A DNA stretch of 51,488 nucleotides from an uncultured Clostridia bacterium (GTDB lineage: Bacteria > Bacillota_I > Bacilli_A > RF39 > UBA660), in contig CAOJDX010000008.1 of NCBI GenBank assembly GCA_948433435.1, positions 1-51,488 on the forward strand, read 5' to 3'. A program made the position numbers and the translations under genes. Each line of letters opens with the position of its first letter. Position 1 is the stretch's first letter. Of this stretch, positions 1-51,488 are shown one piece after another. The notes under the pieces were generated by a model that was not told the origin of the DNA, made no database searches, and saw only the letters and a list, made by a program, of their open reading frames with translations.

Positions 1-225
1 AATTTAGAAGCACTTTATATTTGCAGGAACGTGATTACGGTTTATCCCGACTGCAAAAGCATGATTGATGTTGCAAGGCAAAAGCTGATGAACGACCCGA
101 CATTTAAGCATTTATCCGAGGACTGTCAAGAATACTACTTTGACTTTGAAGCCTACGCTTCTCACTTGCAGGAACACGGGAAATTTTTAGTAACAGAACA
201 CGGTATCTTTGAACTGCCAGAGTAG
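1..225 (+). CDS. C-terminal part of an ArdA-like antirestriction protein
   Basis: An open frame enters from the left edge and ends at 225. Its last 60 or so residues (YPDCKSMIDVA, FDFEAYASHL, GKFLVTEHGIFELPE) align by eye with the C-terminus of the complete ArdA that follows (YPDCETMTDVA, IDYEAYGRDL, GGYFVETSRGMCEIPY). The two therefore look like tandem paralogues. ArdA proteins are acidic DNA mimics that block type I restriction enzymes when the element enters a new host. The N-terminal portion is outside the window, so the true length is unknown. Confidence 0.75.
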   Translation, partial: NLEALYICRNVITVYPDCKSMIDVARQKLMNDPTFKHLSEDCQEYYFDFEAYASHLQEHGKFLVTEHGIFELPE

Positions 226-242
226 GAAATGAGGTGGTGCTT

Positions 243-746
243 ATGATTGATGATATGGCGGTTTACATTGCTAATCTTGGCAAATACAATGAGGGCTATT
301 TAGTCGGTGCTTGGTTCACGTTTCCTATTGACGAGGAAGATGTGAAAGAAAAAATCGGCTTGAATGAACAGTATGAGGAATACGCTATCCATGATACCGA
401 CAACTTTCCCATTGCGATTGGCGAGTATGTTTCCATTGAAGAACTCAATGAGATGTATGAAATGATAGAGGAACTTCCCGACTATATCGTAGAATGTCTG
501 GACGAATTTATCAGCCACTACGGGACGCTGGAAGAAGTCGTGGAACACAAGGAGGATATTTATTATTATCCTGACTGTGAAACCATGACAGACGTTGCCT
601 ACTACTACATAGACGAATTGCAGGCACTTGGGGATATTCCACCCAGCTTACAGAACTACATTGACTATGAAGCCTACGGGCGAGATTTGGATATGGGCGG
701 TTACTTTGTTGAAACAAGCCGAGGTATGTGCGAGATACCATATTAA
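243..746 (+). CDS. ardA: antirestriction protein ArdA (Tn916 Orf18)
   Basis: A 167-residue, strongly acidic protein of the ArdA family, the length of Tn916 Orf18. ArdA mimics bent B-form DNA and occupies the DNA-binding groove of type I restriction-modification complexes, protecting incoming transposon DNA during conjugation. The N-terminus (MAVYIANLGKYNEGYLVGAW) is the conserved start of the family and the C-terminus contains IDYEAYGRDL. A longer frame begins with GTG at 234, but GAGGTGG at 231 to 237 sits at the right distance for ATG 243, so that start is used. It lies directly behind a partial paralogue and upstream of the transfer genes. A hairpin follows at 802. Confidence 0.93.
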   Translation: MIDDMAVYIANLGKYNEGYLVGAWFTFPIDEEDVKEKIGLNEQYEEYAIHDTDNFPIAIGEYVSIEELNEMYEMIEELPDYIVECLDEFISHYGTLEEVVEHKEDIYYYPDCETMTDVAYYYIDELQALGDIPPSLQNYIDYEAYGRDLDMGGYFVETSRGMCEIPY

Positions 747-801
747 CGCTGGAAGATCAGCGACAAGCATTGTTGCTACTGACAGCGTATTTCTCTTTAA
801 G

Positions 802-828
802 GGACAGTCTGAAAATGGCTGTCCTTTT
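802..828 (+). terminator. hairpin with T-run between ardA and orf17
   Basis: Six-base arms GGACAG (802-807) and CTGTCC (819-824) enclose an 11-base loop and are followed by TTTT. This looks like an intrinsic terminator or attenuator between ardA and the transfer operon. It is only 26 bases before the orf17 start, so it may tune transfer-gene transcription. Confidence 0.55.
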
Positions 829-853
829 CTATTTTGAAAGGAGCTGAAAGAAC

Positions 854-1252
854 TTGAAAAAAATTAAAAGCTACACGGGTATCTGGAACGTGGAAAAAGT
901 CTTGTATGCAATCAATGACTTTAACTTACCCTTTCCCGTTACCTTTACACAGATTACATGGTTTGTGATTACAGAATTTATCATCATTCTGTTTGGGGAT
1001 ATTCCCCCACTTTCCATGATTGAGGGAGCATTTCTCAAATACTTTGGTATTCCCGTTGCTCTCACTTGGTTTATGTCGCAGAAAACCTTTGACGGAAAGA
1101 AGCCGTACAGCTTTTTGAAATCACAGATAACCTATGCCCTGCGACCAAAAATCACTTATGCAGGAAAAGCCGTAAAACTGGATAAGCAGATATTCAATGA
1201 AACAATCACGGCAGTAAGGAGTGTGAACTATGTTCCCGATAAAATATATTGA
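854..1252 (+). CDS. tcpE: conjugation protein TcpE (Tn916 Orf17)
   Basis: A 132-residue protein matching Tn916 Orf17. TcpE is a membrane component of the Gram-positive conjugation apparatus and was shown to be needed for transfer in the related plasmid pCW3. Two hydrophobic segments lie at roughly residues 30-50 and 55-75, with a basic C-terminal tail. Translation appears to start at TTG 854, preceded by AAAGGAG at 837; there is no nearby ATG that keeps the conserved MKKIKSYTGIWNVEK start. The 3' end overlaps the next gene by 23 bases, which fits translational coupling. Confidence 0.9.
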   Translation: MKKIKSYTGIWNVEKVLYAINDFNLPFPVTFTQITWFVITEFIIILFGDIPPLSMIEGAFLKYFGIPVALTWFMSQKTFDGKKPYSFLKSQITYALRPKITYAGKAVKLDKQIFNETITAVRSVNYVPDKIY

Positions 1253-3680
1253 CAATAACCTTGTCTGGAACAAGGACAATGAGGTGTTCGCCTACTATGA
1301 GCTGATACCGTACAACTATTCTTTCTTATCCGCAGAGCAGAAATTTATCGTGCATGACAGTTTCCGACAGCTAATCGCACAGTCCCGTGAGGGTAAAATT
1401 CATGCCTTGCAGATTGCCACAGAAAGCTCAATCCGCAGTATGCAGGAGCAATCAAAGAAGCTGGTATCTGGAAAATTAAAGGAAGTTGCCTATCAGAAGA
1501 TAGACGAACAGACCGAAGCGTTAGTATCTATGATTGGGGACAATCAAGTGGACTACCGCTTTTTTCTTGGCTTTAAGCTCATGGTTACGGAAGAACAGCT
1601 CAATCTGAAGAACATCAAAAAATCGGCGTGGCTGACGTTCACAGAATTTCTCCATGAAGTGAACCACACGCTGATGAGTGATTTTGTTTCCATGCCGAAT
1701 GATGAAATCAACCGTTACATGAAAATGGAAAAGTTACTGGAAAATAAAATCTCCCGTCGCTTTAAGGTGCGTCGCTTGGAAATCAATGATTTTGGGTATC
1801 TCATGGAACATCTTTACGGCAGGGACGGTATCGCCTATGAAGATTATGAGTACCAGCTACCAAAGAAAAAATTAAAGAAAGAAACGCTGATAAAATACTA
1901 CGACCTTATCCGTCCGACAAGGTGTGTGATTGAGGAAAGCCAGCGGTATTTAAGATTGGAACATGAGAACAAGGAAAGCTATGTGTCCTATTTTACCGTC
2001 AATGCGATTGTCGGCGAGCTTGATTTTCCGTCAAGTGAAATCTTCTATTTCCAGCAACAGCAATTTACCTTTCCCGTTGATACTTCTATGAATGTAGAAA
2101 TCGTGGAGAACCGCAAAGCATTAACAACCGTCCGCAATAAGAAAAAGGAATTGAAAGACCTTGACAATCACGCTTATCAAGCAGGAAGTGAAACCAGCTC
2201 AAATGTGGTGGACGCTTTAGACAGCGTGGACGAGCTGGAAACGGACTTAGACCAGAGCAAAGAAAGTATGTATAAGTTAAGCTACGTCATACGGGTGTCT
2301 GCACCCGATCTTGACGAGCTGAAACGCCGTTGTGATGAAGTCAAGGACTTTTACGACGATTTGAATGTAAAGCTGGTGCGTCCTGCTGGGGATATGCTAG
2401 GGTTTCATTCTGAATTTCTTCCTGCCAGTAAGCGATATATCAATGACTATGTGCAGTATGTAAAATCAGATTTTTTAGCTGGGCTTGGCTTTGGTGCAAC
2501 ACAGCAGTTAGGGGAAAACACGGGTATCTATATGGGCTATTCCGTTGATACGGGAAGAAATGTGTACCTGCAACCGTCTTTAGCTTCGCAGGGTGTAAAA
2601 GGCACAGTTACAAATGCCCTTGCGTCTGCTTTTGTCGGTTCGCTTGGCGGTGGAAAGTCATTCTGCAACAATCTTCTGGTGTATTATTCGGTTCTTTTTG
2701 GGGGACAAGCGGTTATCTTAGACCCAAAATCAGAGCGTGGAAACTGGAAAGAAACACTTCCAGAAATCGCCCATGAAATCAATATTGTAAATCTTACCAG
2801 CGACAAGGACAATGCAGGACTTCTTGACCCATTCGTGATTATGAAGAATGTAAAAGACGCTGAAAGTCTGGCAATCGACATTTTAACATTCCTTACGGGT
2901 ATTTCCTCTAGGGACGGCGAAAAATTCCCTGTTTTACGAAAAGCGGTGCGTTCCGTTACCCAGAGCGACAGTCGGGGCTTGCTCCATGTGATAGACGAGT
3001 TACGCCGTGAAGATACACCCATATCAAGAAATATCGCAGACCATATAGACAGTTTCACGGACTACGATTTTGCACACCTGCTGTTTTCGGACGGTACGGT
3101 GGAAAATGCTATCAGTCTGGATAACCAGCTCAATATCATTCAAGTAGCGGACTTAGTATTACCAGATAAGGACACGACCTTTGAGGAATACACGACCATT
3201 GAATTATTGTCGGTGTCTATGCTGATTGTGATTAGTACCTTTGCCCTTGATTTTATCCATTCGGACAGAAGTATTTTTAAGATTGTAGACCTTGACGAAG
3301 CGTGGGCGTTCTTAAACGTGGCACAAGGCGAAACCTTATCAAATAAGCTGGTTCGTGCTGGACGAGCTATGCAGGCAGGCGTTTATTTCGTTACACAATC
3401 CTCTGGCGACGTGTCAAAGGAAAGTCTGAAAAACAATATCGGCTTGAAGTTTGCCTTTCGTAGTACCGACATCAACGAGATAAAGCAGACCTTAGAATTT
3501 TTCGGCATTGACAAGGACGACGAAAATAACCAGAAACGCTTGCGTGATTTGGAGAACGGACAATGCTTATTGCAGGACTTATACGGGCGTGTCGGTGTAG
3601 TACAGATACACCCCGTCTTTGAAGAACTGCTACACGCCTTTGATACCAGACCGCCCGTACAGAGAAATGAGGTGGAGTGA
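1230..3680 (+). CDS. tcpF: VirB4-type conjugation ATPase (TcpF, Tn916 Orf16)
   Basis: An 816-residue AAA+ ATPase of the VirB4/TraE family, the energy source for assembling the transfer channel. The Walker A motif is SLGGGKSF at about residue 475, followed by VILDPKSERGNW. The Walker B motif is FKIVDLDEAWAF at about 685-695. Downstream, FVTQSSGD and NNIGLKFAFRS are typical of the family's C-terminal part. AAGGAG precedes ATG 1230. It overlaps orf17 upstream and shares its TGA with the ATG of orf15 (TGATG). Full length for Orf16, no sign of damage. Confidence 0.96.
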   Translation: MFPIKYIDNNLVWNKDNEVFAYYELIPYNYSFLSAEQKFIVHDSFRQLIAQSREGKIHALQIATESSIRSMQEQSKKLVSGKLKEVAYQKIDEQTEALVSMIGDNQVDYRFFLGFKLMVTEEQLNLKNIKKSAWLTFTEFLHEVNHTLMSDFVSMPNDEINRYMKMEKLLENKISRRFKVRRLEINDFGYLMEHLYGRDGIAYEDYEYQLPKKKLKKETLIKYYDLIRPTRCVIEESQRYLRLEHENKESYVSYFTVNAIVGELDFPSSEIFYFQQQQFTFPVDTSMNVEIVENRKALTTVRNKKKELKDLDNHAYQAGSETSSNVVDALDSVDELETDLDQSKESMYKLSYVIRVSAPDLDELKRRCDEVKDFYDDLNVKLVRPAGDMLGFHSEFLPASKRYINDYVQYVKSDFLAGLGFGATQQLGENTGIYMGYSVDTGRNVYLQPSLASQGVKGTVTNALASAFVGSLGGGKSFCNNLLVYYSVLFGGQAVILDPKSERGNWKETLPEIAHEINIVNLTSDKDNAGLLDPFVIMKNVKDAESLAIDILTFLTGISSRDGEKFPVLRKAVRSVTQSDSRGLLHVIDELRREDTPISRNIADHIDSFTDYDFAHLLFSDGTVENAISLDNQLNIIQVADLVLPDKDTTFEEYTTIELLSVSMLIVISTFALDFIHSDRSIFKIVDLDEAWAFLNVAQGETLSNKLVRAGRAMQAGVYFVTQSSGDVSKESLKNNIGLKFAFRSTDINEIKQTLEFFGIDKDDENNQKRLRDLENGQCLLQDLYGRVGVVQIHPVFEELLHAFDTRPPVQRNEVE

Positions 3681-5866
3681 TGAAAGAAAGGATAAAAGGT
3701 GTGTTCACAAAAAAGAAGATTTTCCACTTTCTCAAAATGGCTCTGTTCGTGGTGGCACTCTCCCTTATCCTGCTTTCACTTCTGGGGACGGTGGCTCATG
3801 CGACGGGGCTTGTGGACGATACCATAAACGCAGAAAATCTTTATTCAAAATATCCCCTTTCCAACTACCAGCTTGATTTTTATGTTGATAATAGCTGGTC
3901 GTGGTTGCCGTGGAACTGGCTGGACGGTATAGGAAAATCGGTGCAGTACGGGCTTTACTGCATTACCAACTTTGTCTGGACGATAAGCCTTTATTTAAGC
4001 AATGCCACGGGTTATGTGGTGCAGGAAGCCTATAAGCTGGACTTCATCAACGATATGGCAGACAGTATCGGAAAGAGCATACAGACCCTTGCAGGCGTAA
4101 CACAGAACGGTTTTTCCAGCTCTGGCTTCTATGTTGGTTTCCTGCTTCTCATTATCTTGGTGGTGGGACTTTATGTTGCCTATACGGGACTGATAAAAAG
4201 AGAAACCAGCAAGGCACTTCACGCTGTTATCAACTTTGTGGTGGTGTTCGTGCTGTCCGCTTCGTTTATTGCCTACGCTCCCGACTACATCAAAAAGATA
4301 AATGAATTTTCAAGTGATATTAGTACCGCTTCGTTGGACTTGGGAACAAAAATCATGCTCCCAAACTCTGATAGCGAGGGCAAGGACAGCGTAGACTTGA
4401 TACGGGACAGCTTATTTTCTATTCAAGTGGAACAGCCGTGGCTACTTCTGCAATTTGGCAACAGCAACGCAGAGGAAATCGGGACAGACCGTGTAGAAGC
4501 TCTTGTATCGGCAAGTCCAGAGGACGAGGACGGGAAAACCAGAGAGGAAGTCGTGAAAACAGAAATCGAGGACAACGACAACAACAATCTGACGATACCG
4601 CAGGTGGTAAATCGTTTGGGTATGGTGTTCTTCCTCTTGTTCTTCAACTTGGGTATCACGATATTTGTATTCTTACTTACGGGTATGATGTTGTTCAGCC
4701 AGATACTTTTTATTATCTTTGCAATGTTTTTACCTATCAGCTTTCTACTTTCCATGATACCGAGCTATGAAAGCATGGCAAAGCAGGCAATCGTGAGGGT
4801 GTTTAATACCATAATGACACGGGCAGGAATAACGCTCATTGTAACGGTGGCGTTCAGCATTTCCAGTATGTTTTATAACATCTCCACGGACTATCCGTTT
4901 TTTATGGTAGCGTTCTTGCAGATAGTATGTTTCGCTGGTATTTATATGAAGCTGGGCGATTTAATGAGTATGTTCTCTTTGAACGCTAACGACAGTCAAA
5001 GCATGGGACGCAGGATATTCCGCAGACCATATCTATACTTGGCACATAGGGCTAGGCGTATGGAAAGACGGCTTGCTGGTGCGGTTACTGCTGGCGGTGT
5101 TGCTGGTGCGGTGGCAGGTAGCACGATTTCAAACAGAAAACCGACAAGGAACACAGCTACAAAAGACAGTCGGGGTAATACATCTTCCAGCATGGGACAA
5201 CGTGCAGGCTCAAAGGTGGGTGCTGTCTTAGATACAAAAAATAAAGTGAAAGACAAGGCAAATGCTGTCAAAGAAAATATCAAGGATATGCCGACACAGA
5301 CCGCTTATGCGGTGTATTCCGCAAAGGAAAAGGCAAAGTCCAGCGTGTCCGACTTTAAGCGTGGCATGGTGCAGGAACAGCAGTCCAGACAGATGGGACG
5401 TTTGGAAAAGCAGGAACAGCATAGACAGAATATCGCTGACAAACGTATGGAGCTTCAAAAGGCACAAGAAGCAAGGCAGGCACAGCGAAAGGCTGACGGA
5501 TCAGCGACAACGGGAGCTACCCGTCCCCATGAGCGACCAGCCACAGCTTCAAAGACGAGTGCGGAAAAAATGCAGGAAATCAAACGTCCTGCCACAGCGA
5601 CCACTTCAAAAGCAAGTGAGCCAGTCAAGGCAAATGTTATCAAAGAGCGTCCGTTATCTTCTGGTGCTTCTGATAAGAAAGCGACCCAACCTGCACAGCC
5701 AGTACATAGGCAGAATGTAGAAAAAGTGGTATCGCAGGAAACACGCCAGAATTACACAAAAGACCACAGGACAAAGGTTCAGCAGACGCAGAGCGTCCAA
5801 AAGAACCAGCAGACAACAGAGAAAACTCGTAACCTTGTGATGAAGAAAGGACAGAAGAAAAAATGA
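3680..5866 (+). CDS. tcpH: polytopic conjugation channel protein (TcpH/VirB6-like, Tn916 Orf15)
   Basis: A 728-residue integral membrane protein equivalent to Tn916 Orf15. An N-terminal hydrophobic segment (about residues 15-35) resembles a signal anchor. Further membrane segments lie around residues 90-110, 150-170, 185-205, 310-365 and 390-425. Residues from about 450 to the end form a long, charged, Gln/Lys/Ala-rich tail predicted to be cytoplasmic, as in TcpH, which recruits other transfer proteins. A GTG at 3677 is in frame, but GAGGTGG at 3669 is better spaced for ATG 3680. The stop overlaps the next start (ATGA). Confidence 0.92.
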   Translation: MKERIKGVFTKKKIFHFLKMALFVVALSLILLSLLGTVAHATGLVDDTINAENLYSKYPLSNYQLDFYVDNSWSWLPWNWLDGIGKSVQYGLYCITNFVWTISLYLSNATGYVVQEAYKLDFINDMADSIGKSIQTLAGVTQNGFSSSGFYVGFLLLIILVVGLYVAYTGLIKRETSKALHAVINFVVVFVLSASFIAYAPDYIKKINEFSSDISTASLDLGTKIMLPNSDSEGKDSVDLIRDSLFSIQVEQPWLLLQFGNSNAEEIGTDRVEALVSASPEDEDGKTREEVVKTEIEDNDNNNLTIPQVVNRLGMVFFLLFFNLGITIFVFLLTGMMLFSQILFIIFAMFLPISFLLSMIPSYESMAKQAIVRVFNTIMTRAGITLIVTVAFSISSMFYNISTDYPFFMVAFLQIVCFAGIYMKLGDLMSMFSLNANDSQSMGRRIFRRPYLYLAHRARRMERRLAGAVTAGGVAGAVAGSTISNRKPTRNTATKDSRGNTSSSMGQRAGSKVGAVLDTKNKVKDKANAVKENIKDMPTQTAYAVYSAKEKAKSSVSDFKRGMVQEQQSRQMGRLEKQEQHRQNIADKRMELQKAQEARQAQRKADGSATTGATRPHERPATASKTSAEKMQEIKRPATATTSKASEPVKANVIKERPLSSGASDKKATQPAQPVHRQNVEKVVSQETRQNYTKDHRTKVQQTQSVQKNQQTTEKTRNLVMKKGQKKK

Positions 5867-6870
5867 AACTGAAACATATCGCTATCATTGGCACTCTGTT
5901 TCCTATCCTCTTTTCTCTGGTGCTTTTCTTTGGTGTCTTGATTAGTGCGGACAGCGACGACGAGAACAGCAATTTTTCTTCTGGCATTACGGGTATGAAT
6001 TTATCCGCAGAAGTCTTGAAACATCAGCCTATGGTAGAAAAATACGCCAGAGAATACGGTATCTCCGAGTATGTCAATGTATTGCTGGCTATTATTCAAG
6101 TAGAAAGTGGCGGTACGGCAGAAGATGTTATGCAGAGTTCGGAAAGTCTGGGACTACCGCCTAACTCTTTAGATACGGAAAGCTCAATCAAGCAGGGGTG
6201 TAAGTATTTTGCGTCCCTGCTTTCTTCCTGCAAAAATCAAGGTATCGACGACTTGAATGTAGCGATACAGTCCTATAACTATGGCGGTGGCTATGTGGGC
6301 TATGTGGCAGGAAAAGGAAAAAAGCACACCTTTAACCTTGCGGAAAATTTTGCCCGTGAGAAATCAGGTGGAAAGAAAGTAACCTACACCAACCCGATAG
6401 CCGTTGCGAAGAATGGGGGCTGGCGGTATGGCTATGGAAATATGTTCTATGTGGAATTAGTCAATCAATATCTGACCGTGGCACATTTTGATAATGCGAC
6501 GGCACAAGCGATTATGAATGAAGCGTTGAAATATCAAGGCTGGAAGTATGTGTATGGTGGCAGTAACCCGAACACTTCCTTTGATTGTAGCGGACTTGTG
6601 CAATGGTGCTATGGAAAAGCTGGTATCTCCTTACCGAGAACAGCACAAGCACAATATGACGCTACCCAACATCTTCCACTCTCGCAGGCAAAGGCTGGGG
6701 ACTTGGTGTTTTTCCATTCTACCTATAACGCTGGTTCGTATGTAACCCACGTCGGCATTTATGTAGGAAATAATCAGATGTACCATGCAGGCGACCCGAT
6801 AGGATATGCAGACCTAAGTAGTAGTTACTGGCAACAGCACTTAATCGGTGCAGGACGAGTAAAACAATAG
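5863..6870 (+). CDS. tcpG: conjugation peptidoglycan hydrolase (TcpG, Tn916 Orf14)
   Basis: A 335-residue cell-wall hydrolase that opens the murein for the transfer channel. After one membrane anchor (about residues 8-28) comes a lysozyme/transglycosylase-like domain (about 45-190), with the probable catalytic Glu in AIIQVESGG and a motif around YNYGGGYVGYV. The C-terminal NlpC/P60 peptidase domain (about 215-335) has the catalytic Cys in FDCSGLVQWCY and the His in VTHVGIYVG. Two-domain order and length match Tn916 Orf14. It overlaps orf15 by four bases and is followed seven or more bases later by orf13. Confidence 0.95.
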   Translation: MKLKHIAIIGTLFPILFSLVLFFGVLISADSDDENSNFSSGITGMNLSAEVLKHQPMVEKYAREYGISEYVNVLLAIIQVESGGTAEDVMQSSESLGLPPNSLDTESSIKQGCKYFASLLSSCKNQGIDDLNVAIQSYNYGGGYVGYVAGKGKKHTFNLAENFAREKSGGKKVTYTNPIAVAKNGGWRYGYGNMFYVELVNQYLTVAHFDNATAQAIMNEALKYQGWKYVYGGSNPNTSFDCSGLVQWCYGKAGISLPRTAQAQYDATQHLPLSQAKAGDLVFFHSTYNAGSYVTHVGIYVGNNQMYHAGDPIGYADLSSSYWQQHLIGAGRVKQ

Positions 6871-6886
6871 AAAGGACTTGAAAAAT

Positions 6887-7798
6887 ATGTTTAAGAAGAA
6901 TAAGAAACAGACAGAAACTCTCAAAAAACCAAAAGAAAAAAAGGTGCGTACTGTTAAGGTAGGCACGCATAAGAAAACCGTGATTGCGTTGTGGGTGGTG
7001 CTTATCGCAAGCGTGAGCTTTGGGGTATATAAGAATTTTACTGCTATCGACCAGCACACCACCCATGAAAAAGAAATCATTGAACTTCGCTTGCAGGACA
7101 CCAACGGGATTGAAAATTTCGTGAAGAACTTTGCGAAGTCCTATTACACATGGGATAACAGCAAAGAAGCTATCGAAGCAAGGACGCAGGCAATCAACGG
7201 TTATCTGACAAAGGAATTGCAGGACTTGAATGTTGATACCATTAGAACCGATATACCGACCAGCTCCACAGCTACAAATGTGATTGTATGGAGTATCGAA
7301 CAATCGGGAACGGACACTTTTTCTGCTACCTACGAAGTAGATCAGCAGATAAAAGAGGGAGAACAGACAAGCAATGTGAAAGCAACCTATATAGTAAAAG
7401 TCCATGTGGACGCTGACGGGGATATGGTAATCGTTCAGAACCCTACCCTTGCACCAGCAATCGAAAAATCAGACTATGAGCCTAAGACATCAGAAGCAGA
7501 CGAAAGTGTAGACGCTGATACCGTAAACGACGCTACCGCATTTCTGGAAACATTCTTTAAGCTCTATCCCACAGCCACAGAAAAAGAACTTGCCTATTAT
7601 GTATCGGGAAATGTGATTGAGCCTATCGGCAGGGACTACCTTTATTCTGAACTGGTAAACCCTATCTTTACAAAGGACGGGGACAATGTGAAAGTCAAGG
7701 TAGCGGTAAAATTTCTTGATAATCAGACAAAGGCTACACAGGTATCACAATATGAGCTTGTGTTACAAAAAGATAGCAACTGGAAGATTGTAGGATAA
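6887..7798 (+). CDS. tcpC: VirB8-like conjugation protein (TcpC, Tn916 Orf13)
   Basis: A 303-residue bitopic membrane protein: a very basic cytoplasmic N-terminus (residues 1-30), one membrane segment (about 32-52) and an extracellular region with two NTF2-like domains (about 65-185 and 215-303), as in TcpC of pCW3. It is a structural part of the transfer channel. An in-frame TTG at 6878 exists, but AAAGGA at 6871-6876 is spaced better for ATG 6887. It is the last gene of the transfer block before the cargo. In Tn916 the next genes would be orf12 and tet(M). Confidence 0.92.
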   Translation: MFKKNKKQTETLKKPKEKKVRTVKVGTHKKTVIALWVVLIASVSFGVYKNFTAIDQHTTHEKEIIELRLQDTNGIENFVKNFAKSYYTWDNSKEAIEARTQAINGYLTKELQDLNVDTIRTDIPTSSTATNVIVWSIEQSGTDTFSATYEVDQQIKEGEQTSNVKATYIVKVHVDADGDMVIVQNPTLAPAIEKSDYEPKTSEADESVDADTVNDATAFLETFFKLYPTATEKELAYYVSGNVIEPIGRDYLYSELVNPIFTKDGDNVKVKVAVKFLDNQTKATQVSQYELVLQKDSNWKIVG

Positions 7799-7817
7799 TA
7801 AAACATAGAAAGTTTGC

Positions 7818-7846
7818 TTGACATTCTTTGCTCGCAGGAGTATCAT
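7818..7846 (+). promoter_or_regulatory. promoter of the XRE/membrane cassette
   Basis: TTGACA at 7818-7823 and TATCAT at 7841-7846 are separated by exactly 17 bases. This is a good housekeeping promoter facing the XRE gene and lying just after orf13, where the cargo begins. Confidence 0.7.
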
Positions 7847-7858
7847 AAGATTAGAAAA

Positions 7859-7874
7859 GGAAAGTAAACTTTCC
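7859..7874. promoter_or_regulatory. palindromic operator candidate
   Basis: GGAAAGT and ACTTTCC form perfect 7-base arms around AA, just downstream of the promoter -10 and 25 bases before the XRE start. The position suits autorepression by the XRE protein; this is inference. Confidence 0.5.
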
Positions 7875-7898
7875 ATTCGTTCAAGAAAGGGGTATGTT

Positions 7899-8102
7899 GT
7901 GAAAAATCGTTTAGAAGAATTACGAAAACAAAGAGGTATTAAACAAGAAGATTTAGCGACTGCTCTTGAAGTATCTCGTCAAACAATAGGCTCTTTAGAA
8001 AATGGACGATACAATCCCTCTATTATGTTAGCCTTTAAAATTGCAAGGTACTTTCAAATGAGCATTGAAGAAATTTTTATTTATGAGGAGGAAAGTAAAT
8101 GA
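7899..8102 (+). CDS. small XRE-family transcriptional regulator
   Basis: A 67-residue protein that is nearly all helix-turn-helix: RLEELRKQRGIKQEDLA then VSRQTIGSLENGRYNPS, typical of the short Cro/CI regulators that accompany small membrane-protein operons in Bacillota. The longest frame starts at 7818, inside the promoter. AAAGGGG at 7887-7893 points to GTG 7899, giving the usual compact start KNRLEELRK. The stop overlaps the next gene's ATG, so the two are translationally coupled. A perfect palindrome upstream (7859-7874) is the obvious operator. Confidence 0.88.
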   Translation: MKNRLEELRKQRGIKQEDLATALEVSRQTIGSLENGRYNPSIMLAFKIARYFQMSIEEIFIYEEESK

Positions 8103-8512
8103 AGCATAAGATACAAAAAGTAGAATTATTTGTCGGTGTAATAGTTCTTTTAGGTGGTTTACTAACTTATGGTTTAGGAGTACATCAACTATTACCTGTA
8201 CCTCGTCCAGATTTGGTTGTCTATGGTACAACACTTATTGGAATAATATTGATTTTAATGGGGTGTGATATATTCAGTAAGCCGACAAAAGAAATGCAAA
8301 TATTAGAAAATGATGAAAGAAATATCGCAATTACTAATGCTTCTCTTGCGAATGCTTACAAAGTAACACTTACATTATTGGTTCTTGTATTATTTGCTCT
8401 TATCTTTATGGGATATATGAGTAAAGTTGTATTTTTTTCGATAGTAGGAGTTATTGCTATCGGACAAATCACATGGGTTATAACAGCTCGTTATTTAGAT
8501 AAGAAAATGTAG
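8099..8512 (+). CDS. four-helix membrane protein next to XRE regulator (DUF2178-like)
   Basis: A 137-residue hydrophobic protein with membrane segments at about residues 10-28, 38-55, 85-105 and 110-130. Between helices 2 and 3 is the charged stretch MQILENDERNIAITN, which is characteristic of DUF2178-like proteins commonly encoded beside short XRE regulators. The biochemical role of this family is not established. It starts four bases inside the regulator gene behind GAGGAGG and is followed 23 bases later by a second membrane protein of similar architecture. Confidence 0.75.
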   Translation: MKHKIQKVELFVGVIVLLGGLLTYGLGVHQLLPVPRPDLVVYGTTLIGIILILMGCDIFSKPTKEMQILENDERNIAITNASLANAYKVTLTLLVLVLFALIFMGYMSKVVFFSIVGVIAIGQITWVITARYLDKKM

Positions 8513-8535
8513 TCTTTTGAAAGGTGGAATTAACA

Positions 8536-8961
8536 ATGAAGAAAAAATTACCATTTATCATTGAAATTATTATAGGCATAATCTTTATATGTTTTGGATA
8601 TTTCGTTATTGATACTGACTATTACTCTACACTTTTTTATGCAATAGGGCTTGGTTTAGCTTTTGCTTCATGTATTCAATTATTTAAAATCTGTTATTAT
8701 GAAATGCCAAAAAATAAAGAAAAGTTGGAAAGTATAAATAGAGAAAATCACATCAATAGTGTTGATGAAAGAAAAATATTTTTAAGAATGAAAGCTGGTT
8801 CTTTAGTGTATCAGTTAATGATTTTTGTTTACTTGTTTGTTGCTTTTGTCCTTGCATTACTTCATGTGGAAGCATGGATTATGGGAGTTATCTTTGGGTT
8901 ATTCCTACTGCAAACATTTTTAGGGATTGTTCTGTATAAACATTTTGAAAAACATTTTTAA
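8536..8961 (+). CDS. second small membrane protein of the XRE cassette
   Basis: A 141-residue hydrophobic protein with four predicted membrane segments (about residues 5-25, 30-50, 90-110, 115-135). Its central charged loop (SVDERKIFLRMKAGS) is similar in layout to its neighbour's ENDERNIAITNASLA, so the two may be distant paralogues or subunits of one complex. The start used is ATG 8536, served by AAAGGTGG at 8520-8527; a GTG at 8524 is inside that site. Function unknown. It could contribute to envelope stress tolerance given the BceAB cargo behind it, but that is context only. Confidence 0.7.
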   Translation: MKKKLPFIIEIIIGIIFICFGYFVIDTDYYSTLFYAIGLGLAFASCIQLFKICYYEMPKNKEKLESINRENHINSVDERKIFLRMKAGSLVYQLMIFVYLFVAFVLALLHVEAWIMGVIFGLFLLQTFLGIVLYKHFEKHF

Positions 8962-8992
8962 AACATTCGCTAAATTGTGATGAGGAAATACT

Positions 8993-9223
8993 ATGCTAGG
9001 ACTTAAAAAGCGAGATATAAAAAAAGCATTGAAAGCTGGTGCAAAAGCTGGCGGTGTATCATTGGCTGATGTTCGGGCGGATATTGAAGCAACGATTGAT
9101 GAAGCTATGAACAGTAACGACCCAAAAGTGCAGGCAAATTTTAAAAAGTATTTTGGAAATAAACGCCCTACACCAGAGGAATACATTTATACCATTACGA
9201 AAAAGACAAAGGTAAAATTATAA
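8993..9223 (+). CDS. small protein resembling the Spo0A C-terminal domain family
   Basis: A 76-residue basic helical protein. The pattern [18 protein letters not shown], followed by [25 protein letters not shown], resembles short mobile-element proteins usually annotated as Spo0A C-terminal-like. Real Spo0A effector domains are about 110 residues, so this is short and a DNA-binding role is uncertain. GAGG at 8982 lies eight bases before ATG 8993. A terminator-like hairpin closes the cassette right after its stop. Confidence 0.55.
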
Positions 9224-9224
9224 T

Positions 9225-9282
9225 AAAAGGGTCGTGGAAATGCTTCACAGAATTGTGACCTGCATTATCACGGCTCTTTTAC
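9225..9282 (+). terminator. terminator between the XRE cassette and the Bce module
   Basis: AAAAGGGTCGTG (9225-9236) pairs with CACGGCTCTTTT (9269-9280) apart from two positions that can form G-T pairs. An inner hairpin TCACA/TGTGA fills the loop. The A-rich start and T-rich end would let it work in both directions. Confidence 0.65.
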
Positions 9283-9293
9283 TCTCTGTTTAC

Positions 9294-9336
9294 TTTCAAA
9301 ACTGTAAGTGTAATTGAATACTGCCCTTGCTATAAT
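9294..9336 (+). promoter_or_regulatory. BceR-type operator and promoter of bceAB
   Basis: TTTCA-AAAC-TGTAA at 9294-9307 matches nine of ten fixed positions of the TNACA-N4-TGTAA site known for BceR-like regulators. It lies 23 bases upstream of an extended -10 element, TGC-TATAAT (TATAAT at 9331-9336), and has no good -35. This is the layout of an activator-dependent promoter. It predicts induction of the transporter by its cognate peptide antibiotic through the linked two-component system. Confidence 0.65.
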
Positions 9337-9389
9337 TTAATTGTATTCCAAAACAAATAAATGTGGCAGGAAGAAAGGAGCGATTTTTA

Positions 9390-10160
9390 ATGGAACACAT
9401 TTTAAATTTAGAGCAAGTAAAAAAATACTACGGGGGTAACTCTGGAAATATCACAAAGGCAGTAGACGGTATTTCTATGTATGTAGACAAGGGCGAATTT
9501 GTCGCAATAATGGGAGCTAGTGGTTCTGGAAAGACTACCCTATTAAACTGTATCTCTACGATTGATACTGTAACCAGCGGACACATTACAGTCAACAATC
9601 AAGATATTACCAAAATCAAAGATAAAGATTTTGCTGATTTCAGACGTGAAAATCTAGGGTTCATTTTTCAAGATTTCAACCTTTTAGATACTTTAACGAT
9701 TGAAGAAAACATTTCTTTGTCATTGGTAATCAACAAACAGAACCCTGCTGATATTGAGAAAAGGGTTCATGCTATCGCTGATAAATTGGGTATTCGTGAT
9801 ATTTTATCCAAATTTCCTTACGAAGTTTCGGGCGGACAAAAACAGCGTTGTGCTTGTGCAAGAGCTTTAATCAATGAACCAAAGCTGATTTTAGCCGACG
9901 AACCGACGGGAGCTTTGGACTCAAAATCTTCCAGATTGTTACTGGAAACAATGTCTGACATCAATAAGAAAATGCAGGCTACTATTTTAATGGTAACACA
10001 TGACCCGTTTAGTGCGTCTTTTTGTAAACGTATTTTGTTCTTGAAAGACGGTAAGCTATTCAATGAAATTTTCAGAGGGGAAAAAAGCAGAAAAGATTTC
10101 TTCAATGAAATACTGGATATGTTAACCTTGCTCGGAGGTGAAGTGGGAAATGTTAGGTAA
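9390..10160 (+). CDS. bceA: BceA-type peptide-antibiotic ABC transporter, ATPase subunit
   Basis: A 256-residue ABC ATPase of the MacB/BceA class. Walker A is GASGSGKTT at about residues 42-50, the Q-loop GFIFQDFNLLD is at about 90, the signature VSGGQKQR at about 147 and Walker B LILADEPTGALD at about 165, with the switch His in MVTHD. The C-terminal tail after FLKDGKL is longer than in LolD and typical for BceA. The partner permease follows with an 11-base overlap. Together such pairs free lipid II-cycle targets from bacitracin, nisin or similar peptides and signal to the BceS kinase. AAAGGAG at 9374-9380 selects ATG 9390 over a longer frame from 9363. Confidence 0.93.
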   Translation: MEHILNLEQVKKYYGGNSGNITKAVDGISMYVDKGEFVAIMGASGSGKTTLLNCISTIDTVTSGHITVNNQDITKIKDKDFADFRRENLGFIFQDFNLLDTLTIEENISLSLVINKQNPADIEKRVHAIADKLGIRDILSKFPYEVSGGQKQRCACARALINEPKLILADEPTGALDSKSSRLLLETMSDINKKMQATILMVTHDPFSASFCKRILFLKDGKLFNEIFRGEKSRKDFFNEILDMLTLLGGEVGNVR

Positions 10161-12126
10161 ATTGGCGGTTAGAAATACAAAAAGAAATTTAAAGGATTAT
10201 TTGATTTATCTGATAACCATTACAATTTCATTTTCACTCATACTGGCATTTAATCTTATAGCAAGTTCTGATGAAGTTGTAAAGCTATCATCTGGTATGG
10301 ACTCATTCAAGAATGTTCTAACTTTTGTAAATATCATTATTGTATTTGTTGTGTGTTTCTTGATTAACTATACGACAAGGTTCATGTTTGAGAAACGAAG
10401 TAAAGAATTTGGAACATATATGCTTCTTGGGATAAAGAAAAAAGAAGTTGCACGTCTACTTGTCATGGAGAATATATTATTAGGCTTTTTAGCACTTATA
10501 CTAGCTATTCCACTTGGTTTTCTGTTTAGCCAGTTTGTGTCATTAGTCATTGTAAAATTATTAGGTATTCCAGAGGTTATATTCATTTCATTAAACCTTA
10601 TTTCCGTAGGGTTACTTGTAATTTACTTTTTGGCAATATATGTATTGGTTTTACTTAACCTTTTACGAAGAATAAGAAAAATGACGGTACATGATTTTCT
10701 TTACTTTGATAAACAGAATGAAAAGAAAATGTTCCGTAATAATAAAAAAAGAAACATTATCTTTATGGTTAGTGCTGTACTGGGGGTTTCCTCACTTCTG
10801 CTTTGGAACTCACGTTGCAGTTTTGAAAATTTCAGTGATGAGTCAACTATGACTTATTTAATGATTTGCGTGATTATGTTAATAATCAGTATTTATGGTA
10901 TTTCTGCAACTTGTGCGGATATGTTATTATCAATTCTACTAAAAAGTAAAAAAATGAAATATCAAAATGACAACCTATTTGTAACAAGAACTTTTGTGTC
11001 GAAGGCAAGAACAATGAGTTTTACATTCGGAACGCTTTCTATGCTGATATTACTTTCCTTGCTATGTCTGAATTTTTCCAGTATCTATAAAGGTTTATAT
11101 CAGACGAGCATTGAATTAACCTCTCCTTATGATGTAGAAGTTTTTGATTGGACACAACCTTTTGATGATTATAAAGAATATCTTGATGTTATAGATGAAG
11201 ATTATACAATCAAGGAAACCATTGAATATAATGTTTATAAAGAACCTAAACATCAAATACAAGATTATTACAATGTGCAGTTTTATGATTATGACCCAGT
11301 AATGAAGTTAAGTGATTATAACAGATTATTGAAATTACGAAATATGAATACTGTTGAATTAACAGAAGATGAGTATTTCCTTGTAACTGATAGTCAACTA
11401 TTATACAAAGTTGAAGATAATGCTGATATGCAGACCATTCAATTTGCTAACAATGAACTTCGCTTAAAAGGGATTGATACAAAATCTTTTTGGTACAGTA
11501 TGAATAATACAGGAAGATTTACAGTCATTGTTCCTGATGAATATGTGCAGGGATTAGAAATATCAGAAGAACATTTAATTGTTGATACAAAAGAAGAAAC
11601 GACTGCAAAATTAGAAGAAAAGATAGATACAGAATTAAAGCATTTATTGGTGGTAGAAGATGAAGACGGGACAACTCATAATGAATATTATAGAGTATCA
11701 GTAAGAGGTACTGTTATAGAAGAACAAAATACTATGACTGCTATCATAGCAAGTATCTGTTTATATATTGCTTTTATTTTAATCTCTGCTGTGGGAACAA
11801 TTCTTGCTGTGCAATCTTTAAGTGATGCTACTAAATACAAATATCGCTATCAGACTTTGCGAAGATTAGGAGTAAATGACAAGTCATTGTTTAAGACAAT
11901 CAAAAAACAATTATTGATATTATTTGGAATTCCAGTTGTTTATTCGGTTATTGCAAGTTTCTGTATGTTAGCTTCACTTAACAATGTTTATAACGTTCTT
12001 TTGGCAAATGAATTTATCTACCTGTTCTATTTTGCTGGTGGTTTGGCGATTTTCTTCTTTATCTATGGTATTTATTGGATTGCGACGTATATCGGTTTCA
12101 AACGAAATATCAATGAGGAGAGTTAG
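10150..12126 (+). CDS. bceB: BceB-type ABC permease (FtsX-like, 10 membrane helices)
   Basis: A 658-residue permease with the BceB layout. One N-terminal helix (about residues 20-40) is followed by an FtsX-like group of three (about 60-80, 110-140, 150-170) and helices around 200-215 and 230-260. Helix 280-305 precedes a large extracellular domain of about 220 residues (310-530) that binds the peptide target complex, and three C-terminal helices end the protein (about 535-560, 590-615, 625-645). It starts at ATG 10150 behind GGAGG at 10134 and overlaps bceA. Substrate specificity cannot be read from the sequence; bacitracin, nisin and other lipid II binders are all possible. Confidence 0.92.
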   Translation: MLGKLAVRNTKRNLKDYLIYLITITISFSLILAFNLIASSDEVVKLSSGMDSFKNVLTFVNIIIVFVVCFLINYTTRFMFEKRSKEFGTYMLLGIKKKEVARLLVMENILLGFLALILAIPLGFLFSQFVSLVIVKLLGIPEVIFISLNLISVGLLVIYFLAIYVLVLLNLLRRIRKMTVHDFLYFDKQNEKKMFRNNKKRNIIFMVSAVLGVSSLLLWNSRCSFENFSDESTMTYLMICVIMLIISIYGISATCADMLLSILLKSKKMKYQNDNLFVTRTFVSKARTMSFTFGTLSMLILLSLLCLNFSSIYKGLYQTSIELTSPYDVEVFDWTQPFDDYKEYLDVIDEDYTIKETIEYNVYKEPKHQIQDYYNVQFYDYDPVMKLSDYNRLLKLRNMNTVELTEDEYFLVTDSQLLYKVEDNADMQTIQFANNELRLKGIDTKSFWYSMNNTGRFTVIVPDEYVQGLEISEEHLIVDTKEETTAKLEEKIDTELKHLLVVEDEDGTTHNEYYRVSVRGTVIEEQNTMTAIIASICLYIAFILISAVGTILAVQSLSDATKYKYRYQTLRRLGVNDKSLFKTIKKQLLILFGIPVVYSVIASFCMLASLNNVYNVLLANEFIYLFYFAGGLAIFFFIYGIYWIATYIGFKRNINEES

Positions 12127-12142
12127 ATTTTTCTAGCTCTCC
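12117..12142 (+). terminator. hairpin at the end of bceB
   Basis: GGAGAGTTAG (12117-12126) pairs with CTAGCTCTCC (12133-12142) at nine of ten positions around an ATTTTT loop. No T-run follows, so it may be a processing or attenuation hairpin rather than a full terminator. The regulator gene begins 43 bases later. Confidence 0.4.
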
Positions 12143-12184
12143 TGCTGTGGAATTATTATAATGGTAAATCAAGGGGGTGTTGAA

Positions 12185-12844
12185 ATGAGAATAGCGATTA
12201 TCGAAGATGATGAAATCACTCGTTTGGAGCTTTCTAAACTATTGAACACACAAGGATATGAAACAGTTTTATTGACTGACTTTGGAAATCTGACAGAGGA
12301 ATTAAAGCAATATTCCATAGAACTGGTTCTGCTTGATATTAACCTGCCGTATGAGAATGGCTACGAAGTATGCAGGAAAATAAAACAAGTCATGCCAGTA
12401 CCTATTATCTTTGTAACAAGCAGAGATACAAATGCTGACGAATTGAAAAGTATTCAAGTGGGTGGGATTGACTTCATCACAAAGCCGTATGACACGCTTA
12501 TTCTTCTTGAGAAGATCAAGCGTGCATTGCAGTTGTCAAACCCGAATAATTTCCGTGAGCTTGTCAAAAAAGATTGTACCCTTGATTTACATTTATCCAT
12601 TCTGAAGTATCAAGAGAAAAGCATTGAACTGACAAGAAATGAATTTCGTATATTATACTACTTCTTTATGAACGAAGATAAAGTTATTAGCAAAGAAGAA
12701 CTATTGGAAAAGCTGTGGAACGACAAATATTATTTAGACGAAAATGTATTACTGGTTAATATGACTCGTCTAAAAAAGAAAATGAAAGAAATCGGTATTG
12801 TTCATTTATTGGAAAATATACGAGGAAAGGGTTGGAAACTGTGA
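12185..12844 (+). CDS. bceR: BceR-type response regulator (OmpR family)
   Basis: A 219-residue two-domain response regulator. The receiver domain (residues 1-115) has the acidic pocket IIEDDE (D8, D9), the phosphoacceptor D51 in LLDINLP and the conserved Lys in FITKPYD. The C-terminal OmpR-like winged helix (about 125-219) includes LTRNEFRILYYF and ENIRGKGWKL. Phosphorylated by the BceS kinase, it should activate bceAB through the site at 9294. GGGGGTG at 12174-12180 selects ATG 12185. The stop overlaps the kinase GTG start (GTGA). Confidence 0.92.
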   Translation: MRIAIIEDDEITRLELSKLLNTQGYETVLLTDFGNLTEELKQYSIELVLLDINLPYENGYEVCRKIKQVMPVPIIFVTSRDTNADELKSIQVGGIDFITKPYDTLILLEKIKRALQLSNPNNFRELVKKDCTLDLHLSILKYQEKSIELTRNEFRILYYFFMNEDKVISKEELLEKLWNDKYYLDENVLLVNMTRLKKKMKEIGIVHLLENIRGKGWKL

Positions 12845-13845
12845 GTTTTTTTACATTCTTAGAAGAAAAAATAACAGAGATATTGTTTCAGCTTTTCTTT
12901 CTTGCCGTAGTAGCATTTCTCTTGATTTTCTACGGTGTAGATACGCTGTTTGTTGTATCATTGGTAATTCTGTTCATCAGCATACAAGGGCTTTTTCAAT
13001 GGTGTTTGTATCGGAAGAAACGTAACGCTTCACAACATATTATTGATTTAGTAGACGGACTGGAAGAAACCTATTATATTGCAGACGTTTTACCAAAGCC
13101 AAAAGAATTTCAAAATAAAGCCTATTGCTACGCACTAAAAAAAGCCTGCAAATCTATGAATGATGAAATCGGCAAAATCACAGAGGAAAAGCAGGACTAT
13201 CAAGAATATGTGGAAAGTTTCGTCCATGAAATTAAAATACCGATAGGAGCATTGTCTTTGACGTTTGACAATACAAAAAATTACACATTAAAAAAAGAAA
13301 CAGACAAAATATTTCAGTTAGTGGAACAAATGCTCTACTATGCAAGAAGCGAAAATACGGAAAAGGACTATTTTGTAAAACAGTTGCAGTTAGACGAAGT
13401 GATACATAATGTCATTCTGAAATTCCGTCATTCGCTTATGGAAAGAAAAGCAATTATCAATATCCATGACATAGAAAATGTCATTTATACTGATGAAAAA
13501 TGGCTGACATTCATTCTATCTCAAATCGTGCAAAATGCGATTAAGTATTTTGATAAGCAAGAAAATAAACTGACGATATACAGTCAAGACAATGGTACAA
13601 ATATATTGCTTGTGATTGAAGATAATGGTTGTGGAATAAAAGCGTCTGATTTATCCCGTGTATTTGAAAAAGGTTTTACGGGTTCAAATAGAAACAAGGC
13701 AAATGCAACGGGTATGGGACTGTATCTATCGAAAAAATTATGCGATAGGTTGGGCTTGAAATTGGATATTGCTTCTACGGAAAAAGAATATACAAGACTG
13801 ACCATTACATTTCCAAAAGGAACAGTTCATAATTTTTCAGAGTAA
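12841..13845 (+). CDS. bceS: BceS-type intramembrane-sensing histidine kinase
   Basis: A 334-residue kinase. Two membrane helices (about residues 15-33 and 36-55) are joined by only a few residues, so there is no extracellular sensor domain. This is the hallmark of intramembrane-sensing kinases that read the activity of a partner ABC transporter. The phosphoacceptor is H129 in SFVHEIKIPIGAL. The ATPase domain shows the N box (QIVQNAIKYF), G1 (EDNGCGI) and G2 (NATGMGLYLSKKL). GTG 12841 is chosen because AAAGGG at 12824-12829 is nine bases away and the frame overlaps the bceR stop. Confidence 0.92.
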   Translation: MSFFTFLEEKITEILFQLFFLAVVAFLLIFYGVDTLFVVSLVILFISIQGLFQWCLYRKKRNASQHIIDLVDGLEETYYIADVLPKPKEFQNKAYCYALKKACKSMNDEIGKITEEKQDYQEYVESFVHEIKIPIGALSLTFDNTKNYTLKKETDKIFQLVEQMLYYARSENTEKDYFVKQLQLDEVIHNVILKFRHSLMERKAIINIHDIENVIYTDEKWLTFILSQIVQNAIKYFDKQENKLTIYSQDNGTNILLVIEDNGCGIKASDLSRVFEKGFTGSNRNKANATGMGLYLSKKLCDRLGLKLDIASTEKEYTRLTITFPKGTVHNFSE

Positions 13846-14138
13846 TTTGAAAACCATGCCAACATTGATACGGTGCTTTAAGGGGGCTTGCATTATGGAA
13901 AGCTTTAAGTACAATTCTTTGCAATCAAATTCCACCTAATAGCACACTATTAAAAATTGAATATGTTTTAGCTTTAAAGGCTCGTACAGACTATATGTTT
14001 TGTGCGGGCTTTTTTCATACTCGAAAAAAATTTAAAAATTTTTCAAAAGAGGTCATTAAATCACACCTTTCATTCCCTATATGGTGCGGAAAGAGGGATA
14101 AACACTTTTCAAATCATAGTGGAAAGGGGGTGAGATTG
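13846..14138 (+). other. non-coding stretch where Tn916 would carry orf9
   Basis: Between bceS and orf7 there are about 290 bases with no credible gene on either strand. Tn916 has the divergently transcribed repressor orf9 here, and it is absent. The stretch contains one terminator (13980-14015) and an A/T-rich part (14020-14060). GGAAAGGGGGTG at its end is the ribosome binding site of orf7. Confidence 0.7.
13980..14015 (+). terminator. terminator after the Bce module
   Basis: GCTCGTACA (13980-13988) pairs with TGTGCGGGC (14001-14009), with two G-T pairs, followed by six T. It would end transcription of the cargo before orf7. Confidence 0.7.
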
Positions 14139-14558
14139 ATGAAACCGTCTGACTTCCAGAAAACAGTTCAATGTCGCTTTGAAAGTTGTTTGAAGAAAGT
14201 TGTCCGTCATGTTGTAAAGGACTACCAACAAGGATTGAAACGACGAAAAGATAAAGAAATTCCATTCTGTGAACTTCCAGAAATTTTCGTTGAAAATTTT
14301 GCTGTGTGGGACGACTACGAAACAGATTATACAATCTTTTCAGTATGTGGCATTGATATTCGTGTCCTTGATGATGAGCTGGCAGAAGCCTTGAAAAAAC
14401 TTCCAGAAAGAAAGAGAAATACTCTGTTAATGTATTACTTCTTGGAAATGACAGAAAGTGAAATTGCCAACTTACAAAAGATTACGCAAAGCGGTGTATT
14501 TAGAAACCGACATCATGCTTTGGAAACTATGAAAAAAATACTAAAGGAGAAGCAGTAA
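14139..14558 (+). CDS. sigma-factor-like regulator (Tn916 Orf7)
   Basis: A 139-residue protein that resembles Tn916 Orf7 over its length. The C-terminal part (ALKKLPERKRNTLLMYYFLEMTESEIANLQKITQSGVFRNRHHALETMKK) is a sigma-70 region-4-type helix-turn-helix; only the first and last motif words are diagnostic. In Tn916, Orf7 and Orf8 drive transcription into xis-int and the circular form's transfer genes. ATG 14139 follows GGAAAGGGGGTG. A longer frame from 13995 runs through the terminator and is not credible. It is followed one base later by orf8. Confidence 0.88.
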   Translation: MKPSDFQKTVQCRFESCLKKVVRHVVKDYQQGLKRRKDKEIPFCELPEIFVENFAVWDDYETDYTIFSVCGIDIRVLDDELAEALKKLPERKRNTLLMYYFLEMTESEIANLQKITQSGVFRNRHHALETMKKILKEKQ

Positions 14559-14559
14559 A

Positions 14560-14808
14560 ATGAAGCAAACATTTAAGAAGCCGTCCTACTATTTGCTTTC
14601 GCAAGCAATGGACGGGGACGAAAAAGCGATTGAAAAAATACTGGCATTTTATGACCCGTACATATCAAAGTGCTGTTTGCGTCCACTCTATGATGAATAC
14701 GGCAATGTCTATATTGTTGTAGATATGGAGTTAAAGGGACTTATCCGAGAAGCACTTATCAAAATGATTTTAGGGTTTGATATTGCCTTAGAAATCGAAG
14801 AAGAATAA
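14560..14808 (+). CDS. helix-turn-helix accessory protein (Tn916 Orf8)
   Basis: An 82-residue protein with the conserved start YYLLSQAMDGDEKAIEKILAF and the block DPYISKCCLRP, as in Tn916 Orf8 and other HTH_16-type accessory proteins found beside Orf7-like sigma factors. It is thought to assist Orf7 in activating excision and transfer transcription. It is placed directly behind orf7 with AAAGGAG at 14543 and is followed by a long structured non-coding region. Confidence 0.85.
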   Translation: MKQTFKKPSYYLLSQAMDGDEKAIEKILAFYDPYISKCCLRPLYDEYGNVYIVVDMELKGLIREALIKMILGFDIALEIEEE

Positions 14809-15185
14809 GCAGTTTTTAGCAGAGCATGGTTTAATGTCCCCCTCTTTCCTGCTCTGCCCTGCTTTTACATGGAAGCAACACGCTTTCGCCACAGCTCTTT
14901 GACAACTGAATAAAGCAGACAGATACGTTTGTGAGATAGAGAGCCACGGGGACTGTACGCCACGACCTTTCCAAAAGAAAGCGAGCGACCCACGCAGTGA
15001 TCCGAGAGCGACTGTTGGAAAAGTCGTTTTGCCACGACCTATCCTCACAGAATAATGATACGTCCGCATGGTGCGGTTCTGCCCACAAGAATGGGAATAG
15101 TTGAGATACTAATGGAGCTTTCCAAAGCCGTCTGTCTGCTTATGTAACTTATAAATAGACACACAGTAAAGGGGGTGCATAGATT
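14809..15185 (+). other. long non-coding leader with structured core before xis
   Basis: About 375 bases without a gene. A TTGACA box lies at 14899-14904, with no good -10. A GC-richer core follows: CGACCTTTCCAA (14963-14974) pairs with TTGGAAAAGTCG (15015-15026) at 11 of 12 positions, and GCCACGACCT is repeated at 14959-14968 and 15031-15040. The second copy of that repeat could pair competitively or bind protein. GGGGGTG ten bases before the xis ATG is the ribosome binding site. It may hold a regulated leader for xis-int or Xis/Int accessory sites; it could also be the remains of an Orf10-type gene. Confidence 0.5.
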
Positions 15186-15389
15186 ATGAACAATACTGAT
15201 GTGCCTATCTGGGAAAAATATACGCTGACGATTGAAGAAGCGTCTAAATACTTCCGCATTGGCGAAAAAAAATTGCGTAAATTAGCCGAAGAAAATATTG
15301 ACGCTGGCTGGGTTATCGTGAACGGTAATCGTATTCAGATTAAGCGAAAACAATTTGAAAAAATCATAGATACATTGGACGAAATCTAA
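15186..15389 (+). CDS. xis: Tn916-type excisionase
   Basis: A 67-residue winged-helix DNA-binding protein that matches Tn916 Xis almost throughout: [20 protein letters not shown], then [19 protein letters not shown]. Xis bends DNA at the element ends and shifts integrase toward excision, with a known inhibitory site near the right end. GGGGGTG precedes ATG 15186 at a normal distance. It lies upstream of int in the standard Tn916 order, separated by an inverted repeat. Confidence 0.97.
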
Positions 15390-15395
15390 TGTCAT

Positions 15396-15440
15396 TGAGC
15401 CGTAGATATGGTATAATAAAGTATAGCGTATCACGGCTCA
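15396..15440 (+). other. inverted repeat between xis and int
   Basis: TGAGCCGT (15396-15403) and ACGGCTCA (15433-15440) are perfect complements around 29 bases that include GGTATAATAAAG, a possible -10 for int. No T-run follows, so it more likely regulates the int start region than terminates transcription. Confidence 0.5.
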
Positions 15441-15467
15441 TTCCATGACGGAAAGGAGCTTTACACT

Positions 15468-16658
15468 ATGTCTAATGTAAAACGAAAAGACAGTAAAAAT
15501 CGCAATTTGCGTAATGGAGAGAGCCAGCGAAAAGACGGAAGATACGTTTATAAATATACCGATATATACGGAAAGCCACAATTTATCTATTCTTGGAAAC
15601 TTGTACCGACAGACAAGACACCTGCTGGAAAGCGTGATGATATTTCATTGAGGGAAAAAGAAGCACAGATAAAAAAAGACCTTAACGACAGTATCGACAC
15701 AGTCGGCGGTAAAATGACAGTCTGCCAGCTTTACGAGAAAAAGAACAGCCAAAGAAAGAACATCAAGAGGGCTACCGAAAAGGGACGACAGTATCTTATG
15801 AACGCTCTGAAAAATGACCCATTGGGTATGAGGGCGATTGATACTGTTAAGCAGTCGGACGCTAAAGAATGGGCTATCAGAATGAGTGAAAAAGGATATG
15901 CCTATAAAACAATTGATAACTATAAGCGTTCCTTGAAAGCGTCATTTTACATGGCGATACAAGACGACTGTATCAGAAAGAACCCATTTGAATTTAAACT
16001 AAGTGATGTTCTGGAAGATGATACAGAGCATAAAGTTATCCTTACACCAGAGCAGGAAGAACGCCTGCTTGCCTTTATGGAAAAGGATAAGATTTACAGC
16101 AAGTATTATGATGAGGTTGTGCTTCTGTTGGAAACGGGACTTCGTATTTCTGAATTTTGCGGACTGACGACGCATATTGATATGCAGAACAAAATACTCA
16201 ATATAGACCACCAGTTATTGAAAGACAGCGAAATCGGCTACTATATTGAAACGCCAAAAACCAAAAACGGAAAACGGGAACTTCCATTGACAGAACGGGC
16301 TTATCAAGCAATCCAAAGAATACTAAAGAACAGAGGAAAGGCACAACCGCTGATTGTAGGTGGTTACAGCAATTTTCTATTCTTAAACCGTGAGGGCTTG
16401 CCTAAGGTTGCAGGAAACTATGAGGGTATGGTGCGAGGGCTGATTAAGAAGTATAACAAATATCACACGGACAAGTTACCGAACATCACACCACATTCAT
16501 TCAGGCATACTTATTGTACGAATATGGCAAATAGAGGAATGAACCCAAACACCCTGCAATATCTCATGGGACACGCTAACATAACCATGACACTTGGCTA
16601 TTACGCACACGGTACATTTCAATCTGCAAAAGCGGAACTGGAAAGACTGGCTTGTTAA
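15468..16658 (+). CDS. int: Tn916-type tyrosine integrase
   Basis: A 396-residue integrase, close to the 405 of Tn916 Int. The N-terminal arm-binding domain (about 1-75, GESQRKDGRYVYKYTD) is followed by the core-binding domain (about 85-180) and the catalytic domain. Catalytic residues are R226 (GLRISEF), the H343/R346 pair (HSFRHTY), H369 (GHANITM) and the Tyr in LGYYAH (378/379). It catalyses staggered cleavage at the element ends with little target specificity beyond A/T-rich bent DNA, which fits its position inside a phage capsid gene. GAAAGGAG at 15450 serves ATG 15468. Confidence 0.97.
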   Translation: MSNVKRKDSKNRNLRNGESQRKDGRYVYKYTDIYGKPQFIYSWKLVPTDKTPAGKRDDISLREKEAQIKKDLNDSIDTVGGKMTVCQLYEKKNSQRKNIKRATEKGRQYLMNALKNDPLGMRAIDTVKQSDAKEWAIRMSEKGYAYKTIDNYKRSLKASFYMAIQDDCIRKNPFEFKLSDVLEDDTEHKVILTPEQEERLLAFMEKDKIYSKYYDEVVLLLETGLRISEFCGLTTHIDMQNKILNIDHQLLKDSEIGYYIETPKTKNGKRELPLTERAYQAIQRILKNRGKAQPLIVGGYSNFLFLNREGLPKVAGNYEGMVRGLIKKYNKYHTDKLPNITPHSFRHTYCTNMANRGMNPNTLQYLMGHANITMTLGYYAHGTFQSAKAELERLAC

Positions 16659-16840
16659 TATCGGAGCTTATATTTACTACTCATTTACTACTTTTGGTTG
16701 CATTTTCATGCTGGTAAATGCCAGCTTATGCAAGGTATCTTCCAAAAAGAAAATACCGATAAAGCCCTAAAATACGGGATATATCGGCATTTACCAACTT
16801 ATGAAAAGATAATCAGAAATTTAGTAAGTTTTTGATTCTA
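16659..16840 (+). other. right terminal region of the transposon (integrase arm sites)
   Basis: From the int stop to the capsid junction there is no gene. TTTACTACTC and TTTACTACTT stand in tandem at 16673-16692, as expected of integrase arm (DR-2-like) sites. The terminal bases around AAGTTTTTGATT (16826-16837) look like the Tn916-type outer end. A capsid reading frame begins immediately beyond. The exact end and coupling bases are uncertain by a few nucleotides. Confidence 0.65.
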
Positions 16841-17818
16841 AACATAAACAGGATATCCTAGAACCATACCATCAAATTCACCAGTTGGGTCTGGTACAAA
16901 GATTGGTCTATCGTTACCATCTTTCATTGTTTCAAGAACTGTTTGAGTATCTTGATTCATAACCCAAATAGAACCTTTTCTGAATGATTGAATAACTTTA
17001 TTTTTTACCTTTACTAAATCATCATAAGAGATAACACCTGCTACTTCTGATTCAACTGTTTGTGAAGCAGGAATACCACTACATCCAGTAATCTTATCAG
17101 CAGTACCATTTAATACTTCTCCCTCTAGGAATAATTTTACATATTCAGCAATAATATTGATAACAACATTTACTAAATCAATATCAGTATTATTAATTAA
17201 AGAATTACCAATTTTTGCTAAAGCACCAATTAAATAATCTTTTAAAGTTACTGATGTAAACTTTCCTGCTTTTTCTACTAATTCAGTAAAATCTTCACCA
17301 TAAGCAACTGTGATATCTTCACCATTATTAGCACCATAAACAGGAATCTCTAAATTACCTTTCGTATTATATTTAGTGGCTTTATCTAGGATAGGCGACA
17401 TATTATGAGCAGTCATAATAATTTTATTTGCAATTGTTGTTGGAACAATTACACCATTTGCTCCAGTAGTGAATTGACTACCTGTTTCTGCTCTTTCTTC
17501 ATTCAATACTTCATTTCTGATAAATTTAGCAAAGTTCTCAATATCTCTTTGTTCAATTTCTAATGCTCTTTTTTCTTCATCCATGTTTTCTTCCTCCTCT
17601 TTTTTATCTTCTTCTTTCTTTTCATCATCAACTAACTCTCTACTATCTTCAAATGCTTTCATAGTGTTGTTAATTGCTTCTATTTGTGTTTTTAATTCAT
17701 CAAATAGTTTTTGTTCATCTTCTGTAAATGCTCTTTCTTCTGCCTTTACATCATTTAGTAACTTATCCATTTGAGTTACTTTTTCATTTTTTTGTTCTTC
17801 TAAACTTTTCTTATTCAT
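16838..17818 (-). pseudogene. HK97-type major capsid protein, truncated by the transposon
   Basis: The remaining 326 residues begin with a charged coiled-coil scaffold (delta) region (about 1-105, very rich in Glu and Lys) that the protease next door would remove. The HK97 fold then starts around FTTGANGVIVPTTIANKIIM, with TGCSGIPAS and SFRKGSIWVMN further on. The frame stops in DGMVLGYPVYV, where intact relatives continue (GYPVxVSD...), because transposon-end or coupling bases supply a TAG at 16838-16840. The E-loop and N-arm are present; the last P- and A-domain strands are lost. GGAGG precedes ATG 17818. Confidence 0.93.
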
Positions 17819-17819
17819 T

Positions 17820-18701
17820 TTACTTTCCTCCTTTAAGTTCTTTTAGAACATTCTCATAACTTGAGTAATCTATTTTTTTACCATCCACTTTTGGTGGTTG
17901 TTCAGGCACTTCCTCATCTGACCTTATTTCTTTATAACCTCCACGAACAACTTTAACTTGATTATTGCTATCAATATTAACTGTTCCATCAGTTATTGAA
18001 TAAGGCATCTTATACAATTGGCTACCATCTTGAATTGTCCCATAAACAAATTCATCATCATAATCCTCTAACCAACCATCTTTAAATAATTGCCTATAAG
18101 CACTATTTAAAACTTCTCTCTTTTGTGATGCAGTCATATCACTAAAATTTGGTGTTGGTTCTTCATTTTCTTTTTCATAAGAAAAAGAGTCATTTTCAAA
18201 CTCTTCATCTCTATATTCTACAACAGTTGGGTTGCCATCTCGTAATTCTATGCTAGTGCCTATGTAAGCAGGTATCTTTTTATCATCTATAATTGATACT
18301 TCAAATAAATCAATATCTCTTACACTTCTTTCTCTTAATCCACTATTATTAACAACTTCTTCATCTTTGTTACAAGCAAATCCAAAAGACCAACCTCTTA
18401 ATTTTTTCTTTTTGGCTTTTTCTATAACATCAGCATCAGTTATTTCAACAATGGCTCTTAAACCAATGTTATCTTCATAAAGATTAGCACTACCATCTTT
18501 TGTATTTGCTAATTCTTTATCGTAATCATGATTTAAAAGAACTTTAATAGCATCATTTTTTTCTAATGCTCTACGAAAAACTGATGGCATTATTTTTTCT
18601 ACGAATTGCCCTCGTTTATCGTAAAGAATTTTAGAAAATCTATCAACTGCATTTACATATCCATCTATGATAACCTTATCATTTCTTACTTCAATTTTCA
18701 T
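17820..18701 (-). CDS. prohead maturation protease (HK97/U35 family)
   Basis: A 293-residue serine protease that cleaves the capsid scaffold. The family triad can be placed at His in VLLNHDYDK, Ser in RGWSFGFAC and the acidic residue in LFEVSIIDD. The domain covers about residues 1-155; the rest (rich in Glu and Ser, then DGWLEDYDDEFVYG) is a long C-terminal extension of unknown role. The reading frame extends to GTG 18708-18710, but GGAGGAGG at 18711-18718 touches that codon, so ATG 18701 is the start. It overlaps the portal gene by 11 bases. Confidence 0.9.
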   Translation of the reverse strand: MKIEVRNDKVIIDGYVNAVDRFSKILYDKRGQFVEKIMPSVFRRALEKNDAIKVLLNHDYDKELANTKDGSANLYEDNIGLRAIVEITDADVIEKAKKKKLRGWSFGFACNKDEEVVNNSGLRERSVRDIDLFEVSIIDDKKIPAYIGTSIELRDGNPTVVEYRDEEFENDSFSYEKENEEPTPNFSDMTASQKREVLNSAYRQLFKDGWLEDYDDEFVYGTIQDGSQLYKMPYSITDGTVNIDSNNQVKVVRGGYKEIRSDEEVPEQPPKVDGKKIDYSSYENVLKELKGGK

Positions 18702-19935
18702 TGCTTTCACCTCCTCCTTTTTCTATGTTCATTACTGAACCTGTGTTAGGTGTATAATACTTTTTAGTTTTAACATCATATAAGACATTTGCTAAATTCA
18801 TACTTACAACATCTAGTCCATCAATCGAATCATAATCTTCTTCACATCTAATTTCATTTTTTGTCATCCAACCTGTATCAGATGCAATTTTATATGCTTC
18901 ATATCTTTCTTTTAATGAACCCCTTGTAATCTTTTTGGTATCAAATGCAAAATAATAAGAATCTTTTTCAGTTTCTAATAAGAAATGATTATTTAATTCT
19001 GTTTCTATTGCACTTATAATTGGCATTACTGCATCCTTGATAGTATCACTATAATTAGAAGAAATATGAAATACATCATTAATATCATCTTTTAAGGTTT
19101 TCTTTCGCTCATTCATTTGTAATTCAACTGATGAACTTGCACCCTCTTTGAAATCAATACCATCATTCAATACAATTACATTTTCTTCATTGTTGCCACC
19201 ATAGTATTTATTCCAAGCATCTTTTAATAATTTAATTTCATCTTTTCCTAATTTCCTAGTAGCAGTAAGAAATCCTTTTTTTGCACCACCCTTTTTTACT
19301 AATCCTAATTCATACATTATAGTAGTAAAAGCAGTTTCTATTGAATTTGATATTTCTTCAATGGCACTTGTTCCTTTATAACCACATGTCGTATTTCTTA
19401 CAATTGTTAAAAAATCATACATTTCATAATCTTTGCCATAAACATTATATTTAACATCTTTAAATATTGGGTCATAATTTGATTGAAATGAAACATAATC
19501 AGGTTCAACATATCGCAATGATTTAAAATCATTTCTTTCTTTTTCAATGTAAATATAAGCACCTTTATCAGTAAGATAATCGTATGCTATTGATTTTTTT
19601 AAGTTAAATGGATTAAGTAAATCGCCAGTTTGAATATTTAAAATTTTTAATCGTATATCATTTTTAATTTCTTCAACTGCTTCTATACCATTTTCATCAA
19701 TTACTTTTTTATACATTTTAATTGGTAAGATAGCAACTGAATTTGAAATTCTATCAACTGCACTAGAAATAGCAGGTATTGACAATGCTTTTTCTTTTGT
19801 GATTTTTTCGCCTCTTAATAAACTTTTTAAAAGTAAATCTTGGGGTGAGTCATTATTTGCTTCTGATGTGTTTTCATCAGTAACTTCAACATTTTGTGTT
19901 TCTTCTCGTTTTAAAAACCTAGTAAATATTGACAT
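18691..19935 (-). CDS. phage portal protein (HK97 family)
   Basis: A 414-residue portal subunit; twelve copies form the ring through which DNA enters the prohead. The N-terminal region AISSAVDRISNSVAILPIKMYKK is diagnostic of the HK97 portal family, as is the later stretch VRNTTCGYKGTSAIEEISNSI; the core motif words are AISSAVDRIS and GYKGTS. The C-terminus carries LKERYEAYKIASDTGWMTKNEIR, with GWMTKNEIR conserved. AAAGGAGG stands nine bases before ATG 19935. It is the first gene of the second late unit, downstream of a terminator and late-promoter-like repeat. Confidence 0.92.
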   Translation of the reverse strand: MSIFTRFLKREETQNVEVTDENTSEANNDSPQDLLLKSLLRGEKITKEKALSIPAISSAVDRISNSVAILPIKMYKKVIDENGIEAVEEIKNDIRLKILNIQTGDLLNPFNLKKSIAYDYLTDKGAYIYIEKERNDFKSLRYVEPDYVSFQSNYDPIFKDVKYNVYGKDYEMYDFLTIVRNTTCGYKGTSAIEEISNSIETAFTTIMYELGLVKKGGAKKGFLTATRKLGKDEIKLLKDAWNKYYGGNNEENVIVLNDGIDFKEGASSSVELQMNERKKTLKDDINDVFHISSNYSDTIKDAVMPIISAIETELNNHFLLETEKDSYYFAFDTKKITRGSLKERYEAYKIASDTGWMTKNEIRCEEDYDSIDGLDVVSMNLANVLYDVKTKKYYTPNTGSVMNIEKGGGESNEN

Positions 19936-19960
19936 TGTGATACCTCCTTTCTATAACACG

Positions 19961-19983
19961 AAAAAAACAAACATTTCTGTTTG
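19961..19983 (-). terminator. intrinsic terminator in the portal leader
   Basis: On the minus strand CAAACA-GAAA-TGTTTG is followed by seven T (complement of 19961-19967). It lies after terL and about 43 bases downstream of the -10 in the 38-bp repeat, so it would stop both terL read-through and transcripts starting at that promoter. Confidence 0.75.
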
Positions 19984-20009
19984 CCTCTCATTTATACTTA
20001 TCTACTATA

Positions 20010-20047
20010 CATTATATCATTAATAGAGTGTGAAAAGTGTGAAAGTT
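20010..20047 (-). promoter_or_regulatory. late-promoter-like 38-bp element, copy 1 (portal side)
   Basis: Reading the minus strand, two tandem copies of the motif CTTTCACA/CTTTTCACA precede an extended -10, TGA-TATAAT (TATAAT complement at 20011-20016). No -35 hexamer is present. The same 38 bases with one change occur at 22996-23033. The direct repeats at about -20 to -38 are where an activator such as the RinA-like protein would bind. Overlaps the terL stop codon. Confidence 0.6.
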
Positions 20048-21782
20048 ATGCAACCTGTACAAAAAAGTTTCCATTTTCAAGGAATACTTCTTGTTGTAAC
20101 AAATAAATACTATTAATAAGTGCTACTACCATATCTATTTTACCATTTGATTTTTTCTTATTAACATATCTATTCATATTTGTATCATATACACATCTAG
20201 CATTTTGAAAGTTTATTTCTAATAATTTATTTTCTTCATATTTAAACTTACCATCCATTATTTTTTCATACAATAATTTAGTAGGTGGGTGAAGTGTATC
20301 AGAGTGTTGTCTTATTTGAACAGTATTGTATTTTTCATCCCATTTTTGAGCAGATGACAAAGCATTATATCTATCATAACCAATTGCCATAACTGTTACA
20401 TCATATCTATTTTCTATTGCAAAAACAAAATCTTCTATAACTTTGTAATCAACTGTTCTATCACCACAAGTGATACATTTCATAGCATTTATAAATTCAT
20501 TATAATTAATTTTTTCAAATTGATTTTTTTCTTCAATTCTGCCCTCCGGTATAAATGATATTGCTTCTGCTAATATTACATCATCATCATTACTTGTCAT
20601 TGCAACTGAACAGTTATCATTTGACATAGATAAATCGACACCAATATAAACTTCTTTTCCTGCCCACTCAATTTTATCAACTTTACATTTTTGAACTTCT
20701 GTTACATCTATAAAACTTTCAGTCCCTGCACCTTGATATATAATATTACAATGCTTGGTTAAAAAGTTTTCTCGTTTACTTTCCATTTCAATTGCTTTAT
20801 TTCTTTTAGAAATTAAATCTTTATATATTTTCTCAACTTCAATTGCTAATGGGTTAGATTGTAAAATAATGTTATCATCAGTAGTCCAGTTTTTAGTTTC
20901 ATCAGGTTCATATAGTAAGGCAAACACAGTTTCATCAGGAACAGGTAAAGTATTATCTAATACTTTTTTTGCATAACTTACTTCTGTTTCCATAGGATTA
21001 TCAACAGTTGGATATTTAGTTGATATAATGAAACCTAACTTATTTATAACTAATAACTGCCCTGACCTCATCGCTTCTATTGGATAATCACTTGGCAATG
21101 CTCCTACTTCATCAGCAACAAATACATTTGGCTCTTTTCCATCCATTCTATCTTTAGAATAATTTAATGGGGTATATATTGATTCTGTTAGAGTATGCCT
21201 TATACAATCTCTTAATATCTTAAACTCACCATCTTCAAAAACTTCTGTATTGGCTTTTATAAGTGGTTCTAATGCTTTTTTAATTTCTTTTGCCAAAGCA
21301 CCATCTGGAGCAACTGAATAAAATTGTGAGTATCTAGGTTCTAAATAAAATAATAATAAAACCATAAGTGCAACTATAAAGGTTTTACCATTCTTTCTGC
21401 ATATTTCTAATATGATTGTTTCATATCTTCTTCTTGTTTTATCATCACGATAAACTGTACATAAACTAGCAACAATTATTAACCATTGATATCCTGCAAG
21501 TGCATCATAAATTCTTTTTCCAACTTTGATACCTTTCGCCATTACCAATATTTTAAGTATCTTATCAATTTTTTTAATTCTACTAACATTTATAACATAC
21601 TTGCTAGATTTATCATCTGCGATATCTAAAAATATCTTACATTGCTTTTTTACATATTTAGGAGGTATAAATTTCTTTTCACCATTTAATTCAAAAAATA
21701 ATGGTGGTGGCTTTATTGTTCCATCAACTATCTGTTTTGCATAAATATAACTTGGATGATTCTCTAAAATATTATTCTTCAT
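20046..21782 (-). CDS. terL: phage terminase large subunit
   Basis: A 578-residue packaging motor with an N-terminal ATPase and C-terminal nuclease. The variant Walker A is ICRKNGKTF at about residue 110 and Walker B is NVFVADEVGALPS at about 210. The RNase H-like nuclease has acidic residues in YIGVDLSMSND, GYDRYNALS and GKIDMVVALIN. This is the terminase_1 type paired with P27-like small subunits in cos phages. The frame opens at 21800, but its first six residues are a run of Met codons inside terS; ATG 21782 is preferred, though no site has a strong ribosome binding site, and translational coupling to terS is likely. Confidence 0.93.
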   Translation of the reverse strand: MKNNILENHPSYIYAKQIVDGTIKPPPLFFELNGEKKFIPPKYVKKQCKIFLDIADDKSSKYVINVSRIKKIDKILKILVMAKGIKVGKRIYDALAGYQWLIIVASLCTVYRDDKTRRRYETIILEICRKNGKTFIVALMVLLLFYLEPRYSQFYSVAPDGALAKEIKKALEPLIKANTEVFEDGEFKILRDCIRHTLTESIYTPLNYSKDRMDGKEPNVFVADEVGALPSDYPIEAMRSGQLLVINKLGFIISTKYPTVDNPMETEVSYAKKVLDNTLPVPDETVFALLYEPDETKNWTTDDNIILQSNPLAIEVEKIYKDLISKRNKAIEMESKRENFLTKHCNIIYQGAGTESFIDVTEVQKCKVDKIEWAGKEVYIGVDLSMSNDNCSVAMTSNDDDVILAEAISFIPEGRIEEKNQFEKINYNEFINAMKCITCGDRTVDYKVIEDFVFAIENRYDVTVMAIGYDRYNALSSAQKWDEKYNTVQIRQHSDTLHPPTKLLYEKIMDGKFKYEENKLLEINFQNARCVYDTNMNRYVNKKKSNGKIDMVVALINSIYLLQQEVFLENGNFFVQVA

Positions 21783-22284
21783 TGTCATCATCTTCATCAT
21801 TCAAGATATCCATTAATGTTTTCTTCTTTGTAGGTTGAGTATTAATAGATATTTTTGCTCTTGCTTGTGGTGATAATGACAATTCATTACAACATCTAAA
21901 AAAGTCTTTAGAATACATATCTCTAACTGACTTTAAATTTATGATAGTTTTTGCATCTAAACTGTAACCCTTTTTATTTTTATTATTCTTGTCAACATAA
22001 TCATATTCACCTGCACTATTTATTTCCTTTTCAATACTTTCAAGTCTTTCAATAGTAATTGCAGTTTGATTTAGTAAATATGTATCTAAATTACTTAATA
22101 TATCAGGATTCAAGTTTTTAAGAATATCTTTAAAGATTGCTTTCTGTCTTTTAGTAAGATAAGAAAAAGGTTTTATATTATCATTGTTACCCCTTAACTT
22201 TTTTTCATTTTCTTCTCTTGCTTTTCTTTCTTGTTTACTCATTTTTTGTGAGTTAGTATCAATTGCCTTTGCTGGTCTACCCAT
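21772..22284 (-). CDS. terS: phage terminase small subunit (P27 family)
   Basis: A 170-residue DNA-recognition subunit. The N-terminus MGRPAKAID is the classic start of P27-type small terminases, followed by a charged linker and the helical body LTKRQKAIFKDILKNL, then YLLNQTAITIERL. The C-terminal tail is acidic and probably contacts the large subunit. GGAGGTG at 22290-22296 sets the start at 22284; the open frame itself begins at 22338. The 3' end overlaps terL. HNH-TerS-TerL order is that of cos-packaging phages. Confidence 0.9.
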   Translation of the reverse strand: MGRPAKAIDTNSQKMSKQERKAREENEKKLRGNNDNIKPFSYLTKRQKAIFKDILKNLNPDILSNLDTYLLNQTAITIERLESIEKEINSAGEYDYVDKNNKNKKGYSLDAKTIINLKSVRDMYSKDFFRCCNELSLSPQARAKISINTQPTKKKTLMDILNDEDDDNEE

Positions 22285-22391
22285 ATCTATCACCTCCAAA
22301 CTTATCAACAATTGATGGAATTTTTTCATTTTGGGCATTTTTTACACTTTTAGGTGGCAGGTAGGTTTTGAAACACAGATAAAATTCCAAA

Positions 22392-22817
22392 TTAAAAGGC
22401 AGGGGGGATGGTTAATGAGCCAACCTCTTGCCTTATTTCTTCAAAATTACAATTAAAATCTATAAGTTTATATAAAATATTTCTTGGTATCATATTGTTA
22501 TCTGCCAACTTATGATGATAACAACATAGAGTTATTAAGTTATCATCATCTAATCGCCTACTAAAATCTTCTTCTAGTGGTGTTATATGATGAACTTCAA
22601 GTTTGTTAAAGTTTAATACATGAGTAGTTTCATAGATATTTGCTAAACAACATCTACACAAATGTTTATCTCTTTCTCTTATATCTTCACTCTTTTTATG
22701 CCATTTATTGGTGTTTCTAAACTTATCAGCATCTGTTAAACCTCTTACTTGCTTATTCTTATAACAAATCTTGTTAAAATCGTGTATCTTTCCACACCTA
22801 CTGCAACTTTTCAACAT
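22392..22817 (-). CDS. HNH endonuclease of the packaging module
   Basis: A 141-residue HNH nuclease. It has an N-terminal zinc ribbon (CSRCGK), a Cys pair in CRCCLANI, the catalytic HHITP and the final His in LCCYHHKLAD. In HK97-like phages this gene sits directly before the small terminase and its product works with terminase in cutting the cos site. AAGGAGATATTTT before ATG 22817 is a good ribosome binding site. Upstream are the interleaved inverted repeats, a terminator and the second late-promoter-like element. Confidence 0.9.
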   Translation of the reverse strand: MLKSCSRCGKIHDFNKICYKNKQVRGLTDADKFRNTNKWHKKSEDIRERDKHLCRCCLANIYETTHVLNFNKLEVHHITPLEEDFSRRLDDDNLITLCCYHHKLADNNMIPRNILYKLIDFNCNFEEIRQEVGSLTIPPAF

Positions 22818-22841
22818 AAAATATCTCCTTACCTAAAACAA

Positions 22842-22942
22842 AGCATAGCACCTTTTTCTATGCTTATATGAGAGTATAAAGGAGATTATAGAACTGAAAA
22901 GAAAATAAAGGTGCTATAAAGTTTTATTATACTCTCATATAA
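22842..22942 (-). ncRNA. interleaved inverted repeats: candidate pseudoknot RNA or cos region
   Basis: Four blocks occur in the order b', a, b, a' on the plus strand. Block a (22864-22879) and a' (22927-22942) are perfect 16-base complements; b' (22845-22855) and b (22907-22917) are perfect 11-base complements. The pairs cross, so they can only coexist as a pseudoknot in RNA. A third hairpin, AGCATAG (22842-22848) with CTATGCT (22858-22864), competes with both. The stretch is non-coding, lies in the leader of the HNH-terminase transcript and ends about 25 bases before the HNH start. It could act as structured RNA or, as DNA, as a terminase-recognition (cos) site. Confidence 0.45.
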
Positions 22943-22946
22943 ACAT

Positions 22947-22974
22947 GAAAAAAGACAACTAATTTTGTTGTCTT
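22947..22974 (-). terminator. intrinsic terminator in the packaging leader
   Basis: On the minus strand AAGACAAC-(7)-GTTGTCTT is followed by further T, giving a run of six. It sits about 45 bases downstream of the -10 in copy 2 of the 38-bp repeat, the same spacing as the terminator after copy 1, although the stem sequences differ. Confidence 0.8.
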
Positions 22975-22992
22975 GATTATATACTTCTATAA

Positions 22993-23226
22993 CTACATTA
23001 TATCATTAATAGAGTGTGAAAAATGTGAAAGTTTTATCTCAAAATCTAATATATTTAATTCTTTTTTATTATTTTTTGTTATTTTTTTAATATCTTGATT
23101 TTTATTAATTTTATTTTGACAATTAGAACATAAACACTTGCCATTAATACCTTTTAAATAATCAAATATGCCACATTCATCACATTTATCTTTATAACTA
23201 TTCTTGCTTTTTTCTTTTGATGTCAT
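22993..23226 (-). CDS. small zinc-ribbon phage protein
   Basis: A 77-residue basic protein with one CxxC...CxxC zinc ribbon (CDECGIF then CLCSNC). The remainder is Lys/Asn-rich. No specific family is recognised. The open frame extends to 23247, but ATG 23226 gives a smaller overlap with the gene before it. Its last dozen codons coincide with the 38-bp promoter-like repeat, so the C-terminus may be constrained by that element rather than by protein function. It is the last gene before the late unit. Confidence 0.6.
   Translation of the reverse strand: MTSKEKSKNSYKDKCDECGIFDYLKGINGKCLCSNCQNKINKNQDIKKITKNNKKELNILDFEIKLSHFSHSINDIM
22996..23033 (-). promoter_or_regulatory. late-promoter-like 38-bp element, copy 2 (packaging side)
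   Basis: Identical to 20010-20047 except for one base. On the minus strand the tandem CTTTCACA / TTTTCACA motifs precede TGA-TATAAT (TATAAT complement at 22997-23002). It overlaps the last codons of the small zinc-ribbon gene ending at 22993 and faces the HNH-terS-terL unit. An activator-dependent late promoter is the best explanation. Confidence 0.6.
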
Positions 23227-23494
23227 TATCATATATTTTTCTGCCACAAAAAGGACAATATCTAATATTTACATATCTTGCACCATTAATATTTTCTACC
23301 ATTAAACCTGCATATTTATCTTTTTCACCTTTTAATATATAAATATTCAAATAATCTCTTTCTCTACTTCCCATTCTTGAAGAATATCCATAAGTTTCCT
23401 TTAAATCTTGTGTATAAAATGTTTTGCCATGAATTGCACCTTTATAGTATTTATCTTCTGTGCAATATTCACATATAAAATCATTGCAAGTCAT
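23198..23494 (-). CDS. hypothetical phage protein with two Cys pairs
   Basis: A 98-residue protein with an N-terminal CEYC and a C-terminal CPFCGRKI zinc-knuckle half, which could together bind one zinc. The middle contains RDYLNIYILKGEKDKYAGLM. Small proteins ending in YCPFCGRKL-like motifs are common in Bacillota phages but have no known function. Its ATG overlaps the stop of the gene upstream by one base. Confidence 0.65.
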   Translation of the reverse strand: MTCNDFICEYCTEDKYYKGAIHGKTFYTQDLKETYGYSSRMGSRERDYLNIYILKGEKDKYAGLMVENINGARYVNIRYCPFCGRKIYDNDIKRKKQE

Positions 23495-23838
23495 TAAGCA
23501 CCTATATAAACAATAATTGCTTCATAATGTGGTACTTTATCTGCCTCTTTTTGCATTTCTTTTTCATATTCTACATCAGTCATATTTGAATATCTAACAT
23601 CATCAGCAAAATAATCACATAATTCTTCTACATAATCATCTTTGGAAGTATAGATTATATCATTTATATCACTTTCATAAATAACACCTTTTTCAACTCG
23701 TGTTGATTTCATAAAAGTATAACTATAATCTGAACATGCATCTTCACTATTTGCAAAAAATACTAAAGGTAAAGTTGGATTCTCTTCAATTAATTTTAAT
23801 AATTCTTTATTTTTTTCCTCATTTGTTAATTTATTCAT
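23494..23838 (-). CDS. hypothetical acidic phage protein
   Basis: A 114-residue protein. It contains NPTLPLVFFANSEDACSDYS and later DDYVEELCDYFADDV, a pattern seen in uncharacterised phage proteins in this genomic position. GGGG at about 23847 favours ATG 23838 over the upstream GTG. No catalytic motif is visible; an acidic DNA-mimic role would be guesswork. It overlaps the preceding gene's stop by eight bases. Confidence 0.6.
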   Translation of the reverse strand: MNKLTNEEKNKELLKLIEENPTLPLVFFANSEDACSDYSYTFMKSTRVEKGVIYESDINDIIYTSKDDYVEELCDYFADDVRYSNMTDVEYEKEMQKEADKVPHYEAIIVYIGA

Positions 23839-24046
23839 ATCTTTCACCCCTTTTACTTTGAAATGTTAAATCTTCTATTTTGAATTTATCTGTTACTAAT
23901 TTACCATTTTTATTAATTCTTTTAATAACCAAATAATCAACTTGTTCTATTCCACCATAAGCATAACTACACTCTTCAACTATGCTAAAAATATTTATTA
24001 TTTCTATATCTTTATAAAATATCCTAAAATCTTCATAATTTTTCAT
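23831..24046 (-). CDS. hypothetical phage protein, 71 residues
   Basis: Compact mixed-composition protein with no recognised domain. GAGGTGG precedes ATG 24046 and the gene is tightly packed between its neighbours, so it is probably translated as part of the accessory operon. Possible small beta-rich fold (EEVDYLVIKRINKNGK-like centre). Confidence 0.55.
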   Translation of the reverse strand: MKNYEDFRIFYKDIEIINIFSIVEECSYAYGGIEQVDYLVIKRINKNGKLVTDKFKIEDLTFQSKRGERYE

Positions 24047-24252
24047 TAATCCACCTCTTTTATTTCAAAAAAACAAACATAATTGATATTAACAACATTT
24101 TCAATAGTTTCATCACTAAAGAATGTAAAAGCACTATTATTGCCTCTACACATTTGCATTAAAAATTCTTGTTTTGAAACATTTACATTTTGATAAATTA
24201 CTTTTTTTATTTCTCCATTTGTTAAATGATAAGTTATCTCATATTTTTTCAT
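24046..24252 (-). CDS. hypothetical phage protein, 68 residues
   Basis: Starts MKKYEITYHLTNGEIKKVIY, a beta-hairpin-like N-terminus, followed by a helix and a hydrophobic C-terminus (NINYVCFFEIKEVD). No family recognised. Overlaps the gene before it by 14 bases and touches the gene after it, as expected for a coupled phage operon. Confidence 0.55.
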   Translation of the reverse strand: MKKYEITYHLTNGEIKKVIYQNVNVSKQEFLMQMCRGNNSAFTFFSDETIENVVNINYVCFFEIKEVD

Positions 24253-24577
24253 CCTCTATACCTCCAAATACATATTTTTCTATTTCTTTTATTTTTTTAA
24301 TAATTGAACCACTAGCATCTTCAAAATTAAAATCATTTATTTTTCTTTTATCATTTGATTTATCAAGTTCTTCTTGAAAATTATCTAAACAACACCATTT
24401 TAAGCCACCATAACTTATCCATTTATTTTTAGAATAATGAACATGATATGGTTTATATGGTCTTAATTTTGTTATAAACATATATTCTGTTAATTGTTCT
24501 TGCCAAGATTTATAACTATCACCAAATAGCATACTAAATTCTTCTATCTCACTTTGAAACTTTATACATACTACCAT
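24239..24577 (-). CDS. hypothetical phage protein, 112 residues
   Basis: Contains WQEQLTEYMFITKLRPYKPY and KWISYGGLKWCCLDN, giving it an unusual content of aromatic residues, then a charged helical C-terminal third (KKIKEIEKYVFGG). AGAGGTG lies nine bases before ATG 24577. No motif links it to a known function. Confidence 0.55.
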   Translation of the reverse strand: MVVCIKFQSEIEEFSMLFGDSYKSWQEQLTEYMFITKLRPYKPYHVHYSKNKWISYGGLKWCCLDNFQEELDKSNDKRKINDFNFEDASGSIIKKIKEIEKYVFGGIEDEKI

Positions 24578-24580
24578 TTT

Positions 24581-24787
24581 CTACACCTCTTTTACATCAT
24601 CAACAGTTTTCCAAAATTCTAAAGCATAATAATCATTACTATCAGGATTTCTTCTTTTATATGAAGTATCTAATTTAGTAAATTCTTCAAATGCCTTTTG
24701 ATAATCTAAATATATACAAGTAAGTTGTTTACGAATTAAATTACCATCATCATCGTTTTCATAAAAAAATAATAAATTTAAACTCAT
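24581..24787 (-). CDS. hypothetical phage protein, 68 residues
   Basis: Acidic protein beginning MSLNLLFFYENDDDGNLIRK, with a single helix-rich centre. AGGAGG precedes ATG 24787. It follows the 136-residue gene by 11 bases. Nothing in it points to a function. Confidence 0.55.
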   Translation of the reverse strand: MSLNLLFFYENDDDGNLIRKQLTCIYLDYQKAFEEFTKLDTSYKRRNPDSNDYYALEFWKTVDDVKEV

Positions 24788-24798
24788 TTTTAATCCTC

Positions 24799-25200
24799 CT
24801 ATTTAATTAAAAATTCTTCACAATTGAAATTTGTTTGAATATAAACATTTTTCTTTTTAATTTGCTCTGCTATAAATTTATAAACTTCTTTTTCTACTTC
24901 ATCCCAACCCCAACCAAATTCATCTCTTTTTAAATACATTAAACCTGTTTTCTTACTAACAATTAAATCTATTTCAGTTCTTGGTAACCGAAATAGATAA
25001 CCAAATCTAAAAAGCATTTTTTCATCTATTTCATCATCAGGTTTTCCTAACAATTCTAAATCTTTAAATTTTAAATAGGTACAATAATCTTCTTCTGCTG
25101 TATATAACATATCCATTATTAATTTTTCTCTTGCCCATCTTTTTTGTCTACCTGTTCCACAAGCATAAATTAAACCATTATCACTATTCATTTCTGTCAT
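24799..25200 (-). CDS. hypothetical phage protein, 133 residues
   Basis: The sequence contains GLIYACGTGRQKRWAREKLI near the N-terminus and LVSKKTGLMYLKRDEFGWG-like elements in the second half. The start is placed at ATG 25200 because GAGGTGG lies about ten bases upstream; an in-frame GTG at 25209 overlaps that site. It is the first gene after a 200-base A/T-rich gap, so a promoter for the downstream accessory genes may lie just upstream. No known family recognised. Confidence 0.55.
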   Translation of the reverse strand: MTEMNSDNGLIYACGTGRQKRWAREKLIMDMLYTAEEDYCTYLKFKDLELLGKPDDEIDEKMLFRFGYLFRLPRTEIDLIVSKKTGLMYLKRDEFGWGWDEVEKEVYKFIAEQIKKKNVYIQTNFNCEEFLIK

Positions 25201-25386
25201 CTCGACCACCTCTTTCTTACCTATGCGAATTTTACTAAATGACTTAATTCTGTTAAATTCATTTTTTAATACTAAAATTCTAATTTTTCCTAGATTTTAT
25301 AATATTTTTTCTATTGTTTAGAAACTATTATTTTTTTATTCAATTTACAATTCTTCATTTTGTAAAATTAATAGATTTTAAGTTAA

Positions 25387-25408
25387 GTGATATGCTAGTT
25401 CATATCAC
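25387..25408. terminator. hairpin in the accessory-gene gap
   Basis: GTGATATG-CTAGTT-CATATCAC is a perfect 8-base stem touching the stop of the 95-residue gene. The flanks extend it imperfectly (AAG/CTT). No clear T-run on the minus strand; on the plus strand AATTTTTTC follows. The rest of 25201-25386 is A/T-rich and shows no gene. Confidence 0.45.
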
Positions 25409-25695
25409 TACTTAATTTTTTCTAAAAAATTATTTTTATTGACTTTCTTCTGCCTCTCAAACCAATCATCTAACTCCTTTGAGATTGCTTCATAATATTT
25501 CTTCTGATATTTTTTTAATTTTATCTTTCCAATAATAATTCTTAAACTATGTCTATATTCCCTTTTATATTTATATACTTTCATTGCTAATTCTTGTTGA
25601 TATTGTAATAAATCTTTTACAAATGGTTCTTCTAAAAGGTATTTAGCATGAGAATAACCATATTTATATTTTCGCATCAATTGTTCTACTTTCAT
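25408..25695 (-). CDS. basic phage protein, 95 residues
   Basis: Very basic and rich in Tyr and Lys (KYKYGYSHAKYLLEE, VYKYKREYRHSLRIIIGKIK). A nucleic-acid-binding role would fit, but no fold is recognised. GAGG at 25699-25702 supports ATG 25695. It lies 9 bases after the recombinase gene and probably belongs to the same transcript. Confidence 0.55.
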   Translation of the reverse strand: MKVEQLMRKYKYGYSHAKYLLEEPFVKDLLQYQQELAMKVYKYKREYRHSLRIIIGKIKLKKYQKKYYEAISKELDDWFERQKKVNKNNFLEKIK

Positions 25696-25703
25696 ATAAT
25701 ACC

Positions 25704-26333
25704 TCAACTACCTAAATAAAAACTCTTTCTTTTATCATTTTTATCATTATCATCCCAACAAATATATATCAAAGTAACTCTTTCGCTTGAATGATTTAAC
25801 ATTTCTTTTAAACCAATAATATCTCCAGTTTCTTCATAATATCTTCTAGCAAAGTATTTTCTTAATGAATGGCAACCAACAGGGTATGATACTTTAACTT
25901 CATCTGCTAATTCTTTAATTATCTGCCATGCTCTTTGTCTTGTTAAAGGTTTATTCATACCTTTTCTACTCTTAAATAAGTATTCACCATCAATTAAGTT
26001 ATTTCTATTAATATAATTAATAATATCTTTGTACAATGATGGATGCAATTCAAATGATTGCTCTTTATTCGTTTTAAATTCTCTAATATAAATACCACCA
26101 TTTTTAAAATAATCTACTTTTAATTGAATTATATCTTCAATTCTAAATGCTAGGTTCATACCAATAACTAAAATCATGTAATTTCTATCCCATAAATATT
26201 GTTGTTCTTTATTACTATCTTCTTCTGCTTGATTTCTTCTTTTCTTACATATAACAAGCATATTATTTATATCATGTTCTTTAAAAGGTTTAACTGTCTT
26301 ACGACCAAAATTGATTCTATATCTTCTTGACAT
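25704..26333 (-). CDS. second phage tyrosine recombinase (catalytic domain type)
   Basis: A 209-residue protein consisting mainly of a tyrosine-recombinase catalytic domain. The first Arg is in LAFRIEDIIQL, followed by HSLRKYFARR (HxxR), a His in MLNHSSERVT and Tyr in LIYICWDD. It lacks the N-terminal arm and core-binding domains of the true integrase at the rpsI end, so it is unlikely to integrate the phage. Such short recombinases occur in the early-to-late interval of many Bacillota phages and may resolve multimers or act as accessory regulators. ATG 26333 is used rather than GTG 26345. Confidence 0.8.
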   Translation of the reverse strand: MSRRYRINFGRKTVKPFKEHDINNMLVICKKRRNQAEEDSNKEQQYLWDRNYMILVIGMNLAFRIEDIIQLKVDYFKNGGIYIREFKTNKEQSFELHPSLYKDIINYINRNNLIDGEYLFKSRKGMNKPLTRQRAWQIIKELADEVKVSYPVGCHSLRKYFARRYYEETGDIIGLKEMLNHSSERVTLIYICWDDNDKNDKRKSFYLGS

Positions 26334-26338
26334 ATATA

Positions 26339-26665
26339 TCACCACTTACCATTAATTTTGATATTATACTGTTCAATTCTTTTCATAACTTCGTTAGCAG
26401 ATAACGAACCAACTACACAATCAAATTCTTTTTCATAATCTGTTAATAATCCTTTTATTTCAAGTTTATCTTCTGTATATCCAAATGTTCCAACACCCTC
26501 AACAATAGAAATTATTTTATTTTCCATATTTGGAACTACTATCTGCCAACTTTCTATAAATCTATTAGGTTTAAGTGTGTAACATCTATTGTAAAATTCA
26601 AAGGGTATATTTGCCTCACTTAATAAATGCTTTAGTTTAAATATTTCATTGCAATCACACTTCAT
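26339..26665 (-). CDS. hypothetical phage protein, 108 residues
   Basis: The N-terminus MKCDCNEIFKLKHLLSEANIPFEF and the middle WQIVVPN resemble small phage proteins of unknown role often found beside PAPS-reductase-like genes. GGGAGA at 26675-26680 fits ATG 26665. It overlaps the 3' end of the upstream PAPS-reductase-like gene by 11 bases, so the two are co-translated. Confidence 0.6.
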   Translation of the reverse strand: MKCDCNEIFKLKHLLSEANIPFEFYNRCYTLKPNRFIESWQIVVPNMENKIISIVEGVGTFGYTEDKLEIKGLLTDYEKEFDCVVGSLSANEVMKRIEQYNIKINGKW

Positions 26666-27374
26666 TATCTTCACTCTCCCTTTTAAATCTTTCTTCTAAT
26701 TCAAAAATTGAAATTTTATTATTTTTAAATGGTCTATTTGTCCTATTTTGAAATTCTTTTAGTTTATTCCAATATTTAGGAAGATATTTATAATAATTTC
26801 TCAATTCTTTAAGATTTTTATTGGCACAACACCAACAGGAAACTCTATCTAAAATTGAATAAAGTAAAATCCCATCTTCATTCCAGTTATATCCCAATCT
26901 ATAACAATATGCTAAACAGTCTTTCTCCGTTAGTTTTAAATTATATAAAGGATATATTTTGTGTTTATCTTGACTGATTCTTTTTGGTTCATCATAAGCA
27001 ATGCCTACATATTCAAAATATTCATCTCCATATTTTTCTTTTAAATATTTTGTAATAGTTTTGTTCTTTTCTGTTGTACCCCATCTACATCTTCCACCAC
27101 ACCAACTATATCCATTACTTACTGTTCCATCACGATGATTTACTTGTTTATCAAACATTGTATAAATAAATGGATATTTTGGTGATAATTCAGTATATAA
27201 TATATTTTTTCGATTTAGGTGATATTTTATTTCATCCCTAATTTGATATACTGCATCAAATTCCATACCTGTATTATAAAAAATCACTTCATCTAATGGC
27301 ATTTTTAATTCAATTATTTTTAATAACATTGCCAAACTATCTTTTCCAAATGAAACACTTGCGATATATTTCAT
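26655..27374 (-). CDS. phage PAPS-reductase-family (PP-loop) protein
   Basis: A 239-residue protein with the PP-loop SVSFGKDSLAM at residues 7-17, diagnostic for adenylyl-transfer enzymes of the PAPS reductase/ATP sulfurylase-like fold. Two Cys pairs (SWCGGRCRWG and SCWCCANKN) suggest an iron-sulfur or zinc site. Members carried by phages have been linked to sulfur metabolism or DNA modification (DndC-like), but the role here is not known. GGAG at 27384-27387 fits ATG 27374, which overlaps the stop of a small gene as ATGA. Confidence 0.82.
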   Translation of the reverse strand: MKYIASVSFGKDSLAMLLKIIELKMPLDEVIFYNTGMEFDAVYQIRDEIKYHLNRKNILYTELSPKYPFIYTMFDKQVNHRDGTVSNGYSWCGGRCRWGTTEKNKTITKYLKEKYGDEYFEYVGIAYDEPKRISQDKHKIYPLYNLKLTEKDCLAYCYRLGYNWNEDGILLYSILDRVSCWCCANKNLKELRNYYKYLPKYWNKLKEFQNRTNRPFKNNKISIFELEERFKRESEDNEV

Positions 27375-27535
27375 TTTTTCCATGCTCCACTATAATAGTA
27401 TTGTTCTGCTTCATATTCTGTAATGGTATCAAATTGTAAGTGTAATTCATCTAATATTTTTTCTATTTCTTCTTCCTTATATCCTAAACTTTTTAAAGTT
27501 AATATAAAATATCCTCTTGCACTATTATTACTCAT
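27371..27535 (-). CDS. small phage protein upstream of the PAPS-reductase-like gene
   Basis: A 54-residue frame running from ATG 27535 (behind TAGGAGG) to TGA at 27371, whose last bases overlap the next start (ATGA). Sequence features: GYFILTLKSLGYKEEEIEKI then EYEAEQYYYSGAW. It is acidic and helical. Too short to assign; the strong ribosome binding site and the exact coupling argue that it is real. Confidence 0.65.
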   Translation of the reverse strand: MSNNSARGYFILTLKSLGYKEEEIEKILDELHLQFDTITEYEAEQYYYSGAWKK

Positions 27536-27547
27536 AACTTTTACCTC

Positions 27548-27775
27548 CTATATATCTAATTTCATTTGATTTGGGTCTACTTCTTCTTGTGGAAAATATT
27601 TAAGCAAATCTAAAGGTGTGTCTGTTGGAATATCATGTGTTTCCATATAATCCTTTACTTGCGAATATAGTTCTTGTTGATTCTTCCTTAATTTGAATAA
27701 CTTTTTTATAATTATTTTCAGCAAATTTTCTATCTTTAGCATAAATTGATATTTCATTTTTTCTAGGTATAACAA
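27548..27775 (-). CDS. uncertain frame overlapping the 76-residue phage gene
   Basis: This 75-residue frame overlaps the upstream gene by 143 bases in the +1 frame. Its own start region has no convincing ribosome binding site, yet its C-terminal half (KDYMETHDIPTDTPLDLLKY, then DPNQMKLDI) reads like real protein and fills the space up to the next gene. Either it is expressed from an internal start, or it is the true C-terminus of the upstream product joined by a frameshift. Confidence 0.4.
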   Translation of the reverse strand: MLYLEKMKYQFMLKIENLLKIIIKKLFKLRKNQQELYSQVKDYMETHDIPTDTPLDLLKYFPQEEVDPNQMKLDI

Positions 27776-27863
27776 GTAATTCTATGTTTCTTAATAATGC
27801 AGTTGTTCTAAAACATTTAATAAGTGCATTTGTTAAGTAATTATTAATAATCTTTTCAATCAT
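27633..27863 (-). CDS. hypothetical phage protein, 76 residues
   Basis: Begins MIEKIINNYLTNALIKCFRT with GGGGGTATAGG upstream, so translation from ATG 27863 is secure. The composition is basic with a helical start and a beta-like centre (IELLVIPRKNEISIYAKD). The 3' part runs over the frame ending at 27548; the final residues (STRTIFASKGLYGNT) may be out of the original frame. Function unknown. Confidence 0.55.
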   Translation of the reverse strand: MIEKIINNYLTNALIKCFRTTALLRNIELLVIPRKNEISIYAKDRKFAENNYKKVIQIKEESTRTIFASKGLYGNT

Positions 27864-28048
27864 TACCTATACCCCCAATACCTTTCACACTTTTCATCCT
27901 GAAAAAATTCATTAATTGGTAATTGTGAGCATCTATAATCATTTAACATTTCTTTAAACTGAATTATAAAGAAGATAATAAATACTACTATTGATATGAT
28001 TCCTAGTATTAAAAACATATTAACCATTTTTTCTAGTGTTCTTTTCAT
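27863..28048 (-). CDS. small single-span phage membrane protein
   Basis: A 61-residue protein with a short basic N-terminus, one strongly hydrophobic helix (MFLILGIISIVVFIIFFII, about residues 11-29) and a charged tail ending CERYWGYR. AAGGAG at about 28055 supports ATG 28048; the longer frame to 28120 overlaps the neighbour too far. The role is unknown; phage single-span proteins can act in exclusion or lysis control. Confidence 0.6.
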   Translation of the reverse strand: MKRTLEKMVNMFLILGIISIVVFIIFFIIQFKEMLNDYRCSQLPINEFFQDEKCERYWGYR

Positions 28049-28256
28049 TTTTATCTTCTCCTTTTGGCTTTCTATAAGTAATTCCTTTGCCATCTTTATC
28101 TCTTGAAGTAAATACAACACTACATAATTTACTTTTTGCTTTAAAATATTGTTGTTTACCCTTATAATCTAATTTTGATAATTCTTTATCACTTATATTT
28201 GTTATCTTTAATAACTTATCTAATTTCTTCTGTCTTTTAATTGCATCATTAATCAT
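28020..28256 (-). CDS. hypothetical basic phage protein, 78 residues
   Basis: Lys-rich throughout, with SDKELSKLDYKGKQQYFKAKS and SVVFTSRDKDGKGITYRK. GGAGG precedes ATG 28256. It overlaps the genes on both sides by eight and 29 bases. A nucleic-acid-binding role is plausible from charge alone. Confidence 0.55.
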   Translation of the reverse strand: MINDAIKRQKKLDKLLKITNISDKELSKLDYKGKQQYFKAKSKLCSVVFTSRDKDGKGITYRKPKGEDKNEKNTRKNG

Positions 28257-28554
28257 TTAAATTCCTCCATTCTACAAGTACATCCAAATAGGTATATGTA
28301 CCATTTTTTTTATGATATTTTTCAACAATTCTTTGTGCATCATTTCTTTGAATACCTCTAGACATTAATAATTTTAAAAATCTTTTCCTAGATATTTTTT
28401 TTGATACTGGAATTGATTGAAAGCATTTTGTTATTTCTTCTGCTACATTTTTTACTACACGAACAACACCATTAAATACATTTCCTATCAATTCACCAAC
28501 TTGCTTAAAACTTTCTCCTAGTGCTTTTACATCTATAATCTCGTATTCATTCAT
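28249..28554 (-). CDS. hypothetical phage protein, 101 residues
   Basis: The N-terminal half is hydrophobic-amphipathic (VGELIGNVFNGVVRVVKNVAEEITKCF). The C-terminal half (SRKRFLKLLMSRGIQRNDAQ, then VEKYHKKNGTYTYLDVLVEW) has the look of a small helix-turn-helix. Start and stop are both overlapped by neighbours. No family assigned. Confidence 0.55.
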   Translation of the reverse strand: MNEYEIIDVKALGESFKQVGELIGNVFNGVVRVVKNVAEEITKCFQSIPVSKKISRKRFLKLLMSRGIQRNDAQRIVEKYHKKNGTYTYLDVLVEWRNLND

Positions 28555-28946
28555 ATAGCATAATTCCTTTCATTTTTTAATGTAAGAAATAAATTAATCA
28601 TAAATTTATCTCTATTATTTCTATAATAAATTCCTTTATATACATCTAAATCAAATCTATAACCATCCATAAAGAATTGACTAGGTTCTAAATCTTGATA
28701 ATATGGAACACCTTTTTTTATTTCATATTTAATCTTTATCTGCCCATATACAAATTTAAATTCTTTAGATGTTGGTAACTCTTCTTCATAAATACCATCT
28801 TTGATTTCTTTTTGGTGTTCAAACAACAAATACTTATATGCTTGAGGGCAATACTTTTTTAATGCTCTTAATTTTTTATTAAATTGGTTAGTTGAATTAA
28901 TATCATTAAAAGATTGATTAAAATTGTTGATGTATGGTTTAGTCAT
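28551..28946 (-). CDS. hypothetical phage protein, 131 residues
   Basis: A mainly helical N-terminus (FNKKLRALKKYCPQAYKYLL) is followed by a beta-rich C-terminus (FKFVYGQIKIKYEIKKGVPY). ATG 28946 is chosen over the GTG codons upstream, which lie inside the preceding gene's last codons; GGTGGTGA serves as its ribosome binding site. Function unknown. Confidence 0.55.
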   Translation of the reverse strand: MTKPYINNFNQSFNDINSTNQFNKKLRALKKYCPQAYKYLLFEHQKEIKDGIYEEELPTSKEFKFVYGQIKIKYEIKKGVPYYQDLEPSQFFMDGYRFDLDVYKGIYYRNNRDKFMINLFLTLKNERNYAI

Positions 28947-29181
28947 CTTTATCACCACCAATATTAAGTCCTTTTGATAGAATATTTTTTAGATATTCTT
29001 CTTGTCCTACTTCTGCACATAATAATCTTTTATCTACATATTCATAAGCATCTTTGATAATATTAAATTGTCTATTTACTTCTTTATCAAACTTAATAAC
29101 AATATCAGATAGTTCTTGATTTTCTTTTTCAAGTCTTGCTATCTTTTGAGCAGTTTCAATACTTAATATTTCACCATTCAT
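28939..29181 (-). CDS. small coiled-coil phage protein, 80 residues
   Basis: Heptad-like spacing in IARLEKENQELSDIVIKFDK indicates a coiled coil in the N-terminal half, followed by a mixed tail. AAGGTG precedes ATG 29181. It and the next gene upstream (also coiled coil) might interact; this is inference. Confidence 0.55.
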   Translation of the reverse strand: MNGEILSIETAQKIARLEKENQELSDIVIKFDKEVNRQFNIIKDAYEYVDKRLLCAEVGQEEYLKNILSKGLNIGGDKDD

Positions 29182-29423
29182 GATTTATCACCTTTTAACA
29201 AAGATTTCAGTGTTTTCACTTTGGCTCTCAAATTTTGATTTTCTCTTTTATACCTAGCAAGTTCAGTAGGTTCTTTTAACTTTTCCATAAATGTTTTATA
29301 AAGTTCATCCTTGATAGTATCTTGTAATACTTCAACTTCACACTCAAGGGTATTTATTCTTTGTTGCATCGCAATTATCTTTGGAAGTTTAAATATACTG
29401 TTACTTTGATTCTTCTTTTTCAC
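29178..29423 (-). CDS. small coiled-coil phage protein, 81 residues
   Basis: Leu/Val heptads run through MQQRINTLECEVEVLQDTIK and again through YKRENQNLRAKVKTLKSLL. It starts with GTG 29423 behind GGGAGGG and overlaps the RinA-like gene by 23 bases. Function unknown; a dimerisation partner of a DNA-binding protein would be one option. Confidence 0.55.
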   Translation of the reverse strand: MKKKNQSNSIFKLPKIIAMQQRINTLECEVEVLQDTIKDELYKTFMEKLKEPTELARYKRENQNLRAKVKTLKSLLKGDKS

Positions 29424-29817
29424 TCTTTGCCCTCCCTTTCAAATAATTTTTTAATTTATAGTAAGGTGTTGACCTATCAGTTATTATTTTTTTTGCAACT
29501 TCTTCCCAAGTCTTACCATTTAAAAATCTTTCACGAATGATTATTCTTATTTCTTCTTCATCAACAGTTGTAAGAAAATCTTCTATTTTGTGTGCTTCAT
29601 CAATTAGAGTTTCTTTTTTTGTTTCAATCTTTGATTTTAATTGTGCTAACTTAATACCAATTCTTTCAGTAGGACTACTACTGCCATTTATAGTGGTTGG
29701 CATACCTGTTATTTTAGAAGAACCAATTATGGTTGATTCTAATTCTTCAACAGTATCTTCTAATTGTTTTATTTCAATCTTAATATTGTGATATTTAGAT
29801 AATTCTTTAATTGTCAT
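29401..29817 (-). CDS. RinA/DUF1492-like late transcription activator
   Basis: A 138-residue protein. A long N-terminal coiled coil (KIEIKQLEDTVEELESTIIG, then QLKSKIETKKETLIDEA) is followed by a sigma region 4-like helix-turn-helix in EEEIRIIIRERFLNGKTWEE and DRSTPYYKLKNYLK. This architecture is typical of RinA/DUF1492-type phage proteins, some of which activate terminase and structural genes. It is the best candidate to act on the tandem motifs in the two 38-bp elements at 20010 and 22996. GGAGGTG precedes ATG 29817. Confidence 0.78.
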   Translation of the reverse strand: MTIKELSKYHNIKIEIKQLEDTVEELESTIIGSSKITGMPTTINGSSSPTERIGIKLAQLKSKIETKKETLIDEAHKIEDFLTTVDEEEIRIIIRERFLNGKTWEEVAKKIITDRSTPYYKLKNYLKGRAKSEKEESK

Positions 29818-30257
29818 TAATCAGCACCTCCAGTATTTAGCATTTTAGTTGATGTGGTATCGATTAAACTATGATTGTCTTCATAGCCATATTTTTTCAT
29901 ATCTTCTAATAGCCATTTAGGAATAATTCCCTCCTCCATGAATTTATAAGTTTTATCAATTTCTCGTGAGTCTTTAAAGTAACCTGCCTTTATCATTTTT
30001 TCTATAACAATATTTTTTTGATATGTTTTACATAATTCACATTCATCTATTATTTCTTTAAGTGTTGGCATAAATTTATTTTTTCTTATAATGGATTTAA
30101 TCGCATTTATCAATGTTGTTTCATTGTAAATACATAGTTCCTCTTGATACATATTTATTAATCCTACAAGTTCTTCAGTTTTTAATTCTTTAAAATAATA
30201 AGGATATGCTATTTTCAATCTAGCAATTGCACTACTTATCAATTTTGATTGTTCCAT
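29817..30257 (-). CDS. G39P-like phage helicase loader
   Basis: A 146-residue protein whose N-terminal half (SAIARLKIAYPYYFKELKTE, then LINMYQEELCIYNETTLINAIKSIIRKNKFMPTLKEI in parts) matches the pattern of SPP1 G39P-type loaders: AYPYF, then a helix, then KFMPTLKEI. Such proteins deliver the replicative helicase to the origin complex. AAAGGAG before 30262 fits ATG 30257 better than ATG 30260. It lies directly downstream of the replisome organiser, the expected order. Confidence 0.72.
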   Translation of the reverse strand: MEQSKLISSAIARLKIAYPYYFKELKTEELVGLINMYQEELCIYNETTLINAIKSIIRKNKFMPTLKEIIDECELCKTYQKNIVIEKMIKAGYFKDSREIDKTYKFMEEGIIPKWLLEDMKKYGYEDNHSLIDTTSTKMLNTGGAD

Positions 30258-31113
30258 CATAAACTCCTTTCAATAATGCCCATTGTTCATCATTTTTTTT
30301 AGTAGATGAATTTGTTATCTTATAGTCATCATTCCAACATTTTTGATTAAACCATGTAGAACCATGCTTTATATATTTGAGTTCTATATTTTCTAATTTA
30401 ATGTAATTTAAATAATTTTTAAGTCCTTGTGAAACTTCTTCATAGGTCGTACCTTGTTTTCTAGCAAGTATATATTTATTTTTGGCTTGGTCTTTACCTT
30501 TTTTATTTGGGTAATATTCCCATAATTTATTAAATTCTTTTTCATATTGTATTTGTAAATCTTTTTTTGATGGTAAAGTTGGTACAGGAAGAGCAATATT
30601 ATTATCTATTTCTAATTCTTTTTCTTGTTCTATTTCTAATTCTTTTTCTTGTTCTATTTCTAATTCTTTTTCTTGTTCTATTTCTATCTTTGGTGGACAT
30701 TCTGTGGACAATTGTCCACCTTTATCTTTTAACATTCTTTGTTGCTCTTTTTTAAATGCACCAATTGATTTAGAACCAATAAGATTTTCGAGTTGGCTTA
30801 TATAAATTTCACCATTGTCAAGCAATTGAATTAAACCTATTTTTTTTAATAGTTCCATAGCGATTGTAACTGTGTCAAAATCTGTTTTTGTTAATTCTGC
30901 TAATTTTTTATTGTCATAAGGAATTAAAAAATTCCCAACACTTCTGATTAAAATACCATTTGTTTTTAATGATTTTAAACATAGTTTTAAATAAAATAGT
31001 GCATATTCTTTTCCTTTAGGTTGTTGTTCTTCTAGCCATTGTATTGCATCATCATCAAAAAAATCTTCTTTCAATTGCAACCAATAGAATTTTGTTTTGT
31101 TGTATGTACTCAT
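30232..31113 (-). CDS. phage replisome organiser (initiation protein)
   Basis: A 293-residue protein. The N-terminal winged helix (KFYWLQLKEDFFDDDAIQWL, GKEYALFYLKL, LIPYDNKKLAELT) is the phage replisome-organiser domain that binds the phage origin. A low-complexity Glu/Ile linker, three repeats of eight residues (EIEQEKEL), occupies about 145-170, and the C-terminal part includes FNKLWEYYPNKKGKDQAKNKY, a DnaD/helicase-loading-like segment. Phage origins of this class usually lie inside this gene, and 24-base DNA repeats encode the linker. ATG 31113 is chosen over GTG 31122. Confidence 0.82.
   Translation of the reverse strand: MSTYNKTKFYWLQLKEDFFDDDAIQWLEEQQPKGKEYALFYLKLCLKSLKTNGILIRSVGNFLIPYDNKKLAELTKTDFDTVTIAMELLKKIGLIQLLDNGEIYISQLENLIGSKSIGAFKKEQQRMLKDKGGQLSTECPPKIEIEQEKELEIEQEKELEIEQEKELEIDNNIALPVPTLPSKKDLQIQYEKEFNKLWEYYPNKKGKDQAKNKYILARKQGTTYEEVSQGLKNYLNYIKLENIELKYIKHGSTWFNQKCWNDDYKITNSSTKKNDEQWALLKGVYDGTIKIDK
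30605..30688. repeat. 24-bp tandem repeats inside the replisome-organiser gene
   Basis: Three complete, identical 24-base units (30605-30628, 30629-30652, 30653-30676) and a partial fourth (30677-30687) stand head to tail. Each unit encodes eight residues of the linker. Repeats inside this gene mark the replication origin in several lactococcal and Bacillus phages, so this is the leading origin candidate; a purely coding repeat is the alternative. Confidence 0.85.
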
Positions 31114-31123
31114 GTATAACACT

Positions 31124-31231
31124 TCACTTTCTTAACTCTTGTAAAATCTTTTTACATAAGACTGCAACTATAAATCCCCCCAATAAAACAATTATTACAA
31201 TTCCAAAAAATTCTAAAATTTTTAAAATCAT
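31124..31231 (-). CDS. 35-residue phage membrane peptide
   Basis: A single hydrophobic helix (FFGIVIIVLLGGFIVAVL, about residues 8-25) with a basic tail (CKKILQELRK). GGGAGGTG lies ten bases before ATG 31231, and the start overlaps the stop of the gene before it as ATGA. These two signs make translation likely despite the tiny size. Function unknown. Confidence 0.65.
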   Translation of the reverse strand: MILKILEFFGIVIIVLLGGFIVAVLCKKILQELRK

Positions 31232-31479
31232 AAATTTTCACCTCCCTCATCATCGATATCCTTTACAAGGTGATAAACCGCAACCCTTGTTATATGACCA
31301 TACCTATTTTTAACTTCTACTAATTCAGTTTCTATACCAAAACCTCGTTCTTTTAAAACATAAATAATTCCTGATAATCTAGTTGCACCAAATCTTTTAA
31401 TTGCTTCCATTGAAGTAATCGATTTATATTTTCTTAAATGGTGAATAATCTCTGATATTTGACTTTTCTTATTAGACAT
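31228..31479 (-). CDS. phage helix-turn-helix protein (83 residues)
   Basis: SQISEIIHHLRKYKSITSME followed by GATRLSGIIYVLKERG is a winged helix-turn-helix in which the second helix recognises DNA. The same small domain is frequent in the early region of Bacillota phages and is thought to regulate replication or early genes. Overlaps neighbours on both sides by four and one bases. Confidence 0.7.
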   Translation of the reverse strand: MSNKKSQISEIIHHLRKYKSITSMEAIKRFGATRLSGIIYVLKERGFGIETELVEVKNRYGHITRVAVYHLVKDIDDEGGENL

Positions 31480-31703
31480 TATTTATCACCATCCTTATCA
31501 CATTTATAGAATTTATCGCCTTGATTGGTGTAATATGCCTTAATACCATAACCTTGTGATGCACATTCTTTAGATACTTTTTCAATGTGTGTTTCCATAT
31601 CATTTTCAAGAATATTTGATAGAAGAATAATAATTAAAACTGCAATACAAATAATAATTGCTAGTGGATGCTCACTAATATAATTTTTAATTTTATTAAT
31701 CAT
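31479..31703 (-). CDS. single-span phage membrane protein, 74 residues
   Basis: One hydrophobic helix (LAIIICIAVLIIILLSNIL, about residues 13-31) is followed by a 40-residue outside or inside domain with two Cys (ECASQGYG and FYKCDKDG) that could form a disulfide if exported. GGAGG precedes ATG 31703. No function recognised. Confidence 0.6.
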   Translation of the reverse strand: MINKIKNYISEHPLAIIICIAVLIIILLSNILENDMETHIEKVSKECASQGYGIKAYYTNQGDKFYKCDKDGDK

Positions 31704-31884
31704 GTTGAACCTCCTTAATACCTAAATATTGATAAAACAATTCAGGGTAAATAAGGTAGTTCCATCTTTCTTTAACCTTAACTGCAGTACCAAATGGCAA
31801 TCTGCCAGTTTGTAATCCCACTCTTATAAATTGTGGTGATTTATGCATCAATTTTGATGCTTCTTTAATTGTTATCTTTTTCAT
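31696..31884 (-). CDS. excisionase-like small DNA-binding protein
   Basis: A 62-residue protein with ITIKEASKLMHKSPQFIRVG, a MerR/excisionase-type helix-turn-helix, and then LQTGRLPFGTAV in the wing. It could be the phage Xis or an early repressor. It is the first gene after cro on the minus strand, preceded by AGAAAGG. No other Xis candidate is visible for the phage integrase. Confidence 0.68.
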   Translation of the reverse strand: MKKITIKEASKLMHKSPQFIRVGLQTGRLPFGTAVKVKERWNYLIYPELFYQYLGIKEVQHD

Positions 31885-31910
31885 AAAAAATCCTTTCTTA
31901 TAATTTGTTT

Positions 31911-31936
31911 TTTTGTTTTTTAGTTTTGTGGACTAA
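31911..31936. repeat. 26-bp inverted repeat, left arm
   Basis: Perfect reverse complement of 33404-33429. It starts at the stop codon of cro. The two arms bracket cro, the operators, the repressor gene and the TM2 gene. Confidence 0.9.
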
Positions 31937-32169
31937 TTTTTGGTTACGATTTTCGTTACTTTTTCTGTAAAAAAATATATTTTTGCATTTTCAAGAGGTT
32001 CATTAAAAATTTTCATTGTTTTAAATATTTCTGTTTGAGTAAATGGTCTTAAATTTTTAAATCTTAAATTTAGAGTCTGTTCAGAAATACCAATTTTTTT
32101 TGCAAATTCATTTTGTGTCATTTCTAACTCTCTAATTTTACCTTTAAATTTGGAATAATCAAAAATCAT
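31933..32169 (-). CDS. Cro-like repressor
   Basis: A 78-residue protein. The helix-turn-helix is in KIRELEMTQNEFAKKIGISE followed by QTLNLRFKNLRP, close to the DUF739/Cro-like group of Bacillota phages. It faces away from the repressor gene, with a consensus promoter at 32226-32254. It should bind the CGTTACT sites and set the lytic choice. ATG 32169 is used, because the upstream GTG is inside GAAGGTG. Confidence 0.82.
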   Translation of the reverse strand: MIFDYSKFKGKIRELEMTQNEFAKKIGISEQTLNLRFKNLRPFTQTEIFKTMKIFNEPLENAKIYFFTEKVTKIVTKN

Positions 32170-32199
32170 TTTCACACCTTCTTTCTTGTATTTTGTTTA

Positions 32200-32334
32200 G
32201 GTTACTTTTTTCTTAACCTAATTACATTTTAGTATATTTTTTCGTTACTGTCAATACAATAAGTAACCATTTTCTTAATTTTTTTATAATTTTGTCATAC
32301 TATTGTTGCTTTTTTCGTTACTATTGTTTATAAT
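32200..32334. promoter_or_regulatory. divergent immunity promoters and operators
   Basis: Minus-strand promoter: TTGACA (complement of 32249-32254), 17 bases, TAAAAT (complement of 32226-32231), toward cro. Plus-strand promoter: TTGCTT (32306-32311), 17 bases, TATAAT (32329-32334), toward the repressor. CGTTACT occurs at 32243-32249 and 32316-32322, one in each spacer, and GTTACT/AGTAAC form inverted arms at 32244-32249 and 32262-32267. GGTTA...TAACC at 32200-32218 is a further half-site pair. These are the likely repressor/Cro operators. Confidence 0.82.
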
Positions 32335-32367
32335 ATATAATGTAAATGAGATTGGGGTGATAGCAAA

Positions 32368-33066
32368 ATGTTGGAGGATACTTTTGCAAATAGACTAAAA
32401 AAAGCATTAAATTATAATAATATGCGACCTATTGATTTAGCAAATAAAACTGGTATTTCTAAAACACAAATTAGTAATTATTTAAGTGGTAATTATAAAG
32501 CAAAACAAGATAAACTTTATATCATAGCAAAAACATTAAATGTAAGTGAAGCATGGTTAATGGGTTATGATGTTGATATGGATAGAGATTGGTTGCCAGA
32601 TAACGAAGAAGATATAACTAATATCAATATAGATAATGCTAGATATATAGAAACTACTACAAAGACAATAAGAATACCCGTACTTGGCAAAGTTCCTGCT
32701 GGTATTCCAATAGAAGCCATAGAAGATATACTTGGATATGAAGAAATACCTGCATCTATGTTAAAAGGCGACAATAACTATTTTGCATTAAAAATTGATG
32801 GTGATAGTATGTTCCCTGATTATAAAACTGGGGATATAGTTATAATTAAGCAACAACCTGATTGTAATTCAGGTGATGATTGTATAGTTATGGTAAATGG
32901 TGATGATGCTACTTTTAAAAGAGTAATTAAACAAGAAAAAAGCATTATTTTAAAACCACTAAATAACGAATATGAACCTTATTACTTTGATGAATATGAA
33001 ATAATGACAAAACCAGTAAAAATAATAGGTGTTGCCATTGAAGTTAGAAGAAAGTTGAGAAAATAA
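32368..33066 (+). CDS. CI/LexA-like phage repressor with S24 self-cleavage domain
   Basis: A 232-residue repressor. The N-terminal helix-turn-helix (about 10-45) reads IDLANKTGISKTQISNYLSG. A linker leads to the A111-G112 cleavage site (VPAGIP), and the S24 peptidase-like domain has the nucleophile S147 in IDGDSMFPDYKTGD and the base K184 in ATFKRV. RecA-stimulated self-cleavage would induce the phage after DNA damage. GGGGTGA precedes the start; the frame opens with ATG 32368. The gene lies back to back with cro. Confidence 0.92.
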   Translation: MLEDTFANRLKKALNYNNMRPIDLANKTGISKTQISNYLSGNYKAKQDKLYIIAKTLNVSEAWLMGYDVDMDRDWLPDNEEDITNINIDNARYIETTTKTIRIPVLGKVPAGIPIEAIEDILGYEEIPASMLKGDNNYFALKIDGDSMFPDYKTGDIVIIKQQPDCNSGDDCIVMVNGDDATFKRVIKQEKSIILKPLNNEYEPYYFDEYEIMTKPVKIIGVAIEVRRKLRK

Positions 33067-33068
33067 TT

Positions 33069-33356
33069 ATGAGTAAAAAAACTTATCTAATTCTTTGTAT
33101 ATTTGGTGGATGGTTTGGTTTACATAAATTTGCAACTAAACAAATAGGAAAAGGAATATTATATTTATTTACTTATGGCTTATTATTTATAGGATGGTTT
33201 CATGACATATATATTGCATTTAAAATATATAAAGGTATAGATGATTTAAGTGTATATAATTTAGATAAAAACTTCAAAGATAATAATAAACATAATTATG
33301 TAAGTGGATATATAAATAAAAAAGGCAAATATATAAAAGGATATTATAGAAAATAA
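33069..33356 (+). CDS. TM2-domain membrane protein
   Basis: A 95-residue protein with the TM2 signature: first helix KKTYLILCIFGGWFGLHKFA, a basic loop, and second helix ILYLFTYGLLFIGWFHDIYI. The tail is basic and Tyr-rich. It starts two bases after the repressor stop, so it is expressed in the lysogen. Position suggests a lysogenic-conversion or exclusion function; no TM2 protein of this type has an established phage role that can be read from sequence. Confidence 0.82.
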   Translation: MSKKTYLILCIFGGWFGLHKFATKQIGKGILYLFTYGLLFIGWFHDIYIAFKIYKGIDDLSVYNLDKNFKDNNKHNYVSGYINKKGKYIKGYYRK

Positions 33357-33362
33357 AAAAAA

Positions 33363-33386
33363 GACCTACTGTTCGAACAGTAAGTC
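33363..33386. terminator. palindromic hairpin after the TM2 gene
   Basis: TACTGT-TCGA-ACAGTA inside GAC...GTC arms. On the minus strand it is followed by eight T, so it is a good terminator for leftward transcription. On the plus strand it lacks a T-run. It may shield the repressor gene from antisense read-through from the right. Confidence 0.6.
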
Positions 33387-33403
33387 AAAATGAAAAATCA
33401 CAT

Positions 33404-33429
33404 TTAGTCCACAAAACTAAAAAACAAAA
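33404..33429. repeat. 26-bp inverted repeat, right arm
   Basis: Perfect reverse complement of 31911-31936. It begins 18 bases after the hairpin that follows the TM2 gene. In each flank the repeat has the same orientation relative to the transcription coming out of the immunity region. Confidence 0.9.
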
Positions 33430-33513
33430 TATAAGATATAATGTTATGGATTTTTCTATTTCATTATATCAAAAACATAAGAAAAACACAAGGAAATTGG
33501 AGGATTTTGATAT

Positions 33514-34017
33514 ATGAAATATAAAGATATTACAGGATTAAAATATGGCAGATTGACCGTCATTAAATATAAAGGTAAAAATAAATATTGCCGAAGTTTG
33601 TGGGAATGCGAATGTGATTGTGGCAATATATGTATTGCTGATAGTAATGTTTTGAAACGAGGACAGAAACAAAGTTGTGGATGTCTAAATCATGAAAATC
33701 ATATTTATAGACCAAATAGAAAAACTCATGGAATGTGCGGAACGAGATTATACAGAATATGGTCGAAAATGAAATCAAGGTGTTATAACAAAAATGACAC
33801 TGATTATAAAAGATGGTATGGTTCTCGTGGTATCTATGTATGTGAAGAGTGGAAAAATGACTTCTTAACATTTTATAAATGGGCTATAAATAATGGGTAT
33901 AAAGATAACTTAAGTATTGATAGAATTGATGTTAATGGTAACTATGAACCAAATAATTGCAGATGGGCAACTGATAAAGAACAGGCAAATAATAGAAGAG
34001 GAAGTGATGCCCTATAA
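33514..34017 (+). CDS. HNH homing-type endonuclease next to the integrase
   Basis: A 167-residue nuclease of the phage HNH/AP2-like class. The N-terminal zinc part contains [20 protein letters not shown] and [10 protein letters not shown]. The nuclease part includes [13 protein letters not shown], and the C-terminus has [20 protein letters not shown], ending with [15 protein letters not shown] lies at 33499-33503 upstream. It lies directly before the integrase, its final codons overlapping the integrase start by ten bases. It may be a mobile gene inserted near int, or an accessory gene co-expressed with it. Confidence 0.82.
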
Positions 34018-35057
34018 AACTTCCAAATAAATACGGCTCTATTGAAAAATTATCAGGAAATAGAAGAAAACCTTATAGAGTAAGAAAAACTATTGGATGG
34101 GATGAAAATGGTGTGCAAAAAAGACAAACAGTTGGTTATTTTGAAACAAGACAACAAGCATTACAAGAGTTAGCATTATTTAATGAAAACCCTTATGATA
34201 TTGATGCTAAAAAGATAACAGTTGAGGGACTTCACCAAAAATGGAAAGATGAAAAATATCCTAAAATTGCAAAGAAAACACATCAAGTATATAACATGTG
34301 TTGGAATTACTGCCAAGATATAAAAGATATGCCATTTGTCGATGTTAGAATAAATCATTTACAAGCAATAGTTGATGGCATGGGTGATAAATGGAGTGCA
34401 AAAAAGGCATTTAAAATTATGTGGCATCAAATGTATGATTATGCGATTAAAAATGATATGAATGTTAAAAAATATTCAGAATACATCGATATAGGCAAAA
34501 AAACAACTAAATTAGTACGAATACCATTTGAAGAAGTAGAAATAGATAAGTTATGGGAAAATGTCGATAGAATGGATTTTATTGATACTATACTGATACT
34601 TATTTATACAGGTTTAAGAATAAGTGAATTATTAGATATAAAAATTGAAAATGTTCATATTGATAAAGAATATATGGTTGGTGGCATGAAAACAGAAGCA
34701 GGAATAGATAGAGTAATACCACTTCATAAAAGGATAATACCACTAATTCAAAGATATTATGATAAAGCAGTTGAAGTTGGGTGTGAATACTTAATAGTTA
34801 ATTCACTAGGTACTCAAATGAAATACTCTAATTATAGAAGAGAAAAATGGGATATCATGATGGAACAATTAGAATTTTCAAAAGAACATAAACCACATGA
34901 CACAAGACATACCTTTGCTACTCGTATGGATAGAACACCTGCTAATAAATTATGCATTAAAAGAATTATGGGACATGCTAGTACAGATATAACTGATAAG
35001 GTTTATACACATAAAGATATAGAAGAACTTATAGAGGCAGTTAATTATTTAAGATAA
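34007..35057 (+). pseudogene. phage tyrosine integrase, probably frameshifted at codon 4-5
   Basis: From 34020 the frame reads LPNKYGSIEKLSGNRRKPYR..., the usual arm-binding N-terminus of these integrases. It then covers core-binding and catalytic domains with R in TGLRISELLD, HDTRHTFATR, MGHASTD and the nucleophile Tyr in DKVYTHKD. That frame has a TGA at 34005-34007 and no start codon before GTG 34113. The ATG at 34007, with AGAGGA at 33997-34002, is one base out of frame; removing one A from AAAA (34016-34019) restores [11 protein letters not shown]. The gene is therefore frameshifted or uses +1 recoding. A shorter protein from GTG 34113 would lack the arm-binding domain. Confidence 0.82.
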
Positions 35058-35083
35058 CTGCTCTTTTTTTATTTATTCTAATT

Positions 35084-35115
35084 TGTGGGCTACCTGTGGG
35101 TTACTTGTGGGTTAC
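35084..35115 (+). repeat. three 11-base integrase arm repeats
   Basis: TGTGGGCTAC (35084), TGTGGGTTAC (35095) and TGTGGGTTAC (35106) occur with an 11-base period just after the integrase stop. This spacing, about one DNA turn, fits arm-type binding sites of a tyrosine integrase at an attachment site. Confidence 0.75.
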
Positions 35116-35154
35116 GAACCAAATTTAATGGGGTTTAGACATATTCTTAAGCAA

Positions 35155-35190
35155 AGAAAAACCCTTATAAACATTGAGTTTATAGGGGTT
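35155..35190 (-). terminator. terminator of rplM-rpsI, beside the attachment site
   Basis: AACCCTTATAAAC (35160-35172) and GTTTATAGGGGTT (35178-35190) pair at 12 of 13 positions. On the minus strand the stem is followed by TTTTTC. It would end rpsI transcription. Because the phage sits here, either this hairpin or the rpsI 3' end is the attachment core. Confidence 0.78.
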
Positions 35191-35206
35191 GAACGAATTG
35201 GTAATC

Positions 35207-35632
35207 CTATCGTTTTGAAAATTGTGGAGCACGACGAGCCTTTTTTAATCCTGGTTTCTTACGTTCTTTCTTACGAGGATCACGAGTAACAAAACCAGCT
35301 TTCTTTAAAATTTTTCTATAACTGTTATCAGAATCTGCAGGTGTTGTCTGGTCATATTGTAATAAAGCCCTTGTAATTCCTAAACGAATTGCTCCTGTTT
35401 GACCAGAAAAACCTCCACCAGATACTTTTGCATTAACATCAAACATTTCTCTTGTTCCAGTTATTTCTAGTGGTTGAGTTAAATCCATTACCAATACTTC
35501 ATATGGTAAATATTCATTTACATCATGTCCATTTACTGTTATTTTTCCTGTTCCTGGAGTTAATGTTACACGAGCAACACTCGTTTTTCTTCTTCCTGTT
35601 CCAGTATAAACCTTTTTACTATCTTTTGCCAT
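35207..35632 (-). CDS. rpsI: 30S ribosomal protein S9
   Basis: A 141-residue S9, a little longer than the usual 130 through an N-terminal extension. [14 protein letters not shown] starts the conserved part, and the C-terminus [14 protein letters not shown] carries the tail that reaches the P-site tRNA. It follows rplM with overlapping stop and start (TAATG). The stop is next to the phage integrase end. The S9 frame is intact, so any insertion at this locus preserved the gene. rpsI 3' ends are known integration sites for several Gram-positive elements. Confidence 0.97.
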
Positions 35633-36063
35633 TATTTAACCTCCATAATTTCTGGTTTTTGAGCACTATGTTTATGTTCACTACCTACATAAACAAATAA
35701 TTTTTTATACATTGCGCGTCCTAAACGGTTTTTAGGAAGCATTCCTTTTACAGCTCTTTCTACCATTTCAACTGGATATTTTTCTTGCATTACTCTAGCT
35801 GTTCTTTCTCTTAATCCACCTGGATATTGTGAATGATTGTAATACATTTTTTTATCCAACTTATTACCAGTTAATTTTGCTTTTTCAGCATTAATGATAA
35901 TTATATAATCACCACAATCAATATGAGGTGTATATGTTGCTTTATGTTTTCCTCTTAAAATATGAGCTGCCTTACTAGCTACACGTCCTAGAGGAACATT
36001 TTCAGCATCAATTACATACCATTTACGTTCTACAGTTTCTTTTTTTTGCATATAACTTTTCAT
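35632..36063 (-). CDS. rplM: 50S ribosomal protein L13
   Basis: A 143-residue L13 with the conserved parts [33 protein letters not shown] and [13 protein letters not shown]. It is an early assembly protein of the large subunit. AAAGGAG lies nine bases before ATG 36063. A promoter with consensus spacing and a leader likely to be the L13 autoregulatory type precede it. Normal size and order rplM-rpsI. Confidence 0.98.
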
Positions 36064-36139
36064 AAAAATTCTCCTTTATCCAATCCTTAAATTAAGTTTT
36101 CCCAGGACTTAATCTATGTGGGGATATTTCAATGTACCG
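36064..36139 (-). ncRNA. candidate L13 leader (ribosomal protein autoregulation)
   Basis: On the minus strand the rplM leader is about 75 bases from the predicted transcript start. It contains GTACATTGAAATATCCCCACA and AAGTCCTGGGAAAACTTAAT, in which AAGT(CCTGGGAAA)ACTT forms a hairpin before the ribosome binding site. Bacillota rplM genes commonly carry an L13-binding leader at this place. Assignment is by position and general form, not by a covariance-model match. Confidence 0.5.
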
Positions 36140-36145
36140 ATTAAA

Positions 36146-36174
36146 ATTATACTAAAATTTATAAGTAATATCAA
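36146..36174 (-). promoter_or_regulatory. promoter of rplM-rpsI
   Basis: On the minus strand TTGATA (complement of 36169-36174), 17 bases and TATAAT (complement of 36146-36151). It is a strong vegetative promoter giving a leader of about 75 bases. Confidence 0.82.
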
Positions 36175-36232
36175 GCTTTTTTCACCTATTTCTTAATTTT
36201 TTTCCATTTTTATGGGTTATTTGAATGATTTT

Positions 36233-38014
36233 TTACTCAATTTTTTTAATTAAAATTTTTATTCCAGTTTTTTGGTTAATGAAAGCCATTTCCCCACCTT
36301 TATTTTCTATCTCTTCTTTCACATAATTATAGTCTGCAATATTTATACTTATGCCTTGATATTCAATATTTCTAACATCTCCTGGAATTGTTTGTTGGTT
36401 CAATAATTCTTCTTGTTTTTCTGAGGGAGATCTTGTAAACTCTTCCGTTTCTATATAATCTAAAATCTTTTGAGCATTTTCCGCTGTTTGTACATTGATT
36501 AAATGCTCCACTATTTTTTTTATAATTCCTTCATTGTAATTTCCTGCAATATTTACGAATTGATAATATTTTTCCATTTCCTCTGGTGATTTATTACTGT
36601 ATAAAAGTTTTAAAACCTCTTCCTCGTTAGTAAGCAAGTTTATTTTTTCCATAGTAGTCATAAAATAATTGTGTTCAAAATAACTACTGCGTGAATGTAG
36701 CTGGTTGATTTGCTCAGTTGGTGTTTTGTTAGATAGACCTGTACTTAAAAATTCGAGATATTTGGTAAATAAAGTTAAATATCGCTCACTTTTTTTTAAT
36801 TCTTTTTTGATTCTATTTAATGCTGCACATTTTTCATCTAATATGTTTATTGTGTCAGCTTGACAAATAAAGTTTAGAGCAGGAATTATATATTGATCTG
36901 GAAAGGTCAAGAAGCCCTTTTGATCATACGTTCCTATTAAAAATTCAACTTTCTTTTCATATCTGATAGTACTATATTCTACCTCTTTTCCATTTTTTCT
37001 TAACTCTTTTAATATAGTTTCTTGTATTTTGGATGGTAAATAAAGAAAATCATCTAACTCTAGAATAGTAATTAAACTATCATAATGAATATTTGGTGTT
37101 TTTTCTATTTCTTCAATCAAACTCGGTGTCCCCATATCATATAAATTTTCGAGTAGCGTTTCATTTTCATCAATTTCTTCGACTAAATAATTCAATATAT
37201 AGACTGGTACTGTTTCTAAAACCCTTAATTTTTCTCTATCTAAGTAATAATTTTGATCATCATGTTCAATAGCAGTTATTAACAATTTTACCTTTTTTTC
37301 TGTTATGGTTTCCCTTTTAAAAAGAAAATCTAAAAGTTTACAAAATTCTTTATTATTTAATTTATTAATCTTGCTTATTTTTTCTTCTTCAACAATATCG
37401 CTTATACTATTTATTGTATTGAATTTTTTATAATTTGTATAAGAGGCTTCTATGATAGGTGGGTGATACTGAATAATTTCTTCTAATCTTCGAGGCGATA
37501 TATGGAGTATTTTTGCACAATCTATCTCTCTAAAAGCTTGACCTATAAAAACAGCATTCCATTCAAGGAAATACCTAGTAAATACGTCAATTTCTTTCAA
37601 AACGGAATCACTATTAATATTGGATAAATATTTTGTCAATAAAAGTTTATACAGATAATCATAACGGGGACGACTAGCTGTTGCAATGTATAATTTTGTT
37701 AAATTTGGAACTTTTTCCCTATCAAGATTCTTTTGTGTAGTAATTTGTAATTGATCTTTAATAATTGTATATAATTCTCTTGGCCCTAAAGCCTTTATTC
37801 CATATTCTTTTACATCTTCTTCTAAACCATATTTTAGAGGCTCTAATACATATTCCTTCTGTTTACTAGTTAATTTTTTTAATTGGGAAGTTAGCTTTTC
37901 AAAATCTATTATATTATATAACATATTCAATTGCTCTTCAGTGAAATCTAAATGCTTGTTCTTTTCTATAAATTTTTTTATTTTATATTCTATTACTTTA
38001 CTTTCTATATTCAT
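36233..38014 (-). CDS. 593-residue hypothetical protein
   Basis: A long, charged, mostly alpha-helical protein rich in Glu, Lys and Leu, with no membrane segment or signal peptide. Short helical units recur (KELRKNGKEVEY, YLTLFTKYLEFLS, EEVLKLLYSNKSPEEM), which would suit an alpha-solenoid. The C-terminus changes to beta-like sequence (NIEYQGISINIADYNY, INQKTGIKILIKKIE). No family is recognised. It lies between truA and rplM, 20 bases after truA, where most Bacillota have no gene. It might be a lineage-specific protein; function unknown. Confidence 0.75.
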   Translation of the reverse strand: MNIESKVIEYKIKKFIEKNKHLDFTEEQLNMLYNIIDFEKLTSQLKKLTSKQKEYVLEPLKYGLEEDVKEYGIKALGPRELYTIIKDQLQITTQKNLDREKVPNLTKLYIATASRPRYDYLYKLLLTKYLSNINSDSVLKEIDVFTRYFLEWNAVFIGQAFREIDCAKILHISPRRLEEIIQYHPPIIEASYTNYKKFNTINSISDIVEEEKISKINKLNNKEFCKLLDFLFKRETITEKKVKLLITAIEHDDQNYYLDREKLRVLETVPVYILNYLVEEIDENETLLENLYDMGTPSLIEEIEKTPNIHYDSLITILELDDFLYLPSKIQETILKELRKNGKEVEYSTIRYEKKVEFLIGTYDQKGFLTFPDQYIIPALNFICQADTINILDEKCAALNRIKKELKKSERYLTLFTKYLEFLSTGLSNKTPTEQINQLHSRSSYFEHNYFMTTMEKINLLTNEEEVLKLLYSNKSPEEMEKYYQFVNIAGNYNEGIIKKIVEHLINVQTAENAQKILDYIETEEFTRSPSEKQEELLNQQTIPGDVRNIEYQGISINIADYNYVKEEIENKGGEMAFINQKTGIKILIKKIE

Positions 38015-38034
38015 TTTTTTCCTTTCTATTACCT

Positions 38035-38802
38035 CTACTTTAGGATACTATCCTTGAGGTTTTCATAAATAATACTATCTAAATATAGCCCCTCTGGTGG
38101 AGCTGTTACACCGTTTTGTTTTCGGCATTTACTTTCAAGAATTTCTTTTACTTCTTCGGGTCTCTTTTTATTCTCACCAACTTTAATTAATAAACCTACC
38201 ATATTTCTTACTTGATAACGCATAAAACCATTTCCTGTAAAGGTTATTATATATTTGTCTTTATTTTGTGAATCTTGTTTGATATAGGCCTTTTCTATCG
38301 TTCTAATGCAGTTATCTTTTATTATGTTTTCTGTGATGAAAGCTCTATAATCATGAGTTCCTCTTAAATATTTAATCGCTTTTTTCATTGCTTTTATATT
38401 GAGGGAGTAATTATACTGAAAAACATAATTTCTTTGTAAAGGGTTATATTCTCCTAAATTAATATAATATTTATAAGTTTTACTTTTCACATGATATCTA
38501 GCATGAAAATTGTCTTTTACTAAATAGGCTTCTATTATATGAATATCATTAGGTAAGTTGCTATTGAGAGCCCTTTTTAATTTTTTTTCAGTAATTTTAA
38601 CATTCATATCTAGATGGGCATACTGCATATTAGCATGAACGTGTTTATCAGTTCGACCAGTAGCATGAATGATGACCTTTTGACTATTATTTACCTTAGT
38701 TGCTGCCATTTCTAATTCTTCTTGAATTGTTTTTTTGTTAGGTTGTCTTTGAAATCCTGCATAATTTGTTCCATCATAGGAAAATTTTATTAGAAAACGC
38801 AT
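38035..38802 (-). CDS. truA: tRNA pseudouridine synthase A (TruA)
   Basis: A 255-residue TruA that modifies U38-U40 in tRNA anticodon stems. KFSYDGTNYAGFQRQPN starts the fold. The catalytic Asp is in ATGRTDKHVHAN, where most relatives have GRTDAGVHA. YKYYINLG and MVGLLIKVGE are also as expected. The changed residues after the Asp (KH for AG) are unusual but outside the strictly essential Asp. AAGGAGG precedes ATG 38802. It normally follows ecfT; here ecfA2 lies upstream with only a 128-base gap. Confidence 0.94.
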   Translation of the reverse strand: MRFLIKFSYDGTNYAGFQRQPNKKTIQEELEMAATKVNNSQKVIIHATGRTDKHVHANMQYAHLDMNVKITEKKLKRALNSNLPNDIHIIEAYLVKDNFHARYHVKSKTYKYYINLGEYNPLQRNYVFQYNYSLNIKAMKKAIKYLRGTHDYRAFITENIIKDNCIRTIEKAYIKQDSQNKDKYIITFTGNGFMRYQVRNMVGLLIKVGENKKRPEEVKEILESKCRKQNGVTAPPEGLYLDSIIYENLKDSILK

Positions 38803-38843
38803 ATTTCCTCCTTTTTACACAGATAAGTGTAAATTAATTAGAG

Positions 38844-38928
38844 TTTTCCACAATTTTTGTTGAAAACTTAAACTTTTTATGTTAGCGTTGATATTTTTTT
38901 TCGATTTTATCACAATTTCTGTGGAAAA
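38844..38928. other. DnaA-box-like pair in the ecfA2-truA gap
   Basis: TTTTCCACA occurs on the plus strand at 38844-38852 and on the minus strand at 38920-38928, with near matches at 38859-38867 and 38908-38916. The first lies in an 11-of-12 inverted repeat around 38842-38869. It matches TTWTNCACA. The gap is where ecfT is normally found. It could be a DnaA-binding cluster or simply two weak hairpins. Confidence 0.4.
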
Positions 38929-38930
38929 CT

Positions 38931-39725
38931 TTATACATGTTTATATATATCCTTGATTAAATCTCTAATATCTCGATGATAATCTATTTTTATCTTTTTA
39001 TTATTTTTGGCTTTATAAGTAAATAAAACGATATCAGGAACTTCTATTTTTTCTTTTAATAAATATTTAGCATTTTCATATAAACTTTTCGTATTCCCTT
39101 CTTTTAAAATTTTATAATTTTTAAGGATGATTAAATGATTGGTATAGCGATAAAGCATTTCGCTATCATGAGACGCTATGACAATGGTGATTTTATATTT
39201 TTCATTTAATTGAGTTAATAATCGAAATAATTTTTTTTGATTTTTTGTATCTAAGTTAATAAAGGGTTCATCGAGTAAAATTACTTTGGGATTGGTTATT
39301 AAACAAAGTGCTATTTGAAATAGTTTTTTTTCACTTGTCGATAATGTATTAATATTACGTTTTAAGTATTCTTGCTTTAAGTTTGCTATTTTTAGTGAAT
39401 CGATTATTTTTTTAGCAGGATCCTTCATATTTAATTTATAGTAACTTATCATATAATTCATATATTCTTCGATTGTTGTCTTATTATATTTATTCTGAAA
39501 GAGATAATCAATAAAGCCAATTTTTTTGGTGATTGATAATTTAGTTTTATTAGACAATATTTCCTCATCAAAGGTAATTGTTCCTTCAATCTTTAAAGTA
39601 CCAGATATTAATTTTAATAGTGTAGTTTTCCCCTTACCAGTTATCCCACAAATTCCTGTTTCTGGTATAGAAAAGGTTAAATTATGAAAATCTTGATAAT
39701 CTACTTTAGTGAATTTTATTTCCAT
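38931..39725 (-). CDS. ecfA2: ECF-transporter-type ATPase, second subunit
   Basis: A 264-residue ABC ATPase. Walker A is GITGKGKTTLLKL near residue 28 and Walker B VILLDEPFINLD near 170, with the switch His in IVIASHDSEM. The signature motif is degenerate: LSTSEKK where active ECF ATPases have LSGGE/Q. The C-terminal domain is short and ends DLIKDIYKHV. It overlaps the first ATPase by ten bases. ECF modules import vitamins through a shared EcfT and a swapped S component; no EcfT is encoded here. Confidence 0.85.
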   Translation of the reverse strand: MEIKFTKVDYQDFHNLTFSIPETGICGITGKGKTTLLKLISGTLKIEGTITFDEEILSNKTKLSITKKIGFIDYLFQNKYNKTTIEEYMNYMISYYKLNMKDPAKKIIDSLKIANLKQEYLKRNINTLSTSEKKLFQIALCLITNPKVILLDEPFINLDTKNQKKLFRLLTQLNEKYKITIVIASHDSEMLYRYTNHLIILKNYKILKEGNTKSLYENAKYLLKEKIEVPDIVLFTYKAKNNKKIKIDYHRDIRDLIKDIYKHV

Positions 39726-40522
39726 AATATTTCTACCATCCTGTCCATATCTGTAATTATATCTTTTACTAAATCATAATCATTTAATTTTACTGATAGA
39801 TCGATCATGAAGGGAATAGAAAGACCCAATTTGTTAATTTTATTATCCTGTTTTAAAACTTCCACTGGCTCTCCTTCTAAAGCAATTTTTCCTTGGTCTA
39901 AAATGTATAAATAATCCAGATCTATTACTTCATCTAAATTATCAGTTGTCATAATAATGGTTATTTTTTCTTTTTTATTTAATTTTTTTAAGACAGTTAA
40001 AATCTCTTTTGTTTCATTTTTTGTCATCATAGAACATATATCATCAAGTAATAGTACCTTCGGTTGGGATATTAAAACAGCTGCTAAAAGAAGCTTAATT
40101 TTAGCATTTCGGTTTAATTGATTGGGATTTTCAGTAAGTATATTTTCTATTTTTAGAAGTTTAATTATATTTTGATATTGTTTTATCTTTAATTTTTGCT
40201 CCATTTTTACATTTTCTAATATATTAAATAATTCTTCTTCGACACTATCATATTTAAATTCTAGTCTATCTTCTAAAATAACCGCTCCTATTTCTTGAAA
40301 TAAGTCTTTTTTGTTGATATTTTCAAAAGGAGTATTTTTATAAAGGACGGTATCTTTAATGGCAATTAAGCCACCAATTATTTTTATTAAAGTACTTTTT
40401 CCAGAACTATTAGTTCCTGCAATAGCAATCATCTTTTCTTTTGGGATAGTAAGATTGAAGTGATGAAAAATATTTTGATAGGTTAAGTTTTTTATTTCAA
40501 TTAATGCATTACTATTTTTCAT
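39716..40522 (-). CDS. ecfA1: ECF-transporter-type ATPase, first subunit
   Basis: A 268-residue ABC ATPase. Walker A is AGTNSSGKSTLIKII at about 35 and Walker B VLLLDDICSMM at about 155, with Asp in place of the usual catalytic Glu. The signature LNRNAK lacks the canonical LSGGQ pattern. The H-loop position reads IIMTTDNLDEV, with no His visible. These changes suggest the site it contributes is weak or inactive. GAGGTG precedes ATG 40522. The position between rplQ and truA is that of ecfA1 in Bacillota. Confidence 0.82.
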   Translation of the reverse strand: MKNSNALIEIKNLTYQNIFHHFNLTIPKEKMIAIAGTNSSGKSTLIKIIGGLIAIKDTVLYKNTPFENINKKDLFQEIGAVILEDRLEFKYDSVEEELFNILENVKMEQKLKIKQYQNIIKLLKIENILTENPNQLNRNAKIKLLLAAVLISQPKVLLLDDICSMMTKNETKEILTVLKKLNKKEKITIIMTTDNLDEVIDLDYLYILDQGKIALEGEPVEVLKQDNKINKLGLSIPFMIDLSVKLNDYDLVKDIITDMDRMVEILWK

Positions 40523-40569
40523 TGTTTCACCTCTACTACTTCTGTAATATATTATTATAAAGATTTTTT

Positions 40570-40608
40570 AAAAAAAATAAACCTTTAATTTGTAAAAACA
40601 AACTAAAG
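40570..40608 (-). terminator. terminator after the SDR gene
   Basis: CTTTA-G-TTTGT-TTTT-ACAAA-T-TAAAG on the minus strand, then GGTTTA and a run of eight T. It begins at the base after the SDR stop and separates that gene from the ECF ATPases. Confidence 0.65.
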
Positions 40609-41364
40609 TTATTTTAATTTTTGTTTTTGAATACGATATGTGATTTTTAATAGCATTTTATCTGAGATAAATCGACTAAAAAATTTGGCGCATTTCATTT
40701 TAAAGCCAGGGATAATTAGTAATTTCTTTTTAAACATTTGATCAATTGCATATTCTGCAACATCTTTAGAGTTCATGGCCTTTACCCCAAATTTTACTTG
40801 AGCAACTTGATTAAAGTTAGTATGAACTGGACCTGGTGCCAAGCAAGAAATTGATATATTACTTTTTCTTTTCTTCAACTCATAATATATTGCCTCAGTC
40901 AAACTATAAACATATGACTTTGTAGCATAGTATGTCGCCATTAATGGTCCACCTGGCTGAAATGCTGCAGCTGATGCTACATTTAGAATATATCCATGAT
41001 TTCTGTTAATCATATCTTTTAAAAAAGATTTAGTTAGAATATGGACAGCTTTTATATTAGTATCAATCATTTTTAGGTCGTTTGCTAATGATAAATCTTC
41101 ATAATTTCCACAACTTCCAAAACCTGCATTATTAATTAAAATATCGATCTGTTCATTTTTTGTTAAGATATATAATTCCTTTACTTTTTGTTCATTGCTT
41201 AAATCTAGGGCAATAATTGTTGTTTTAGTTGGGAGTTTCTGCTGTATTTGTTCTAATTTTTCTTTACTACGAGCTACTAAGATTAATTCATATTTTTTCT
41301 TTGCTAAATATTTGGCCATTTCTAGGCCTATTCCACTAGATGCCCCTGTTATCAATGCTTTCAC
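40609..41364 (-). CDS. short-chain dehydrogenase/reductase
   Basis: A 251-residue classical SDR. The NAD(P)-binding glycine motif is TGASSGIGLEMA at residues 6-17; RSKEKL after strand 2 suggests NADP preference. The NNAG motif is ILINNAGFGSCG. The active site has Ser in VASAAAFQPG and YYATKSY (YxxxK). The C-terminal third has a hydrophobic, basic segment typical of DltE/YqjQ-like SDRs. The substrate cannot be deduced. It interrupts the usual rplQ-ecfA1 order and has its own promoter (-10 at 41496-41501) and terminator. Confidence 0.9.
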   Translation of the reverse strand: MKALITGASSGIGLEMAKYLAKKKYELILVARSKEKLEQIQQKLPTKTTIIALDLSNEQKVKELYILTKNEQIDILINNAGFGSCGNYEDLSLANDLKMIDTNIKAVHILTKSFLKDMINRNHGYILNVASAAAFQPGGPLMATYYATKSYVYSLTEAIYYELKKRKSNISISCLAPGPVHTNFNQVAQVKFGVKAMNSKDVAEYAIDQMFKKKLLIIPGFKMKCAKFFSRFISDKMLLKITYRIQKQKLK

Positions 41365-41495
41365 AATATCACCTCTTTTTTATTAGATATTTTAATGATT
41401 TACTTTAAATTTTTTCTTTTTTAAACCCTTATTGTCAAGAAGATAACTACGTTTATCATCACATCTTTGCTATATTTATATCTAAACTTGATTAT

Positions 41496-41525
41496 ATTTT
41501 ATCATATTAAGTCTATATTATTCAA
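41496..41525 (-). promoter_or_regulatory. candidate promoter of the SDR gene
   Basis: On the minus strand TTGAAT (complement of 41520-41525), 18 bases ending in TGA, then TAAAAT (complement of 41496-41501), giving an extended -10. The rest of 41365-41590 holds no gene. Near 41580-41600 a short AGGC/GCCT hairpin followed by TTTTATTTTT may end rplQ transcription. Confidence 0.6.
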
Positions 41526-41590
41526 TGAATACTTTTATTCATGGTGAAGTTGTTTTGATTGATATTAAAGCAAAAATAAAAGGCCTACTT

Positions 41591-42004
41591 CTAAGCCTCT
41601 ACTTCTTCTTTATCTTTCTTTGCTGTTTTAGTTGTTTTTTCTTCTTTTTGTTTTTCTGCTTCTTCTACTAATTTTATTATTACCATTAAACTGTCGTCTC
41701 CTCGACGTTCAGTAAGTTTTAATATTTGGGTATACCCACCATTACGATTTTCATAACGTTTTGCTAAATCATGAAATATCTTATCAACTATTTTTTTATC
41801 GTTATGTAAAAATGCTAATGCTTTTCTTCTAGAAACTAAATCACCTTTTTTACCATAAGTGATCATCTTGTCAACAAATTTACGAACTTCCTTAGCACGT
41901 GTTTCTGTTGTTGTAATGCTTTCATTTACAATAACTTGTTTGGTTAAAGTTGCAAGCATACTTCTTCTATGTTTGTTATCGCGTCCTAATTTTCTATATG
42001 CCAT
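41591..42004 (-). CDS. rplQ: 50S ribosomal protein L17
   Basis: A 137-residue L17. The conserved N-terminus is [17 protein letters not shown] and [29 protein letters not shown] closes the core. The last 25 residues form a Lys/Glu-rich tail longer than in most relatives. It is the last gene of the large operon, 15 bases after rpoA, with AGGAGG before ATG 42004. Confidence 0.97.
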
Positions 42005-42019
42005 AATTTTTCCTCCTTA

Positions 42020-42970
42020 CTAATCTTCGTCTTGTAATGTTAAGCCCATGTCCTTAATTTTATCTAATACTTCTTTTAAAGACTTTTTACCTAAATTACG
42101 TATTTTCATCATGTCTGATTCACTTCGATTAACTAAATCTTGTAATGTATGAATTCCTGCTCGTTTTAAGCAGTTATATGCGCGTACTGAAAAATCTAAA
42201 TCTTCAATTGATGTTTCTAATGCTTTTGTTTTAGGGTCCTCTGTTTTTTCAATCATCATACCACTGACATTGGCTATTGATGATAGGTCTGTTAATAATT
42301 CAAAGTGTTCAATTAAAATACGTGATGCTAAAGCGATTGACTCTTCTGGTTTAATAGATCCATTCGTCCAAACTTCTAATATTAGTTTATCATAACTTTC
42401 ATCTTGTCCAACACGGGCAGGCTCTACTTCATATGATACTCTTTCTATTGGTGAATATGAAGAGTCCATTGCAATAACTCCTGTTTTTTTTGTATCAAGT
42501 AATTGTTTATTGATTTCACTATCAACATATCCTCGACCATTAGTAACTGTCATTTCTATATAAAGTTTACCACCCTTACTTAAAGTTGCAATCACTTTGT
42601 CTTTATTGATTATTTCAATATCAGAATCACATTCGATATCTCCAGCAGTGACTTCGCCTTCTTTGTTTACATCTAACGTAATTGTTTTTGATCCATTAGA
42701 ATGGTTTTTAATCACAACACTTTTTAAATTTAGTATTATTGTTGCAACATCTTCATGAACTCCTTCGATTGTCTGAAATTCATGTAAAATTCCATCAATT
42801 TTTATACTGCTTATGGCACTACCTGGTAATGATGATAACATTACTCTTCTTAAAGCATTTCCTAAGGTAGTACCAAATCCTCTTTCTAATGGCTCTAATT
42901 CGAATTTTCCATAGAAATTGCTTTCTATTGAATCCGTAATTTTATATATTGGTTTTTCAAATTGTAACAT
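42020..42970 (-). CDS. rpoA: RNA polymerase alpha subunit
   Basis: A 316-residue alpha subunit. The N-terminal assembly domain includes FEPLERGFGTTLGNALRRVML-like sequence (key words RGFGTTLGNALRR) and ILHEFQTIEGVHEDV. The C-terminal domain, about residues 240-316, has FSVRAYNCLKRAGIHTLQDL and RNLGKKSLKEV, which contact UP elements and activators. Size and order (rpsK-rpoA-rplQ) are standard. AGGGAGG lies upstream of ATG 42970. Confidence 0.98.
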   Translation of the reverse strand: MLQFEKPIYKITDSIESNFYGKFELEPLERGFGTTLGNALRRVMLSSLPGSAISSIKIDGILHEFQTIEGVHEDVATIILNLKSVVIKNHSNGSKTITLDVNKEGEVTAGDIECDSDIEIINKDKVIATLSKGGKLYIEMTVTNGRGYVDSEINKQLLDTKKTGVIAMDSSYSPIERVSYEVEPARVGQDESYDKLILEVWTNGSIKPEESIALASRILIEHFELLTDLSSIANVSGMMIEKTEDPKTKALETSIEDLDFSVRAYNCLKRAGIHTLQDLVNRSESDMMKIRNLGKKSLKEVLDKIKDMGLTLQDED

Positions 42971-43003
42971 GAAACTAACCTCCCTTTATTTATCGATTTA
43001 CAA

Positions 43004-43387
43004 TTAACCACGTGGACGTTTTGGTGGACGACATCCATTATGTGGTATTGGTGTAGTATCATTAATTGCAGTTATTTCTAAACCTGCTGTTTGAAGTGAA
43101 CGAATAGCTGTTTCACGTCCTGGTCCTAAACCTTTAACATACACTTCTACTTTACGCATACCCATATCATAAGCGGCTTTTCCAGCAGCTTCTGCGGCAG
43201 TTCCAGCAGCAAATGGAGTAGATTTTTTACTTCCTTTAAATCCTAATGCTCCACTTGATGCCCAACTAATTGTATTACCATTTTTATCTGTAATGGTAGT
43301 TATTGTATTATTGAAAGTGGCATGAATATGTGCAACACCTTCAGGTACATTCTTTTTAACTTTTTTCTTTCTAGTTTTATAAGCCAT
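43004..43387 (-). CDS. rpsK: 30S ribosomal protein S11
   Basis: A 127-residue S11 with [38 protein letters not shown] and the C-terminal [11 protein letters not shown]. It forms part of the platform near the mRNA exit. GGAGGG precedes ATG 43387. rpsD does not follow, as in Bacilli. Confidence 0.98.
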
Positions 43388-43407
43388 GATTTACCCTCCT
43401 TTACCTA

Positions 43408-43776
43408 TTATACTTTCTTCTTATTAGCAACAACTTTACCCTTACCTTTACGAGTACGAGCATTTCTATTTGTTCTTTGTCCTCTTACTGGTAACCCCTT
43501 TTTATGACGAGATCCCTCATAAGAGTTAATTTCCATTTTAGTTTTGATATTCATACTAACTTCACGACGTAAATCACCTTCAGTTAAATGATTATTGATT
43601 TCATCACGAAGTTTGATTAATTCTTCTTGTGATAAGTCACCTGCTTTTTTTGTTGGTTCTACTCCAGTATTTTTACAGATTGTTTTTGCTAAGCTTCTTC
43701 CAATACCATAAATATAAGTTAATGAAATAACAATATGTTTATCATTTGGAATATCTACACCCTTAATACGTGCCAT
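43408..43776 (-). CDS. rpsM: 30S ribosomal protein S13
   Basis: A 122-residue S13: [33 protein letters not shown] and the C-terminal [18 protein letters not shown]. It bridges the subunit heads and contacts tRNA in the P site. AGGAGG lies nine bases upstream of ATG 43776, and rpmJ precedes it by 15 bases. Confidence 0.98.
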
Positions 43777-43791
43777 TTAATTCACCTCCTA

Positions 43792-43908
43792 TTACCCTTG
43801 TCTTTGGTTATGTTTAGGGTTCTTTTTACAAACAACTCTAACAGTACCTTTACGTCTTACTATTTTACAATCAGCACAAATTGGTTTTACTGATGGTTTT
43901 ACTTTCAT
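43792..43908 (-). CDS. rpmJ: 50S ribosomal protein L36
   Basis: A 38-residue L36: [20 protein letters not shown], then [16 protein letters not shown]. The CxxC...C...H zinc set is complete, so this is the zinc-binding form. GGAGGG precedes ATG 43908. It sits between infA and rpsM as usual. Confidence 0.97.
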
Positions 43909-43922
43909 TATAATCCCTCCTA

Positions 43923-44138
43923 TTATTTTCGATAGGTAATACGCCCACGTGTTAAGTCATAAGGCGATAGTTCTATTACTACAGTATCTCCTGGTAAGAT
44001 GCGAATGTAGTGCATTCGTATTTTACCAGAAACGTGGGCTTCCACAATGTGACCATTTGTTAATTCAACTTTAAACTTGCCACTTGGGATAATTTCAAGA
44101 ACTTTACCTTCCATTTCAATTGTATCTTCTTTAGCCAT
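43923..44138 (-). CDS. infA: translation initiation factor IF-1
   Basis: A 71-residue S1-like OB-fold protein: [40 protein letters not shown] and [10 protein letters not shown]. It blocks the A site during initiation. The map stop is at 44143, only four bases before its start. It has AGGAGAG upstream. Confidence 0.98.
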
Positions 44139-44142
44139 CTCT

Positions 44143-44889
44143 TCACTCTCCTGTTAAAATTTCATATCCATCTTGAGTTACGACTACTGTATGTTCATAG
44201 TGAGCTGATGGACTGTGATCCTCTGTTACAACTGTCCAGTCATTACTTTCCATATAAATCTCTGGACTGCCAAGTGTTAACATTGGTTCTATCGCAATTA
44301 CCATTCCTACTTTTAGGCGAGGGCCAGTATTTGCTACTCCATAATTGGGAACTTCTGGATCCTCATGAACATCAGTGCCAACACCATGACCACATAATTC
44401 TTTTACAACACCTAAATTATGTTCCTTGGCATAGGATTCTATAGCATAACCTATATCACCTATTTTATTTCCTGGTTTCACTTGTTCAAGGCCAATAAAT
44501 AAGGATTTTTTAGTATGTTCCATTAAATATGCTTTTTCCGCATCTATTTCTCCTACTTTATATGTCCAAGCAGAATCACCATGATATCCTTTATAACATG
44601 CTCCAATATCTAGAGTGACTATATCTCCATTGTTTAAAACTCTATCGCTTGGAAAGCCATGAACAACTTCATCATTAATACTAATACATAATGCACTAGG
44701 AAATCCTTCATATCCTTTAAAAGAAGGAGTTGCTTCATTTTCTCTTATAAATTTTTCTGCTAAACTATCCAATTCTTTTGTAGTAATTCCCTCTTTAATA
44801 AAGGGTTTAATATATTGATGAGTTTTATAGACGATATTACCAGCCTTTCTTAGAAGTTCTACTTCTCTTTCACTTTTAATCGTTATCAT
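44143..44889 (-). CDS. map: methionine aminopeptidase, type I
   Basis: A 248-residue enzyme that removes the N-terminal Met from nascent proteins. The five metal ligands of the family can be placed at Asp in [18 protein letters not shown] (two), His in [12 protein letters not shown], and Glu in AIEPMLT and near the C-terminus in HYEHTVVVT. The substrate His is in VVHGFPS. AGGTGAG lies before ATG 44889, one base from the adk stop. Confidence 0.97.
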
Positions 44890-45546
44890 TTACTCACCTC
44901 CAATAATACTACTTATTTTATTGAAAATTTCATTCATTTCCAAATTACCATCGAGATGGTATAAGATTCCCTGTTTGTTATAATGTTCTATCATAGGAGC
45001 AGTCTTTTTTAGGTATGTTTTATATCTATTTTGAAATGAATCTATATTATCATCTTTCCTTTGATATAATTTTCCTCCACAAATATCGCATACTGATTCA
45101 ATTTTAGGTTTACTATTTTCTTCATTAATATTGTAAACGGCATGACAATTTTCGCAAATTCTGCGTCCCGTAATTCTTTTTTCCAATTTTTTTTCATCAA
45201 TATCTATGATAAAAACATAACCTAATTCTAAACCTATCTTTTTTAAGATTTCATCATACTTAAGTGCTTGTTCATAGGTACGCGGAAAGCCATCAATAAT
45301 GAAGCCTTCTTTACAATCTTCTTCTGTAATACGATTTTCAATTAATTTATAAGTGATTTCATCTTTTACTAAATTGCCACTTGCTAAAGTTTCATAAATA
45401 TAATTCCCTATTTCTGTGTCTTCCTTTGATATTTCTCTTAGAATATCTCCAGTTGATATGTGGGGAATGTGATACTTCTTTTCAACTAAATCCGCTTGAG
45501 TTCCCTTGCCAGCTGCAGGTGGTGCGATAAACATTATATTTTTCAT
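44890..45546 (-). CDS. adk: adenylate kinase, zinc-lid form
   Basis: A 218-residue kinase that interconverts AMP, ADP and ATP. The P-loop is APPAAGKGTQ, where most family members have GxPGxGKGT. The AMP site has ISTGDILRE and DGFPRT. The long lid carries four Cys (CENCHAVYN and SVCDICGGK) for structural zinc, as in Gram-positive enzymes. It follows secY by two bases. Confidence 0.97.
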   Translation of the reverse strand: MKNIMFIAPPAAGKGTQADLVEKKYHIPHISTGDILREISKEDTEIGNYIYETLASGNLVKDEITYKLIENRITEEDCKEGFIIDGFPRTYEQALKYDEILKKIGLELGYVFIIDIDEKKLEKRITGRRICENCHAVYNINEENSKPKIESVCDICGGKLYQRKDDNIDSFQNRYKTYLKKTAPMIEHYNKQGILYHLDGNLEMNEIFNKISSIIGGE

Positions 45547-45548
45547 TT

Positions 45549-46817
45549 TTATCTTCTACTATATCCTTTTTTATAATTTCTTGTTAATAGACTTCCTTCT
45601 AATTGCTTATAAGTCTCTAAGGCAACACCCACTACAATTAATAGTCCTGTTCCACCAATTGAAACACTGGTAGGCAAATTGGTAACCTTTGAAAAAACAA
45701 TTGGAAGTCCTGCAATTATAACTAGGAATACTGCTCCTAAAACAGTTATCCTTGAAAGAACTTTACTTAGATAGTTTTCTGTTTCTTTACCTGGACGAAT
45801 ACCTGGTATGTATCCTCCATTTTCTTGTAAGTTTTTAGAAAACTCATCTGGTTTCATTTGAATAAATGTGTAAAAATATGAGAATAGAAAAATAAATACA
45901 ACATATATTAAAAATCCAATAGGTGTTGAATAATTCAAGTATTTTTGAACAAATATTGTGAATGCCTCTTTATTAATTACAGCTGCAACTATACTTGGAA
46001 TGCTTAATAAGCTTGAAGCAAAAATTACTGGTACAACATTCGCTGAATTAATTTTAATTGGCATATATGAGGTATTCTTTTCATAAGTATTGCTTGATTT
46101 ATTTGCATATTGGATTGGTATTCTTCGTTCTGATTCTTGAATGAAGATTACTCCTACTAATATTAATAAATACACTAATACAAATACTAAGAATTTTACA
46201 ACTCCAAAAACCGCTAATTGTGTAGTTGTAAAAGTTACTAAACTTTGAAAAGCAGTAACAAACATTTCTGGAAGTGTTGATATAATACCAGCCATAATAA
46301 TTAAGCTTAGTCCATTTCCTACACCTTTTTCAGTAATTTGATCTCCTAACCACAATAGGAATGCTGTTCCAGCAGTTAATATAGTTGTTATATATAAGTA
46401 TTCAAAAGCATTACCTGTTTTTCCATAAAAGGCAAAAGCAAAGGCATATCCTTCTATAAAGGCAAAAGCAATTCCCATATATCTTGTTATTCTATTTAAT
46501 TTTTGTCTTCCTGTATGACCCTGTTTAGCAAGATCAGAGAAGTATGGAATAATATCCATTTCCAATAACTGCATAATGATTGAAGCTGTAATGTAAGGCA
46601 TAACCCCTAAAGCAAATATTGAAAATTTCTTAAAGGCACCTCCACCCATAGAGTTTAGTAATTCCAAAAATCCTAAATTACTGGTAACCTTTTCTGTACC
46701 TGGTACTCTAATTGAGCAACCTAAAATAAAGATTGCAAGGATAGTCATTGTAAAATATATTCTATGTCTGATATCCTTATTTGTTGGAGTGAATAATTGC
46801 TTCATGGTTTTAAGCAT
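45549..46817 (-). CDS. secY: protein translocase subunit SecY
   Basis: A 422-residue translocon core with ten membrane helices. The plug and pore part include GVMPYITASIIMQLL and, later, FAFAFYGKTG. The cytoplasmic loops (RRIPIQYANKSS and RPGKETENYLSKVLSR) contact SecA and the ribosome. It starts one base after the rplO stop. The C-terminus RNYKKGYSRR is short. Standard place in the operon. Confidence 0.98.
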   Translation of the reverse strand: MLKTMKQLFTPTNKDIRHRIYFTMTILAIFILGCSIRVPGTEKVTSNLGFLELLNSMGGGAFKKFSIFALGVMPYITASIIMQLLEMDIIPYFSDLAKQGHTGRQKLNRITRYMGIAFAFIEGYAFAFAFYGKTGNAFEYLYITTILTAGTAFLLWLGDQITEKGVGNGLSLIIMAGIISTLPEMFVTAFQSLVTFTTTQLAVFGVVKFLVFVLVYLLILVGVIFIQESERRIPIQYANKSSNTYEKNTSYMPIKINSANVVPVIFASSLLSIPSIVAAVINKEAFTIFVQKYLNYSTPIGFLIYVVFIFLFSYFYTFIQMKPDEFSKNLQENGGYIPGIRPGKETENYLSKVLSRITVLGAVFLVIIAGLPIVFSKVTNLPTSVSIGGTGLLIVVGVALETYKQLEGSLLTRNYKKGYSRR

Positions 46818-46818
46818 A

Positions 46819-47262
46819 CTAGATCACCTCAGCTTTACTTCCTGATTCATTGATCTTTTCTAAAGCAGTTTTAGAAAATTTATTAGCTTGAATAGTTAAT
46901 TTTTTTTCTAATGTTCCATTACCTAATACTTTAATACCAGATAATTGGTTTTTAATGATACCTGTTTCTTTTAATAAAGCAGGTGTTACTGTTGTTCCCT
47001 CTTCAAAGCGATTTAAATCACTAAGATTGATTACAGCATATTCTGTTTTAAACATTGCATTTTTAAAACCTCTTTTTGGAATACGGCGATATAGTGGTAA
47101 TTGTCCACCTTCAAATACTGCACTTACTCCTCCTCCACTACGAGAGTTTTGTCCTTTTTGTCCGCGTCCACAAGTTTTTCCTAATCCACTACCAGAACCA
47201 CAACCAACGCGTTTTTTAGAATGAGTAGCTCCGATATTTTTCTTTAATTCATGTAATTTCAT
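46819..47262 (-). CDS. rplO: 50S ribosomal protein L15
   Basis: A 147-residue L15: [20 protein letters not shown], then [20 protein letters not shown]. The glycine-rich N-terminal arm is well conserved. It starts directly at the rpsE stop (overlap of one base), so there is no room for rpmD (L30), which normally lies here. Confidence 0.98.
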
Positions 47263-47771
47263 TATCCTAATATCTCCTCTACTGTTTTTCCGCGAAGTTT
47301 TGCAACTTGTTCTGGTGTTTTAATTGATTCAAGTGCATTCATAGCAGCTTGCGCCATATTTAGTTTAGTTCTTGCTCCTAATGATTTTGATACAATATCA
47401 CGTATTCCTGCTAACTCTAGTACAGCACGAACAGATCCACCAGCAATAATTCCAGTTCCGGCTTTCGCAGGCTTTACAATAACTCTTGCAGCTCCTGAGA
47501 CACCGATTGCTTCATGTGCAACTGTACGTCCGTCAATTAGAGGTATTTTTATGATATTTTTATGAGCAGCTTGAATCGCCTTTTTAATTGCATCTGGTAC
47601 CTCGGCAGCTTTACCAATACCTAGACCAACTTTTCCATTTCTATCTCCAACAACAACGGTGGCTGAGAATCTTCTTTGACGTCCTCCTTTGTTAACCTTA
47701 ACAACACCTTTAACGTCAACTACTAATTCTTCAAACTCTTTGTTTTTGGGATCCATGTTTTTCTTTTGCAT
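47262..47771 (-). CDS. rpsE: 30S ribosomal protein S5
   Basis: A 169-residue S5. The first part reads [20 protein letters not shown], with [19 protein letters not shown], the RNA-binding loop. [19 protein letters not shown] is typical of the second domain. AAGGAGGG lies five bases before ATG 47771. S5 helps decode and takes part in helicase function at the mRNA entry. Confidence 0.98.
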
Positions 47772-47782
47772 AAATACCCTCC

Positions 47783-48145
47783 TTAGAACTCTAATCCATT
47801 TTCACGTGCAGCATCTGCTAATGCTTTAACACGTCCATGATAAAGATATCCACCTCTATCAAAAACTACTTGTGTAATTTTAGCTTTTTTTGCTTTTTCA
47901 GCAATAGCCTTTCCTACCACTTTTGCTGCTTCTATATTACTACCATTAGTAAGCTTTAAATCTTTTTCTAATGAGGAAGCAGATACTAGAGTAGTTTTAT
48001 TTTCATCATCAATGATTTGTGCATATATTCCAGTATTAGAACGAAATACACATAATCTTGGTATAGTACTTGTACCACTAATCTTATTTCTTATACGATT
48101 ATGGCGCATTACTCTCATACTATTACGAGATTCTTTTTTTATCAT
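47783..48145 (-). CDS. rplR: 50S ribosomal protein L18
   Basis: A 120-residue L18 that binds 5S rRNA. The conserved stretches are [29 protein letters not shown] and [20 protein letters not shown], ending with AARENGLEF. Order rplF-rplR-rpsE is standard and the genes are close together. Confidence 0.98.
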
Positions 48146-48162
48146 AATAAACTCCTTCCCTA

Positions 48163-48696
48163 CTATTTAGCAGCTTTCTTTCCTTCTTTACGACGAATGT
48201 GCTCGTCTTTATAACGAATACCTTTTCCTTTATATGGTTCTGGCATTCTTACCTTACGTATATTAGCAGCAAATTCTCCTACTTTAATTTTATCAATTCC
48301 TTTTACATTAAGTTCTGTATTACTTGGAGCTTCTACTGTTAAATCTTCTGGAATTTCCATCTCAACTGGATGAGAATAACCAGCATTAATGACAAGTTTT
48401 TTACCTTGAACATTGAAACGATAACCAACTCCAACGATCTCTAAAATCTTTTGGAATCCTTCTGTTACACCTTTAATCATATTTGTAATTAAAGCATTCA
48501 TTGTTCCATGATTTGCCTTGTAAGAATCATTTTCACACTCTAAAGTAATTTGATTATCTGCTTGTTTCATTGTAATACCTTTTAATAACTTCTCTTGTAA
48601 TGTACCCTTTGGTCCTGTAACTTTAACGATACCATTTTCTTCTATTACGGTTACGTTTTCTGGTACGGTAATTATACGATTTCCAATACGGCTCAT
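48163..48696 (-). CDS. rplF: 50S ribosomal protein L6
   Basis: A 177-residue L6: [37 protein letters not shown] and the C-terminal [20 protein letters not shown]. It lies near the GTPase-associated centre and the sarcin-ricin loop. GGAGG precedes ATG 48696. Confidence 0.98.
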
Positions 48697-48721
48697 TTTG
48701 ACACCTCCTTATATTTTTTTA

Positions 48722-49111
48722 TTACCAAATATAAGCTAGAACTTCTCCACCTATATTTTGCTTACGAGCTTCTTTATCTGTCATAATCCCCTTTGATGTT
48801 GAAAGAATAGCAATACCTAAACCATTCAATACCTTAGGAATTTCATCATTTTTAGCATAAACACGAAGTCCTGGTTTGGAAATTCTCTTTAATCCAGTGA
48901 TAACTCTTTCTTTGTTCTCTGCATATTTAAGTGTTAAAGTAAGAGTTCTACCTTCTACTTTATATTCTTTGATAAATCCTTCTTCTTTTAAGATTCTTGC
49001 AATTTCAACCTTAATTTTAGAAGTTGGGATTTCAACAGTTTCATAACGCATTTGGTTAGCATTACGAATACGTGTTAACATATCTGCAATTGTATCTGTT
49101 ACTACTGCCAT
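48722..49111 (-). CDS. rpsH: 30S ribosomal protein S8
   Basis: A 129-residue S8: [20 protein letters not shown], with the central RNA-binding part [17 protein letters not shown] and C-terminal [25 protein letters not shown]. The frame is open to 49129, but AAAGGAGG at about 49120 lies at the correct distance for ATG 49111. S8 is known to regulate spc operons by binding mRNA in some bacteria; no target was sought here. Confidence 0.98.
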
Positions 49112-49129
49112 AATAATCCTCCTTTCCAA

Positions 49130-49315
49130 TTACCAGCTTGATTTTTTTACACCTGGTATTTGTCCTTTATAAGCTAATTCACGAAAGCATATACGACATA
49201 TTCCGAACTTGCTCATTACTGCATGTGGTCTTCCACAACGAGAACAACGAGTATATTCACGAACTTTATATTTTGGCTTTCTGTTAGCTTTTACAATCAT
49301 ACTTTTTTTTGCCAT
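49130..49315 (-). CDS. rpsN: 30S ribosomal protein S14, zinc-binding type
   Basis: A 61-residue short S14 (type Z). The zinc ligands are [10 protein letters not shown] and CRICFRELA, and the C-terminus is [11 protein letters not shown]. The short zinc form is typical of Gram-positive bacteria. GGAGGG lies upstream of ATG 49315; rpsH starts 18 bases after its stop. Confidence 0.98.
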
Positions 49316-49329
49316 GTTTCACCCTCCAA

Positions 49330-49869
49330 TTACTTTCTAAAAGGAATTCCTAATTCATTTAATAAATCAAATGATTCTTCATTCGTTTTTGCTGTTGTTA
49401 CAAAAACGATATCCATACCACGTACTTTTACTACTTCATCATAGTTAATTTCTGGGAATATTAGTTGTTCTTTAATACCCATAGTATAATTCCCTCTACC
49501 ATCAAAAGCTTTTGGACTTACACCACGGAAGTCTCTTACAAGTGGTAATGAAACGGAAATTAATTTATCCATAAAGTTATACATATTTTCACCACGTAGT
49601 GTCACTTTACAACCAATTGATTGTCCTTCTCTTACCTTAAATCCAGCAATTGATTTTTTTGCTTTAGTAACTACTGGCTTTTGACCTGTAATTAAGGCTA
49701 AATCGTTAACTGCTGCTTCTAATAACTTTGAGTTTGTTGTAGCATCTCCTACACCCATATTAATTACTATTTTTTCTAGTTTTGGTACTTCCATTATTGA
49801 TTTATAATTATGTTTATTTTTTAAATTGGGAACAACTTCATTTAAGTATTTTTCTTTTAGGCGGTTCAT
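49330..49869 (-). CDS. rplE: 50S ribosomal protein L5
   Basis: A 179-residue L5 that binds 5S rRNA and contacts the P-site tRNA. Typical parts are [38 protein letters not shown] and [26 protein letters not shown] lies upstream of ATG 49869. Confidence 0.98.
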
Positions 49870-49887
49870 ATTTTACCCTCCTTCCAA

Positions 49888-50196
49888 TTAATCAAGCTTT
49901 TCGTTTGATTTTTTTGTAATTCTAATTTTTTTACCGTTTTTATCAGTTGTATGTCCTATTCTAGTTCTTTTATTAGTTTTAGGATCAATTATCATCACAT
50001 TTGAAGCATTGATTGGAGCTTCCATTTCTATGATTCCTGCGGCTTGCATTCCTGTTGCTTTTTGATGTTTTTTAACAATATTGACACCTTCAACTACTAC
50101 CTTGTTTTCTTTCCTTAATGTTCTGATTATTTTTCCTTCTTTACCTTTATTAGAACCAGCGATAACTACAACTTTGTCTCCTACTTTAAAGTTCAT
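49888..50196 (-). CDS. rplX: 50S ribosomal protein L24
   Basis: A 102-residue L24 with the KOW motif in KVGDKVVVIAGSNKGKEGKI and the loop VEGVNIVKKHQKAT. It initiates 50S assembly near the exit tunnel. GGAGG precedes ATG 50196; rplN ends 12 bases upstream. Confidence 0.98.
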   Translation of the reverse strand: MNFKVGDKVVVIAGSNKGKEGKIIRTLRKENKVVVEGVNIVKKHQKATGMQAAGIIEMEAPINASNVMIIDPKTNKRTRIGHTTDKNGKKIRITKKSNEKLD

Positions 50197-50208
50197 ATTA
50201 TCCTCCTT

Positions 50209-50577
50209 CTATAGTACTTCTTTAGCTAAAGATACAATTTTCATATAATCTTTATCACGAAGTTCTCTGGCAACTGGTCCAAAAATACGAGTTCCTACTG
50301 GACTCTTGTCATCTTTAATAATGACACATGCATTATCATCAAATTTAATGTAACTTCCATCTTCACGTCGAACACCTTGTTTAGATCTGACAATAACTGC
50401 TTTTACAACTTTTCCTGCTGGTATATTAGAGTTGGGAATTGCTTTTTTAACAGTTCCAACAACTACATCACCAATATTTCCAGTTTTGACTTTACTACCT
50501 CCAAGTACACGAATTACTAATAATTCACGAGCTCCAGAGTTGTCTGCAACTTTCAATCTACTTTCTTGTTGTAACAT
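50209..50577 (-). CDS. rplN: 50S ribosomal protein L14
   Basis: A 122-residue L14: [40 protein letters not shown] and the C-terminal [20 protein letters not shown]. It sits at the subunit interface. GGAGG precedes ATG 50577. Confidence 0.98.
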
Positions 50578-50599
50578 ATAAATTCCTCCTTCACTTTCG

Positions 50600-50860
50600 T
50601 TATATAATAACTGCTTCTTTTACGATTTCTTTTAAATAGAAATGTTTCGTCTTAGAAATTGGTCTTGTTGATACGATTCTAACAACATCTCCAACTTTAG
50701 CTTTATTTGTTTCATCATGTACTGCGTATTTTTTTGAATGTTTTACTCTTTTGTGATATAAAGAATGAGTTTTATAAGTTTCAACTAAAACGGTGATTGT
50801 TTTGTTGTTTTTTGCGCTTACAACTTTTCCAACTAATTCCTTTTGTATAGCTTTTTCCAT
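50600..50860 (-). CDS. rpsQ: 30S ribosomal protein S17
   Basis: An 86-residue S17 with the OB-fold parts [35 protein letters not shown] and [20 protein letters not shown]. Its start is one base from the rpmC stop. GGAGG lies upstream of ATG 50860. Confidence 0.98.
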
Positions 50861-50861
50861 T

Positions 50862-51068
50862 TTAAGCTGCCTCCTTCTTTACATTTTCACGTTCTTTTAA
50901 AACGGTTTTCATTCTAGCAACGGTGTGTCTAAGTTCTCTAATTCTTGAAGGTTTTTCAATGTTACCAGTTGCTTGTTGGAAACGTAAGTTAAAAATTTCT
51001 TCTTTTGTTTCTTTTAATTTTGCATAAATTTCTTCATTTGATAATTCTCTAATTTCTTTAACCTTCAC
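50862..51068 (-). CDS. rpmC: 50S ribosomal protein L29
   Basis: A 68-residue L29: [20 protein letters not shown], then [20 protein letters not shown]. The frame is open to ATG 51083, but this would add five residues inside rplP. GGTGGTGAG upstream and the usual family start (MKxKEIREL) point to GTG 51068, one base after the rplP stop. L29 lines the tunnel exit and helps to bind SRP and trigger factor. Confidence 0.93.
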
Positions 51069-51069
51069 T

Positions 51070-51488
51070 TTACTCACCACCATTTTCTTTCTTTACAAAT
51101 TTTGTTTTAATCGGTAATTTGTGACTTGCAAGTCTTAAAGCTTCACGAGCTATTTCTTCTGTAACTCCAGCAATTTCAAACATTATTTTGCCTTCTTTTA
51201 CAACAGCAACCCATCCTTCAACGTTACCTTTACCTTTACCTTGACGAGTACCAATAGGCTTTTTCGTAAGTGGCATATGTGGGAAAATATTAATCCATAC
51301 TTTACCACCACGTTTCATATAACGTGTCATAGCAATACGGGCAGCTTCTATTTGGTTAGCTGTAATCCAAGCTCCTTCTTTTGCCTGTAATCCGAATTCT
51401 CCGAAACTTAACGTTGTATTTCCACGTGAATGTCCTTCATGAGGTAATCTATGAACACGACGGTATTTTGTTCTTGATGGTATTAACA
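51070..51488 (-). CDS. rplP: 50S ribosomal protein L16, lacking only its first base in this window
   Basis: The frame is open to the right edge. The minus strand begins TG-TTA-ATA-CCA, so an ATG would lie across the boundary and the protein would read [14 protein letters not shown], the normal start of L16. It continues [40 protein letters not shown] and ends ENGGE. At about 140 residues it is full length. L16 helps position tRNA in the A site. Upstream genes (rpsC, rplV and so on) would be outside the window. Confidence 0.97.

Follow-up and report, generated by a model that had tools for sequence, protein, structure and literature searches.

SAM-II and preQ1 riboswitches are H-type pseudoknots that hide the ribosome-binding site, and the put RNA consists of two hairpins. 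In phage T4, a pseudoknot 5′ of the Shine-Dalgarno sequence (SD) of gene 32 nucleates autogenous repression, and this operator is missing in some relatives (PMC535899). In HK97-type phages with the gene order HNH-terS-terL, the HNH protein promotes cutting by TerL at cos (PMC9410871). Little is known of how phages control the timing and dosage of their packaging nucleases, and a leader pseudoknot opens the question to simple reporter fusions.

We analyzed a window of 51,488 nt (the whole stretch of DNA under study) in which the leader of a prophage packaging operon carries two crossing inverted repeats. Judged from sequence comparison, this element is a real, conserved RNA pseudoknot leader of the packaging mRNA, and it seems to be an accessory regulatory RNA. 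It is a rare and uncatalogued phage leader RNA of uncultured gut Bacilli, and its natural gain, loss and variant forms provide built-in controls. By layout, its closest working analogue would be the T4 gene 32 operator, with which no sequence relation is expected. Like the T4/RB69 gene 32 leader (PMC535899), it is a phage mRNA leader with an H-type pseudoknot 5′ of the SD, stands before the gene of a nucleic-acid-binding protein and is patchy in relatives. The T4 pseudoknot, however, spans about 28 nt, has short stems and neither a 16-bp helix nor a competing hairpin, and its repressor is known (gp32). The likeness to SAM-II and preQ1 lies in one distant leader, L132, in which the second pseudoknot helix contains the SD; in contrast to these riboswitches, the element is without an Rfam match, its helix A is far longer, no ligand core is seen and the gene encodes a phage nuclease. 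A search of Rfam, including the EAR, SAM-II and preQ1 families, gave no match at the gathering score, and up to E 5 it returned two plant microRNA models, far below the cut-off.

Layout of the leader and geometry of its repeats

In 5′ to 3′ order on the minus strand, a late-type promoter is followed by a U-tract hairpin, the 5′ strand of helix A, the 5′ strand of helix B, a complement of the SD, the 3′ strand of helix A (A′), a hairpin H with the core of B′ as its loop, the SD and the HNH gene (Table 1). After HNH, also on the minus strand, come terS, terL and the portal, protease and capsid genes. In the proposed H-type pseudoknot, helix A would hold an apical loop, and the first part of this loop (B) would pair with a segment (B′) immediately 3′ of A. 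Helix A comprises 16 bp, or up to 25 bp with its outward extension, and closes an apical loop of 40-69 nt; in five relatives, the extension forms nine of nine pairs (G.U counted). The 3′ end of the pseudoknot lies 19-25 nt before the HNH start codon in all leaders except L132.

Table 1. Positions of the leader features and neighboring sites in the window
Feature	Position	Strand	Remarks
Probable late promoter	22997..23030	-	-10 TATAAT 23002-22997; TCACA direct repeats 23028-23024 and 23019-23015; no -35 box
Leader hairpin with U-tract, intrinsic-terminator-like	22948..22974 (hairpin 22974-22952)	-	Also kept in element-less relatives
Helix A outward extension, 5′ side	22943..22951	-	Partner 22855-22863; one C.A mismatch in the window
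Helix A, 5′ strand, TTATATGAGAGTATAA	22927..22942	-	Perfect 16-nt pair with 22864-22879
Helix B, 5′ strand, ATAGCACCTTT	22907..22917	-	Within apical loop of A; perfect 11-nt pair with 22845-22855
Complement (8 nt) of HNH SD, ATCTCCTT	22879..22886	-	TCTCC-type block in 6/8 close leaders
Helix A, 3′ strand (A′), TTATACTCTCATATAA	22864..22879	-	
Alternative hairpin H, AGCATAG / CTATGCT	22842..22864	-	Loop = B′ core; present in all 8 close leaders
Helix B, 3′ strand (B′), AAAGGTGCTAT	22845..22855	-	
HNH SD, AAGGAGAT	22823..22830	-	
HNH endonuclease, 141 aa	22392..22817	-	Packaging operon gene 1; Pfam HNH, E 4e-5
Candidate cos region, outside the element	22340..22410	-	CCCCCCTGCC ... AAAACCTACCTGCC in HNH-terS gap, all close relatives

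The initial annotation of this DNA had singled out two perfect inverted repeats that cross, and both are present where it placed them. Among perfect inverted repeats with a span up to 130, the 16-nt pair is the longest of the 51 kb, and its crossing with the 11-nt pair is the sole combination in the window in which both pairs have at least 10 nt. Its claim that such an arrangement is rare also holds: of 300 dinucleotide shuffles of the whole window, two contained a pair of at least 16 nt, and a crossing combination of two pairs of at least 11 nt likewise arose in only two (0.7%). Folding of the element on the minus strand gave z = -5.1, and helix A can be extended outward to 28 nt at 89%. Hairpin H, reported as a third structure incompatible with both helices, is present but excludes only one of them: it shares 22845-22848 with B′ and so precludes full-length helix B, whereas it overlaps helix A at base 22864 only and is compatible with it. 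The perfect 8-nt match between the SD and its upstream complement has p 0.04 in the window. Neither strand has an ORF of at least 20 aa that runs through the element (a single plus-strand ORF touches its edge only), which disposes of a coding explanation, and further copies of the repeats in the prophage, as expected of a repeated operator, were not beyond chance.

Two features of this region were recorded in their own right. The succession of a promoter and a U-tract terminator-like hairpin within ~40 nt, directly before HNH (22948-23030 here; leaders L008, L028, L038, L039 and L134), is present even in phages without the pseudoknot. It resembles the PR'-tR' layout of lambda, and by this analogy hints at antitermination of the late operon by some factor. 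The 5′ strand of helix A (22927-22942, minus strand) also contains a tiny ORF, AUG-AGR-GUA-URA (M-R-V-stop), kept in seven of the eight close leaders, where all changes are synonymous or swap one stop codon for another; it lacks an SD, and its ATG is ACG in L025.

Conserved pairing in relatives and a possible translational operator

HNH-based searches found element-bearing leaders in L024, L004 (partial) with its near-twin L005, L006, L007, L010, L025 and L026; L011 has the same leader as L007, and L013 (genome G010) the same as L025. A terS-based search added the distant L132, whose leader recurs in L133, L141 and L142. This gave nine distinct full leaders, the window included, most of them from one HNH clade and with few double changes or independent events. 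Searches of IMG/VR and of 386 + 385 genomes, by pattern and by model, located the element in HNH leaders only, which speaks against a mobile or multi-copy element; two weak genome hits (L158 and L159) proved unrelated. INPHARED phage records contained no DNA match to the element, and HNH relatives there are <50% identical. Four related leader types (L008/L009, L028/L029, L038 and L134) are without the element. They retain the promoter, which is conserved whether or not a leader carries the element, together with the U-tract hairpin, and HNH is kept as well, so the element is not essential. L008 falls, with weak support, among element-bearing HNH genes in the tree, a position that suggests loss of the element in this lineage.

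Helix A is the best conserved part of the fold. In eight leaders, 99% of its cells were paired, with one change on both strands (TATAA/TTATA to TATGA/TCATA), and L132, with TTATATAAGAGTATGA / TCATACTCTTATATAA, supplies a second both-side change (both G-C/A-U). Across all nine leaders, 99.3% of cells were paired, with one mismatch in L025, and the covariation score was reached by 0 of 500 shuffles and lay above all slid controls. The block from A′ to H is near-invariant, as against 55-75% identity to the window at HNH 4-fold sites in element-bearing relatives (except the near-identical L024).

Helix B is continuous over 10-13 bp in seven of the nine leaders. Its pairing has a single mismatch in the close relative L024 and persists in L025 as a version shifted by one base (TAGCATCCTTT/AAAGGGTGCTA). 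In L132, the homologous segments TCTCCTTT and AAAGGAGA form a rebuilt 8-bp helix B in which both bases of two pairs have changed (A-U to U-A and G-C to U-A); the register in L007, L025 and L132 was set by hand, and the compensatory test in B, with few events, rests on it. In each of the eight close leaders, the apical loop pairs with B′ better than shuffled loops do (z -3.2 to -5.8). The B′ strand of L132 is the SD of HNH itself, and in this leader the loop complement of the SD has p 0.008, although the pairing is not significant by energy alone (p 0.21). In the window's form, the SD lies outside helix B, just downstream of B′, and we rejected SD/anti-SD pairing as the main signal in this clade, where its energy is no better than that of shuffled loops.

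Departures from Watson-Crick pairing in A, H and B, read in the HNH sense, comprise 8 distinct G.U cells and 1 A.C cell (one-sided p 0.02). Wobbles of this polarity indicate that the active form is RNA and not a DNA site. A large pseudoknot in the HNH/packaging leader, as first annotated, is thus borne out by these wobbles together with the compensatory changes in A and the paired changes in B of L132; compensating changes in both stems of relatives had been named as its check, and this check came out positive.

Because they use the same strand, the A extension, H and B are in competition. Computed energies are -23 to -33 kcal/mol for A plus its extension, with -10 to -17 kcal/mol for full B, and -20 to -25 kcal/mol for A plus H, with about -8 kcal/mol for a 7-bp kissing contact; before any pseudoknot penalty, extended A with full B is predicted to beat A plus H with the kissing contact. 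Because L132 is without hairpin H, the core that is always kept is A and B. Full A and full B would coexist only if B packs beside A, since helix A has 16-22 bp and loop 1 only about 8-14 nt. In the leaders of L006, L007 and L025, the motif CTTTCTGTGT (the 5′ side of the A extension) recurs after B as a further partner for GCATAGAAAGG.

We favor, with a probability of roughly one half, the reading in which the pseudoknot acts in cis, as an operator that governs translation of the HNH nuclease gene. It is the identity of B′ and the SD in L132 that points to control of translation. In the L132 form, the pseudoknot would hide the ribosome-binding site directly, so that one lineage would have a conserved pseudoknot over the ribosome-binding site of HNH, the cos-cleavage helper. 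B′ is shifted off the SD in the window's form, where hairpin H would compete with the A extension and B; switching between the folds, or binding of a protein to the pseudoknot, would then set translation of HNH and of the coupled terS. The observations cover sequence and position of the element, its conservation, the compensatory changes and the strand polarity; we infer that A and B form simultaneously and that translation, with whatever regulator, is the controlled step. It would make sense for HNH to be dosed apart from the capsid genes, since HNH promotes TerL cutting at cos in HK97. A more specific version, which we regard as doubtful, is packaging feedback: HNH, terminase or another late protein would bind the pseudoknot and shut off translation of HNH and terS once the machinery suffices, the two states being hairpin H and the fold of A extension and B. 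If true, a packaging nuclease would have a dedicated RNA regulator of its own, in phages of uncultured hosts.

Alternative explanations of the element

The main competitor to a translational operator, itself unlikely, is a role in RNA processing or stability, in which helix A (16-25 bp), as a double-stranded RNase III site or as a block to 5′-3′ decay by RNase J, would fix the 5′ end and lifetime of the packaging mRNA, with B and H aiding folding. The unusual length and perfection of helix A (22-25 bp with the extension in five relatives), the folding z of -5 and the tolerance of G.U in helix A suit such a role, but it needs neither the conserved helix B nor the near-invariant sequence from A′ to H, and it leaves unexplained why B′ is the SD in L132.

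The element might instead act as a nascent RNA that, in the manner of put or EAR, makes polymerase ignore terminators in the long late operon. It shares with HK022 put and Bacillus EAR the place of a structured RNA near the start of a long operon, here just after the late promoter and the leader terminator. In the intact relative G010, strong intrinsic terminators precede the tail genes within the late operon. HK022 put is a precedent for an antitermination RNA (PMC9378689). This reading is nonetheless improbable. The leader terminator lies upstream of the element, no EAR or other Rfam family matches, and strong terminators stand behind the tail-tube gene both in G010 and in G380, a phage without the element whose terminator is equally strong, leaving no association between element and terminator.

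Another proposal holds that two folds, A with H and the A extension with B, never coexist and form a kinetic or ligand-driven switch. H is kept in all close leaders and shares bases with B′ and the A extension; the competing pairings are kept in all variants, and a base change in L026, AGAGG, pairs in both. The initial annotation had likewise proposed two alternative folds, and H against the A extension and B is possible and conserved; its suggestion that refolding controls read-through is unlikely, the terminator being upstream of the element. We consider such a switch quite improbable as the function of the element, because L132, with no hairpin H at all, indicates that switching is not its ancestral or universal role.

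Least probable, and very unlikely in our judgment, is a DNA site (cos, a terminase or HNH binding site, or a cruciform) whose repeats are protein-binding half-sites. The strong invariance of the A′ and H sequences would fit it, as would the cutting at cos with HNH help in HK97-type HNH-terS-terL phages (PMC9410871); the RNA-sense polarity of the wobble-type changes does not. The cos reading that the initial annotation offered for 22842-22942 finds no support in position and distribution, since the element lies upstream of HNH and is absent from L008, L028, L038 and L134, phages without it having the full HNH-terS-terL set. The element shares the gene neighborhood of cos in HK97 and LL-Ku, but HNH separates it from the candidate cos region. 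The HNH of Lactobacillus phage LL-Ku is homologous; cos of this phage is annotated at record positions 1-11, and its HNH ends 95 nt before the record end, placing cos downstream of HNH. A C6-rich, cos-like block between HNH and terS is conserved in every relative, including those without the repeats; in the candidate region at 22340-22410, the conserved blocks are CCCCCCTRCCTTTTAAT, AAAACCTACC and AAAAATGCCYAAAATGAAAAT.

A group I intron or mobile RNA was dismissed, with no Rfam intron match and the element confined to HNH leaders; although L062, in which Rfam identifies a group I intron, contains a 20-nt match, this lies on the opposite strand and is presumably among the chance hits expected from that scan.

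Prophage context

The prophage looks truncated. Behind the capsid gene, its late operon stops at a second integrase, of the Tn916 type, and the tail genes missing here are present in G010. A tyrosine integrase of the prophage adjoins rpsI (35207-35632); the integrases lie at 34113-35057 and 15468-16658, both on the plus strand. A third tyrosine-recombinase catalytic domain, of 213 aa, is encoded at 25704-26345 (minus strand) in the middle of the early region, and the Rfam pemK RNA (RF02913) matches at 15052-15115 (plus strand), upstream of the Tn916-type integrase. In the intact relative phage of G010, a diversity-generating retroelement with a reverse transcriptase and Avd lies at L122:1043-3065, accompanied by two identical GGGTGGTGTTCGCCC hairpins (positions 2396 and 3118 of L122).
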